Source of the DNA: Tubiluchus corallicola
Taxonomy: Eukaryota; Priapulida; Priapulimorpha; Priapulimorphida; Tubiluchidae
Assembly (NCBI GenBank): GCA_030141605.1
Contig: JAQGDQ010000406.1
Coordinates: 58,464 to 122,463 of the forward strand
Length of the DNA stretch: 64,000 nucleotides
Direction: 5' to 3'
Below the pieces are notes generated by a model that ran no database searches, was not told where the DNA came from, and worked only from the letters and a program-made list of their open reading frames with translations. The number at the start of each line of letters is the position of its first letter. Positions within the stretch are counted from its first letter, which is position 1. Below, piece by piece: positions 1-64,000 of this stretch. The position numbers were made by a program, and so were the translations under genes.

Positions 1-183
1 TTTGCTATAGTCCTTTTACTGATTAAATTCGAAATCTAAATATTAGCTCTCAGTTATGTTTTGGTTCTGATTAAATAATTTACACATGCACAAAAGTGTT
101 TCACCAGTGACACGGATTCACGTAGCCTACACAAATAAATGATTATCCTACAAATTTGGCATATAAAAGTGACGGAAATGCTC

Positions 184-425
184 GAGAACCCTAAACACAG
201 CACTCTGATTTCCTACCGTCCTGACTTGATTATTACACGGCGTCACAGAGAACCCTAAACACAGTTGATTTCCTAACGTCCTGACTTGATTATTACACGG
301 CGTCACAGAGAACCCTAAACACAGTTGATTTCCTAACGTCCTGACTTGATTATTACACGGCGTCACAGAGAACCCTAAACACAGTTGATTTCCTAACGTC
401 CTGACTTGATTATTACACGGCGTCA

Positions 426-427
<2 letters not shown>
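184..427. repeat. 60-bp tandem repeat, four copies
   Basis: Four consecutive units of 60 bp, each containing GAGAACCCTAAACACAG and ending in TTATTACACGGCGTCACA. The last three are nearly identical; the first differs by a few bases. The array runs straight into the CA microsatellite. Open reading frames through it are translations of the repeat. Confidence 0.95.
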
Positions 428-545
<118 letters not shown>

Positions 546-724
546 TATAAAACATAGCACCGAAATTAATATATACGATTAAAACAGTCCCTTTACAAGT
601 CTGTGGCTGTAATCCGGATACATCAATAATGCCATTGTGTAAAAAGAAAAACTAGGACACGTGTTAGTACAGCCTGATTTACGGTTTTATGCGCTTCCTA
701 TTAGTTTAATGTTCAAGCATTTAT

Positions 725-1110
725 TTGTACTACACTGGGAAACAAAATTGTAATGGTGTTAACTTGCAAGTAGACTTAGTTTTGTACTCTGCTGAAAGCT
801 GGAGTAGTGCTCCTCTTACTAAACTAGAGAATTTACATAGAAAAGCATTAAAAATTGCGTTAGGTACTAATCAGAATACTATTAACAAGATGACATATAT
901 TGAAAGTGATAGCAAGCCACTTTCGGGAAAAGTTAGATCACAGCAGCTTACTTATTGGTTAAAGATCAGTAAATATTGCCGTAATAACCCTGATAGTCAT
1001 ATCAGTAGACTTTTAAACATTGCTCTTAGAGAACGCATCAAATACGTTAAACATTACGAGAACAATGAGTTTCGAACAACGAGGCTCAGACGACATATCT
1101 ATACTCTTAT
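725..1110 (+). mobile_element. Non-LTR retrotransposon fragment, region after the RT palm
   Basis: The frame reads a degraded VLYSAESW block, then LENLHRKALKIALGTNQNT and an ESDSKPLSGKVRSQQLTYWL block. This is the thumb/connection region that follows the reverse transcriptase palm in I/Jockey-type LINEs (a Trp-containing block, then HRKALR, then a Leu/Arg-rich segment). No palm, endonuclease or start region is present, so it is a 5'-truncated piece. It ends in AT-rich sequence just before the dispersed repeat starting near 1156. Family assignment is by pattern only. Confidence 0.7.
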
Positions 1111-1155
1111 ATTAATATTCTTGGTATATATATATATTTATTTATTTATATATAA

Positions 1156-2690
1156 GATTCGAGGCTACTGCCCAGACGAGGCCACCATTTGCGGCGATCT
1201 ATATATCAAACGAAAGGTCTCGATCTAGTGTCGTGCCATTGATGGTTTATTTTTCGAATTGGGCCCACCGGAAGGAAGGGGAGGCGAAAAACCGCCAAAA
1301 ATGGCCCTTTTTCGGCCGTTTTTTGCAAAAGTTAAACGGCTGAGATGTAGAGAACGGGAATGGGCCGAGGAGGGTACTGGGTATGGATAGATAGCCAGTT
1401 CAGCGGTGGGTGTAGTAGGCATATTTAGAATTCCCGAGAGGGCCAGGGCGCCCCGCAACGGGCGTTTTCCCGGACGCAACGGAAATTTTGACCAAACAGC
1501 CTGCGGGAAAAACGTTCTAGCGGCGCCCAGTGGGACTCTAGGAAGGAGATATGGGCTCATCAGAAAGAGGAAGAACGGGGCTACACGATGATGTAAGGTT
1601 ATATTTTAGGGCAGGTCCACCGAGAGGAGTATTGACGAGTTAATTAGATGTTCTATTTTTCGCAATTTTCGCTTAGAAAACTGCTGACGCAAAACCATTG
1701 TTCTGACGACATCCATTGTTCTCTGTCTATAATCTTATAGCTTTAATTCAGCAAAAAGCTGCTACAGGCAAAGTAAACAAACAGTAGGCAGGACGTTACG
1801 GGCTTTGTGTTATAAATGAGGACTAGGTAGGATGTTCGCGTATTATTGATTACACGTGGTTTTTTATGCAAAATCTTTTGCTATTTATTATATTATAGCA
1901 CATAGTTTCAACTTTGTGAAAAATGTTTGGAATGGTTTTGTTGTAATGCTGTGCTGTTGGTGCTTGTGCTATAGGTGTCGTCATCATTGCCACCACCATC
2001 ATCATCATCATCATCAACATCATGATCACCACGTGAGGTGGTGGATTTGATGTGGTGTGGTGGTGGTGTGCTTTGTGTGTTGTGCTATGGATGGTGTGGT
2101 GGGGTGATAGGGTGTGTGGGGTGTGGTGTGGGTAGTGTGGTATGGAGTGGGTGGCGTGGTGTGTGGGTGGGTGGGTGTTGTGGTGCAGTGTGGTGTTATG
2201 GTGTGGTGTGGTGCAGTGCAGTGTGATGTGGTGGAGTATTATGGTGTGGGTGGTGTGGTGTGGTGTGTGGGTGGTGCGGTGTGGTGCAGTGGTATGGTGT
2301 GGTGCAGTGGTGTGATGTGGTGGAGTCGTATGGTGTGGGTGGTGTGGTGTGGTGTGTGGGTGGTGCGGTGTGCTGCAGTGGTATGGTGTGGTGCAGTGTG
2401 GTGTGATGTGGTGGAGTGATATGGTGTGGGTGGTGTGGTGTGTAGGTGGGTGGGTGGTGTGGTGCAGTGTGGTGCTGTGCGGTGATGTGGTGGAGTATTA
2501 TGGTGTGGGTGGTGTGGTGTGGTGTGTGGGTGGTGCAGTGGTATGGTGTGGTGTGATGTGGTGGAGTGGTATGGTGTGGGTGGTGTGGTGTGTAGGTGGT
2601 ATGGTGTGGTGCGGTGCAGTGTGGTGGTATTGTGTGGTGCAGTGTGGTGCGATGAGGTGGAGTGGTGTGGTGTGGGTTGTGTGTTGATTT
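1156..2690. repeat. Long dispersed repeat, copy 1, with terminal minisatellite
   Basis: From 1203 this segment matches 62628-64000 in the same orientation over more than 1.3 kb, at roughly 90% identity by eye with small indels. Its 5' part (1156-1260) also matches 42690-42800. Order: a GC-richer unique block (1156-1600), an AT-rich block (1600-1985), a CAT/CAC tract, then a G/T-rich minisatellite. No TIRs, LTRs or transposase were found, so its class is unknown. It could be a non-autonomous element with an internal minisatellite, or a piece of a larger satellite unit. Confidence 0.85.
1989..2690. repeat. GTGGT-type minisatellite preceded by CAT repeats
   Basis: A (CAT)n tract of about 35 bp is followed by some 650 bp made almost only of G and T on the plus strand (GTGGTGTGG, GGTGCAGTG). 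A higher-order pattern recurs about every 73-90 bp, marked by ATGTGGTGGAGT. Open frames on both strands (Val/Trp/Cys/Gly-rich and His/Thr/Pro-rich) come from the repeat and are not genes. Confidence 0.95.
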
Positions 2691-2699
2691 GTGCACAAA

Positions 2700-4950
2700 A
2701 TTCTTTTTGTGGGGTTTGGCTAGTTCTAAATGATTATTCTTGACAATAAGCGCAGCCGTCAGCTGACAAGCACTGGTGTTAAATGCACCCTACCTTTGAA
2801 TACTAGATTTCTGAGTTGCAGTGTGCCTGTGCTAAAGTATTCCTATTATTTCAAGGATTAAGTTTGTGTTTTTGACATCAACACAAATACAAAATTAGCA
2901 CATTAAAAGAAACAAAAAGTTTCCAATAATGTTTTCAATGGTTAACAAACAATAAGATACATAATAAGAAGCAAATTTTGAAAAACAAAAATGATTAGCC
3001 ACCCGCTTAAATGATTTTTTATTTATTTATATACCATTTACTCGTATGTTGTTGCAGGGCATTAAAGAAGCCAAACTTGTAAAAATGCCCTGACTGGGAA
3101 ATTTTGAGTAATAGGCCTATATACAATTGAATAAAAAAAATGAGTGAGACTTTAATGATGATGGGTGAAAGTTGACAACATGATGAAATGAAAATAAAGA
3201 GACAATTATACAAAAATAGTAAAGTTATTGTCAATAAGAATATACATTTGTTCAAGATAATTCATCTTAGTTCATCTCAAGATAGTTCGCAGGGCTTTGC
3301 AAATTCAAACATTGCGCCTTTTCATTTCTTCATTGTATAATGTTTTTATTATCTGTTTCAATGCTTGTCATTAAGAACTATCGCCATGATATCTATGCTA
3401 TTTATGCCATTTACCAATGCTAAGAAATTCTGTTACGAATGACTATATGACAATGTAGCATATTTACAGCTTTAAAAATTTACTTTGAGTAAAAAGTAAC
3501 AAAACCTAACCTTGCTGACCATTTTCTTATGTCCATGCACTAAAGGGTTTATTCTGACTTTTAAATGTGAGATTCCTTGACAAAAAATATTGCCATGCAG
3601 TTAATAGTTGCGTACTGAGGTAACAGATGCCATTTACAGAACATCTCATGGGTATCGTATTCGTCATACTTCCTACACTCGTACCAACTCTGAATTTCGT
3701 TGCAACAAGCAATGAAAGGAAGCTCTGGAAAGTGACAAACTGGTCTACCCATAGTACGCTTAATGCACACAGCTCGTACTTATACAAAGGGTTATCTGTT
3801 TATCCTTATTTTGTATTGTGGCATTTTTACACTATGTAAAAAGGCCGTATAATAATTACTATAAAGTTATTTAGTATATATCACTATTACCAATGTGTTT
3901 AAGTACGTTCGGCTTTAAAAAGGATATTATTTTAGCAATGGTTAGTTGTCTGGCGCTCATTTTGTTTCTTGCTTGTTAAACTACATCAGTCTCTTTGTAA
4001 TTCTTTTGGGAGAGGAGTAGCTACTAGCAGTTTTTTTTTACATTTAACAAGGGTAAACAAAATAATGCTGATCATAACAATAGATTAATCGTTTCATCAG
4101 CAGATTTTATAAATATTTTTATGAATTCTCAACATGCACAATATTTTCAGATTCAGCGTAATCAAACTGATAAGCCTGGGAAGATTGCTAACTTTTAGAA
4201 AAACTGTCTGATAACTTTATAAAAGTACCGTTTCAGGATTTTCTTCTAATTCACGTGTCACTCAGTTGAGACACTCACAAAATCACAAAAATGAGCTCCA
4301 TTGACTTAAATACTGTTAGCCACAGAAGCTGAAACACTAAGTAAATGATTTAATGAGGAAAAAATGAAAGGAAAGAAAAACATTAAACATCGTAATATCT
4401 GAAGTACCAAGCGCTTCAGTGTACAACGCACTACAACTCACCTAAATTAAGAAACAAATAACTGGTTTATCAGTTGAACAAACCAAATATTATCACAAAA
4501 TAATAAATGTTATAACATGAAAATTAAGTAAGTAAACCAACGAATCAAACGTTACAATACATAAAAAGTCTACAGCCAACAAATAAGCAGCTACACTCAG
4601 ACACGATGCTGGAATCTACAGGTTTATAAAGAACTAGCTGATCAAACAAGAAATCATGTTATAAATGTAAGACGTGTGCAGCAGTCACGGAGCAAAGTAC
4701 AATGTGATATCACTTAATGCTGATATATAATAATGCTCTACATCAAATGTTATTACAGCTTACTCTTCGTAATGAATAACCAGTATTTCTATCAACAAAC
4801 TTTTGTAAATGTATCAACAACAGAAAATACAAATTACACATATTTCTGCATAAGCTTTAGGCCCCATAATATAAACAAGCAGATAAATCGTCACTCTACA
4901 GAAACGGACCTTACTAAAATTCAGTCAGATATTTTGTTAAAAATTGACAA
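2700..4950. other. AT-rich intergenic DNA, no gene recognised
   Basis: About 2.2 kb with no exon carrying convincing splice signals and no long frame. On the minus strand, 3561-3770 reads a cysteine- and aromatic-rich stretch (FIACCNEIQSWYECRKYDEY) that looks protein-like but matches no family I know. It may be a fossil exon or a transposon piece. Confidence 0.5.
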
Positions 4951-4959
4951 TCAACACAT

Positions 4960-6178
4960 TGTTTTGCTTGACTAAGTGCTGCTTTTCACACTGTAAATCA
5001 TTCAATTTTGTTGAAAGCTTTGAATAAGAAGTTTGGTATAAACAGCAATGTTTTGGCATGGTTCCATGCAGATTACAAAAAATTCAGATTAATGATATCT
5101 TTTCTGATACCACTCAATTGGACTATGGTGCTATCTAAAGTTTGTGTCTCGGACTTTTACACTTCACAGTCTACAGTCTACATGAACTCCTTATTCAGAA
5201 TGATAAATGAACATCTTCCTGATATGCATGCCTTTGCAGATGACTGTCAGTTATACTTATTCATTTGTCAATCTACTAACATGTCTGACAGGGATGGTCT
5301 GATTACTATGCCAAAATTGTACTGAAGACGTTAGAAAGTGGATGTGTACCTTTCAGTTAAAAATCAACGATGCTACAGTGGAATTTATCTTAATTGGCTT
5401 TAAACATCAGCTTTCAAAGATTGATGTTTTCTGCATAATCAAGTCTTCAAAATATGTCAAACTGATTTAGTTTGTATCAACTTGACAACATAAGGCAATT
5501 GCATAAATGTCTAAAGCAATCTGCTACAAAATGTCATTTAGTCCAGTCATTGATAACCAGCAGAATCAACTACTATAATAGCTTATTGATAAATGTTCCT
5601 AAATGTAAACTCCCACGACTTCAGTATTTACAATAAGCAGCTAGGTTTATTACCCTTACATTTAAGTTTCAACATATTACACCCATTGGCTACTGACTGA
5701 ACTGCATATTAAATTTGAGATACTATTACTTGTATTTATGGCAAGACACCAGATTACATCTGTGACATGATTTGTCCTACAAATTCAAACCGTTATAGTC
5801 TTATACATTTGCTTACACTTCCTTGAGTACGTTGTTCGTGATAGGTCATTTGAGGTTGCAGGACCAACTCTATGGAACAGCTTACATTAGGACACTTCTG
5901 AACACTTAAAAAACAGGTTATAATGTACTTATTTAAAATCTTTAATTAATTCATGTTTGTTTGATCAATTTATTTGTCGTGATATACTTGTATTTTATGA
6001 AACTGTACATTTTTATATTTTTAATTAAACTGTAATTTGTAAGCTTTCTGTTTAATCTGTGTTTTTAATTCTTGTCATGATGATTTTTGACATTTTGAGA
6101 ACTGTCTTTGAATATGCAACCATTTTACTGTTGCACAGATTTAGACGCTATATGAAATAAATATTATTATTATAAATA
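4960..6178 (+). mobile_element. Degraded CR1-like LINE, RT palm to 3' tail
   Basis: Scattered over three frames are recognisable reverse transcriptase pieces: AFHTVNHSILLKALNKKFG near 4975-5040 (motif after the first catalytic Asp), HAFADDCQLYLF near 5226-5262 (FADD version of the YADD box), a degenerate thumb near 5550-5640, and a C-terminal block up to about 5930. The 3' end reads GACGCTATATGAAATAAAT followed by an ATT-type short repeat, the usual tail of CR1/L2-type elements. Many stops and frameshifts make it a dead copy. Endonuclease and ORF1 are absent (5' truncation). Confidence 0.8.
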
Positions 6179-6614
6179 ATGTTCATGGGCTACAAACCGG
6201 GTTGTAAGTAAACAAAATACTAACGTGCACTGAAGATTATACAAGCAAGGCAGTTATATCTAATGTACTATATCCAACCATGCTATACAATTAGGTACAT
6301 CAACCTATTTCCAATAATTGAATCCTTAATTCTTGGAATGCATTTGCTCTCTAAGTTGAAATTTTGTATTTTACATCAACTAGTCAGAATGATTAAGCTT
6401 GTGCACTTTCTTCTGGTTAAAATTGGGGAAGCAGTAAGAACAAATTTATCACACTCTAGTGCATGGATATGTTGCAATTATTAATATTAGGCAATTTTTA
6501 TACTATAAAATCAATCATTTCTAGACATAATACAACTAAGAAAAAAACGAGCACTCTGGTTATTTGAATATCATGCATAACACTGCACACAAACGTAAAA
6601 GTGATTAGACTTAC

Positions 6615-7904
6615 AGGAACAATATCAGGGTTCTTCATAAGTTGATCTCTTGCATCCTTTGTATTCATGTACAATGGAGAAGCTACTTTGGATCTTTGAA
6701 TTCCTGATTTCTCGGCAGATCTGATAAGTTTGGCAACAACTGTCTTTGTACTATGAGGTTTACTGTCTGTTTGGGATTTTCTAGGCGGAGTAGCTGCCTT
6801 GCTTCCACAAGAAAGATCATGAAAATCATGGATGTTTGTAAGACCTGGTACACCTGCTTGAGTTATGCCACCAAAATTACTTTTAGTCACTGATAATTCC
6901 ATTGGTGGAGGTATGTCATTATCTACTTTTTCAGATATGTCTTCAGCTGAAATTCCATTTTTGTGCTGAGCAGTCACCATAGTCCCGCAATCACTCCTTA
7001 TTAACTCACCATCTAGCGTTTGCAGCTTATCAGACTGATTTGAAGCTCCTTTCGCAGTCATTATTGCTGACAGAACTTTGTCTTCACATGCAGTAGTTTG
7101 TTTCTCAGTGAGCAATGTGGATCCTTTATCAGAAACTAAAACGACAGGCTTTTTAACACTAATGGTGGTTGCTGCTGGCTTCGATTCAGCCTCAAAAATT
7201 GGTGATAAAGTTCTGTTTTTTGCAAATGAATTTTTTCTTGTTGACACAGATACATTTTCTTCAGGCAAAAATGTTACTTCATGTTCCTGGGGCACTGGAG
7301 CATGTGGACGAGCACCTCGATATGGTCTCGTAATAGTCGAAACATTATCATATAATGACGGTACCTGATTTTCTATTTTGTTAGGGGTATCGCTATTAAG
7401 CAAGTTTTGGGGGCGGATGATGTCTGCTCGCATGTGCATATTCATGTTTTCAAAGTCGTGGCTCTTCACTTTACCCAAAATTTGGTCCTCTCGTTCATCA
7501 AGTTGAGTTTCATTTGTTAATTTTTGCACAGAAGATACATGTTTAATGTTTTCATACACAGGTGAAGCACAGCAATCTTCTGAAGTGGATTCACACTCAG
7601 ACAGTGCTGCTTCTGACTCAGATAACGAATTTATGTCATCAGCAATCATTGTTTCAATTTCACCAAATAATGTTGCTAAGTCAGATGCACTACCTTCTGG
7701 ATCTGCACTTACATTTTGGTTTGATTGAGACTGAAACTGCTCTGGAGTTTGACCGGTTGTATCTACTACAGCTAATGTTCCTAGATTTCTTTGCAATTTG
7801 GTATTATTAGGTAACAATTGTTTTAGGTTTTCTGCCGACGCTGATAACGTCACTCTCTGCATCGACAAACTGGGTTGATTTGTAAGTTTGTTGGAAGCAG
7901 ACAT
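6615..7904 (-). CDS. Unrecognised gene, 430-codon exon with clear splice donor
   Basis: A 1,290-bp open frame runs on the minus strand from ATG (MSASNKLTNQ...) at 7904 to codon 430 (...KNPDIVP), exactly on a codon boundary at a strong donor, GTAAGT (6614-6609). The ATG has A at -3 and an in-frame TAA 39 bases upstream, so it can be a true start. A weak acceptor nearby (CAG or AAG) would instead make it an internal exon. The product is polar and low in hydrophobic runs, probably largely disordered. It has an acidic Ser-rich patch (SESEAALSECESTSED, residues ~95-115) and three tyrosine motifs of SH2-ligand type: VYENI (~119), LYDNV (~184) and LYMNT (~412). That suggests a signalling adaptor, by inference only. 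The remaining exons would lie below 6613 and were not found. Confidence 0.6.
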
Positions 7905-8029
7905 CTTAGCTGACTCAAGTCTAAACAGCCGTGATATTGGTTAATGCGATACGTATCTTGAACTGCACTATCGTTTCTAAAAACTCAACACAAAACATGT
8001 CTATTTCTCATTTTTATAAAAATTATATA

Positions 8030-8548
8030 GGATGATACATAACCTTTTGCTGGGGAGAACAAAAACAATGAAAACAATTTATTATACCAAAGTAGTGCTG
8101 AAATACAAGCAAATCTATCTTTCATACACTGAAAATTCAGCATGGAAGTCCCGCACGCCTTTAGTTTTGAGGGGTATGATCGATACAATGATTCAAAGAA
8201 CTCGAGATCCTCCAACACACCTTGCAGATATCTCACAAGCTTCTCTGTTTAATACGTAAATTATTGTTTTTTATGATCTGAGCGTCTCATCTGTATTTCA
8301 GCATAGCTCCAGTGTGTTTGGTGGAGTCGAGGCCAGGCGAATTTCCATCCTATTCAGGTCAACCAAAAAACTAATCTCTGAGTTTTTGGGTCACTGCCCT
8401 GATCATACCCTCAAGATATGGATTTCCATATACCAGGCAATGGAAAATGTGCCATGTTTCCACGCTAAATCTGATACCTTCAAGTAATAAATTGCCCTGT
8501 TCTGTTCTGTACTGTTGTTTTTGTCCAAGCAAAAGATTATACACGACC
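8030..8548. repeat. Imperfect inverted repeat, arms of about 180 bp
   Basis: The left arm (about 8033-8210) contains AACCTTTTGCTGG...AACAAAAACAATG and ends GGTATGATCGATACAATGAT. The reverse complement of 8372-8546 contains AATCTTTTGCTTGG...CAAAAACAACAG and ends GGTATGATCAGGGCAGTGAC. The same order and similar spacing show two diverged head-to-head copies around a spacer of about 150 bp. The short frames inside have no recognisable product. Confidence 0.65.
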
Positions 8549-8599
8549 CTGTACAGTTTACATGTACACACATAGGAAACAATTTTTTCTGAACACAAT

Positions 8600-10800
8600 T
8601 TTAAGTAATGTGATGAATCTTTTACGAATTTTGGGTAGTTAGTTGTTCATTGCTATGTTCAATGATATAGCAGGAAAAATCCGTTATGACAAAAACTGAT
8701 CTTGTCTGATATGTTTACAAAAATCCCTTATCTGATGATGGAATAAAATCACATTTGTTAAATTTTGAACGAGCTCGTTCAAAATAAAGAAACCAGGCAC
8801 CCGAATTTTTCACATTTCATTTCTTAACAGCAAGTTTGGTATCATAACTCAACAACTGTGGGTTTATTCCGTCATTATTCATAATCTTGAAATTTAGATA
8901 ATGGGTCTAATAATTATACACGTGATTGAAGTTTCTCCTACAAATCCAACACCAATATTTTCTTATCAATATCCCAATACTGCCTTTTACAAGGTCTCCA
9001 AACAACTGTGATCACTCTAATAAGGTAAGTTCCTTAGCTCTAGTCTACAGTATACACAAACGGTAATATCAAAGTTGGCTTCTACTGCACGGGAAGGGAA
9101 CAGATGTTAAGTTATAAACACAGAGACCTTGTTTACAGCACAGTCTGTAAAAATCACAACACGTGTAAGAAATCCCTTAAAGACGGGTGAAACCAGCTAG
9201 CTATAAACCGCATAACAATGAATCACCAACAAGCACCAGGCTATAATATCTTTAATCAAAATACATGGTCGTAAGTACAACGGAATATGTAATAATATTG
9301 GATAAACTGTTGTGTACACTTCAACTGTGTTTCAAAATTTTTTTATTGCTGGATACATTGTTTCTGAACAACGTAACTATTAGCAGATTTATGCTGACAA
9401 AGTAAAGTGCTGAAAGCCTTGTACACATAACCAAATGACAAAATGCACATAGATATAAATGTCTGCAAAAGGAGGTTAACCATCAACTTCATTAGGCTAA
9501 ATGAAAAAGGGATTTAGAATACTCGTATATCGTTTCGGATTCAGTAAAGATGTTTTCAAAACTTGCCAGGCTGATTACTTTTTGTTTATTATCAAGTTAA
9601 GATTCTCAAAAACGAATTATACAAGTTTATTGCAAGTTGCAATTTTTTGTCATAATTTATGGCATTTATTTCACTTAAAATCAAGCACCAGCAGAAGCCA
9701 GTTGGTGAACACAGTTTGCAGTTAACATTTTTATTAGGATATTTTATGTACCTGGTGAGTGATGAATATAAATTTATTTTATTTTCACACGCATGATTAA
9801 AACAACTTTTTAAATTCTTTTGCCTTTAAAGTCAACGCAAGCAATCGACAGGCAAAAGAAACTGCAAACGCTTTCCAATATCAAGCACGAGTGTTAATTT
9901 ATGTGATAAAATACAAAAAAGTACAGCCCAAGACAAAGTACCCCTAATCTAGATAAAAATGACAGTTACAACAATACAGTTATCTTGACTTGACAGTTTG
10001 GAACTGTTATCATTAAACCTACTGACGTCGACTCTAATTAATAAATTGCACAAACTAGTAAAAGTTGATTTTTCAGTCAACGTTTCACAAAAACCTGACG
10101 ACAATAGAATTAGAAAATGAACATGAACGACAAGTTTAGCCAATCAGCAAACTGCTGCTAGTACCAAGATATTGAAATGTAGCGTCCGTAGATATATTAA
10201 ATTTTCATGTAAATTAATCACACAACAAATACTGTGCACACCACTTAACAAAAATAAAGTTGAAGTGTAAACAGAGGTTGAAATTACAGAATATCACACT
10301 AACTAAATCACTCGTATTCATCATACCACGAAACATAAACCAACATAGATGCATCCAGTAACGACGACTTTTCCCCACTGTCAGCAGCAAGAAAAGCCCA
10401 AGTCCTGCACAACCCAAGAGATATTTATAGAAGGATCAATCATTTAAGTAAGAAACACATGCGGTAGAGACCAACGCAAGCTCTGCTCCAAATTTTCAAG
10501 CACATCTTATGCGGCATAAACTATAAACGTGTCTCAAAATAATTTCAATACGTTTTCAAATTCTTTATACTGCAACAAACGAAGCACAAAAAATAAAACT
10601 GAATAAGATACAAAAAATACAAATGGAACTGCTTGCTCTATAATAAATAAAATTCAAATGGTGAAATTGTTCCCAATTCTTAGGCTTACGAATACACTAG
10701 AAAGGGCAAACAGTATACAATAATTTTTATTGAATTATTCAAAAACAGTAATCAATTTTAAAAAACAATTATGCTGGTCTGAATTATGCTGGTCTTAAAC
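8600..10800. other. AT-rich intergenic or intronic DNA
   Basis: About 2.2 kb with only short frames and no motif I can support. If the exons at 12.7 kb and 7.9 kb belong to one gene, this is intron. Confidence 0.5.
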
Positions 10801-10803
10801 TTA

Positions 10804-11044
10804 TATGGACACTGAACTACGTCTTTATGTTGACGACTCTGCAAATTACAAGTGTATCTCCATTAGTGCCTGCCTACTTGCCTAGGCAAATTATTTTGCA
10901 AAATTTTGTGTGCAATAAGGCCCCGCATAGATTTACACAAAATTTAGCAAAATAATTTACCTAGGCAAGTACGCAGGCACCAATGGAGAGACACCTCTAA
11001 CTTGCAGAATTGTCAGCATAATCACATAGTGGAAGTGTGCATGG
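10804..11044. mobile_element. Fold-back (long-inverted-repeat) element
   Basis: Two arms of about 112 bp (10804-10915 and 10931-11044) are reverse complements at about 80-85%. The core TGCCTAGGCAAATTATTTTG pairs with a nearly identical site, separated by a spacer of only about 15 bp. The whole sequence can form one long hairpin. The spacer CCCCGCATAG resembles the flank at 11070 (CCCCGCGCAG), so the element may be part of a larger repeat. No coding capacity. It is MITE-like; the superfamily is unknown. Confidence 0.85.
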
Positions 11045-11109
11045 AAGTGTAATGCAGAGCTGCCTAAGACCCCGCGCAGACGTGCAATTTTCATCCAACG
11101 TTTTCATCC

Positions 11110-11560
11110 CACAGATCTGAAATCTGGTATCACGAGTAGATATCCTTGGCTCAAGGCAAAAAGAAATTGTCACAATTCGTTAATCAATGTGAGATGTTCA
11201 ATTAATTCTAAATTGATCCAATTCCAAAAGCATTCCAATTGAGCTGAAATTTGCTACGATGATTAGTTAAGATGTCATCGGCCAAAAACCAAAAATTTGC
11301 AGCAATTTGTTAAACAGTAAATTAATTAAAGTCTTTTAATTAATTAATTTTAATTGATTTAAGTTGCATTACTGAATGGCTCAAGCTATGTTAAAATTTG
11401 GTAGGACGATTAGCGAGAATATCGTTGGTTCAAAAAAAAATTGTAGGAGTTCATTAATTACTTATTTGGTTAGAGCTGTTTAATTAATTATAACTTGATT
11501 TATATTACAATAAGGTTGAAATAAAAGATCACGAATAGTAGAAGTGCACCAAATAGTAGA
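11110..11560. repeat. Three diverged tandem units of about 125-150 bp
   Basis: Units begin near 11117, 11242 and 11390. Each carries the same order of features: AAATYTGGTA/TGCTACGA, GATTAG, ATATCRTYGGYTCAA, an A run, AATTYGTTAA, and a TTAATTAA-rich tail. Identity between units is only about 65-70% by eye. No coding content. Confidence 0.7.
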
Positions 11561-12538
11561 ATGTGACCAAAAATCTTTTGTAAAGCCTCAGTCCTTTGAC
11601 ATCCTTTAGCCAGTTGTCATGCATTATAGTCTAACATTGATGCTTCATTATAAATTCAGTCAGGAATTTTACTAATTATTAAAGGTGAGACTTATTAAAA
11701 TTTAATCTAAAAATTACAACAATTAAGTTATTAAAATTTAAAATTGGTGAATTATTTTGCTTTTTCTGTACACAATGAGATGCTTTAAAATGTACTATAA
11801 CGATTTACTATATACAGCTGTATGATGCATGACAAACATATTTACAAACTTTTGATTTACTTAAAAACTATATTACCTTAATGTTTTTAAATTAAAGTCT
11901 AATTAAATTCAGAAAACAGAAAGTAAGTATATTTTTGTCTACAGTCTCAAAATTTGGAGAAAATGTCTATAAATGATATTTATCTTGCCTGTCAAGACTT
12001 AAAAGTATATTTCATATACATTTAAACAAACAAAAGTATTCAATTGCTTGTAAAATGTACTGTGTTTATAAGTATAGTAAAGGTACACACGCATGTGCAC
12101 TTACGTGTTGATGCTAAATCTCGAGATCCAAGCAATGCTCACCCGAGCTTTTTCATACTGTTTTGATTGAAGTGAAAATGGCCATTATATATTCGTTTTT
12201 CAAAAAAATTATGTTCGAGATGCATAATCGACTTTTTCATGCTTAGGTGTTGTTTCAATGGGCAGATTCTTTGAGTGACATGTCAGTATTGACAACAATA
12301 CTGCATTTTAACTAGATGAATATGCTTTTAATGATAAATTTCATAGGTCAGACTGAATGACTGAAATAAGAGAAAGACAGGCAGACACAGAAAGAAAGAA
12401 AGGGCGAATGGAAGAGAGGGGAGAATGTGTGTATGAGGGCATGAGAATGTAATTGAATGACCATGCCTGAGTGAGAGAGAAGGCGATGACGGAACGGCTG
12501 AAAGAGAGGAAGCAGGTAATGGCTCCCTCGGTATTGTT

Positions 12539-12564
12539 AGTATATATATATATATATATATATA
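12539..12564. repeat. TA microsatellite
   Basis: An uninterrupted (TA)12-13 run between the purine-rich stretch 12360-12520 and the exon at 12649-12787. Confidence 0.95.
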
Positions 12565-12648
12565 ATGACTGCTGTGCTCTGCATTTTATGGTCATAAACA
12601 AGACAAATCAGGTGAGATCTTATAGTGCAGCAACAAAACTAACACTAC

Positions 12649-12771
12649 CTCTTCTTTAACTGTTCTGAGAATGTAAGCTGCTCCTTCACCAGACTTCAGG
12701 TCAGCTGAAGCTTGTCGAAAAGCTTGCATGAGCGTAGGCTCTTCTAAATAAACATCGTGTCCTGATGGCAT
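12649..12771 (-). CDS. Unrecognised gene, first coding exon (41 codons)
   Basis: On the minus strand a classical acceptor (TTGTTTTCAG, ending 12788) opens an exon at 12787. A short leader with an in-frame TGA just upstream precedes ATG at 12771. The frame reads MPSGHDVYLEEPTLMQAFRQ and on to ...ILRTVKEE, then stops at a donor AG|GTAGTG after base 12649, in phase 0. The composition is that of a conserved soluble protein: helical, with an acidic start. I do not recognise the family. The next phase-0 exon was not located with confidence. The 430-codon exon at 7904-6615 lies downstream on the same strand and could belong to the same gene, but its acceptor is weak. The upstream noncoding exon(s) would lie at higher coordinates. 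Confidence 0.6.
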
Positions 12772-12789
12772 AGCTCATATCTTGCTTCT

Positions 12790-14200
12790 GAAAACAAGAG
12801 ATATTCAAAAATAAAAAATCACACATTCTGAGCTATGTGAAAATTCTTATCATTAATTTTTACGGTTATACATATCTTATTTTATCTCATTATATTTCAT
12901 TATAAGTCATATATATTATCTTATTATTATTATTAGTATTTTGTATAACTTGACATCTTATAGCACTGCTTCTCATAAACAAAAATACAACAGATCATGT
13001 GATTCATGCCTTATTTGTGGAATTTCTTAGAAAATGTTTTCAAAACAGGCTGGACTATTTAATATATATAGAAAAACAAGTAAAAAAGACTAAACTGAAA
13101 ACCTAATTGCTCCACAATGATCACTGAACCGTCTTTTATAATGCATAATAAATTACCAAATTACATTTTTCAATTGCTATTATGAATGCCTCAGTTATCT
13201 CATGTAAAGTCTCTTAATTTTTTCCACAACACCTTTATTTATTGTACCAGTATTTTGTGTATATTCAATACAGTTGAAAGATAAAAATCAAATTAATTTA
13301 AACCAGTTTTTTAATCAAAATTTTTCATTTATTTATTTTTTGAATAATACCAATTTTCCTTTTTACAATTTGACGCCAATTTGCAATACAAAAAAATCAT
13401 TCAGGGTAACAATGCTATACATTTAGACATGAGTTTTTTCTAACCCTAATTCCTTCCTAAAGGTACCCCTCTAGAGGCAGTCTAAAATTTTGAGTATGAT
13501 ACGCTTACACCATTTTTATGGGTTTTGTGCCATACAGGTACTGCAGCACAGAGTTACCATAATTTTTTGCATTGATTATAACCAGTATAAGTATTTTTTG
13601 TATGATCGTCACTTATGCAATGCATGTGCAAATAAATTGAATTGGAAACCAAATTACAAGTTAGTTTTACAAATTACGAATTACAATTAAATCACACATT
13701 TATACATCTACAAACCATCTAACACACAAAATAATGCTGTCCCCAAAACAAGAAATAATGATCGACTGCTGCGCTCTGACACTAAGTTACAATTACCAAA
13801 GCTACTCTGTAAAATATCTGTAAAAGACAATAGGTTCTACAATTTAGCGCCTTCCGATAAACATTCACAAATAATGCTTATGTTGGTAATAAATGGTCGT
13901 AAGCATCGTACCACAAAACGTAATGGTGAATTGCTGCTATTATTGACCGTCTACTGTTGACGTTGGCGTGACTAATCAATGCTCAGGTGGTGCCACCTTT
14001 CGTGCGGCATCTCAATATCAAGCATTATCACATTTCGTAGTAATCTCTTATTCTGTAGTACGATCTCACCGACTGAGCTGAGATCCCAGTATCAGTCATC
14101 ACTTAATACCCTTTTCGTAGCATGCTCGATTGAATTTCAATGTAATTCAAAAAGGGGTCAAATCTCCGAATAGGACTGTTCATAATCTGCTTCTGACAGA
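12790..14200. other. AT-rich DNA without a recognised gene
   Basis: Homopolymer-rich intergenic or intronic sequence. Short frames such as 13490-13690 and 13979-14173 show no splice context or recognisable product. Confidence 0.5.
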
Positions 14201-14819
14201 ACATCAGAAACAAAATACTACATTTTTTTCATTCACTTATAGTGACGCCAATCACACAGTGCATGTAGGGGCATACGTACATGATAGCATATAACAATAT
14301 AGCAATACTTGTTTAAAAAAAGGACTGAGTACTGAATGTGCTGCTTCATTGGTATATTATTTCTGATGGTACATGGATAAAATGGCACAGGAAAAAAGGG
14401 CACAAATAGAAAAATAGAAAGAAATGGCATACTTATAAAACATGAGTTTAGGGTTATGTTTATTGTGGGGATAATTATTTCAGTTTATTTTATTTTTTGT
14501 CGGTTATACAGTGCAAGTCGGTCACGCAAAATCTACTTAACAGATTAACAGAGGCCTCAGAGGAAGTATTATATAAATCTATGGAAAGAGGAGAATTTGG
14601 GTTCAAGATAGGGTAATTCTTTTTATTATCTCCACAAGGGAAAACAACTTCCAGTTAGTTCAGTTTCTATTTAGAGAAATTCTTGCTTGGAAAACTGTAA
14701 CACTGTCTATAACTTAAGTTTGCTCATACATGAATACAGCCTTTGAAGCTAACTTAGTAAGTAAATATGATTCCATCTTATATGAAGGCCAAATAGTTAA
14801 GGAAATATAGACAAAGAAC

Positions 14820-15165
14820 TATGTGGAATGCATTATTGATTATAATTCAATTTAATGAGAAAAATATTTTGTCTTTGTTTATATAATTATTATATTGATA
14901 TATTTTTGTACATTTGCTTGTTTATCTTTGTTTTATGTTTTTTTCTATCAAGAGAATCAGATTAACATGTTTAAGATTTTTTGACCTTGGCAGACAGCTG
15001 CTTCCTACTGAGCGCATTCTTGTTCGTTCATAGAAATTGTTTGCACCAAAATAGCATGTGCCACTTTTCCGACTTTCCACTTCTGCTATTTTTCCTGTGT
15101 CATTTTTAACTGTGGCACTTTTACTGTGTCATTTTAAATGTGCTATTTTTATCCATATTCTAATT
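14820..15165 (-). repeat. Dispersed repeat family R14, copy 1
   Basis: The sequence from GTGGAATGCATTATTGATTA through TTGCTTGTTTATCTTTGTTT to the GTGCCACTTTT / GTGCTATTTTTATCCAT tail matches the reverse complement of 19615-19890. A further inverted ATGGATAAAATGGCACAGG stretch lies at 14370-14400. These suggest the ends of a non-autonomous element with a repeated TGGCAC-AAAA motif. Confidence 0.65.
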
Positions 15166-15769
15166 AACAACTAACAAGAAAACAACTTAATGATTTTAAT
15201 GACAGAAATGGGCGAGTAAAATACCTGAATTACGTACTTCCAAAGTCAGCTCTTTATTTAACAACGAAATATTAAAATATTTTAAAAATTTTTTAGCTGA
15301 CATCTGACTAATTTACTCACTTCAGTTCCTCATCTAACCACAAATGATGTAAGATTTAAATAATACTGTATTGCCTGAAAGCACTTCAGTTAAATATTTT
15401 ATCTAGATAGCTAGCGTTTATCAGCTAGCATAACAGGTACAGCTGCTAACTCTGTCCCGAGGTGAACGTCCCGTAACACTCCACGAGCCCAAGCATTCAA
15501 ACCGGGTCATATTTTTATTCATCACCGCCGCAAGTCAGTTGTTGAAATGACAGGAATGTCAAAAATTGTTACACTCAAAACAATATAACATATAAGCAAG
15601 TGAAATTTGTTTCCGGATATTACGCATACAGAAAAAATAAGGACAGTTTTAAACAACTCGATTACTTTGTATTCAGAAGCAAAGAGTAGCTTTATCTACA
15701 CTACAGTAGCTGCATACAATCATTATAAACAGATTACAAGAAATTGCAGCTAGTGACCAAATAGCGCAC

Positions 15770-16200
15770 AAAGCCAAAAGTAAAGAGCCGACGAAAAGAC
15801 AATAAAAAAACAAAATATAAGTAAAACAGATAAAGGTAAAAAATACAAAAGCAAATAAGGCAACGGTTAGGGCAGGTTCCGTAGTTTAAGAAAAGAAAAG
15901 TTAACAAAAACTAAAATAAAAAACGCAAGCGGTTAAAGGCAATAGACGAAAAAGTCAAATACACAAGATAAGACAAAATCCTATAAAGCCAAGAGTAAAA
16001 AAGGCAACAGAAAAATCGAAAAGTGAAAAAGAGAAAAAAGCAACAGTAAAATAAAAACATGAAGAAGACATAATAGACTGAGGCAAAGAAAAAAGGACAA
16101 AGTTAAAAAGGCAAAGTAAAAAACAAAATAGGTAATCAAGAAAACACCAAGGTATATAAAAACAAAACTAAGGTAAAAAGCAACGTAAACAGTCACTTAT
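15770..16200. repeat. A-rich low-complexity tract
   Basis: About 430 bp of degenerate short repeats of the form AAAGGCAA/AAGTAAAA/ACAAAA on the plus strand. The hydrophobic minus-strand frame through it (Phe/Leu-rich) is a by-product of the T-rich complement. Confidence 0.8.
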
Positions 16201-16509
16201 TGTTTTAGCAAACGGGTAGACCGGTGACCAGACCAGGAAGATCTTTTGGATTAACAAAAGAATGCCAAAGAATATGTCTATTCAGCGATTTGAATTGAAA
16301 TTGAAATATAAACCTGAATGATGCACGTAAACGGAAAAGAGTGTCGAACGACAGTCATTCAGTTGTGGCAAGACTTAACTTCTGGTACGACTTATGTTAA
16401 TTTAGGTTTGAGTTAGCAAGGTTCACTAAGGACTCACTGGGACTTCCAAGGGTTCGCTGATTCAAATGTTCAGAACTTTAAATGAACGTTTAAACCAGGT
16501 ATGTGGATT

Positions 16510-16762
16510 TTTTGACAGAGACATTTAGACACATACTATTCTGCCACAGAACATTTGAACACAGGGTATTTGGGCACATGTGACATTAGGATAGAAGACA
16601 TATGGACACCTAGGGTATTAGAAAAAGTAGTTGAGACATTTCGATACGTACAGATTCGAGACACAAAACATCTGGACACAGGATATTTGAACAATTGTGA
16701 CACTTGGACACATAGGACATCTGCACGTAATATGTTTGAACACATAATTATGACATTTGGAC
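16510..16762. repeat. Degenerate GGACA minisatellite, left part
   Basis: Imperfect repeats built on GACATTTGGACACATAGGA and GGACACAGGATATTTGAACA. The same motif resumes at 18514-18565 (ATTTGGACACTTATGACATA). The array was therefore split by the insertion at 16763-18512. Confidence 0.85.
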
Positions 16763-17399
16763 CAGTGACGGCTAGTGTTTAAGTACTGTGGCACTGCAGT
16801 ACCCCCTATTTTCACTAAATATAATCGATAGTATTCACTATAATGAGTTTTTTCTTTGTTATTTTCTTTATACTTGTACTAAACCAGAGCCACGTAAGGG
16901 AAGTACTGTTTGCTTCACAGCCCAGCAAAGTGCACCCACAGCTCCAGCAACTTGATGTTTGGCTGTTGTGCGGATGCCGCCATGCACACATGTCTAATAT
17001 AATGAGGCAAGACGCTGTACGCTGCACTGCTAGCGTCTGCTGCTAGGTAGAGAAAGTACTGTCGCTCACACAGTTTGTTGTCAGCTGTCACGTGATTACC
17101 ATGTACCGTCATATTCTTGGATTTGATAAGTGTAGACTCAACGTGTGTGCTTAAAATATAAATAATTTAATCATGGCCACCTTGCATCCCAAGAAATTCG
17201 TATAGCACAGCGGTTAAGTGCAAAATATCATGAAATTGTACAAAAGATGATAAAGCAAGATGATAAAATTTTCTACAGTGAGTCTTTAGACATGATGGAA
17301 CATTTTTAGATAGGGAACCACCTTGACATGATGTTTTGGACACAAAGGAGGTCAAAGAGGAATTAGAAATAGCTGCAGTTAGAAAGAAATGTTGAAAGA

Positions 17400-18164
17400 A
17401 TGGGCCAGGAACAATATGATCAGTTGGTAAAGGAGAAGTTTTTTGATTGCAAAAACTCTGTCACCGATGCTATACCAAAAAACAAATTACATGTACATTT
17501 AGCATTCTGCCCCAAAAAACACAATAAAAGGAAAATATCAAATGGGTTCACTAAAAAGGGACTGCAACCTCTTTCCAGGCTTTATGATGCTTGTCAAAAC
17601 AGAAAAAGTGATCAGGATAGGTTTATTGTGCACATGGCAACAGTAAGGTGCAGCCATCATTATCACAAGCTGGCATGCTTAGACTAGCAAATAAAGCAGC
17701 TCTCTTGACATGCTTCAAACGTGGAGACGTGAAGATAATTTTACCTCTTGCACTTACTCTGTCATTGATGTTAAAATGTTAGGTGGTCCAGCAGTGGTGC
17801 TTAATCATGGTGCAGCAAGTAAGCTGCTGAGCAAGAGATTGCTCTTCAAATCTCACAGGTCCAAACATGCTGTCGAATAGGCATAGTTCGGGACACATAT
17901 CTCCGATAGCCTTAAAGCTTGTACACGAGAAAGACGAGGCTTTGGCACATGGCGAAGGGTGCAGCCATCTGCACTGTTCCCAAGCAATTAAAACAATTCC
18001 TATGTGCAGATGAGAATAAGAACGAACTCTTCACATTTTTGTCACAGAAAATAGTGACACTTGCAGCAGCAAATGGGAAACAAGCGGTAGCCCATGTAAA
18101 CATCTTTAAAACCGAAGAAATGTGTGTAGCACTTGGAAGAAGGGTCAAACTTATTTTAATTTAA
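17400..18164 (+). pseudogene. Broken transposase-like ORF inside the hAT relic
   Basis: Two open pieces remain. 17400-17687 contains KEKFFDCKNSVTDAIPKNKL and a lysine-rich stretch with a CSHHYHKLAC Cys/His cluster. 17919-18164 contains VPKQLKQFLCADENKNELFT followed by FLSQKIVTLAAANGKQAV. The second block resembles a segment seen in many invertebrate transposon-encoded proteins of unknown subfamily (VP..W..FL..D.NK.ELF..L). Stops and frameshifts lie between the pieces, so no active protein is possible. The catalytic residues could not be assigned. Confidence 0.6.
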
Positions 18165-18378
18165 ATAATGCCCTAATGCTTTGTTTTCTCATTGTGTCAC
18201 AGTGTTTTGTGTGTGAACCATTGTTTGTAAAATACATTCCTAGGTATTTCATATGTTTTTCTGTTTTTAATAATGCATTGCCAAGATAAAAGTGAATATT
18301 CAATGTTTTACTGGATGGTTTGTTGCCAAAGGTAAAGATTCTCCGAAAGCACGATGTTATAATAATTACATCCACTAG
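18160..18378 (-). mobile_element. LINE fragment, RT region around the YLG motif
   Basis: The minus strand reads FTFGNKPSSKTLNIHFYLGN, then EKHMKYLGMYFTNNGSHTKH and RALFKLK. This is the segment just after the YADD box in many non-LTR retrotransposons (KYLG preceded by a short hydrophobic turn). About 220 bp survive. It lies within the hAT relic at 16763-18512, so it inserted there or was captured. Confidence 0.75.
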
Positions 18379-19614
18379 TAAGATTGTTTGTTTAAAATTA
18401 CAATTACAAATTACAACATTAAAATTACATATGTTTGTTTCATTTTACACAGTATTAAAACAATGGATAAGTTTTCTGAAGCAGCAACCCAACTAATTTT
18501 AGCCATGAGCTGGATTTGGACACTTATGACATATGGACAGACAAGATATTTGTACACAAGGCATTTACTCAAATGAGACATAAAAAACAACCACCGAGGA
18601 AGCAAAAGAAAGTATCCAGATGCATACTTTGGGGGATACAAAATTGAAACCAGAGAGAAAAACAGACAGCCTACGTTGCTATTGTCGAGTGTGTTTTGAC
18701 TAATTAACTTTGTCGTGCTCAATCACTAAAATTAAACTCATGCTTCGTCTATCATTTTTTATTACCTCTGCCTCAATTGTTTTTGTTTTTTGCCGTTAAT
18801 TACTCTACCTTTTACTGTCCCTTTTTCCATAGTCTTTTTACACTTATCTTTATTACAAAATCGATCGACGACGACTCTCCTCAGGTCCGTACACATACTG
18901 AACAAAAATGTTATACGCCGTGTCCTATAGTATAAGCAGATTACTGAACTAACTGACAGGCATTGTCTCTCTTTGAAAGAGAAGAATGCATCTAAAAGGA
19001 TGAAATTGTCAGCGACCATTTAAGCTCATTTAAAATCGTCTGTAACTACTTGGAACGTATAAAACAAGTTCAAACACAACTTCAAGGAAGCAAGATTTTG
19101 TATGGAAGCCGACTCAGCTGCCTGCAAAACTACAGTAGGCAATGAAAAAGATTCATGCAAGAAGTGTGTACAAATACTCTTGGGGCTACAGCAAAAACAA
19201 AATTAATTCATCAAAACCGAAAAAAATGTTATAATTACGGCCTGTCATCAGTGGTTTACCTTATTTCACTCCGGTATAGCAAGACTAGTTTCACAAAGTT
19301 AAAAGAAAACTCATTTGCATCAAGTGTCATCAAAAATATCTTCAACACGAACAAGACAGAACAGAAAATGTACATCAAAAAACTATCTATTTTGGTTTAC
19401 TCAAGATTTTGTTCTAGGATAACATCATAAGCATACTGCAAAGACTATTAGGCATTTATGACAGACTTTCAAAAACAACTTTCATGAACATCAAAAACAT
19501 CACAGAAATTGGAAGTACCTTAAATCGCAGCAGCGCTTTACCAAAGCACAAATAATTACATATGCAGGTATGGAAATGTTGTGTAACTTGCATTGTGATT
19601 AGGACGTTTGCCAG

Positions 19615-19890
19615 CGGTGCGCGGTAAAAATGGCACGGCAAAAAATATGAAAAATAGCATGTTATTTTAATGCAATGGATTTCTGTAATAAAACTAGAAC
19701 GCATTCACTAGGAAACAGGCATTTCCTCCAATGCCAAGCAATCTTAAGCTTATTCGTCTGATTTTTATTAAAAAAATGTAAAACAAAGATGAATAAGCAA
19801 ACATACAAAAATACACTTGTACTGGTATTACACCGACATTTCCTTCATTAAATAGATTTAAAATCAATAATGCGCGAATATTCCACTTAC
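19615..19890 (+). repeat. Dispersed repeat family R14, copy 2
   Basis: Reverse-complement partner of 14820-15165. It contains GCGGTAAAAATGGCACGGCA, AAACAAAGATGAATAAGCAA and ATCAATAATGCGCGAATATT. No coding content. Confidence 0.65.
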
Positions 19891-20199
19891 TGTTTATCTA
19901 CCTTTTTAAACGTTAATTTTGGTGATGGCAACAGACTGACAAAAACATATTCATACCAAATCACCAACAAGGCTACATACATTAACAAGTAAAAGCTATA
20001 AACAGCGCTACACAATTTTACAAGCGAGAATTTCTCGAAATGGCTCCTTGAACTAACTCGTAGTTATTTGTCCAGGTGGAAATACTCCGATACCTCCACG
20101 AAGAGTTTCTTGAATGTTTTTGTACGTTTTGTACGAATGGTATTCGATCAAATTTTGCCGAAAAGAAATTGGTGAAAAAAAAACATTTTCTACAGAGGT

Positions 20200-21430
20200 A
20201 CATAGAAATCTGTTAAGTAGTTTTTGAAAAACAAACAAACATACTGTGTTGAAACTTGAAGCTTTGTATATCGCTGATATCTAATGATAAACATTTAATA
20301 CACGGTCTGTACGAATCTCAATAAACAGTTTCGTCTTTAATGTTGACTTCACTGAATTTGTAACACAGTCAATTAACATTTTATCTAACTGTTTATTCAA
20401 CAGTTTAGTCGTAATAAGCACACACAAATCAGTAGTAAGTTTTAAAAACTTATTATCATATCATACATAGTTTAGTATGGTTTCTCATTGCTGAACTGTA
20501 AAAATTTTAATTACCTCTGCCCCAGTCTGATTAGGATCTCCATTGGAGTTGAAACGACGCGATGAATACACATTCTAGTTGTGCACAAACATTCACAGCT
20601 AATCCGAACCACACGTATTCGTTCACTTGTTAGTAGCACTTTTGCAATTATTGTGGCAAATTTTACGCAATTACATAAAAAAAACACAATACTACTACTT
20701 AAATTATTACCGAACAAACCTATGCAAAAGCGACGCAGGCTCAAGGTCATTGCATTACGTCGCATATAGACATACCCTGAAAGTTAATATCCACGGCCTT
20801 AGTACACCTAAAATCAGAGAAGTGGAACGCCAAAACCAGTTCTGAAATTGTGAACTCAGAGGGCAATAAGAATACAATGAACCCTGTACAATCATGATTT
20901 GCCTTGGCTGGAGTAACAAATGTTTCTGCAACATACCGAGTGTGAAATTAACTCAGCAAAAACCTAACAGTGACTCGTATTCACAAAAAATATATAAATA
21001 CGTTATGGTTATGCGTACACAAGACTGTATCGCCCTGACTGACACTGACTGAAACTTGACACCGCCGCCACTGTGCTAGACAGGCCAAGATTTTACCTTC
21101 TACTGTAGCACTTTACACTGAATTACAGCTGCTTAGTTGTGTTGATGATAGGTCAATATATTTCATCCTGGTGAAGGTGTTTATAATATCTATTCAGACT
21201 ACCCAAATTCTGAACTCCTGTTTAGTAAACCTCACACTCAATGTTCAGTATTGAAATGTTTTTATTAATTTGATATGTATGTGTTATAACCATAAATAAA
21301 AGAGAAAATGATTGGAATTATGGCTGTATTCCAATTTAAAGAGCAGCGCCATTCCAATTCCAAGTTAAGGTGCACTGCTTAAAAGAACACCAAACCAAAG
21401 CGTTGTAACAGGCATAGATGTTAATTAGTT
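20200..21430. other. Intergenic DNA, one weak exon candidate
   Basis: At 20513-20575 the minus strand reads a short open stretch ending ...PNQTGAE at a donor-like AG|GTAATT. It lacks a convincing acceptor or start, so it could be a noncoding first exon of the minus-strand gene(s) or chance. The remainder shows no gene. Confidence 0.3.
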
Positions 21431-21677
21431 ACTCAACATAACATTCTTCCCTCCTAAGAATTTGGTAACATTTAAAGCTACAATATCAATTATAAGTGTT
21501 ATCAAATTGAACCAGACAAACTGTTCAAAGTTAACAGAATTAACTCGGAAACTAAACAAAATTTAGTACAGTTAGTTTAAGTTACTTACATAAAAGGGAT
21601 TTGATAAGCAGTATACTGATTCACTGAATGTAATGTTAAATGTTCGATAAAGTTACATCAAATTCAGTTCACTACAA

Positions 21678-22437
21678 TTAATCACAATAGCGTGCTGGCA
21701 TTTTCCCTTTGTTTGCTCTAGAAGACCTCCTTACAGATTCTACTTCTTCACTGTCATGTGCAATTTCTGTAATCTCTTCCTTCCCACTAGTAAGAACTTC
21801 ATCCATCTTTGTATTAAGTATATCCTCATTTGAGACTGCTTCTGTGTCTACAATATTATGGGAATTCACAGGTTCCATGACCAGTTTTCTTTGAGGTTCT
21901 TCATTCTCTCCATCTATCACTGCTCTGCCACTTTCATCAACCTTTCCGCATGGTGCTAAGTCTTTAATAGATACAGTGCTTTCCCGGCCATCACGATATC
22001 GCATATGTGCATATTGGGGATTTGCTTCAATTAAATCTACCATATCCACTAGAGGATCAGACTTGAAGGTTCTAACAAATCGTCTTAACAGTACCGGTCC
22101 AGGAGAAGTGAGCCAGCTGGGCACAGAACCTCCACTAGCTGATCTGCGAGCAAAATTAAAAAACAATTCATGTGGGGTGGCATTAGTGGACGTACACAGT
22201 AATGACCGAATTGCATGTAATGCTTCTGGCAAAACAATCTCCCAAGCTTCGATGTCTAAATTCTTGGATTCCAGTGCTAACTGTATCGACTTCCATATTA
22301 TTCCATTGTATTTTTCACATTGCCCATTACCACGTGGATTATATGGAGTTGTGCGGCTAGTTGCAATTCCCCTGGAGTGCAGAAATTCTCGAACTTCTGC
22401 TTACAGAAAAATAGCACCTCAATCCGAATGTATGTAA
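21678..22437 (-). pseudogene. Integrase C-terminal half and tail of the gypsy element
   Basis: After the stops, the minus strand reads PYNPRGNGQCEKYNG (region of the third catalytic acid, Glu), then LPEALHAIRSLLCTSTNATP and an open piece of 184 codons (22232-21678). This ends in an acidic stretch and a basic motif RRSSRANKGKMPARYCD, typical of gypsy integrase tails. Confidence 0.8.
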
Positions 22438-22445
22438 GCTACACA

Positions 22446-23051
22446 TCAACAAAATGAAAAAATTTGACTAAGACCCTGTATTACAGTCTGAGCAGATAAA
22501 TCTGCACACAGTATGGCAAATAGAAATCGGCTATACTCATCCACTACAGTTAGAAAATATTTGTTTGAGGTGCTACTGGGCACAGGACCTTTAAAGTCAA
22601 TGTTCAACCTTTCCATTGGCCACACAGCTTTAATAAGAGTTGCTCGTTCAGGCTTCACGAATCTAGGTTTCAATTTACAACATGCTGGACACTGAAAAGT
22701 GATTTTACGAATTTCATCCAAAGTATAAGGTAACTTTTTGGTTCTCACAAAATGGTACAGCCTAGTAGCTCCTGGGTGACATAAAGCATCATGCAAAGTT
22801 TTTAAATAATTCAAATATGAAAATGTAGTTGCGCATCTGGAAAGTGCATCTGGGGCTTCATTATTTTTGCACCAATGCCGAGCATTTTTCACGGCGCCAT
22901 CAATTATGATCCATAACTGATCATCTGGATGGGGCAAAGTGATAGAAGTGTTTGTTGCAAGTGCTTTTTGGGCTGAAAGGAAACAGGTTCTTTGGTCATC
23001 AGACCAGACAATGTTTTCATGCGAAGCTCTTCCAGCTGCAATAGAGTTCAA
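22446..23051 (-). pseudogene. RNase H remnant fused in frame to integrase
   Basis: The 201-codon open piece starts in the RT-connection region, reaches the start of RNase H (LWIIIDGAVKN; the first catalytic Asp block) and jumps directly to KNNEAPDALSR, normally found after RNase H. The RNase H core is therefore missing while the frame stays open. Integrase follows: an HHCC-type zinc region (CHPG...H...C-P-A-C) and the core with the first two acidic residues (LNIDFKGPVP and VVDEYSRF). The frame ends at 22446, and two stops separate it from the rest of the core. Confidence 0.8.
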
Positions 23052-23236
23052 GGGTGCTATGATGGAGGCACGATGAGATATTACTTAAGCAAGTACCTTA
23101 TAGGCTCCTATAAAAGACCATAAACCATTAATGGTGTTTGGAAGAGAACAAGTAGCCAAGGTAGCAATACGGAGAGCACTTGCTTGTAAGGTACCCTGAT
23201 GCCACTCCCATCCAAGGATAGTAGTAGACTTGGGTG

Positions 23237-23883
23237 CTATAATTGTTTTTTTGCAGACAGCTTTAGGTTGAATTTATTCATCGCAATGAGAACTCTTCTC
23301 CAATTCAGCAAGAGTGAGTTTTGCATGTCTGCCCCACAGTAAAGATCATCGGCGACCTTGGTTACAATCCCTTCTGCAAGTAAATCGCCAAGTACATGGC
23401 ACATTAGCTCCTCTAAAGCCATTTCTGAGCCCGGCATACCCATGGCACATCTGGCATAGACACGAGTACCATGGTACAGTGTAACAATGTCACAATAATT
23501 CATTGATTCCTGAGACAAGGGAATCTGATAGAAAGCACTTGTGAGGTCTGACTTTATAATGTACCTCCATTGAGCGATAAGGCGGAGGACTGATTTACGT
23601 ACGGCATAAGTGCTGGTTGTGGTTTACTATACTGAGCAACTTCAGTAAAAGCAGTGACAAGGCATGAACCACCTTGGGGTTTGTCCACGAGGAAAGAGGG
23701 GTTAAGATACTCGACTGTGATAGCAACATATTCAGGGCGAACAATGACTTTAAGGGCTTCAAGGTCATTGAATTTCTGTTGCAATTCCAGAAGTCTGTTT
23801 TTAGAATACTGTGGGACCTTTTCATTGGGGTAGTTGTACAGGGCCCATATTGACAACTGCTTGAAAAGGTCCTGCAGCCTCAT
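23237..23883 (-). pseudogene. Reverse transcriptase remnant of the gypsy element
   Basis: Two open pieces (23883-23554 and 23518-23237) carry RT fingers and palm: an SFLVDKPQGGSCLVT block near 23700-23660, an [20 protein letters not shown] block and [11 protein letters not shown]. The catalytic box reads VADD where gypsy elements usually have YxDD. Stops in the stretch just upstream (23960-23884) and a gap around 23550-23520 break the frame. Confidence 0.8.
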
Positions 23884-23961
23884 TCTAACCAGTAAAGTTT
23901 AGATCAAATACAGAATCAAACTCATATAAGAGTGATGCAAAGTCTGCATGGACAGATTTGT

Positions 23962-25209
23962 CTAGCTGGTTGTCCGGATCCAACTCGACAGAAGATGAGT
24001 GAGCTGCTTGAACAGATGTGCTGTAACAGATAAGGATGGAAACTCAAAAGATGACTGAGTAGGTGTATAAGTGGCAGATATTTGACAGAAATGCTCATGC
24101 TTCTTCAGAGTTTGAGGCCTATCTGTAGTATCAGAGATGTGCACAGTGCCAGCTTTTTTTTTTATACTAGCACCCAATCGCTTAGCAGTGCACTGCTTAA
24201 TCACATTACCAGTGGCACCACTGTCTAAGAGAAGCCATGCTGTGTGATGCTTGTGAAAAACATCAAGAAAGGGAGATTGACAAATTTGTACTCGACGGGT
24301 GGTGAAGCAGTCGGGCAAATTAATGGGCACGCGTGTTTCAGCAATGTCCTCCCTGAGATCAAGCACTTGTAGTTCATCTACGTGCTCTTCATTCACTTTA
24401 GCAATCAAGCGAGCACGAGCTAAATATTTACGATCATGGTCAGATAGGTAAATACATTTACTTAAAAAGTGGTTTATGTTGCTTCTGCCCGCTTGTTTAC
24501 ACAAGGGGCATGTGCGAGGAGCTTTGGGTATGCTTGTACTAGATTTACCAAGAGATGAGGATTTCGCAAATAGTTTTGTATATGCCCGCATAGTTCTTGC
24601 ATCCTCGGTAGCATGAATTTCATCTGCTAGTGAACTGAGGGCCTGAGAGATCTCTGGTTTGATTGATACAAGGGTGCGTGTACGTAATTCGGTTCCGTAA
24701 CCCTGCTTCACTAACTTTGGTAGATCCTTATGGATAAGTTGTAGCCAGATCAAAACAATAAAATTTTCTAGAGAGGGGGAGAGCTCCTCATCCTCAGTAG
24801 TTTCTACACCATGATGGTTGATGCCCCCTCCACTCTTGAGTAAATTATCCTCAACAAGGGCCATGATTCTCTGATATAAATCTTCTGGACGCTCAAGGGG
24901 ATCGAGTTTTATGTCCGAAAAATCCAAAAAATGAGCACCTGTAGACTGAAAACCAAAATGAAGTCGAATGGTTTGCCAAATTTGTTCTAAGCAGGTAGAA
25001 CTTTTCACAATTGTGTTACGTGATACAGCAGGACAGTAGTTTGCAATTTGACCAAGTATTAACTCTAAAACAGTTGCCTTTTGTTCAGCAGTCCTGCGCT
25101 GGTCTAGAGGTACATCATTGTCATCACTAGTCAAACCCCGCAAAGGAGTATCTCTAGTCTTTTTTTTGCCAGGAGACGCCAGATACCATGAACGGTGCAA
25201 ACTGAGCAT
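23962..25209 (-). pseudogene. gag-protease part of the gypsy element
   Basis: A 415-codon open piece. A short frame from ATG 25315 leads into it and is broken at a run of eight A (minus strand, near 25160-25168). The N-terminal two-thirds is gag-like (about residues 50-220). A Cys/His cluster CPLCKQAGRSNINHFLSKC lies near residue 240. The protease motif LLLDSGATGNVI lies near residue 330, with the catalytic Asp in D-S-G. It ends near 23962 by a stop, while similarity to pol continues in another frame. A frameshift within the A-run is more likely a mutation than recoding, because many other breaks occur. Confidence 0.8.
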
Positions 25210-25329
25210 CTAGCAAAAGTGTGTACACTAAGTTTTGATGCCAATTTTCAAAGGATGTAATAGTCTCTGTTTTAGACACACACCACTGCTTGGGTGCACG
25301 ATGTGTAGTTGCCATAATTTGACTTTACA

Positions 25330-27066
25330 ATAACCCACATTATCAAATAAACTACACGAAGCCAGGAACTTAAATTCCTGGATAGCTGGCCACTATCATG
25401 CAGGTATCTGCTGCAACACGCTTACCACTCGTTGATCTCGTCTACGGTAGGCTGGGTGATGTAAATACGCTGCCGCAATGCCAGTAAAAGGGAAACAGCA
25501 AATTCCAACAGCTAAAATGCAGTTTATTTTAAACGAACTCGACAAGAAAATACTAGGTTATAGTAAAAGGTCTAGTTAATTAGATCACTATCGTCGAGAT
25601 GATCTCCTTGACCACGACGCACTGCCTAACTCTCATTCGTCGTCATCATCTTATATTCTGCACTGTTAACGCAAACGCAACCAATAACATTGGCGTTGTT
25701 ATAAAAGTAACTTCGGTATGCCGAAGATTCACCAAACCTTTAGTGATTACAACAAATGTTTACCGGACTGGATTTCTAGACTGATATTCTGTGGAAACAT
25801 TTGGTGAACCGAGTATTCGGTACATATCTATCTATCAGCGCATATCAGTTCCATGTTTTCTTTTTTGAAACCAAATTGATGATCAGATGCACCTAAATTA
25901 CCCATAAATTTCTGTAAAATGACTTATTAGTTACAATGGAAGAAGCTATAGTTACCACAGCTACACTGAAAGATTTGTTTTTAATACAGTACGTATAGAA
26001 CCAGCAAACGAGCTTGGCATATAATGATGCTTGAAGAAGGCAGTGAATAACAGGGCCAGTAATACATTTAACTTCTTATGTGCATTTAACACATGTTCAG
26101 GAGAAATTCATCAGCATCAGTAGTTTTACTGTCTTAAAATCATTAATCTACTATTATGTGTGGAATTCAATAGGTTACTATAGCAGTTCCTCCACATGTT
26201 AGTGATGCCAGTTTCCCCACGAGCAGTGCCAACTTGCGCATGTAAAGGTATATTATCATTATTATAATGCCCTTTTTATTCCAAAAGTGAAGAGCTCTCA
26301 TTTGATAGACTATAAGCAAAACTGTCACGCCGAATTTTACTTGCATTAGCATGACAATGCCTTAATGCAAGTTTAGACCGCAATCTTTTCCTTTCCTCAA
26401 ATCTGACCCCATATCGAGCACAATTTTGTATTTCCACAAAAGAAAAATATATCTGGAGTAAGAATATTTTTCTTTTACAAACTTGCTCCAGCCCGGAACA
26501 GGATGAAAATCGTTGCGGTCCATATTACTGTCATTCAAACATTTTTGGTCACAACTGGCACAGGCAAAAAGCAATACTGCAATAATAAATTTAGAACAAA
26601 ATGAATATAGAATATTCTGATGAATATATGCATTATAACAACAGCCACTGCATGCAACATCAGGGGGTATCACGACAGAATCCAAATTAAAGGCATATAT
26701 ATATGAAAAAGCTTGAATTTGATTTGGGTAACCTTTCACCGATCAGCATGTTTAATATTAGAACTGCCACTAAGCCCATAAACTACCAATACATCATTGC
26801 TGGTAAGAGGTCCTACAGCAAGATCATAAGCAGAAGAAAACAAGTTCCATGTTTAGTACACAGATAACAGGAAAATGATCATAAGTGTTCAAGGTTTATA
26901 AATAATTTATAAATTATTCATAAATAATTGAATGCTTGCACAACAAAACCATCTGGAAGTCGGCAATTAAGATTTTTTTAGTGTATGTGGAAGTTGTCAT
27001 AATTACAGTGGAAAAACTATTTTATTTATCTCAAAAGTTATACTAAAACTAGTAAAAGAATAACTA
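25330..27066. other. Intergenic DNA upstream of the gypsy element
   Basis: 25330-25810 should hold the 5' LTR and primer binding site of the minus-strand gypsy element, but I cannot assign boundaries. A palindromic CTTCGGTATGCCGAAG lies at 25711-25726. 25810-27066 is AT-rich with no supported gene. Confidence 0.4.
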
Positions 27067-27074
27067 CTTAATGT

Positions 27075-27754
27075 GGCGCTATTACACTTTTGCACCGCCT
27101 AGCTTTTCCTGGCCTATTGGTTCTTTTCACGCCTGCAGGCCAGAAAGCAGACCAACAGGCATAATATACACCATATTCCCATAATATTATTGCTTCTTAC
27201 GCTTTATAATTCCAGATTAAAATCATACATTACTTACCGTCGCCATTACGCAAAAAGCTCCACGTGAATAACCGTGTTTACACTACTAATGCGCAATCGC
27301 TCTCGCGCAGTGACGTATGTGGCCCTTAACCTGTATTTTTAGTTTTTTTGCATAATTTATGATTATTATGGTTGCAGCCACGGGAGTTTGTATCGTATTA
27401 CAGTGTTCCCACATATTAGATTATAAAAGTAAAGGTTTTTTCTTTATTTCGTAAATGCAATTAAGATGAAAGTGTGTCACGTGCCTTTTAAGCTAGGCCC
27501 TGATAATGCTTAAACTAGTACGAAATTCGTCACGTGACTACACACACAAACAAGATGGCGATACGCCCTGTATAGGTGTACAACTGTGAATACAGCGTAA
27601 TTATTGGTAATTATACCTAAATATATGATTAAATTACAATTAGATTAGCGGAAACATTCACTGATGACGTAAGAATAATAGAATGATGACGTACGAGCCT
27701 AGAAACGAGTAATAACCAAGAAAAAGCTAGGCGGTGCGAAAGTGTAATAGCGCC
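27075..27754. mobile_element. 680-bp non-autonomous DNA element with long TIRs and exact 8-bp TSD
   Basis: Begins GGCGCTATTACACTTTTGCA and ends with its reverse complement. The TIRs match over about 36 bp with one or two mismatches. It is flanked by the exact direct repeat CTTAATGT (27067-27074 and 27755-27762). The 8-bp duplication fits hAT or P-type elements, although the GGCGCTATT terminus is not the usual hAT CAG. There is no transposase. The centre is GC-richer than its surroundings, with CACGTG sites and two divergent ATGGCGA sites, one followed at once by a perfect donor GTAAGT (minus strand, 27242-27231). Confidence 0.9.
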
Positions 27755-27769
27755 CTTAATGTTTATTAA

Positions 27770-30335
27770 TATAATATTACTATTAATTGCATTTCCCATA
27801 TAATTCTTGCTAGGGGTTTTAGGCTAAGTTCTCACCCAACCCCCCTAGCTGATTTTATTCATGACAACAATTTCAGCAAGAGTGCCTTCAGAAATTGACA
27901 GCTCTGCCAATTATCTCTAGTCTCTCTCTACACAACTTACTTTTTTGCATTGTCAAATTCCAAACTTTGAGAATGACTACTCCAATTGCAAAAGACAGCC
28001 TGAAACTGAAAGCTGTTCTCGGTGTACTGATAAAATAATTTTTCTGCAGCGAATAACTAGGCCTGTCAGTGATTACTATTACAAAGGTAACACGAATTGT
28101 TTTCTTCAATGCGCATATCTTCCGCATTACACGAAATTGCATTCACTTCCTTTCGCCACCTGCAACTTGTAAGATCTCTTTTTTAAATAAATAAAATGCA
28201 CCGTTTGCCATTGGATGACCCCATAGATTTATAACAAAAGGCGTCGTCCATAGATATCATTTATACGTACTCGCTTATTACTCGGTTCTTACTGGTAGAC
28301 AGGTGGTCCAAGGTAAAATGCTGCAGCCATGAGTGCTGTGTGCTAAACAACGACTAATATAGTACATAGTAAATTATAAAGTACATGTATAGCTGAGACA
28401 AAAAGTATCCATGATGCACTCAATACTTTGTGTCCAAGCTTAAATGTGCCACGGCCTGTCATCATTGACACCTTTTGGAGACATTAAAGCGACTATCACG
28501 CATGATAGGAGTTAACCGCCTGTAAAGGTACAATGATACTTGAGTACTGAATCAATTCGTTAAGTGCAGCAATGACTCGCGGCCCTCAAGCTTTTGTTGC
28601 AGAAGTCTTACTAGCAAATATTTTGATTATGACAATGGCATAACAATTAAGTATTTTTCTGGGATATATTATCTTAGCTTCTACTCTATCTTTATAAATA
28701 ATTCTGATCTTCAAATGTTTTCAGTGTGGCTGAATTTCCAGGTCATTTGGCTGTGCCTGAAAAGTCAATGCAAGAGTTTTCAAGTAGCTACTCAGATATA
28801 AAATGATGGCTGCACTAGATGCAGAATTCTTTTACACCAATGTTGAGGACAATGTTGTAGATTCTAAATTGGTTTCGTGAACATTGATGTATTAATTGTT
28901 CTGTGCTACAAAACTTTTACTGTGGAGTATCATAACTATATCTGCCATAATATTAACTTTCAATGGTTTCACCTTATTTTACCCTCATACAGGAGGTAAT
29001 TCATCAAACACGATTAAAAATCCAGGAACATAAAAGTGCTTACTGTGATCTATATTCTTTCTTAATAATGCCCAGTAGCGCTTCTTCTGCATCAATATGA
29101 TTTATGGGGTTATTTTCTTTAATTTAATATTATCTGAACTGTGTGATTCAGTATGTAAAACAAAATGAAATAATGTTTGAAAGGAATGCCAACTGCGACC
29201 TTTGTTCAGATCTGTATTACATGAAGCTGCAAGAAAACAAATTGAACCAGCAAAATTCGACGTTTACCTCACGATGATATGAAAAATGTATCAGGAACTA
29301 AGATCAAACAATCACATTCATGCACCTGGGTGCTTTGTCGAACTATTGAGAAAACAACAGTATCCAACCAAAGACACACACTCTACGGTGGTGCCATTAC
29401 AGCATCAGGGATGTACAATACAGCTCAATCAACGACCATCTGTACCACTCTCGATTTGGTTGTACAGTTACCTGACGTTTTTCATAAGACGATCTCTACA
29501 GGTCAGCCTCACGATCAAGATGTTTTATTATTACGCAGCATCCGACCAGGCAGCTGTAAAGCTACATTGAGCACTTTTCAAGTGACCAGACAACTACATC
29601 ATGCTACAGCATAACAGACAGGATATGTTGAGAGTCTATGATGAGAAGATCTTCACATTGAATATCTAACTACCATGGTACTTACTAATAGAACAATATA
29701 TAATAATCATCCAGCATAACCTACAGTTCTGGATTCTAAAAACAGCCAAAAGGGCCCTGGGTCATTGGCCCAGGAGGACCATATTCTTTTGACAATGACA
29801 TCCATTTCAAGGTCATTAGACAGAATAGCATGTGATACATAAAGGTTGGAGACACCTGATTGGTTAAGAACCACGTGTCATGTTTAGTACCGTGTTCATT
29901 GGTCTTCTGCTCACACGGTGTATTTGTGATCACGTGACCGTGCTGTGTCCGCCATTTTCGTTAAAAGCGACAGTAAGTAATTGCGCGAAATATCATTATA
30001 GATTTTTCTTATGAATTTGAAATACCGTGTGATTGAGACGCTCAATGAAAACAGCACGTTTTTAATGCGCCCTTAACAATTTTGCACTACATTTGTCATA
30101 ACAAGAAAAATTTATTTTTTGAATGTTAATTTTGATCCTAGGCCAGCGTTGTAAAGTGATAACGAATAGAACCTTGCTATTTAGTTTAGTTCAGTCTTTT
30201 TCATATCTATTAATATATAAACAAAATTACAGAAGAACATCTGCTAGCACACTGTACGTAATTAGATCTCGTTAGCCTCAAATGGATGTCCGCGTGAACG
30301 ATATCGCAAACCGTATGTAATTATACAGTAATTAT
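27770..30335. other. Intergenic DNA, no supported gene
   Basis: About 2.6 kb. The overlapping frames at 29279-29614 have no recognisable product. 29750-29990 is GC-richer and ends in CGCCATTTTCG followed by GTAAGT. This resembles, in part, the centre of the element at 27075-27754, so it may be a relic of a related element. Confidence 0.4.
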
Positions 30336-30339
30336 TCCT

Positions 30340-30800
30340 CTCGATAAAGCTGTATTTCTACCCATTCTGGAATACGCGTCGGTCGTATGGTCACCCCAGT
30401 CTGCTACGATCAAGAATGCTTTTGAAAGAACTCTGGATAGATGAACTCATCTTGCTTTTGATTTGGATCCAATTTCGATTTCTACTCTCGAGCAAAGGCA
30501 TGTAGACTTTGTGAATTGCTTCAAAATAATTAGTGGAAATACTGTTCTGACAGAGACAGACTTCTTTTCCAGGCCTCACAGAGTTCTTCGTGGTCATGAG
30601 TTTAAGTTATTGTTGCAACCAGCTAGAACCAACATCAGATCACTCTTCTTAGGGCATCGAGTTGTTCAGTCATGGAATTCATCATCAACCATCAGTGCTT
30701 GATCAGTTGTCAGTTTCAGAGGACATTTGAGAGAGGACCATTTACAGATAGTTATCATCAAGGTCCTTATTTCTTTGGATAAGGTATTAAGAATATTATT
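30340..30800 (+). mobile_element. LINE fragment, C-terminal RT region
   Basis: Reads FLPILEYASVVWSPQSATIK (thumb block), a broken linker, LEQRHVDFVNCFKIISG, then RGHEFKLLLQPARTNIRSLF and GHRVVQSWNSSS. This is the end of an ORF2 of CR1/L2/Jockey type, where Leu-Glu-x-Arg and W-N-x-L/S blocks recur. One stop interrupts it near 30445. No 5' part is present. Confidence 0.8.
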
Positions 30801-30916
30801 ATGAGTCAGCGGAAAAGTCTTTGTTTTTGTTCGGTTTTTGTTTTAATTGCAATGGTTATATTATTAATAAGTTACCGACCTTCATAATTTTTTGTTACTG
30901 AACATCATGATTTTGT

Positions 30917-30980
30917 TTAACGGAAACTTAGTTTACCAGCGTCAGTGATAACTGACTTAGTTTACCAGCGTCAATGATAA
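30917..30980. repeat. Short tandem duplication (about 29 bp x 2)
   Basis: ACTTAGTTTACCAGCGTCA followed by GTGATAACTG is repeated at once as ACTTAGTTTACCAGCGTCA followed by ATGATAATTG. Two copies only. Confidence 0.9.
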
Positions 30981-30984
30981 TTGA

Positions 30985-31430
30985 TAGTATGATTTGTCCA
31001 TCATCTTACAGTATTGCTAGGTATGGTATTTGCAGTGTTTTCACACATGTTATTAGAGGAGGCATTGCTATTATTTTCAAGACCACCTCTATGCCGTTAG
31101 TTGATTTTAATGTATCTGCTGTTCAATAATCGGTATCAATACTGTGTATCTATAGATCCTGTAACCCTAACTAAGATTTCCACATTTGGTGTTTCTGAAA
31201 TTTTACTACTACATGAAACTGACCAATTTATTGAGCCATGTTTTACTAATGATCTTATTGTGTGTGGTGATTTTGATGTTATAGATGTTAAACTAGGTAA
31301 ACAAGATTTGTTAGATGGCTATAAAACTTTAAAAGTTAAATCTAACTGTTCAGCAGGACAGATGTTTTTCTACATTTTTAACCTAGTGCCATCTGTTGGC
31401 TAGAATAGCAAATATTATTACATCCTCCTC
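30985..31430 (+). mobile_element. LINE fragment, endonuclease domain
   Basis: One frame reads HVIRGGIAIIFKTTSMP (the GG-x-A block of AP-type endonucleases). Another picks up at 31101 and reaches NDLIVCGDFDVIDVKLGKQD, the GDFN block holding a catalytic Asp (N changed to D). The frame switches once between them. Only part of the endonuclease remains; RT is absent. It lies just after another LINE piece in the same orientation but probably comes from a different copy. Confidence 0.65.
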
Positions 31431-31659
31431 TTTTTAAGAAGTCAGAAATTATTTCAAAAAGAAAACTATACTTAAGTGATCATCAGTAGTACTTAATCAA
31501 AATGATACTAGAATTTGTTGTTTTCTTTATACAACGTTGAAAATTACAAAAGAAAATTGGCACTACTGTGTACAGACACATTAACTACCTTATAATTGGA
31601 CTTACAAGAAGGTTACAGTAATTGAAAAAATTTATACAGGAATGTCTGTAGAAGTTCAG

Positions 31660-32860
31660 AAACTTAAGTAGGCACTTTTGATACTCTTCCTGTTTTGGTT
31701 TTCATAACAGCAGATTGCTATGGTTCCACAAGTTTTCCTTTATTCTGTGTTGTCGCAGGTTTTAAACTTTTAACCTTGGAATCACTGAAGATATCAACTG
31801 GAGTCTCTACTTTATTGGTTTTTACTGGTGTATGATTTCCCGAAAGTCTAATTACTGTTTTATCTCCTACAACTGTTTTGCTATTTGTAATGACCGGCTG
31901 ATGTTCTTTCTCTGATATACGTATGACTGTAACTGGTGGAGGTTCATTGGTTTACTTTAACTGCATGCTGTTAGATGGAAATGTGCCTTCATCCGTATCT
32001 ATTATGTGAGACCTCTCATCAAGTCTTTTCTGAACCATTCTCTTTTTCTAAAATGTTTCATACTCATAGTGTCTCCTTCTAAAGCTGATAAATCTTTAAC
32101 CCTTCTATCATAATTCTCATTTTGTTATCTTTCAGTATTTTTAATCTTCTTTTCTCCTTTTCGTGATTTATGCTTCTAGGCTTTAACAAACTTGCCAACA
32201 TTGGTAATCTTACCCTACCGCTTTGCATTGGACTGCTACAAACTTCTTGTGTAGGTATATTATGGGTTTTCCAACATCATCATGTAGGGATTGTTGCTTG
32301 TTTTTTTTTACTTTCTTCAATATTCTTTTAGCGGCCTTCACCGCCGATAATGCTTTTCCATTCGCTTTGCTATAAGTTCCATTCTTTCTCAAATTGTCGA
32401 AATTCTGCTGGAACAAAATTACTCCCATTTTCACTAATGACTTTCTCTGGTATTCCGTGTCTTGAAAAGTTTTGCTTCAGCTGTCTGATAATGCTGCTCG
32501 AATTTGTTTTGCATATTTGTCCAACTGTTACTAAATAGTCTGAATCATCGCATGTGAACAGATCACAATTAATCTTTTACCAAGGTCGAGATACACACTC
32601 TTCTGTCACCATTGTCTCCTTTTGTTGGAATGTCTCATATGTTCTACATGCTTCACAAGTTGATATATATTCCTTGATTTCAGCTGACATCCCAGGTCAA
32701 TACAATGCTTTTCTTGCTCTACGCAAGCAATCGTCGATAGTTTAGGAGGTAAACGATTTTTTTGCTCTACAGATGCCTTCTTAGACTTACGTATATATCT
32801 CAAAAGTACAAACCCGATTTTGACAGATTTTTAATTAGGGGCACCTGATATTGAGAAGAC
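31660..32860 (-). mobile_element. Second Ty3/gypsy relic, integrase and tail
   Basis: On the minus strand, from 32810 down, it reads PPKLSTIACVEQEKHCIDLG (degraded), a block ending KRLIVICSHA, and VILFQQNFDNLRK...GKALSAVKAAKRILKKVKK (32434-32210). The last is the integrase stretch around and after the catalytic Glu (NGKA-S-AVKAAKR) of K02A2.6-type gypsy elements. The basic, Pro/Thr-rich tail extends to about 31670. Stops occur throughout. It differs from the 21.4-25.3 kb element and is older. Confidence 0.75.
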
Positions 32861-33339
32861 ATCTAAATCACCTAGCAGCTAAAGTCTTCATTTAGAAGAA
32901 CAATATTCAATCAATGGTCTGACATATAAGCGTTCATCAAGATTTGTTTGTGTGTATATGAGTGAGACTTTATTCAGAAAAGTTGCTAGTGATATATTCT
33001 GCCACAGTTTTACAAGCACAGTTTGCCAATTTCAAGTCTTTTACATTCTGATGTTTTGTAGTTTCTTGTCAGTATTTATTGTCGGCTTTTAATATTGTGC
33101 AATGTACTAGAATATAGCATTAAAGATAGTGAACTTCATAAATTAATAAACTTAAATTTAAACTACGTATGACTGCATAGTGTATTCCTGTCAGTCTGTG
33201 TGCTATGTAGCGTTGCCATTTAGCTACGCTTAACTCTGGAAACGTATATCAAAGGATAATAGTTAGTACATGGTAAAATCGTCTAATTAATTACTTGATT
33301 AGTTGAATATTTTACAAATTTGTTAGAAATATTGTTTTA

Positions 33340-33900
33340 GAACATATTCTTTGAAACCTTCATTAAAAAAACGATGGTGAGGTTGGGCTTTTACTTCAAA
33401 CTAAATTTGGTTAGCTGGTTTTTGATCGTTCACTCAAAAAATTTGCTGCTTCACTACACATGCATTTTGACTGAGTGTTATTCTGGTACATTAGCTTTTC
33501 CCATCATTTCAGAAAAAAGCTCCAAACAACTCGAAATTTAGTTGTTAGATTTATTCTAGGTATAATTGGTTCTAGCGAGCATATTGATCTGACTCATTTC
33601 AGTGATGTTAACTCTGTGCATATTTCAAAACAGTTTAGTTAGTTTAGCTTTGTTTATTTCAAACCCTAGTTAGGTTAGACTTGGGCTACTGTTATGCTTG
33701 ATACTAGAGGCAGGACTATTTATTCACAGTCTGGCCAATTCGCATTGTAAGTGTAGTTTTCTACACAGTCACTGTCTTATGGAATAACCTGTCAAACATT
33801 GCTGTATTTAGCATTCTCTTTTTAATCACACTCTAAAAAGTATCTGTTTCTGCTTTCTACAAAAAGCAGCAAAATGCTGTACAAAATTCTACACATTTGA
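33340..33900 (+). mobile_element. Possible LINE relic, C-terminal RT region
   Basis: Broken frames contain a VILVHWxxxFPIISEKAPKQ-like stretch and a region resembling the LQ-x-x-xR-I-x-G / LVLASIxxxL blocks of CR1-like ORF2 ends, followed by VTVLWNNLSNIAVF (W-N-x-L block). Heavily decayed; assignment is tentative. Confidence 0.4.
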
Positions 33901-34392
33901 TTATCTTAGCATCATGAGTGGGTTATTAAAATAAACAACTGTAACTAAATGGCAATTTTGAACCATTAATATTTTAGTTCTAGAAGACTTGATAACATTT
34001 AATCTTTTTATATACTTTAATAAAACGCATTCAGTTTATTTCCTGCTGCTTTTATTAATACTTTCATATGAAACCAACCACATTTCAGTGAGTGTCAACT
34101 ACCCCTATTGCAAGACAAATCCTGCCAGATATTTTCTAAAGAATACAGCCCTTTACAATAGAACTGCTACATAATTATCAAAATCAGTAAATTCATAAAT
34201 TTTGTAAGTTGTAACAAAGCCAGATAGTGCTGACATGCATGGCCAATGCTACATGCAAAAAATCATCTCATAAACATGTAGAAACAGGAAAAACTAATTA
34301 CAGTAATATGCCATCTGTAATATACAAAAATAATTTATCTAGGAAGAGAGGGAGGGAGGATAAGTGGTGAGATGGGTATGGTGGGCAGATTC

Positions 34393-34590
34393 GAGTCAGC
34401 TCAGTGTGAAGAATTAGGGTGGCCTGTCACCTATTGACAATCCAACATAGACAAAAGTATTTTACCCCCTTCATAATGATAGGTATAGTGAGAATTGGCT
34501 CAGTGTGCAGAATTAGAGTACCTATCGCCTTTGACAATCCAGTATTAACAAAAGTATTTATGATTCTCCCACCTTCTGAAAGGGAGGATC
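34393..34590. repeat. Tandem duplication, period about 99 bp
   Basis: GCTCAGTGTGAAGAATTAG...TTGACAATCCA...ACAAAAGTATTT at 34400-34480 is repeated at 34499-34580 with GGCTCAGTGTGCAGAATTAG. The copies are diverged (about 75% by eye). The open frame across it is made of the duplication. Confidence 0.7.
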
Positions 34591-35783
34591 TAGGATTTGA
34601 GCAATTGTACCAAAAATATTATAGTAGCAGGTTTTGCCTTATAATGTGGGGAACGTAGATGATAACTTTGCGTGATGGCCAGTAATGACCCTGAAATCAA
34701 GGGTCAAATTTTGGAAAGCTAAGAATTACCAAATGTGGCCAAAAACATCAGCATTTCATAAACGAAATTTGGACGTGATAAATGTTTGACATTATTTAAC
34801 CAGGATGTATCCCTGGGAAATGAAAATTTGTGAACCAAATTCGGCCAAAAACAATGACCTGTCAGTTGTTAAGATGTTCAATGTATTAACAGTCAGGACC
34901 TTCAGCATCATTGATGCACTGGTTGGTAAATACTGTGATACACCATCAACTGAGACTGGTAGATTTTTTTGAGTAATAAGTATATTTTAAGCCCTCTGCA
35001 GTACTTTTTGAAGATTATACCCATGGTAGGCTGATTTAGTAAAAGAAGGTAGACACTACCAGTCATGCAAGTAGATGCTACGCTAGCATCTAAAGCATCT
35101 GACAGTTATGTGAAGCTCTGAGAAACAGTCCCGAATGTTGTTTTTACATACATAATCCTGAGTATTTTCTTATAAATGTAAAATGAGATACCATTTTTTA
35201 TTTCTTGTTATCTTATTGAATGCCTATGTTAAATGTGTTGTGTTTTATTTTTTAGTTACCTTTAAAGGCTGTAAAACTCAAATATTACCGTTATGGCCAT
35301 TAGCTCCTTCCCGATGGTTACATACATTTACATTCATCTATGACGAGTAAAAACAATGCCTTATTAACTAAGCTTCTCACTCTCCAAATTCAATGAAATT
35401 TATGAACGAAACAACCAGCATACAAGTAAATCACATAAAAACAAAAAAATCTGTTGTATACTTCGTTTTCAGTCTTTGAAGAAGTTTTTTGCAAACTAAT
35501 GGATAAAAGTTTTGCTTTGCGCTTGTACAGCTTCTTAGCGTAGCAGTGAATGTTGATCTGCCCTGCCACTTACTAGCACCCCACGGTAATGTTTGTTGTC
35601 ATCTGGGTGTGTGTTCATAGAATGTAACAGCCCGCAAGCGCTGAGCAGCGAGCAGTACTCTGAACACACTTGAATGTTATTATGCTTTTGATTGTACCAA
35701 AGAGCTGAAAAAATATTAACAGCGCTTTTTTCTTTTTTGAAATTTTGAACAATTTCACAGCTGGATTTATCAGTTGGGTAGCA

Positions 35784-35925
35784 ATCATTTACATATTGTA
35801 TATAGTATGTAGCAGTAATTTCTGTACATTTGTTAATAAAACTGCATATAAGCTATCATTTACATATTGTATATAGTATGTAGCAGTAGTTTCTGTACAT
35901 TTGTTAATAAAACTGCATATAAGCT
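35784..35925. repeat. 71-bp perfect-register tandem duplication
   Basis: ATCATTTACATATTGTATAT through GCATATAAGCT occurs twice in a row with a single base difference (GTAATTTC versus GTAGTTTC). The near identity implies a recent event. Confidence 0.95.
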
Positions 35926-36505
35926 ATCAAATTTTCACTCAGTGAAAAATCTGTTGCCAATAAACAAATTCATAAAACAGTTAATTGTTTCTCACATGCT
36001 AAGTTACTATGTACAACTACTGATCATTCTGGTAGTGCAGGCTGTCAATTCAATAGCCAGCACAAGACAGACTCACATGCAGCAAGTGGTTGCATTCCTG
36101 TGCAAGTTTCATAACACCTTAACGCATTTGAACAGCTGTCAAATTTGGAATGTTAGAGTGCTTTCAATACTTTTCGCAAAATCTTGTACAGAAAAGAATG
36201 CTCTACAGTTTTTATGTTGAACAGTTTTAGATGCAAGCTGTGACTTGGAAACTAGAAAGCTTTGAAACGAAAATTCTTTGAAAATTCTACAGACTTTTCG
36301 TATAATCGTGTTAATTACACAACAAAAATAAAAAAATCTAAGCATTTTCTTACCATGCTAGGAAAAAATGTAATGCTAGGTGAATGTAGATGGCTTCTTA
36401 GAACAGGGAGAGAATGAACTTGGAAGTGATAATTCCAGTTATATGCATTTGTGTGAGAGTATTTAAATTTTATTAAATAAGTTCTTTTTGTCACCACATG
36501 TATTT

Positions 36506-37165
36506 TGAACTAAACAGAGGAACTTTGGAAACTTAATTTGTAAAAATTTATGTTTCATAAAAACAAAGTAATGTATTATAGCCACGTTGTTGTCATTTAA
36601 TTTGCTTTGATAACCTAGTGTGTTGAACCATCCAACTAGTTGAAAATGCACTGTTAGAAAATGCAGTATGCTACTTTCATTCACAGACACTAGACAGAGG
36701 AACTTTCCGTTTAAATAAAAATTGAGGCTAGTAACTTCAAATGTCAACCTAAGATTTAATTTGTAAATATTTATGTTTCATAAAAACAAAGTAAAGTATT
36801 ATAGCCACGTTGTTGTCATCTAAATTTGCCTTGATAACCTAGTGTGTTGAACTGTCCAACTAGTTGAAAATGTACTCTTAGGAAATGTAGTATGCTACTT
36901 TCATTCACAGACACTAAACGAAGGGACTTTGGAGACTTAAAATCCATTTAAATAAAAATTGAGGCTAATGACTTCAAATGTCAACCTAAGATTTAGTTTG
37001 TGAATATTTATGTTTCATAAAAGAAAACTAAGTATTAGAGCCTCGTTGTTCGTCATCTAAATTTGTTTTGATAACCTAGTGTGTTGAACCGTCCAACTGG
37101 CTGAAAATGTAGTCTCAGGAAATGCAGTATGTTACTTTCATTCACAGACACTACACAATTCTCAC
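36506..37165. repeat. Tandem array of 223-236-bp units directly upstream of the MEP-1-like exon
   Basis: Two full units and a partial one, marked by CATTCACAGACACTA at about 36680, 36903 and 37139. Each has TTTATGTTTCATAAAA, GCCACGTTGTTGTCATC and GATAACCTAGTGTGTTGAAC. The third copy runs into the polypyrimidine tract of the acceptor at 37185. The copies differ by small indels and about 8-10% substitutions. Confidence 0.9.
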
Positions 37166-37208
37166 TGTTTTGTTGTTCTTGCAGGTATCAACTGTATTTC
37201 TACAAGCA

Positions 37209-39743
37209 ATGGCTGATGTTTTGCTGATGACTAATGATGCCATGCAGAAGGATGACCCTCGAAACGTGACAGCCAGCGAATTCAATAATCACGTAAATGC
37301 CAGTAGCCCAAGTAGCTGTGAAGGCACGAACATTAGTGAATGTGATATTAGAGCAGTAGAGAAAAATGGAGAAAGTAGTCCTTCAGTGAAAGTAAATGGG
37401 GTAGTGGAAGAGATGGATTCAGAAGCAGCAGATACATCATCACCGTTGGATGGTCAGCCCAAGGCAAAATCTAGCGAAAATCCTGAAGAAGATGGTAATA
37501 CTGAGGCAATGGAAGTAGAAATTTCAAAATCGTTAAGTAATGTTCGTGATATTGAGAATGAAGAGAATGTAGATCCAGCTAAGAAAAATGTCACTGAGCG
37601 AGTTGAAGGTACCATAAAACAGAGAGAGAATGAACTTGGAGAATCCTGTAATGCATCTGCTCTCAGCACAGATGAATGCCAACTAGAGCTCAATAATGAA
37701 GATTTAATAAAATCTTCGGCAAGGTCCAACGAGACTGCGAAAGGCAATGATGACAAAACAAACGAAATTCAGAAAATGGGGAAACCAAGCAACACTCAGT
37801 CGATCAATTTGAATAAGTCTATAGAAACTAATCTTACACATATAGAAGAAAGCACAAATAATGAGTCAGACTTAGTAGTCAATAAGAATAGCTCCATTAA
37901 GCCACTTGATTTTGATAAATGTAGTGAAACTACTGAAATACAATCTAGCAATGGTAAGCCGATTGTCCTTGTTAGTAGCGAGTGTTCCATTGCTGTAAAG
38001 CAATGCAGCATGTCAGTATCTCAGGCATTAGTGAAAAATGATAAGCCAGAATCAGTAAACAAAACTGTAACTGCTGCTTCAAGAACAGTGTTAGCTCCTA
38101 AAGTTACTCAGCCATCTGTGGAACCAAGGAAGATACCAAGATATGGTGCATTTAATCAGTTTGTTTTTGACATTGGGCTTGATTTGGTAACTGAACGTGT
38201 GTATAGAGATGGTCAGTTACAGACTGAAAAAAACCTTGAAGAAAATCCTAGTGACCAAATGCAAGATCGATTGAGTCGTATTAACAAAAGCCTGAAGAAA
38301 TATCAAAAGAAGAATGAACAGTTTCATTTTAAGCATAAAACCTGCCAAGGTTGTACCTTTCAGACTGAGTCCAATTTTGTTCTAGAGCTTCATCAAATGT
38401 TTCCTCATTTTGAAAACCATTCCGACATTTTTTTTCGATGTGCCAAGTGTGATTTTAAAACTCGCCAAAATCATAAAGCAGACTTTGCATTTCATATGGA
38501 AGCACAACATGCATCCAGAGCTCGCTTTGAACGGAAACGATCATTTTTTGAATGCAACTTATGCCATTATGAAGATAACAACAAAATTAAAGTTGCGAAA
38601 CATAGAGAGAAGTGTGCTAGAAGCTTTAAACTGGCTCGCAATTTGCTCCCAGTGCCTGGGCATGAGATGCCTCATCCAATTCCATCACCTGCTTCAATTG
38701 CTAGGAGTGAGATGCGTAGTAATGCAACATTAACTGTGAGAACTGCTTCAAATTTTGGTTATCGTCAAATAATGCCATCTTATCAAGTGAATACAGGTGG
38801 CAGACCTAGTTACATATCTGTGCAACAGGCTTCGAAAATGCAACCTCCAGGATATTTAAATTCTAGGATTATTTACAGCCAAGGAGGAAACGTTCTACAG
38901 GCAAGATCGCAACTTTATCAGCCTCGTATAATACCGCAGAGAACAATTCAAGTTGGTAACAGAGCACCAACTATTACAACATCTCGAGTGCCTGCTCCAG
39001 CTATTCGGCCTCGAGTTCCTATTGCTCCTGACAAATCCTTGTCAACATTTGTTGTGTGCGAAATTTGTGATGGCTATATAAAAGATCTAGAAAGTTTGCA
39101 GCGACATATTCTGTGGATACACCATGTTGAAGTTCCAAATGTCAAGCAAACTCCTCCTTTAAAATGTTCTCACTGCTCTTCTCGCTTCTTCACTATTAAA
39201 GGTTTAGAACGTCATTTTCAAAAAACTCATAAGACTAAAGGCATTGTAATGAGTTCTGCCACACAGAACATTCAAGCACAGCCTAATACTGTTGTAACTG
39301 CTACATCAGCACGTGTAGTTTCGGCAACTAATTCGACGGCTGTTGCATCATCAGTTCCCGTGCCAGTTGCGCTGTTTCAAAACATTAGTAATATGTCAGC
39401 ACATGCTCCGCCAGTGGTTGCTACATCTTCTCAGCCACGGGTGCCAGTGATTCCAAATAGTGCGACAGTTGTTCGCAATCGTGCGCCCTCACCTGTATAT
39501 AGATGCATTTCCTGTAAGCGTAGTTTCTACAGTCATCTTTTCTGGTTGAAGCATATTAAGGAGAAGCACATGCCTTCATGTTCAGTAAAACTTTGTGGAA
39601 GAGTAGAGCAGTGTAATAAGTGTAAAGCTCGATGTGAATTGGAAAAGATTAACATCAACCTGGACTTTCCTCTACCTGAAGAAGGGGAGCCTGTCATTGA
39701 TATAGAAGCTGATGATGATAAAGAATTAATAGTATTAGAATAG
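37209..39743 (+). CDS. mep-1: MEP-1-like multi-zinc-finger chromatin protein
   Basis: The 844-codon frame lies in a single large exon. A good acceptor (TTTTGTTGTTCTTGCAG, ending 37184) precedes it, and the first ATG after it is at 37209 (MADVLLMTNDAMQ). An upstream in-frame ATG (37122) lies in the intron and is ignored. Residues ~1-300 are polar and probably disordered. A conserved LDLVTERVYRDGQLQTEK block near 330-345 and a helical stretch precede the fingers: CQGC...H (~378), CAKC...H (~411), CNLC...H...C (~448), CEICDGYIKDLESLQRH (~617), CSHC...LERHFQKTH (~652), CISCKRSF...H (~764). The two-finger unit with CDGYIKDLE, and the order of the others, match MEP-1 of nematodes and flies, a partner of Mi-2 in nuclear gene repression. 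The C-terminus has VIDIEADDD and IVLE, which look like SUMO-interacting motifs (inference). A noncoding exon should lie upstream. Confidence 0.85.
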   Translation: MADVLLMTNDAMQKDDPRNVTASEFNNHVNASSPSSCEGTNISECDIRAVEKNGESSPSVKVNGVVEEMDSEAADTSSPLDGQPKAKSSENPEEDGNTEAMEVEISKSLSNVRDIENEENVDPAKKNVTERVEGTIKQRENELGESCNASALSTDECQLELNNEDLIKSSARSNETAKGNDDKTNEIQKMGKPSNTQSINLNKSIETNLTHIEESTNNESDLVVNKNSSIKPLDFDKCSETTEIQSSNGKPIVLVSSECSIAVKQCSMSVSQALVKNDKPESVNKTVTAASRTVLAPKVTQPSVEPRKIPRYGAFNQFVFDIGLDLVTERVYRDGQLQTEKNLEENPSDQMQDRLSRINKSLKKYQKKNEQFHFKHKTCQGCTFQTESNFVLELHQMFPHFENHSDIFFRCAKCDFKTRQNHKADFAFHMEAQHASRARFERKRSFFECNLCHYEDNNKIKVAKHREKCARSFKLARNLLPVPGHEMPHPIPSPASIARSEMRSNATLTVRTASNFGYRQIMPSYQVNTGGRPSYISVQQASKMQPPGYLNSRIIYSQGGNVLQARSQLYQPRIIPQRTIQVGNRAPTITTSRVPAPAIRPRVPIAPDKSLSTFVVCEICDGYIKDLESLQRHILWIHHVEVPNVKQTPPLKCSHCSSRFFTIKGLERHFQKTHKTKGIVMSSATQNIQAQPNTVVTATSARVVSATNSTAVASSVPVPVALFQNISNMSAHAPPVVATSSQPRVPVIPNSATVVRNRAPSPVYRCISCKRSFYSHLFWLKHIKEKHMPSCSVKLCGRVEQCNKCKARCELEKININLDFPLPEEGEPVIDIEADDDKELIVLE

Positions 39744-40775
39744 GCAGACTACAAATAATTGTGATTTATAATTTGAAACTGCGCAATATAAATTGGTTTT
39801 GTAATTGTACATTTTGTGAGTTGGGCTACATTATACATTGAATATCAGTGTTACACTGTAATAACTATCATTTTACAGGACTTTTGCATTGTGCACATCA
39901 ATCTAGCAGTTCTTTGCTAAGCTTTCCATCCTTCCCATCAATCAGATCATAATGTAACAGTTTTACTGGCTGTGGCACAGCTTGACTTGGTTCCCATTTT
40001 TGTATTTATTACCTAATTTTGCAATCAGATTTGATGCTGAACAAAGATCTTTGCTGTTGTTCCCACTAGATTAGAAAAGGATTAATTTATTTAAAGCTTT
40101 ACTGTAGTTTTACCAACTGCATATACTTAAGTTCTGATCAGCTGCTTAAATTTGAAAAACATTAAAGACCATATGGCCAATTAAAACAGGCATATGTGCC
40201 AACGTTGTTACTGAATTGCGTAAAATAAGTAAATCTTTTGCATTCAGTCCTTGGCACTCCATTTATTATTAATCTATTAATTAGTATTTTCTACGAAAAT
40301 TGTCAGCAGACACGTTTATTATTTGGAATACAAACATGTGGTGTGACTACATACAATCTATAGTAAAATGATAAATTGAAATCGAAGTTAAATTAAAATT
40401 TTGCTAATGCATGAGTAAAAATTTTCATTGGCTCAAAAAATTTTATTCATGTTATGTTAGTAAAATTATTAAAAGATCGTTTAATGTGAATGACACAACA
40501 GAAGGCACTGAGCAATATTATCTGTAGCACTTGACGAATTCTATATTGTATGTTGCAACATGCCATTTCTTTTTCCTTGTGTTATGTGTTCCTACTGCTT
40601 AGATTTACAGACTGTATTTGTATGTACATTTAAGATATTTTTGTACATAATGCGTGTAATTTATGTGCTTTTGTTTAAGCTAACTGCTATATTTAATTAC
40701 TACTTGTTCTGTGACCTCTGCATTATAGGCTTGTAAAGTTTACACCTTCTAGGAATAATAAATGAATAATATTAA
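39744..40775 (+). other. Probable 3' UTR of the MEP-1-like gene
   Basis: AT-rich sequence after the stop codon. An AATAAA hexamer in GGAATAATAAATGAA near 40754-40765 is a plausible poly(A) signal. There is no convincing earlier hexamer with a downstream GT-rich element. Confidence 0.45.
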
Positions 40776-40779
40776 GCGG

Positions 40780-42685
40780 TGCAAAAAATATGCCAGAGTT
40801 TTGACCACGATATTACTATAGTAAATAACAGAAATGCTTAAAAATTACTGCACGTATGATATAGATACTTATTTATAAACATGAAAAATTTAAACAAGAC
40901 AAAAATTAATGCTGCAAGTGCTTTTTGTCCACCATTTTCACTGGCAAATTAGGGGAAGGCATTTCTTCCAACAGCTGACAGAACTTCTCACCTTTTTTTG
41001 GGTATTCTGTCCCAGCACACAATAATTTTTGCCTTTAGTTCTTCTGCATCAAACGGCTCGTGCAAAAGTTTTTCTTTAAAGGAATTTGAGATGCAGTAAT
41101 CCAGAGAATTAAACCCATTTTTTCTTGATAAATCTTAATCAGTTCTTTATTTTCTGTGGTGAAGATCGTGATGTAAACTAGGTGATTTCTTTATTTTGCT
41201 GTGCAATGTCTTTAGGTGATAGAAAAAAGGAAAGGCAAAAATTGTTAAATGCAATTTTTAAGTTTATGTAATTTAATAACACCATTGCTAAAGAATAGGT
41301 AAGCACAGTTTACAACAAGAAAAATAAGTAAATACAAAATATCACTAACAGTATCACAGTGCAGTTTTTCCCGCTTTCCTGCATAATTGGTTCCTAGTAC
41401 TGATGTGCTACTTGTGATATTTTTTGTGTTTTCTCCTAATCTAATTAGAAAATCCAAAGCAGTTGATAGTTTGTGATTTTTTTCCTGTTTACACATGAAG
41501 ATAATGCACACTAGTGTACAAGCTAGCATTTTGTTACTTTATTGTGAGACTTGTAAATTGTCCAAATCATTTTATATGATATTCATTTGGCAGTAAGAAT
41601 TTTTTTGTGGATAGTTTATCAAACTGATAAAAATAATTATTTTATTTTCACATATATACATTATTACAGTTACTGTCATTGCATCAGAATCGCTAGATTC
41701 ATTTATATACAATTGTTGTGCAATTGTGCTGTCCTTATAGGGCTGCCTCACACAAGAGAAAAGGTTTAAAATTTTGTGTGTCATCTTTTAAAATATGAAT
41801 ACTTGCGTGTTCAGGTAATTTACACAGTATACTGCAATACAGAACTGACTGCTCTTTCTGTCTATCAAACCCGTCACCCCTCTGTTTTCTATTTTTGTTT
41901 GGCACTGCTATACTGAAGATAAAGAGCTTAACCTAACGGGGTGTATGTACATTTTAGATTGTTTGCCTCATAAGCATTGAAAGATTATTTTTTGTAAGTA
42001 ACTGCGGATGACATCACTTTTTTGTGTATCAGAAAAAAATCAAACAGAAAATATGACTTGCAAATTTTTTTCGTAGTTCCAATAGTTATAAAATACATGT
42101 ACAGTAGTATTTATTTATAGCGTCGCTCACATTAATTTTTTCCGATTTTTTCTCAGTTACCATTTGACTAGCTTCAGTTAAGGCACCTGCACCTGCAATA
42201 ACAAAAATCACCCTGTTTTAATTTAGGGTTCCGGACTATCTCATCAAGCTTATCAATTTGCTACCCAAGGAACTGAGATTTTGGGGAAATATTATTAGCT
42301 ACAGTCTGTGTTTTTATTGTAATAATTATAGTTAATGATGTAGTGACAGTGATCTAGTAAATTGTCATTTATTTATTTATAAACACCTGTTGTATAGATG
42401 AGAGCAGATAGCTTTGCTTTGGCTATACTAAAATAGTACTGTATATTTCATTGTGTATATGCAAATATTTAATCAAATTAAAAAGTGACATTTATAAAAC
42501 ATCTGTTCCATCTTGTTATATATATTTTTACTGCAGTACGCTTGTCTTGACGGAACTGTTATTGGAGGAATGGCCTACCCATCTGTGTAAAATAAGATTT
42601 CTGACGGTCGTAATTTCGGGGTAAAAATCTGTTCGAAAGATCGGAAACTTGATTATTTTCATCTATTTCGGAGGTTTTTGGATAA
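40780..42685. other. AT-rich intergenic DNA with one protein-like stretch
   Basis: On the minus strand, about 41160-40920 reads ENKELIKIYQEKMGL, then, after a stop, LLCAGTEYPKKGEKFCQLLE and MPSPNLPVKMVDK. This is a decayed coding sequence of unknown family (transposon or pseudogene). No other feature is supported. Confidence 0.4.
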
Positions 42686-42689
42686 TTGC

Positions 42690-42800
42690 AGAAGATTCGA
42701 GGTTACAGCTCCGACGACGGCACCATTTTCGGCGATCCGCATATCACACGAAATGTCTCGATCTAGTATCGTCTAATTAATTTGGTTTATTTTTCGAATC
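42690..42800. repeat. Short copy 3 of the long dispersed repeat
   Basis: AGATTCGAGGTTACAGCTCC, ...GGCGATCCGCATATCACACG and ATGTCTCGATCTAGTATCGT match 1156-1260. TTTGGTTTATTTTTCGAATCG then closes the match. It lacks the GC-rich block and the minisatellite. Confidence 0.8.
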
Positions 42801-43149
42801 GAAACGAAAGCAAAAGAATGAACAACTTTAACAGAAAATAGCATTTTATGTTGCATGATGATTTGTGCTACATTTTATTAAAGTGTAAGAATAGAAAAAA
42901 AAATACTTTTGGCGAACGAAGCTAGCAAATATAAGTGGTTACTAACAAAGTGATTATTATTAAGCTAAACATATAAAACTAAACGTACTTACAACAAACA
43001 ATCATAATTTAGTTTTGTGCAGAATACTAAATCGTGTTTACACAACCTGTAAAAAAATATGCCGAGAAAAACATCCCTGTAAGTAAAATATTAAAAGTAA
43101 ATTTGACATTTAAAATAAGTAAAAAATTCCCTGTAAGTAAAAAATCAAT

Positions 43150-44515
43150 AAAAATTAACTCGACATTTAAAATAAGGCCTAACTAAAAATAGGTAAATGT
43201 GAATGGCGCAGAATATACAGGTAAACACTGCAGGCAAAAATTTAGCAGAACATTATACATGGTTAATTAACAATGCTAATAATCCAAAATTTCATATTAT
43301 AATAAACAAACACAAAATTGAAGAAATAGACAACATCAAATACTTGGGCCTACTCATTGATAACAAATTAACATGGGAAACACATAACATACAAATTAAG
43401 TCGAATTACCAGAATAATTTCAAAACTAAGGCTATACGTTGACCAATATATTGTGAAACTTATATATAATTCATTAATTTTCTCTTATTTACAATATTCC
43501 ATCTTAACATGGGGCACGGCTTTTGCATCAATTCAAAAATTAATACGGACACAACAAAACAAAATAGTAAAATTAATAACTTTTGCTTCCAAATATGATC
43601 ATGCTACATCATTGTTCATAAAATTACACATTTTAAAGGTAAGAGCAGGAGATATTTATAATTTTGAGTTGTTTAAATTGATGTATAAATTCAATGCTGG
43701 TTTATTACCAGAACTTTTTAGTGAATATTTCACTAATGTTTTTGATATACATTCCTACTTCACAAGAGCTGCTTCTAATGAACAGTATTTTGTAGAGAGA
43801 TTTTTACCCGACATGGTTTCAATAGCTTAAAATCACTAGGAGTTAAATTATGGAATTCGCTGCCAAAGGATATCTTTGAAGGTAGCTTATTTTCTGCTTC
43901 CAAAAAATACACAAAAATCTTACTAAATGGATATACTTGTAGTACATAACTTGTAAGACTAATAAGCAAGATAGCAAGTTCTTTTTTTCTTTTCTTTATT
44001 CTCCTCATCTCCTAAGTAATTGTTGCTCTTTCTCATACTTACTTTTTCTCATAAATTTTTCTATATTACACTTTTTTGATGCTTATTTTTTCTTTCCATA
44101 CTCGCAGTTTTTAACTTTACTCACTGACCTTGGTCAAATTCCCCTGTTAATAAGATTCCATTTGAAACTACTACATATAATAATCCTAGTTAATGAACAA
44201 TTGTATTGCTTTGTTTAGATTTAGGTATATAACTTTATTATTTTTTGCTTTCAGTTCTTTTTGGATAAGTTGTATCATTTATACTGTTTTTATTATTATT
44301 TTTTTCTTATTTGCTTTTGTTTTTGTTATCTGCAGCATCACCGTTAATTTTTAATATACTAATCTATTTATAAGAAAGGGCAGGAGACTAGGTGAGCCTA
44401 TGGTCCTCCCCTGCCCTGCTCCATGATTATAATTACTTTATATTTTAAAAAAATTTGATGTCAAACTAATTGGAGAAAATAAATGTTCTATGTCTATGTT
44501 ACAAAGAGAATATTT
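43150..44515 (+). mobile_element. LINE 3' part (CR1/L2-like) with complete 3' end
   Basis: IDNIKYLGLLIDNKLTWETH (43319-43378; KYLG block) is followed, after one frameshift at 43442, by an open piece 43453-43830: LIYNSLIFSYLQYSILTWGT (thumb), LIRTQQNKIVKLITFASKYD, LFKLMYKFNAGLLPELFSEY and HSYFTRAAS. It continues in another frame to VKLWNSLPKDIFEGSL (43849-43890). The 3' UTR has an inverted pair AGGGCAGGAG / CTCCCCTGCCCT (44377-44417), able to form a stem-loop, then A/T-rich tail sequence with AATAAA. It is 5'-truncated, with few breaks, so it is a younger insertion than the other CR1-like pieces. Confidence 0.85.
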
Positions 44516-44519
44516 AAAA

Positions 44520-45890
44520 GCCTCTCGCATGCTCAACTAATATGTTCAAATTTGTGAAATAAATGACTTATGACTATGACTAACACTAGAACTTCGAAAA
44601 CTGTTTTCACCATGTTTTTTAGTTCTAGATCTTGGCATATATATCATGTAAAATGTATATTTAAAATTATTATGCTGATTCCTTTCTTTTAATGAATTGT
44701 AACATATATGGCAGACATTCACCATTCAGTATTTTAAAAGTTATCAGTTGGGACAGTCTTACCCATTGTGGATTTATAATGAGCTAATGTCTGTCTATGA
44801 ACTATCTCTATAAACAAACCTAAGTAAGCGCCCTATAATGGACATATTAATTTACCCAATTTCTCGCACTAGACAAAAATAAAAAATTGATATTATCAAT
44901 GCACGATAATTTTATTATTGCTTTTCTGCAGTTTAGGTACTTTTATTATTTTTAAATACGTTCAAGAAGTTGACAAGAACATTTATTAATTTTGGTTTAA
45001 GACTTAATTTTTTGCATACACTAGAAATAATTATGTTTATTAAAATTTTGGTCAAAGAACCAGACACACCCTTTCGGGGGTGCATTTAACAATCAATCTA
45101 ATAATATTAATAATAATAATAAAAATCTGCTATTATACTCCCTAATTTTTGCTGATGCTTAACCAGAGCCAAAGAAACTCTACTTCAGCTTTATTGAAAG
45201 GAGCCAAATCATATAACTTTTGTCCGAGGCACAGAAAACATGCAAAAAGAGACAATTCGGATCAAAATCAAACATAGTCAAATCAAACGTGAATCAGTCG
45301 CGGTGCATTAGAAAATAAAGTTCAGTAAAGTTAAAATGTAGCATAGCCAAAGTGCGGCGCTGTACGCTCATTAAAAATAATAATAATATGGATTATGATT
45401 CTGGTTAGATGATTGGAACTTATTTACAGATGTAAATAATTGTTTTTCGTAGTGTAAAGACGCAGTATGGTACCTGTAAAGTACAGATTATAATTACTGA
45501 TGACCATTTGCTAAATATTATAGGTATAATTTTAATGTTATAGCTTTTTTTCTGTTCATGGGTGCCATAACTCATAAGATTCAATTTGTTTACTATGGAG
45601 TATGGGTCATTTATTGAAAATAATATTAGTACATATTACTGTACATTTAACATTCTCTACAGAATGTTTGAAAACATAAATAATAAGCTGTACAATCATC
45701 TGATAATAAATACCATATCACAAGTATTATTACGATGTAAACACGAGCAGTAGAGTGGAAAAATTTTAATGAGTGGAAAAATAGACACGTTATTAATGTT
45801 TTATCGTGAAGTGATCTCCTGAAAATTGAGATTTTTGCTACAGTTAAGGCTAAGAGGTAAACAAAGTGAAATGTAAATGCTTTAATCAAC
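44520..45890. other. AT-rich intergenic DNA with AAT microsatellite and possible LINE/SINE tail
   Basis: 45100-45123 is an AAT repeat. 45300-45390 ends GTGCGGCGCTGTACGCTCATT followed by AAAAATAATAATAAT, the style of tail seen on CR1/L2-type retroelements. No coding region is supported on the plus strand. Confidence 0.4.
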
Positions 45891-46080
45891 ACAATATATG
45901 TGCTTGCATACCAGAACTGTTCATAAGTCAGTATAGTTAAAACTACGTTTTGATGCTCAAAGTAGAATGACCCAAAAACTTGGTCAAATCTCAATTTTTC
46001 GTAATTTATAAAAACCAGCTCAAAATATATTGGAGTTTTATATTCTAGCATCAGATTATCAAGAAAGTATACAAAAAACA

Positions 46081-46190
46081 GTCTACGGCCATATCACGTT
46101 GAAAACACCGGTTCTTGTCTGATCACCGAAGTTAAGCAACACGGAGCTTGGTTAGTACTTGGATGGGTGAATACCAGGTGCTGTAGGCTT
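46081..46190 (+). pseudogene. 5S rRNA pseudogene (head of the retroposon)
   Basis: Starts GTCTACGGCCATATCACG and ends GGTGCTGTAGGCTT, both standard for animal 5S rRNA, with GATCACCGAAGTTAAGCAAC and GGTTAGTACTTGGATGGGTG in between. Length is 110 nt instead of about 119. The missing nine bases fall right after GGATGGGTGA, inside the C box of the internal promoter. It keeps the A box (AGTTAAGCA) but would bind TFIIIA less well. It is a retroposon head, not a functional rRNA gene. Confidence 0.9.
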
Positions 46191-46594
46191 GCGGGATGCC
46201 CACACTGTATCTCGACACTAGGCGGAGGAGCTGCACAAGCAGTCAACGGCTAGAGGGCGGAGGAGGTCAAGTGACCCCAACGGCCATGTGTAGAATAGTA
46301 ATCCTTCCAAATCAGGAATGGAGCCCCAAAGGCGGACCAGTGCAGCATGCTCACTGACTCCGGCAGCTCCTGCAGCCAACTTGGTGCCAAACGTATCAAT
46401 CCGCTTTCCTTTGGACTTTCCAGGGAGGAAGAGAGGGGGTTCCTGTTGTCTGGGCAACTCAGGATCCCCATACACCTTGCCCAGGCGTACGCCCTTTAGA
46501 GGCCACAGTCGACACTGCAGCTCCATCAATGTGATCAATAACTGACTCTCTTGGTGCACACTCCATTGTCTTCCGAGACAGAAGGATGCCAACA
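46081..46594 (+). mobile_element. 5S rRNA-headed retroposon (SINE3-like), 514 bp, exact 12-bp TSD
   Basis: The element starts at the first base of a 5S rRNA-like head (46081-46190) and continues with a GC-rich body of about 400 bp, clearly richer in G+C than the surrounding DNA. It is flanked by the exact direct repeat ATACAAAAAACA (46069-46080 and 46595-46606). The host is TIR element T45; the related copy at 56.5 kb has no insertion at the equivalent place. A 5S-derived head plus unrelated body and a target duplication define SINE3-class retroposons. The body is not one I recognise, and no LINE-like 3' tail or A-tail is obvious. A 139-codon minus-strand frame across the body is probably incidental. 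Confidence 0.88.
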
Positions 46595-47059
46595 ATACAA
46601 AAAACACTAAAAATTTAATTTTATAACTTCTTACCAACTTTTCTGTCTAAAAACTAGTACTGCAATTGTAAAAAGCTCCTATTTTCAAATTCTGATAGTA
46701 ACTCCTAGAAGCTGTCCTTTTGTTTCTGGTTTTTCTTTTGCCAAGCCCAGATCTTCGTCAGTAAGAGCCATGGATTTAAACATAACTTTAATGTGCTCTT
46801 GCAAATCGTGGTTGCACACGACAAAAAACAATGGCTAACTTTAACAGCGATTTTCTCAAGATTATGTAAAACTTTTCAGTGCATAGCTTGCACTTCACCT
46901 TCAACGTGGAACATTTCTAGCTTAGAAATAACATAGAGCGATGCGCTTTTTTTCAAAATGATCCTCACGAAATGGAGATTCAGGATATGTGAATAACTAG
47001 AAAAGCTTAGTTGCCGACTTATGGACGATTTTGCATGCAAGCACACATATGATCTGATT

Positions 47060-47290
47060 ATTACAATGGAAAATTATAATCAGCTTGAAATTAGATAAGC
47101 CAGTATGTCGGGAAATATTGTATAACAGCACATCCCTTTGATTATCATAAAGCACACACTCAGACAAAAAATGTTTTGTAGATTCCACTAAACCACACTC
47201 ACACAGTGGAGAATCGACACTTCCAATCTTATGAATATAGTAATTAAGTTTAGAGTAGCCCGTATATAATTGAAAAGTTTGGAGAACTGT
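47060..47290 (-). pseudogene. LINE C-terminal Cys/His block
   Basis: Reads YIHKIGSVDSPLCECGLVES and TKHFLSECVLYDNQRDVLLY. A C-x-C-x7-8-H-x4-C pattern closes the ORF2 of RNase H-bearing LINEs. Stops precede it. Confidence 0.8.
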
Positions 47291-47806
47291 GACTTTGATG
47301 GAAAATCAAGTCTTCTATTGAAGATCACAGACAAACACAAATTGTAGAAGAATCTACCATTTGAAGTGTGATTTCACCGAAACCGTTATTTATAAAGTAA
47401 AGTTTTTCGGCTTGCAAAGTTTAAATACAGGAATTTACATCCATTAATTGAGCATAACGGGTAGCCTTTTTACCCAAGGAATCACCGAGATCATTTCCAA
47501 TAATATTACAATGACCAGGAATCCACATAAAGTTAGCATGAATATCAATACTATAAAAAAGTTTAACATAATTTTTTACACTGTCACATAGATCTTTGTA
47601 ACAGTTACAAGACCATCCTAAAGATACAATGCCTACTGAATATAGATTACCTGAAAAACTGTAACAATTTTGACATCTGCAACTACAAAGATTAACTGCT
47701 CTACAACAAACTGTAACACAGCAAAAATGGCAAAGAGTTCAGTTAACAAAATGGATCCGTACAATGCTATTAATTTACTGATCTGATAAAATTCCTGAAA
47801 ATGTGA

Positions 47807-48391
47807 CTAAATTACTGCTCCTGCTGCACATGGTCCAGGATTGCCAGGACAAGAACCATCTGTAAACGTAAAAACAGAATTATCTGGAAGACTGCATAAA
47901 GAATTTAAAACAAAGGCTTTCCCAAGAAGTTCTTGTGCTTCTGACCTATTCTTTGAGGATCCTAGTACATTCCAATAATGAGGTTTAGCCACAGGAATAT
48001 CTGTAAAATTATCATTTAGATTGAAATCAAATTCCGGAACCACTTGAGAAATTATAACATTCCCATTCTTCTCAACCTCCGGTGCCAAAGAAACAACTTT
48101 TGCCATAGGAGAAATAAATCTGATATTACCGAAACCATCTGCTTTAAAATCTTCTAGTAGTTGTTTCGGAGGATTAGATAGTGGTTTAGATTCAATTTTT
48201 GCATACTCTGTAACAGCAAGTTCAAAAAATTGTAGATCCAGTGGAGTTACACCACTGCCAACCTCCACTACTTCAACACCAGCAGTCAAAGGAAGATCCA
48301 GACATAAAGACAAAGCCTCATCTGAATCACGAGCATCATTTAAACTGTCAACAAAGTCTGATGACCACCTTTTTTGAGCAGTGTCAAACAT
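47807..48391 (-). pseudogene. LINE pol remnant: linker joined in frame to RNase H start
   Basis: A 194-codon open frame. Residues ~1-30 (FDTAQKRWSSDFVDSLND) belong to the linker between endonuclease and RT. From ~35 on it is the region after RT, ending in RNase H (VFTFTDGSCPGNPGPCAAGA). All RT motifs are missing, yet the frame is open across the junction. RNase H then continues with stops: LTELFAIFAVLQFVVEQ, a degraded third block, and WIPGHCNIIGNDLGD near 47510. Confidence 0.75.
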
Positions 48392-48819
48392 ACTTTTGCT
48401 TCCATAAGTTCAATTTATTCTGGGGAAGATTTAACTCGTAAAACTTTTTCTGATGGAAGTTAAGATTTTTTATCTGCTACACAGCTACCATCCCACCAAT
48501 AAGGTTTCCTCCTAGCCTTTCTGGCACAAACTGATTTGATAGGAATCACTTCATCTATGCATGAAGATAAAGTACAGCAGAAGGAATTATATAAATTGTC
48601 AACAGAAACATTGTCATCACCATCCTGTAACTATTCACCAAATTTCTCATCTGTGTACTCAGAACCAATTAGTATTTTTAAACAACCTAATATTTTTCTG
48701 AACAAGGTTTGGCCTAAATCCATTAATGCTAAACTCAGAAAAAAATAGCTACATGGTCTGATCTTATGTATTTATGAGACAAAGTAGAGCATTCTGCTGC
48801 CTACAATGACAAATTTGGA

Positions 48820-49240
48820 GTTGAAATGACCAAATCTATTATACTGTTACTAAGTGTCCTTGTTGCTAGTCTGTCTCCCATTCAAAGCTCTTAGCATTTA
48901 AATATCCTACCAAGAGTACATTTTGTCTATTACAATTTTTGATTTCGTTACAAATAATTTGAAGCTCTCCGTGCTTGCCTAGAAGAGCATAAACAGATAC
49001 AGTGGCCAAGACTATACCCAAGTTTGTAAAACTATCTACAGCTGCTGCATCTACATTAGTATCTACAAACATTTTAGACTGTTTAACTGTAAATGAGGTA
49101 CAACTATCATTAATAAAAATTGCAACATCTCCATGATCATTGGGTCCTCTTGGTATAGAAAAACCTTTCTATGACATGAATTTAATTGGTGAATCAGGTC
49201 TCTCCCAAGTTTCACTTAGGCAAAGTACATCTATATTATA
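48820..49240 (-). pseudogene. LINE endonuclease domain, decayed
   Basis: Reads NIDVLCLSETW (E of the first catalytic block), a GPNDHGDVAIFINDSC block, and NVLLVGYLNAKSFEWETD, in which the usual GDxN/GDFN has become GYLN. The loss of that Asp and several stops make it inactive. Confidence 0.75.
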
Positions 49241-49806
49241 CTAGATAACAATGTTTTCAAAATAGTGATGTTCAAACGGATATGCCTTAGCAATGTGACC
49301 AAAGCGTGAGCAGTTATAGCATCTAATTACCGAAGATTTTCTTGAAGACACCATTTGGCCATCTTGCCTGAAACCTGGAATATGAATCAATTTCCAATCC
49401 GAAACTTTATCAATTTCAGAGTGAGTGCAACATACTCTCAAACAGGCATAGGTTTCCAGGAATCAGAATGTTGAAGTCTCTCCGCTTTTTCTACCTGCAG
49501 ATCTGAGGACTGTAAAACATCAAATACCAAACGAACTGGAACATTTCTCGGTACATTTTTAATATAACAAACATTGGGTTTACAGTTAGAATCAGCACCC
49601 TTAAGTGGATGAACAACAGCTGAACTACCAAACAGTTGACCTCGAAACCAGTGATTGATGACATCTAAAGCAGACTTACCCTCATGAGCATAAAGGGCAA
49701 TACCTCCACCAACTAAGCTATGTGTTAATTCAACTTTTTGAGAGATGTAAGGAAACTTCTTCAATTTTTTTATTATAGCACCACTTTTTAAAAGTAGCAG
49801 GGTCAT
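49241..49806 (-). pseudogene. LINE ORF1, central part and broken zinc knuckle
   Basis: Two overlapping open pieces (49806-49438 and 49441-49241). The first contains NVCYIKNVPRNVPVRLVFDV, an RNA-binding-type gag stretch. The second has WKLIHIPGF and RCYNCSRFGHIAKAYP, a C-x2-C-x4-H-x4-C knuckle whose last Cys is Tyr. One frameshift separates them, and the serine/asparagine-rich linker above 49810 is also broken. Confidence 0.7.
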
Positions 49807-50021
49807 CTACTTTATCTACATCTGCCATTCTATCCAAAGTATAAACACAAGAGTTCTTATAACAGCTGTTAGCATTACTTGCGGAAATAAGATTGCCATT
49901 GTTATTAGAATAACTATTGCTACCACTAGAGCTATTAGAAGAAATGTTTGCTATGCAGCTAGAATTTTCAGAAAAAACTGAAATAAAATTGTCATGTTTA
50001 TTTTCACAAGATTGAATGATG

Positions 50022-50261
50022 TCAATTGTATCCTGTGAATCCAGCTCCTTGATAGATGACTTTCCACCAAGAATACAAAAAGCAGATGCAAAATGAATTT
50101 ATATTTTTTATACTTTGCCAAATCTTTGTAAGATATAAAGCACAAATGTTATGCCACCATTTTTTACAAATATCACATGCAATCCAACCAGCGATTTCTG
50201 TAAAACATAAACTGCTGGGCACATCATAAGAATTACATTTATTACAATGATCAATAGCCAT
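50022..50261 (-). pseudogene. LINE ORF1, N-terminal PHD-like zinc finger
   Basis: From ATG at 50261 the frame reads MAIDHCNKCNSYDVPSSLCF, then GWIACDICKKWWHNICAL. The spacing C-x2-C ... C-x2-C-x2-W-x-H-x2-C is that of a PHD finger. It becomes unrelated sequence near 50100, then stops. A perfect 12-bp inverted repeat lies just 5' of it (50289-50338). PHD fingers occur in ORF1 of several animal LINE groups; the role is unknown. Confidence 0.75.
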
Positions 50262-50288
50262 TTTCCTCGACTTAGGCAGAACTAGCAC

Positions 50289-50338
50289 CACGGAGGTTAA
50301 TGCAATATAGCTATAACATTATATCGTTAACCTCCGTG
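50289..50338. repeat. Perfect 12-bp inverted repeat at the LINE 5' end
   Basis: CACGGAGGTTAA (50289-50300) and TTAACCTCCGTG (50327-50338) are exact complements around a 26-base loop that is itself partly self-complementary (AATATAGCTATA). It lies 28 bp upstream of the ORF1 ATG and between two retroelements, so it may mark a 5' UTR hairpin or an insertion junction. Confidence 0.9.
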
Positions 50339-50439
50339 AAGACTGATAGAGATCACTGGCAGCAAAATGAGAGAAACCAGCACTTTATTGTAAACATCTC
50401 CACAATTCATAGTTCTTAATTTCTTCAAACTTTTCAGAT

Positions 50440-51275
50440 GGAGGCATTGCTCACATAATGCTTATCACATTATCTCTTTGTAATGTAACAGATAAATGCT
50501 GGAATAAAAAGCTTGTAGACCTAGTCTCCCCCGAGACACATTGAATTCGTTTAGCTAAAGTACTAAGAAATTTTTTTCTTTCTGTGCCAAGAGTATCATA
50601 AGTTTCAATGGTAATTGGTACAAAATTGAAAATTGGCAAAAGGCTATTGTATTTCGTATATTTTTTGCTAACGGCTAATTAACTTGCCTAACCAACTAAC
50701 TAGTTGAGGCAGCCAAATTTGAGGGTGCCAATGTATTGACACAAGTAAAATCCCAAAGAAGCGACCCTCGGCCCAAGGGAGCAAAGTCATGCCATCCGGC
50801 CTTTTGCCATCTGACTTAGACAAACCTCTAATACTAATGGAACATGAGCAGAAGTTAAGGAATGACAAATTAAATCATTGACAGCCTGATGTCTTGAAAA
50901 CCCACCACTGCTTTTTAAACAACTTAGGCCATGGACTCCAGAACTATCTCCAAAAGTTGCACATTTGTATTGGTGAGGATGACAAGTATATGCACCCAAT
51001 CGAAGCACTGCAGCAATACGCAATTGATTATCATCTAAATGCAGACCCAATGGAGGGATAGGTAAGGCCTCAAGCCATGCATCAGCATGACCAGAAGATA
51101 TTGCTAATAGCTGTGCTTTATCAACCTCAGAAGGAGTCCTGGCAAACAAACTATCAAAAGATGGTATGATTAGAGGTTCGTCCCAAAATTTTTGGGAAGT
51201 TGAATCAGGTAAAGTTCTAACAAATACTTCAGCCTTTTCTACCCAGATCGATTTTGCTAAATTTAATTCAGACAT
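50440..51275 (-). mobile_element. C-terminal ORF of another non-LTR retroelement
   Basis: Open pieces 51275-50787, 50868-50668 and 50639-50451 share one protein over two frameshifts. It reads SSGHADAWLEALPIPPLGLH, RIAAVLRLGAYTCHPHQYKC (Cys/His cluster), SGGFSRHQAVNDLICHSL, SKSDGKRPDGMTLLPWAEG and FVPITIETYDTLGTER. This arrangement is a common C-terminal module of RT-containing proteins in marine invertebrates (W-L-x-A-L-P, CHPH, RPDG). The RT itself lies outside or was never included. It sits upstream of the PHD-type LINE in the same orientation. Confidence 0.75.
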
Positions 51276-51440
51276 AAGATTATTTTAGTGCTTACTAATA
51301 AGCAGTATATATTGGGCAATAAGAGGCCTTAAAATACTTCATCAACGAAATTGTTACTTCCAAGCAAGAACTTTAAACACATGAAGACATTACATTAGGC
51401 CTCATATGTATTATTAAGCATTTTCATGGATTTTTGGCAA
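51214..51440. repeat. 227-bp direct duplication, first copy
   Basis: Matches 51907-52133 with about eight differences over 227 bp. It covers the N-terminal codons of the retroelement ORF and its upstream flank. Confidence 0.95.
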
Positions 51441-51598
51441 AAAAAGGAGAATTTGGCAGAAAATTCAATAATTTTTAGCTTCCAATACGATAGTCATCAT
51501 TATGCAAAACCGTAGCCTTGCGGAGGCATGCTTAACCATTTTATGGCCAAACATATCAGGTAAAGTGACTAAAGTAATTTCTTCTATGTATTTCCTAG

Positions 51599-51767
51599 GC
51601 ATTATATATAATGCAAAAGTTTTATTAGGCGAAGCATTTTATTCTTTTGCTTCAGATATACTACTTCTAGGCATTTTATAGAATGCTGAATAAATTTTAT
51701 GTAATGTGAAGGGAAAACAAATGGTAAATTGTTTTGATGAAATTTTCCTAAGCATTTTATATAATGC
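51599..51767. repeat. Three 16-bp palindromes of one type
   Basis: GCATTATATATAATGC (51599-51614, perfect), GCATTTTATAGAATGC (51671-51686) and GCATTTTATATAATGC (51752-51767), each preceded by CTAG/CTAA. The related CTAGGTAAAGTG and ATGCCTAGG words recur at 58200-58300. Confidence 0.85.
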
Positions 51768-51906
51768 CAATTTGCTTCTAAAAGATTGTGTGAAATAATT
51801 TGTGTTTTATCTGTGTGCAAATCTCTGTGTTAAAAAGGTAGCTAGCATTTCTAATTAACATTCAGGTTGCATGATTGTTTATTCACAGCTGCTGCCTGCT
51901 GTACAA

Positions 51907-52133
51907 GTCCTAACAAATACTTCAGCCTTTTCTACCCAGATCGATTTTGCTAAATTTAATTCAGACATAAGGTTATTTTAGTGCTTACTAATAAGCAGTA
52001 TATATTGGGCAAGAAGAGGCCTTAAAAATACTTCATCAACGAAATTGTTACTTCCAAGCAAGGACTTTAAACACATGAAGACATTACATTAGGCCTCAAA
52101 TGTATTATTAAGCATTTTTATGGATGTTTGGCA
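51907..52133. repeat. 227-bp direct duplication, second copy
   Basis: Second copy of 51214-51440, offset 693 bp, same orientation. It is not followed by the rest of the retroelement ORF, so it is a partial duplicate or a second 5' end. Confidence 0.95.
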
Positions 52134-52287
52134 ATTTTGGATCTGACACAAAGTTCAGGCGGTTCACACTGGCCTCACTACTACAATTACATTAGTAGGA
52201 TGAATAGCAGAAAAGTGAAAGCCCTATAAGTGAACCAAAAATTCTACATTTAACATGCTGTACCCACAACCTAGAGTAGACATGATA

Positions 52288-53016
52288 TTAAATTTCTATT
52301 TCTAAATCCATTTTCTGTCTAACGTTCAATACTTTCTGTATCCTGGTATTGATCATCACTAATTTTTCTGTTTCGAATGTTTTTAAATCAACCTCCATAT
52401 CTTCTTCACAGTATATCTTTATAGCTTTGTCACACTTTAGTAAGTGTTCCATTGTATCATCATGGATTTTACACAAAGGACATTTCAGATGGTTGTTAAA
52501 CTTACTTTTGAAGTTTGTTTTCACTTTAAACATATTCAGTTTCCATTCTGTTATTTCATAGACTGTTTTTTTTTGGTTACACTGAATTACATAATCCACT
52601 GGATTGTTCCACTTTTCTGTAGCATTTTCCATAAATCTCAGTTTTTTCATTTTCTGACACATTTCTTTAGTAATATGCTCCAAATATTTACTAATAGCTA
52701 CTTTTATTTCTTGCTTCCATTTAGATTTGGTTATCTGTTTTTTGTTTGTTTCCCCATTTATATCTATTTCATACAACTCTGCTGTTTCTTTTATGTTTTC
52801 AGTCCAATTTCCATTTCCTTTGGAATACCTTTTTTGCACCTCTTTCTTCCTCAGAAATCCTCTGCATTGTGCATAACACAGTAACATCAATTGCCTATAA
52901 TATGTTCTTTGTCTTATGGGCCAAAAACTTAACATATTGATAGTGCCCCAATAACTTGTTTTTGAACTAATTTGGCTTAAGATTGCACACGTCATATCTT
53001 TCTGCCATCTTTCCAT
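52288..53016 (-). pseudogene. LINE ORF2 C-terminal domain
   Basis: A 242-codon open frame with helical basic sequence (WGTINMLSFWPIRQRTYYRQ near the start) and, near residue 190, HLKCPLCKIHDDTMEHLLKC, a C-x2-C-x7-H-x4-C block found at the end of many non-LTR ORF2 proteins. The length and lack of stops show this part is less decayed than the endonuclease. Confidence 0.8.
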
Positions 53017-53031
53017 TTCATTTAATCGGTC

Positions 53032-53478
53032 TCATGCTTCAATGTTATGTATTAATGACGGTATCACCACTGATTCAAACAAAAGAATTCTTATTCTCAT
53101 ACACTTTGTACCAACTTCTTTTTCATTACTCCCTGGCATCAATTCTCTCTTCATATATGCTACTTTTTCTCCTCTTTTACTTGTGCTCAAAGAATGATCT
53201 CCCTTTTCTGCAACATAGTCTCCTAAATATTTATATGGACAAGTTTCTTCTGGAAAACCACTTCTTACAAACAAATCATTTCTTCCTGCCCTATGTGTTT
53301 CTTTAACCTTGTTCACCATCATAAATTGTGATTTTAATTTACTAAATGACACCTTTTTTAAGTCTTCTAGTCTTCTACAAGTTGATGTCACTTGACTAAT
53401 GTTGCCCCTACATTGGCTTTCTGATATTTTTTGAGTTATCATGTTTTCATTTTGCTTCAAAATCACTCTTTCAAACAA
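53032..53478 (-). pseudogene. LINE ORF2, RT fingers joined in frame to the post-palm region
   Basis: A 148-codon open frame. It begins in the fingers (FERVILKQNENMITQKISES) and passes directly to DLKKVSFSKLKSQFMMVNKV and CPYKYLGDYVAEKGDHSLS, which belong after the YADD box. The palm, about 150 residues, is absent without breaking the frame. It ends GTKCMRIRILLFESVVIPSL, the thumb start. Confidence 0.78.
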
Positions 53479-54261
53479 TTTTGAAGTAGTACTTGTTAGA
53501 AATATGCCTCTTCTATTTTTAATTCACGTCTGCTACCCTTGTTCTTATATATTTATTTCATAGTCATATTCATCCATTCTTCCGGTATGATTTCCTGAAA
53601 TAAAACTTCATTCAGCATCATTTTTACACTTTGTAATAAATCACTGCCCGCAAACTTCAGCATCCCATTTTCCCAGTCTTAATTATGAACTGCTTTCCGC
53701 AACTGTTTTACTACCTTTTCAATTTCTTCAACTGTAATCAGTTCTATATCACCCTTTTTAAGTTCATTGATCATTTCAATATCTTTAATTACTTGGGTAA
53801 TATACTCTTCCATGGGCGACTCTATTTCATTGTATAGTAACTTTTGGTAAAATTTCGTGAATTCCAGTTTAATTTTAGTATTATCTGTTAGGAGTACATC
53901 ATTAGCATCTTTAATTCCACATTTTGTTTCTTTTTCTTTTTAGTCACTTTTCGTTTATATTTTCAAAAAGACCACCTTTTTGCTCTATGACTTCCACTAT
54001 CTTTTTTACTTTTCTAACATTTGCTTCTTTGTCACAATTTACTATGTGCTCATTTATCAATTTTTCTCTTTGGCTAGACATCCATTTTTCGTTTTGTGTC
54101 ACTAGAAGGATTCTATTCTTTTTTAACTTTCTTTTTATCTTTAGTAGTATTCTTTTGAAGCATTACCACTTCATTCCACTTGGTATATTTTTCATTTACA
54201 CTCCCACTTTCAGTCCATATTTCTCTAAGTTTCTGTAGCTGTAGTAAACCTAATTAGCTCA

Positions 54262-55011
54262 TCTTTTGATAACCTTTGTACTTTTTAATTGCTATTCTCT
54301 ACCGTCTTATCGGCATTATACCAATTAATACGCACTATTATGGTATTATGATCCGAAAACTTTTCTTTGATTTTCCCATTTTCTTCTTCTAAGCTGCACA
54401 TCCCCCACAACTTTTCCTTGTCAATTTTCATATACTTCATGTCATCTAATACTTTTTGACCAACTATATAGTAATCTAAGACTGATTTTTCCTCACCCAG
54501 TACTCTTGTCCACAGACCTTCACATTTCTGAGATGAGTTTAAAATACAGAGATTGTTTTTTCAAGTTTGCCTTCAGGGCTCTACTCACTATTATTTCCTT
54601 GTACTGTGTTTCCTATCAAGAGTATCTTTTCATTATTTCTTTCCACTGTTCCACATATGAATTTATGTGCAAGTACATTTCCTTCAGGTAATCTTTCTTT
54701 GTCCTGCTTTCCTGAGGACCATAAATAACTCCCAGTCTGACTTTTATTCTGGTGTTGTTTATCACACACCATATTGCTTCATAATTGGTTTCTATTCTTT
54801 CCACTTTCACAGTTACTCTATAAAGTTTCTTTTTGATAGCTAGTAATAAACCACCTTTTTCCTTGTCTTTTCTCTCCATTCTGATCATTTCATATCCTTG
54901 AAATTCAATTCTGTCATTTTCTTTAAGGAATGTTTCCACTATGGCTATACTTCTTTGTTTTTTCTTTATTCCTTGACAGTTTGCATAAATTAGTGCAAAG
55001 TTCTTATACAA
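54262..55011 (-). pseudogene. LINE ORF2, endonuclease domain
   Basis: Starts FALIYANCQGIKKKQRSIAI (first Asn block of AP-type endonucleases). QGYEMIRMERKDKEKGGLLL and RLGVIYGPQESRTKKD (Tyr-Gly-Pro block) follow. The open frame ends at 54616 and the rest of the domain follows with stops. The final SDH-type block reads decayed. Confidence 0.75.
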
Positions 55012-55387
55012 TGTTTTATTTCCTAAAGACCTCTTTGTTCTTTTAGAATCTTTTTAGATTCTCCAGCTTTTTCTTTATTTACAGATTCAGCAGTACTATT
55101 TCCAATTTTAGTTAGGCTATTGTGTAGATGGGTAAGTGTATTTACACTATTTACATCCTTATCGTTTGCATCTACATTTGTCGTATTGCTTTTGCAAACC
55201 CTTGTAATGCTTGCATTAGTCCTTCTGTGTGCTTTTGTAGATTCTCTCAGTTACTAAAAAAGGCTCATCTTTCTTATACGCCATTTTATAAGTGTCTTTT
55301 CCGACCGATCTCTGTTTGCTCTGTGTCTTCTTTACCTTCATAATTTCTTCTCATATCAAATTTATTTTCATGATGAGTATCTAATCT

Positions 55388-56049
55388 CTACTTTTCACGA
55401 GGGTTATAACTCCAGTAACCATCCCTCCAGTGTGTCACCATGATATATTTTCCTCTAAACCCAGTTTGTATTCTGGTATTCGTGCCTCCTCCATTTGTAT
55501 CCTTGTCCCAAGGATATTCATGCCAGTATTTACAGTTATTGCCATAATGACAATATTTGCCATGTTCCCACTTCCAGCAGGTTTCCTTCATTTGCCAAAT
55601 CTCTCGTGTCTGTACCAACAACTTTTCCCTAACTTACAGTTTAGACATTTGTGGTAACGTTTGCAAATAGGTACTTTCTTTAACTGACCTTCCACATGAG
55701 CATCAAAGGAACTACTATTATTCCTCCCTGTTGTTTGCTTCTCCCCCATTTTTATGCTTTTCTTCTTTCTTTCTTCAGCTATTCTTGTCATACTCTTCTT
55801 AACTTTCAACTTTTCCCCTTGACTGTCTGGGTATGTTTTCTTACTTTGAGATGGTTCTTTTCCATCTTCTCTAAGTCTTATATATATTGAATCTTTAACT
55901 TCACCTCTTTTTTGTTGCTGTCCTTGTTTTGAGGATGTATTTAAAAATTCAGTCTTGTCCTGAGTCACATCTTTATACTTAATTTGTGAATATTCTGTTT
56001 GTACGCCTTTATTGTGCATACTATTCTCTATGCATTTTAAACTGCACAT
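55388..56049 (-). pseudogene. LINE ORF1 with two CCCH zinc fingers
   Basis: The first open piece (56049-55588) is Lys/Ser/Gln-rich and ends in CKRYHKCLNCKLGKSCWYRH. The second (55621-55388), one frame over, gives CWKWEHGKYCHYGNNCKYWH. Both fit C-x8-C-x5-C-x3-H exactly, the spacing of RNA-binding CCCH fingers of the tristetraprolin type. A one-base frameshift between them breaks the ORF. The fingers suggest RNA binding in the retrotransposon particle (inference). Confidence 0.8.
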
Positions 56050-56104
56050 TCTCTATGCATTTTAAAAAGCTTGGTCATATTGTTGCTGGTATTGTTGTCA
56101 CATT

Positions 56105-56767
56105 TGTGTGCTTGCATAGCAAAAGCGTCCATTAAAAGTCAGCTATTAAACTTTTCTAGGCGTGCACATATCCCGAATCTCCATTTCATGAGGATCATTT
56201 TGATACCAAACTCATCGCTCTACGTTATTTCTAAATTGAGATAATTCCCGCTGGAGTTGAGATGCAGATTATGCACTGAAAAACGTAACCTTGAGAAATT
56301 GCTATTAAAGTTTGTTTTCTTGTCGCGTTTCTACAAAACGCTTAGTAACCACGCAAATGTTGGTTGCTACGGACTTTGCAAGAGCACATTGAAGTTATGT
56401 TTAAATGTAGTAGATGGTCTTTTCTGACGAAGATCTGGGCTTGGCAACGGCAAAAACCTGAAGCAAAATGACTGCTTCCACGAGCTACTATCGGAGTTTG
56501 AAAATACAACTTTTTTTACAATTACATTACTAGTTTCTCACCAGAAAAGTGTGTACAGGGTTATAAAATTAGATTTTTGGTATTTTTTAACATTTTCTTG
56601 ATAACTTGGCGCTAGAATATAAGAGTCCAGTACGTTTAGAATTTGTTTTTATAAAAAAAAACAAAAAATTGATATTTGACCAAATTTTTAGTGCATTCTA
56701 CTTTGAAGCATCATAACCTAGTTTAAAGTATGCCGACTTATGGGTGGTTTTGGTTTGCAAGGACACA
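56105..56767. mobile_element. TIR element 'T45', copy B (uninterrupted)
   Basis: Begins TGTGTGCTTGCATAGCAAAA and ends with the reverse complement of TGTGTCCTTGCAAACCAAAA. Internally it aligns with copy A in inverse orientation, including TGACGAAGATCTGGGCTTGG and GCGCTAGAATATAAGAGTCC. At the position of the 5S retroposon in copy A it reads AAAATGTT or its complement without any insertion. 663 bp, no ORF. Confidence 0.85.
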
Positions 56768-57483
56768 TTTAACTTGAAAGCTGTAGGAACCTAAAATTTT
56801 GCATAAGGATATTGTGGATGATTGTGCAGACTATAAAGGGGCCTGGTTTTTCACTGTCCCAATATGGCCCTCAAGTATACCCATTAAATGGTTCTGCATG
56901 ATACATTATTACATAGTTGGCATTTTTTAATTCTAATGTAGGAATGAAGGTGCCACAAGATGCATATTCTAATTTTTTACGAAAATGCTGATCTATGAGA
57001 ACAGTAAACACTTCCTATGATTTTCTTATAGAAACCATTAATTGAGGAAAAGGTTTGTGCCAGATCCCAAACCTTAGTACTTCCATTCTGGTTGTGTTTC
57101 ATACAGGATAGGTGCAGAAACACCTACCTACTTCATGTTTAAAATGAAAGGACAGTTTTACATTGAATTAAAAAAAGGCAGGCAAATAAAGCTTGGAACA
57201 CTGTGTTTCTAAGTGACTAAAAATACCAGCAATTAATTAATCATGTAAATGACTGTAACATCAGGGCAAAAAAAGCAGCCTCCTCACACTGTGGCATATG
57301 GTATACGATGTTATGGCTGTTCCAACAGAAAAGTAATCGTATAGCACCGGTACAAGAAGCAAATGCTGTTACAAACTAAACTGCTTGACTCACTTTGTGA
57401 TACACATACGCATATTATGCAATCCCACAATTATTCTAAAATCGACTACTATATTATTTTTCTTGTTGCCACTCAGTTATATT

Positions 57484-57847
57484 CAGGGCCTATTTCAGCC
57501 TAGGTGAGGCCCGGGGAAGTGGGGCATGTGAGACCCCATCGGGGGGGGGGGCAGAAAATTTTTGAACTGCTAGAATGCCGGAGAAGCATTTTCGAAGAGC
57601 AAATATGGAGTTATACAGTTGTTAAAGGAAAGAACAATTGAAAGAAAAACTGCTTTATTCTCAAGACCAGTCCTTAATACTTGTCAATACTGGCAAACTT
57701 CGCGCGTGCAGCAAGAGAGAGAGAGAGAGGGAGAGAGGAGGCAGTATGTTCGCATATAACAAAAAAATGTTACCTTGGCACGAGGCCCCCCTAGAGGGTG
57801 AGGCCCCGGGGAAGTATCCCCACTTCACCCCCTTGAAATAGGCCCTG
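57484..57847. mobile_element. hAT-type MITE, 364 bp, exact 8-bp TSD
   Basis: Ends CAGGGCCTATTTCA ... TGAAATAGGCCCTG (14-bp perfect TIRs), flanked by the exact repeat GTTATATT (57476-57483 and 57848-57855). The next TIR bases diverge, but a GAGGCCCGGGGAAG / GAGGCCCCGGGGAAG pair recurs in direct orientation near both ends. The interior has a poly-G run (57541-57552) and a GA repeat. No coding content. Confidence 0.93.
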
Positions 57848-57859
57848 GTTATATTTACT

Positions 57860-58735
57860 TATTCCGTATCAAATCACCGAGTTGTCTCCAGGCTAGCTCA
57901 GATTAGATCTGAGCAAATCTGAGATGGTCACTTGGGAGGTTTTTAGCAGTTTAGGTGAATTAACATGGTATGATCCATTTTTGTTTTCTATAGAAGTTTT
58001 TTATGATACCATTAAACAATTAACTCACCTGTTTACTTAAACTCCTTGCTTAATTTAATACATTGATTAAGCCTTTTTACGTATTCTTTACAATACCTAT
58101 GTATTGAACAAAAAATTTAGCAAAAGTGGGATTTAACACGAATTATGTTCCTTTTACACTTTGCCAGAGCCACTTTTCGCATTCTGTATAGATCCTACCT
58201 ATTATACAAAATGTCTAGGTAAAGTGTGAAGGTGCCGTTCCAAAAACATTTATTTCATTTTTCCGGAAATATAGAGATGTTATGTGAAATGCCTAGGAAC
58301 TTTTTACAATGTCTAAATTTTACACATTGCCTGTAACACATACTCATCCGAACGAGGCTGTGTAGTGCTAAACTAGGTATATGATATGTACCTGAGCATT
58401 GACGTTGCACTATCTTGCATAGCTGACTGGTAATCTTTTTTGACTAAATTTTTTTGATTTACATTTTTTTATTAGCTACCGAAAGCATGTACCCAGGGCT
58501 TTAAAAGTCTGCTTGAAATGGGAGTATTAGTAATCTGACTGCAGTTAATAATAACCTTTTTTTTCAGCAAGACATTTTTGCAGTTGATTCCTAAGTATAA
58601 GCAAGATGGCTATGTGAAGAGAAACTGAATTTTGACTTTCCACAGCCAACATCTTCTTTTATGATTGTTCGTGTATAGCTTGTGGTTGCCTTCAAGCATG
58701 TGTCATTTTTGAAATCACTAAGAATCACTTGGAGA
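57860..58735. other. Upstream region of RSPRY1
   Basis: AT-rich, with a short segment (58195-58330) carrying CTAGGTAAAGTG / ATGCCTAGG palindromic words like those at 51.6 kb. TTTTTTTTCAG at 58556-58566 is a plausible acceptor for the exon that carries the RSPRY1 start codon. No CpG-rich promoter is evident. Confidence 0.4.
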
Positions 58736-58738
58736 CCT

Positions 58739-58932
58739 ATGGGGGCTTGTGTTTGTCGGGAAAAGCAATCACAAACAAACGAGAGTCAAGATGGAGTTAT
58801 TCATCTTCCGGGTAGTTATGTTCCATCTTCTTATGTGCCAAGTCGTGTTGAAAGCATGAGCAGCAAAAACTCTGCAACAGTGGATTCACTTATTTTGGAG
58901 ACTCTTACTGTTATCAGAACTTTAGTCGATAA
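58739..58932 (+). CDS. RSPRY1: RSPRY1 homologue, coding exon 1
   Basis: ATG at 58739 gives MGACVCREKQ, a likely N-myristoylation start (Gly2) with nearby Cys. An upstream in-frame ATG (58682) would add 19 residues. The exon continues through a polar linker to DSLILETLTVIRTLVD and ends two bases into an Asn codon at a GTATGA donor (58933). With the following three exons it matches the N-terminal helical region of RSPRY1, a protein that in other animals carries a SPRY/B30.2 domain and a C-terminal RING finger (probable E3 ubiquitin ligase). Splice phases agree at every junction (2, 0, 1, 0). Those domains lie beyond the window, so only the first ~180 residues are visible. Substrates are unknown. 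Confidence 0.9.
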
Positions 58933-59396
58933 GTATGATTAATTACAATTAAATGTATCGTATTAGCATGGACCTACTAAAGGTATCCCATTTCATATTA
59001 AATGCCATCAAATTCATCCATTAAATGCATAAGCCCATTATACGATTGTGAAATTAGGTTTGCATATTTGCTTAACTAGGTATACGGTGACTAACAAAAA
59101 TTTTTGAGTGTGATGCAAACTAAAAAAAATCAATTACTTGATTACGAACTGCTGCTTTTTTGAATAAATATCACATGTATGTTGCAGACAGTTGGTAATT
59201 TTCATATCTTAGAACTTTTGGGCTCTGCGTAGTTTGTAGTGATTAAGCATCAAAACAGCAACAACAAATTTCACTAGTTTCTTCATCAGTTTAAGAAAAA
59301 TCTTGTAACTAAATTAAGCAAGTAACGTGAAATAACTCAGTAAAATTGTAGCCTTGTTTTTTTTTTAATTTTTTTTGTCAATAGTCACTTTTGTAA

Positions 59397-59669
<273 letters not shown>

Positions 59670-59984
59670 TAAGCAAATGAATTGTTTATGTATTTGCATA
59701 GCTAATATATTGTAATACATCTAGTCAGCACAAAATGTCGCTAGTAGACTTATAAAAATTGATCTCAAAAAAAGAAAAGAAACAACACAGAGCTGCTATT
59801 TTTTTGTTGTGTTGCTTTTCTAAATCTAAAACTGAAAAATGTGTTTCAGACAAAATTTTTGTTTGAACAAATACGTACGGTATAAGCAGTATTACTGATA
59901 TTTTCGTTATTAGTAATCGAATTCATCACTTCAGATAAAATCTTGTGAAGAGTATGCATGCCCTGAATTTCTTTTTTATTTCAG

Positions 59985-60111
59985 GAAACTGTTATGAAGC
60001 TGTCAGATACATTGCATGTATCCTATAATCTTTCAATTGTTGGTCGCCAATTTCCAACAAAACATCGCAACATTGCTGTGGTCTTTGGTTGTATAGCTGA
60101 AAAGCTAGCTG
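59985..60111 (+). CDS. RSPRY1: RSPRY1 homologue, coding exon 3
   Basis: The acceptor TTTTTTATTTCAG ends at 59984. The exon reads ETVMKLSDTLHVSYNLSIVG and KHRNIAVVFGCIAEKLAG, the family pattern KHRN-x-x-VxGC-x-AEKLAGP. The donor GTAAGT falls after the first base of the Gly codon (60111). Confidence 0.93.
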
Positions 60112-60510
60112 GTAAGTAAAATGCTATATTCTGAAATTTGGTTGTATTTGTAAGTCAACTATCTTTTCACATGTAGGAAAAATTTGTATTAGTGCTAAGT
60201 GATTATGATACTGCATGAATTGCCGAATAATCATAAGAATGGTAATTACATGTGCAGCAATTCCTGACTCTATTACTCTATTTAATTTCACCAAAATATG
60301 GTGTTAAGTGAATTGTTGTTAAACGATGCCATGCTTCGTAGGAAATATCATCATAGGAGGCATTTTAATTTAAACAATATCAGAAAACGCAAAGTTGCTC
60401 ACAGTATTTCAAAACATAAAGTTTTTAAGTATGAATATGGTTATAGTGCTCGGTTTTGGTTTAACTTATTTTGATGTTATCTATAGGAAATGTATGTTTA
60501 TTCTAACTAA

Positions 60511-61041
60511 CAGTGGCGGCTCGTGGGGTGCTGCTTCAGAAATTTTTAGGCATTGTTTAATACTCTGTAAAATCAAACAAACATATGTAATTTTAATGTT
60601 GTAATTGTAATTTTAAACAAACAAACAAACATACGAAAGCTTATACATAGACTTGATAAAATTCCGAACCACAAATTTTTTGTTTATGAATAGCCTAAAT
60701 TGCCGCAGTTCAAGAATATGCCAGTACACGGTTTTAAAGCATGTGACAACTGACAACAAACTGTATGAGTGACAGTACTTTCTCTACCTAGCAGAAGACG
60801 CTTGCAGTGCAGTGTACACCGTGTTATTTCAAACATGTGCACATGGCCGCATGCACACAACAGCCAAACACACCTCTGTGCTGGGTTGTGAAGCAAACAG
60901 TACTACCCTCATGTGCTCTGCTTCCGGTATAAAGAAAGAACTAAAGAAGAAAGAGCCTTATCATATTGAATATTATCGATAATGTCGAGTGAAAATAAGA
61001 GGTGCTGCAGTTCCACAGTACCTATACATGAGCCGCCACTG
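60511..61041. mobile_element. hAT-type non-autonomous element, 531 bp, in an RSPRY1 intron
   Basis: Ends CAGTGGCGGCTCGTG ... CATGAGCCGCCACTG (15 bp with one mismatch). Flanks CTAACTAA (60503-60510) and CTAATGAA (61042-61049) agree in 6 of 8 bases, a decayed TSD. Its two ends match the ends of the 1.75-kb relic at 16763-18512 in inverse orientation: about 100 bp on the left and about 340 bp on the right. It is an internal-deletion derivative of that family. Confidence 0.9.
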
Positions 61042-61505
61042 CTAATGAATAGATTTTATGGTAGTACTAATTTGTATAAGACTACTTCATAGTGATGTAA
61101 AATTAGCGTCACCTATCAGATGCCATTGCTGGAATTTTTCTATTAACCATGTAATGGTTATATCTGCATTTATTGATTGTTGTGCTAATATGTGTGTGTG
61201 TTTTTATTTCTTGTTGTAAATATTTAAAATGGTTTGTGCTATGAACCTTTGGTTTAAAATAAAAAGTGAAATCAATAAAATCTTTCTCTCTCCCTCTCTC
61301 TGTCCCTCTCTAGCTTTTCTACACTAATTGTTCATGCATGCTTTCTGTTGTGTACAAATAATTTTGTTATCATTTAATACTATTCAGGTGTTTGTTTTTT
61401 GTACTTCACTGAAAATATGAAATACCAAATTGCTATTACTAAATGCACAATACTTTAAATTCAGCTATTTTATAAGCCCATGTCTGTCTTAGTGTTATTT
61501 TTTAG

Positions 61506-61564
61506 GACCAACAAGTGTTTCCTTGTTAACAGAAGACACTTTGGATTATTTGATTACAAATTTG
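61506..61564 (+). CDS. RSPRY1: RSPRY1 homologue, coding exon 4 (last in the window)
   Basis: The acceptor TTATTTTTTAG ends at 61505. The first two bases complete Gly, giving AG-PTSVSLLTEDTLDYLITNL. It ends in phase 0 at GTATGT (61565). The next exon (family pattern SHPT-x-x-L-F-ALIALEKFAQ) is not found before 64000, so the following intron is at least 2.4 kb and holds a MITE and the long dispersed repeat. Confidence 0.9.
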
Positions 61565-61641
61565 GTATGTAGAACACAAGGTTTGTCAATATATAAAAAA
61601 CGTCACCTGACAGCTGGACTTGGTGTTTTTGGTAGTGTTGG

Positions 61642-61937
61642 CACTATGTGTACGAGCCAGGGGTCCTGGGGGGCTGTACATTTGGGGGGGGGGGGGCAAA
61701 CACATTTTTTTCGGGCAATCACCAACCTTTTCGAGCACAGGCCAAATGATGAAAAAATAAAATAACATTTTACTTAATAGGAAATCTTGAAATTTCTCCA
61801 TGTCACCAAATGAAGTGCCTGAATATTTTGATCGTGCCCAAGCGGGGTGAGGCAATTCCTGACTCAAAGTTGACCCTGGATTTTTTTGGGCTAAAGTGGT
61901 TCAGCTCCCCCTAGAAAAATTGGCCCGTACGACTATG
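61642..61937. mobile_element. Candidate MITE with degenerate TIRs in an RSPRY1 intron
   Basis: Left end CACTATGTGTACGAGCCAG; right end reversed CATAGTCGTACGGGCCA. Flanks AGTGTTGG and AATATTGG agree in 6 of 8. A poly-G run (61682-61695) follows the left TIR, as in the MITE at 57484-57847. Old, noncoding. Confidence 0.6.
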
Positions 61938-61939
61938 AA

Positions 61940-62625
61940 TATTGGTCTAAAAATTAGCTTTGCCCACGTTCAGAACTATAAAATAAGCAATGTTATTACG
62001 TCTAATGTCAATTTTCTTCCTTATTGGTTAAGTACATAAATCCTGTATACCAAAGTTTACCAGTTAGTTGTAAATGCTTTTTTAAACTTTTTACTATTCT
62101 CTCTCGCCCTTTCTCTAAACTTTGGCCAAGAATGTGATAATACTTCATATCTTGAAGCCGATGCAAATTGAAACAGAAAAATTCAGTATGTGAGTAACCC
62201 TTTGCTTTGCATTGAAGACTGGAATGCGCTATAGCCTTTGATTTAATTCTGAGTTCTCTGATTTTTATTTCACTCATATACATAGCTCTAAACTAAATAA
62301 ATAAATGAATAAGTACTGTGAATAGTTTTTTGCCTTATATTGTGCTAAGGGAGATGCAGCAAATATTAAGCTACAGAGTAGCTGTTCTTCCCCGTTCAAA
62401 GTAAAAAAAGTGAGGTTAACAGTCTAGCACATAGGCAAAATCTATAGGTAGGAAGCGTCTGTTTATATACTGCTAGCCTGGGGGCTGTTATGGTTTTATC
62501 CACTTTTTCTACTTTGCTTCTGTTTGAAAGAGATACGGCATTGTCCCAATACTTTTTCAACTGCCAGTGAGATTTAGTGTACTTCTGTTTTTCTTTTTTT
62601 GTGGAAATAAATATTATTGGTACAT
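61940..62625. other. Intronic DNA of RSPRY1, no feature
   Basis: AT-rich sequence. The minus-strand frame 62283-62008 has no recognisable product. Confidence 0.5.
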
Positions 62626-62627
62626 TA

Positions 62628-64000
62628 TCAAACGAAAGGTCTCGATCTAGTGTCGTACCATTGATGGTTTATTTTTCGAATCGGGCCCACCGGGAGGAAC
62701 GGGAGGCGAAAAACCCCCAAAAATGGCCCTTTTTCGGCCGTTTTTTGCAAAAGTTATACGGCTGAGATGTAGAGAACGGGAACGGGCCGAGGGGGGTGCT
62801 GGGTATGGATAGATAGCCCGTTCAGGGGTGGGTGTAGTAGGCCTATTTAGAATTCCCAAGAGGGCCACGGGGTCCCGTAACGGGCGTTTTCGCGGACCCA
62901 ACTCGCGATTTTTTCGAAATTTTGATCAAACAGCCTGCGGGAAAAACGTTCTAGCGGCGCCTGGTGGGACTCTCGGAAAGAGATATATAGCTCTTTAGAA
63001 AGAAGAAGAACGGGGCTACACGATGATGTAGGCTATATGTTAGGGCAGGTCCACCGAAAGGAGTATTGGCGAGTTAATTAGAGGTTCCATTTTCGTCAAT
63101 TTTCGCTTAGAAAATTGCTGACGCAAAGGCATTGTTCTGACGTCATCCATTATTGCTTATAGCTTTAATTCAGCAAAAAGCTGCTTTGCGTTAGATAAAC
63201 AGACATACAGTAGCTGCCTGCTGGCTTTGCGTTAGGTAAGTAGGCAGGATGTTACGGGCTTTGTGTTATAAATGAGGACTGTGTAGGATGTTCGCGTATT
63301 ATTGATTACACGTGTGTTTATACGCAAAATCTTTTGCGGGGCCTTTGCTATTTATTATATTATAGCACATAGTTTCAACTTTGTGAAAAATGTTTGGAAT
63401 GGTTTTGTTGTAATGCTGTGTTGTTGGTGCTTGTGCTATGGGTGTCGTCATTATTGCCACCATCATCATCATCATCATCATCAACATCATGATCACCATG
63501 TGAGGTGGTGGATTTGATGTGGTGTGGTGGTGGTGTGCTTTGTGTGTTTTGCTATGGATGGTGTGGTGGGGTGATAGGGTGTGTGGGGTGTGGTGTGGGT
63601 AGTGTGGTATGGAGTGGGTGGCGTGGTGTGTGGGTGGGTGGGTGTTGTGGTGCAGTGTGGTGTTATGGTGTGGTGCAGTGCAGTGTGATGTGGTGGAGTA
63701 TTATGGTGTGGGTGATGTGGTGTGTGGGTGGTGCAGTGTGGTGTGGTGCAGTGTGGTGTGATGTGGTGGAGTCATATGGTGTGGGTGGTGTGGTGTGTGG
63801 GTGGTGCAGTGTGCTGCAGTGGTATGGTGCGGTGCAGTGTGGTGTTATGGCGTGGTGCTGTGGTGTGATGTGGTGGAGTATTATGGTGTGGGTGGTGTGG
63901 TGTGTGGGTGGTGCAGTGGTATGGTGTGGTGCAGTGTGGTGTGATGTGGTGGAGTGGTATGGTGTGGGTGGTGTGGTGTGTAGGTGGTATGGTGTGTAGG
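62628..64000. repeat. Long dispersed repeat, copy 2, running off the window
   Basis: Direct-orientation match to 1203-2690. It starts abruptly at ATCAAACGAAAGGTCTCG, without the 1156-1202 part. It carries extra bases (TCGCGATTTTTTC near 62903-62916) and a duplicated CTGCTTTGCGTTAG segment near 63182-63235. The G/T minisatellite begins at 63505 and reaches the window end. Confidence 0.9.

Follow-up and report, generated by a model that had tools for sequence, protein, structure and literature searches.

The insert at positions 46081–46594 of the window, by which we mean the whole 64,000-nt stretch of Tubiluchus corallicola DNA that was analyzed, is very probably one damaged copy of a high-copy SINE with a 5S rRNA-derived head, whose source RNA we read as made by RNA polymerase III (Pol III) and copied by LINE machinery. 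The element itself is of an ordinary kind: a well-preserved member of the known 5S-headed SINEs. The original prediction of a 5S-headed (SINE3-type) retroposon is borne out by its 5S head, its target duplication, a related empty site, and its presence in many copies. The copy number, the common ends, the target-site duplications (TSDs), the truncated copies, the empty site, and the near-identity between the head and the 5S gene of the host are all directly observed in the assembly. The features of the insert and its surroundings are the following:

45885–47050, no strand assigned: host TIR element carrying the SINE insertion, ends approximate (inverted arms 45894–45909 and 47035–47050; alignment to 56105–56767)
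46069–46080, plus strand: left TSD, ATACAAAAAACA, exact repeat of 46595–46606
46081–46189, plus strand: 5S rRNA-derived head, 109 nt of 119, lacking 10 nt of the box C region (RF00001, 83.4 bits; consensus of 24 gene-like 5S loci)
46190–46499, plus strand: GC-rich body, no TTTT, about 33 nt lost near the 3' side relative to full copies (alignment to copies)
46500–46594, plus strand: 3' part ending in GAGACAGAAGGATGCCAACA, the usual 3' end of the family (exact 21-mer matches; 29 further loci)
46595–46606, plus strand: right TSD, ATACAAAAAACA, exact repeat of 46069–46080
56105–56767, minus strand: second TIR-element copy with the related empty site (82.3% identity over 644 aligned positions, without the insert)

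Insertion Site and Empty Site

The ends of the insert are fixed by an empty-site pair: When both flanks were joined with a single copy of the TSD and aligned to the minus strand of the second TIR element, the two were 82.3% identical over 644 aligned positions and the insert was absent, in agreement with the empty site previously described within the window. The insert is also bracketed, as claimed, by exact 12-bp repeats, which were found at the two listed positions and nowhere else in the window on either strand. As a chance control, flanks were cross-paired between copies, which yielded exact repeats of at least 8 nt in 4 of 300 and 6 of 500 pairs, and repeats of at least 12 nt in none of the same 800. 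The proposed start at base 1 of a 5S-like sequence is confirmed by a match to positions 1–120 of the model RF00001 that begins at 46081 (83.4 bits, E 7.4e-17) and is the only Rfam match at the gathering threshold in the whole window; a search of 44000–60000 at E up to 1 found the 5S part only and gave no Rfam match to the body. The description of the insert as GC-rich was equally accurate (53.7% GC versus 35.4% for the window). Stops are present in all three forward frames of the window copy, and a 142-aa stop-free stretch on its minus strand (46218–46646) is taken as chance in a GC-rich stretch, a judgement made on the window copy.

Several further features were seen in the window. The host TIR element is adjoined by a decayed LINE ORF (47807–48409, minus strand) in which an RNase H domain begins. 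At opposite window ends (2033–2683 and 63461–63996) lie two TGTGG-rich minisatellite arrays adjoined by CAT repeats, and a 237-bp tandem duplication with 90% matches (36706–37153) stands at the start of a long stop-free frame that gives a C2H2 zinc-finger match below the family cut-off.

Copy Number and Family Consensus

A search of the 343.5-Mb assembly, in which the window lies in contig C2081, with the insert as query gave 40 near-full-length matches, the window copy included, and two partial ones (42 in total; 40 of 2170 first-look candidates scored). Among these scored candidates, the 39 other near-full-length matches are 85–90% identical to the insert. A 21-mer of the tail has 852 exact matches in the genome and a 21-mer just upstream has 925, with 0 for the reversed controls; a single occurrence, which had been named as a refuting condition, does not apply, and from these counts together with a divergence of about 4% we infer a copy number of very roughly 2000. 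With the tail as query, 30 loci were returned. One (L061) is the window copy; each of the other 29 either continues to match the SINE consensus outside the tail or matches it as a truncated copy. Exact-pattern scans of IMG/VR, a scan of GTDB contigs with one pattern, and searches of phages and plasmids gave no copies.

Across 54 near-full-length copies the mean divergence from the consensus is 3.8% (1.9–8.2%), a value biased toward similar, young copies by their choice as best matches to the insert or its tail; five of the 59 SINE loci (L073, L078, L080, L084, and L089), with heads missing or truncated, were omitted from this alignment. The copies have a common layout: a 5S head of 119 nt, then about 430 nt of GC-rich body, and a shared 3' end. 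As is typical of a SINE, the many copies are dispersed and have shared ends and different flanks.

3' Ends, Target-Site Duplications, and the Putative LINE Partner

The 3' end is usually GGATGCC followed by short AAC or AACC repeats. In 26 of the first 30 copies GGATGCC or GGATACC was located by script; L008 and L016 were mis-anchored and do show that 3' end in the alignment, and L004 and L022 differ from it. TSDs were found at other copies too: An exact TSD of at least 7 nt flanks 17 of the 30 (with the 3' anchor misplaced in at least L008 and L016) compared with 11 of 300 cross-paired controls, and one of at least 8 nt flanks 12 of 28 further tail-found copies compared with 6 of 500 controls, a count from which L080, at a contig edge, was omitted. 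With mismatches disallowed, 13 of the 30 copies have no TSD of 7 nt and 16 of the 28 none of 8 nt. The TSDs that copies often have are variable in length (7–16 bp), as befits a SINE. While 24 of the 28 tail-found copies are full length, four start inside the element (at consensus positions 70, 187, 195, and 390); the one starting at 390 (L078) has a 12-nt TSD and the other three are without a TSD of 8 nt. The combination of full-length with 5'-truncated copies, TSDs that vary in length, and a constant 3' end is the hallmark of target-primed reverse transcription by LINE machinery.

Two pairs of copies are peculiar in their flanks: L027 and L028 (C1599) lie on opposite strands with the same flanks, and L005 and L011 (C1676) lie on opposite strands with overlapping TSDs. 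We regard both pairs as segmental or assembly duplications and therefore not as independent insertions. At G000:C258:3780-4260 (L096) the last 101 nt of the SINE occur three times head to tail at 110-bp spacing with the same short spacer, and among the first 100 places listed, exact tail 21-mers stand 81–296 bp apart on one strand on C38, C91, C140, C159, and C241. The loci on C258 and these five other contigs may possibly be the start of satellites derived from the SINE tail.

From the layout of the sequences, we infer Pol III transcription of the family and mobilization by a LINE partner in the following way. The internal 5S promoter that the head carries (boxes A, IE, and C) would direct Pol III to make the source RNA, and the transcript would run through the body and stop at a downstream T-run. 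Read-through is proposed because the element has no T4 terminator: No TTTT occurs inside the insert, the first one downstream being at 46619, which lends the proposal weak support since 42% of shuffled versions of the insert likewise have none. The 3' end of the RNA would then be recognized by the reverse transcriptase of a resident LINE, and the RNA would be copied into the nicked target by target-primed reverse transcription. A copy made in this way is expected to be flanked by a short duplication whose length varies, to end in a short AAC or AACC tail, and at times to be truncated at its 5' end.

The candidate LINE partner was sought via protein domains. An RNase H search gave 38 matches; the 3' regions of five of them were read, and four belong to a single LINE family and the fifth (L095) is not LINE-like. 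An RVT_1 search gave 150 matches, of which two loci were read. In this small sample of six LINE loci of three families (four anchored by RNase H, from one family, and two by RVT_1) no match to the tail was found, with nothing better than E 0.19 against the SINE. By eye, no LINE-like pairing of tail and reverse transcriptase positions was apparent among the first 100 listed places of each 21-mer.

These data also bear on a different partition of the element, in which the entire body corresponds to a LINE 3' portion and the family consists of a 5S head fused to this LINE 3' end, with no separate body and tail modules. LINE 3' ends do resemble GGATGCC with short repeats, and at about 430 nt the body is long by SINE standards. 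However, none of the six LINE loci of three families matched, and the tail 21-mer is not more common than the upstream one (852 versus 925, exact matches only), which counts against such a fusion because abundant tail-only LINE copies would raise the tail count. We therefore consider it unlikely, though it is the strongest of the alternatives.

Far less probable is a 5S-bearing non-autonomous LTR element (a TRIM like Ajax or Cassandra) or a solo LTR. Ajax and Cassandra also carry 5S-derived promoters (PMC10886601; PMC10853983), but no long terminal direct repeats surround the insert, the TSDs that were found vary and exceed 5 bp, some copies are truncated at the 5' end, and the 3' end is usually formed by AAC or AACC repeats. 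An Ajax- or Cassandra-type TRIM, which would have two LTRs and, for Ajax, a 5-bp TSD, is accordingly rejected.

Origin of the Head

The preferred reading, a SINE with a 5S head, places the origin of that head in the 5S gene of the host. For a comparison of the two, 47 loci matching RF00001 were scored, 30 fetched, and 29 read, L031 being dropped by the central-match filter. Of these 29 loci, 24 are gene-like, their base 119 being followed directly by TTT, and five are SINE copies that run into the body. Over the 119 positions of the head, the SINE and gene consensus sequences disagree at 4 (2, 12, 59, and 97), and the five SINE loci among the RF00001 matches have 2–5 differences each from the gene consensus; seven SINE copies other than the window copy score 100.7–116.3 bits against the model. 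At position 59, the A of the SINE is also present in 7 of the 24 gene-like loci. At position 97, A separates the five SINE loci, which all have it, from the 24 genes, which all lack it, yet the SINE copies L004 and L022 have G. The SINE consensus and 23 of the 24 gene-like loci share AGA at positions 63–65, with CGG in the remaining one (L037). Judged by this likeness, the head is derived from the host's own 5S rRNA gene.

The four-site difference together with the shared AGA at 63–65 raises the prospect that the family may track changes of the host promoter. Conceivably, the head would be kept in step with the host 5S gene by repeated head capture under retention of an older body, as reported for Cassandra in plants, a reading that we regard as improbable; alternatively, the resident 5S gene may simply have given rise to the family in recent times. 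Within the family, a 12-nt block at alignment columns 431–442 is kept in 14 of the 54 copies and missing in 40, in some as part of larger deletions. Copies with the gene-like T at position 12 have kept the block in 10 cases and lost it in 15, and those with the A variant have kept it in two and lost it in 24 (other state in three), which weakly suggests a drift from gene-like to derived masters.

The near-identity of the head to the resident gene is also what would be seen if the insert were a displaced 5S gene repeat, with the body as the normal 5S intergenic spacer of the species, an objection that the original prediction itself had raised. In all 24 gene-like loci, however, the TTT is followed by unrelated spacers with no body match beside the gene; the body is matched at just one gene locus, L057, by a separate 76-nt piece of the SINE lying at its far edge, and the other five of the 29 loci are SINE copies. 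As far as the examined loci go, this refutes a 5S gene or its spacer, and we give this explanation hardly any credence. At G000:C779:38483-48816, 13 of the 47 listed RF00001 matches are clustered, 10 on the plus strand and three on the minus strand at the far end. Just as improbable is a one-off chimera, in which a 5S transcript was joined to another RNA by template switching in a single LINE event: It is refuted by the recurrence of the same head–body junction and 3' end at sites with different TSDs (39 other near-full-length matches, 30 copies whose alignment spans the junction, and 852 and 925 exact 21-mers).

The Gap in the Box C Region

The window copy had been described as missing nine bases from the head; relative to the consensus of the host 5S gene it is ten, and deleting gene positions 89–98, 90–99, or 91–100 fits equally well, with six mismatches remaining. 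The gap falls in what we take to be the box C region. The suggestion of a family-wide shortened C box did not survive the alignment: 51 of 54 copies are ungapped there, L065 and L070 have larger deletions spanning the region, and the 10-nt gap is private to the window copy (1 of 54). A loss of box C throughout the family is therefore rejected, and by its sequence box C of the putative internal promoter is intact in the family. Promoter activity has presumably been lost in the window copy.

A second loss in the window copy, of about 33 nt in the body, sits between two GCCAC repeats when compared to full copies such as L064. Since both gaps are flanked by short direct repeats, they are probably deletions that arose during or after insertion. 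Variable internal deletions are common among the copies around consensus positions 420–470, a frequency that is biased because the query by whose similarity the first 30 copies were picked also carries a deletion in this region. L065, L066, L067, and L070 are single copies with internal losses of roughly 65–115 nt in differing places and with both ends kept.

Significance and Comparison with Known Systems

The family leaves our knowledge of how SINEs work unchanged. Its value lies in the combination of a high-copy 5S-headed SINE, low divergence among the copies read, and the parent 5S gene in the same assembly, which makes it suited to the question of whether 5S-headed SINEs keep up with changes in their host's 5S gene. 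For genome annotation it is of use to know that an Rfam search for 5S also returns SINE copies.

AmnSINE1 is a SINE3-type 5S-headed SINE. SINE3-type elements with a 5S head are listed from zebrafish, other fish, fruit bats, and the springhare (PMC3272025). Like these, the Tubiluchus family has a 5S head with Pol III boxes, a body, a LINE-type 3' end, TSDs, and many copies; unlike these, its head is nearly identical to the present 5S gene of the host. Among the titles and beginnings of abstracts listed, no 5S-headed SINE of a mollusc or annelid was found, a result that does not prove that there is none.

HaSE3, from Helicoverpa armigera and its relatives, is likewise composed of a 5S head, a body, and a 3' tail (PMC3272025). 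Its TSDs are given there as 19 and 8 bp in two H. subflexa copies, with none detected for HaSE3.1 (PMC3272025). HaSE3 has its body and tail in common with a tRNA-headed SINE, and its 3' end is shared by an RTE LINE (PMC3272025), whereas no such partner was found among the Tubiluchus loci read. Nin-SINE of the limpet Lottia gigantea with the PcH-sat satellite of Patella is comparable as an invertebrate SINE with its 3' part in a tandem repeat; the head of Nin-SINE, however, is of the tRNA type (PMC11121367), in contrast to the 5S head of the Tubiluchus SINE.

The TRIMs Ajax and Cassandra are mobile elements with a 5S promoter, as is the Tubiluchus family, but they have LTRs and, in Ajax, 5-bp TSDs (PMC10886601; PMC10853983), neither of which is seen in the Tubiluchus element. 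Cassandras in Asteraceae are described as mirroring promoter mutations of the host 5S gene (PMC10853983), and by analogy such mirroring of host 5S mutations might also apply to the Tubiluchus SINE.
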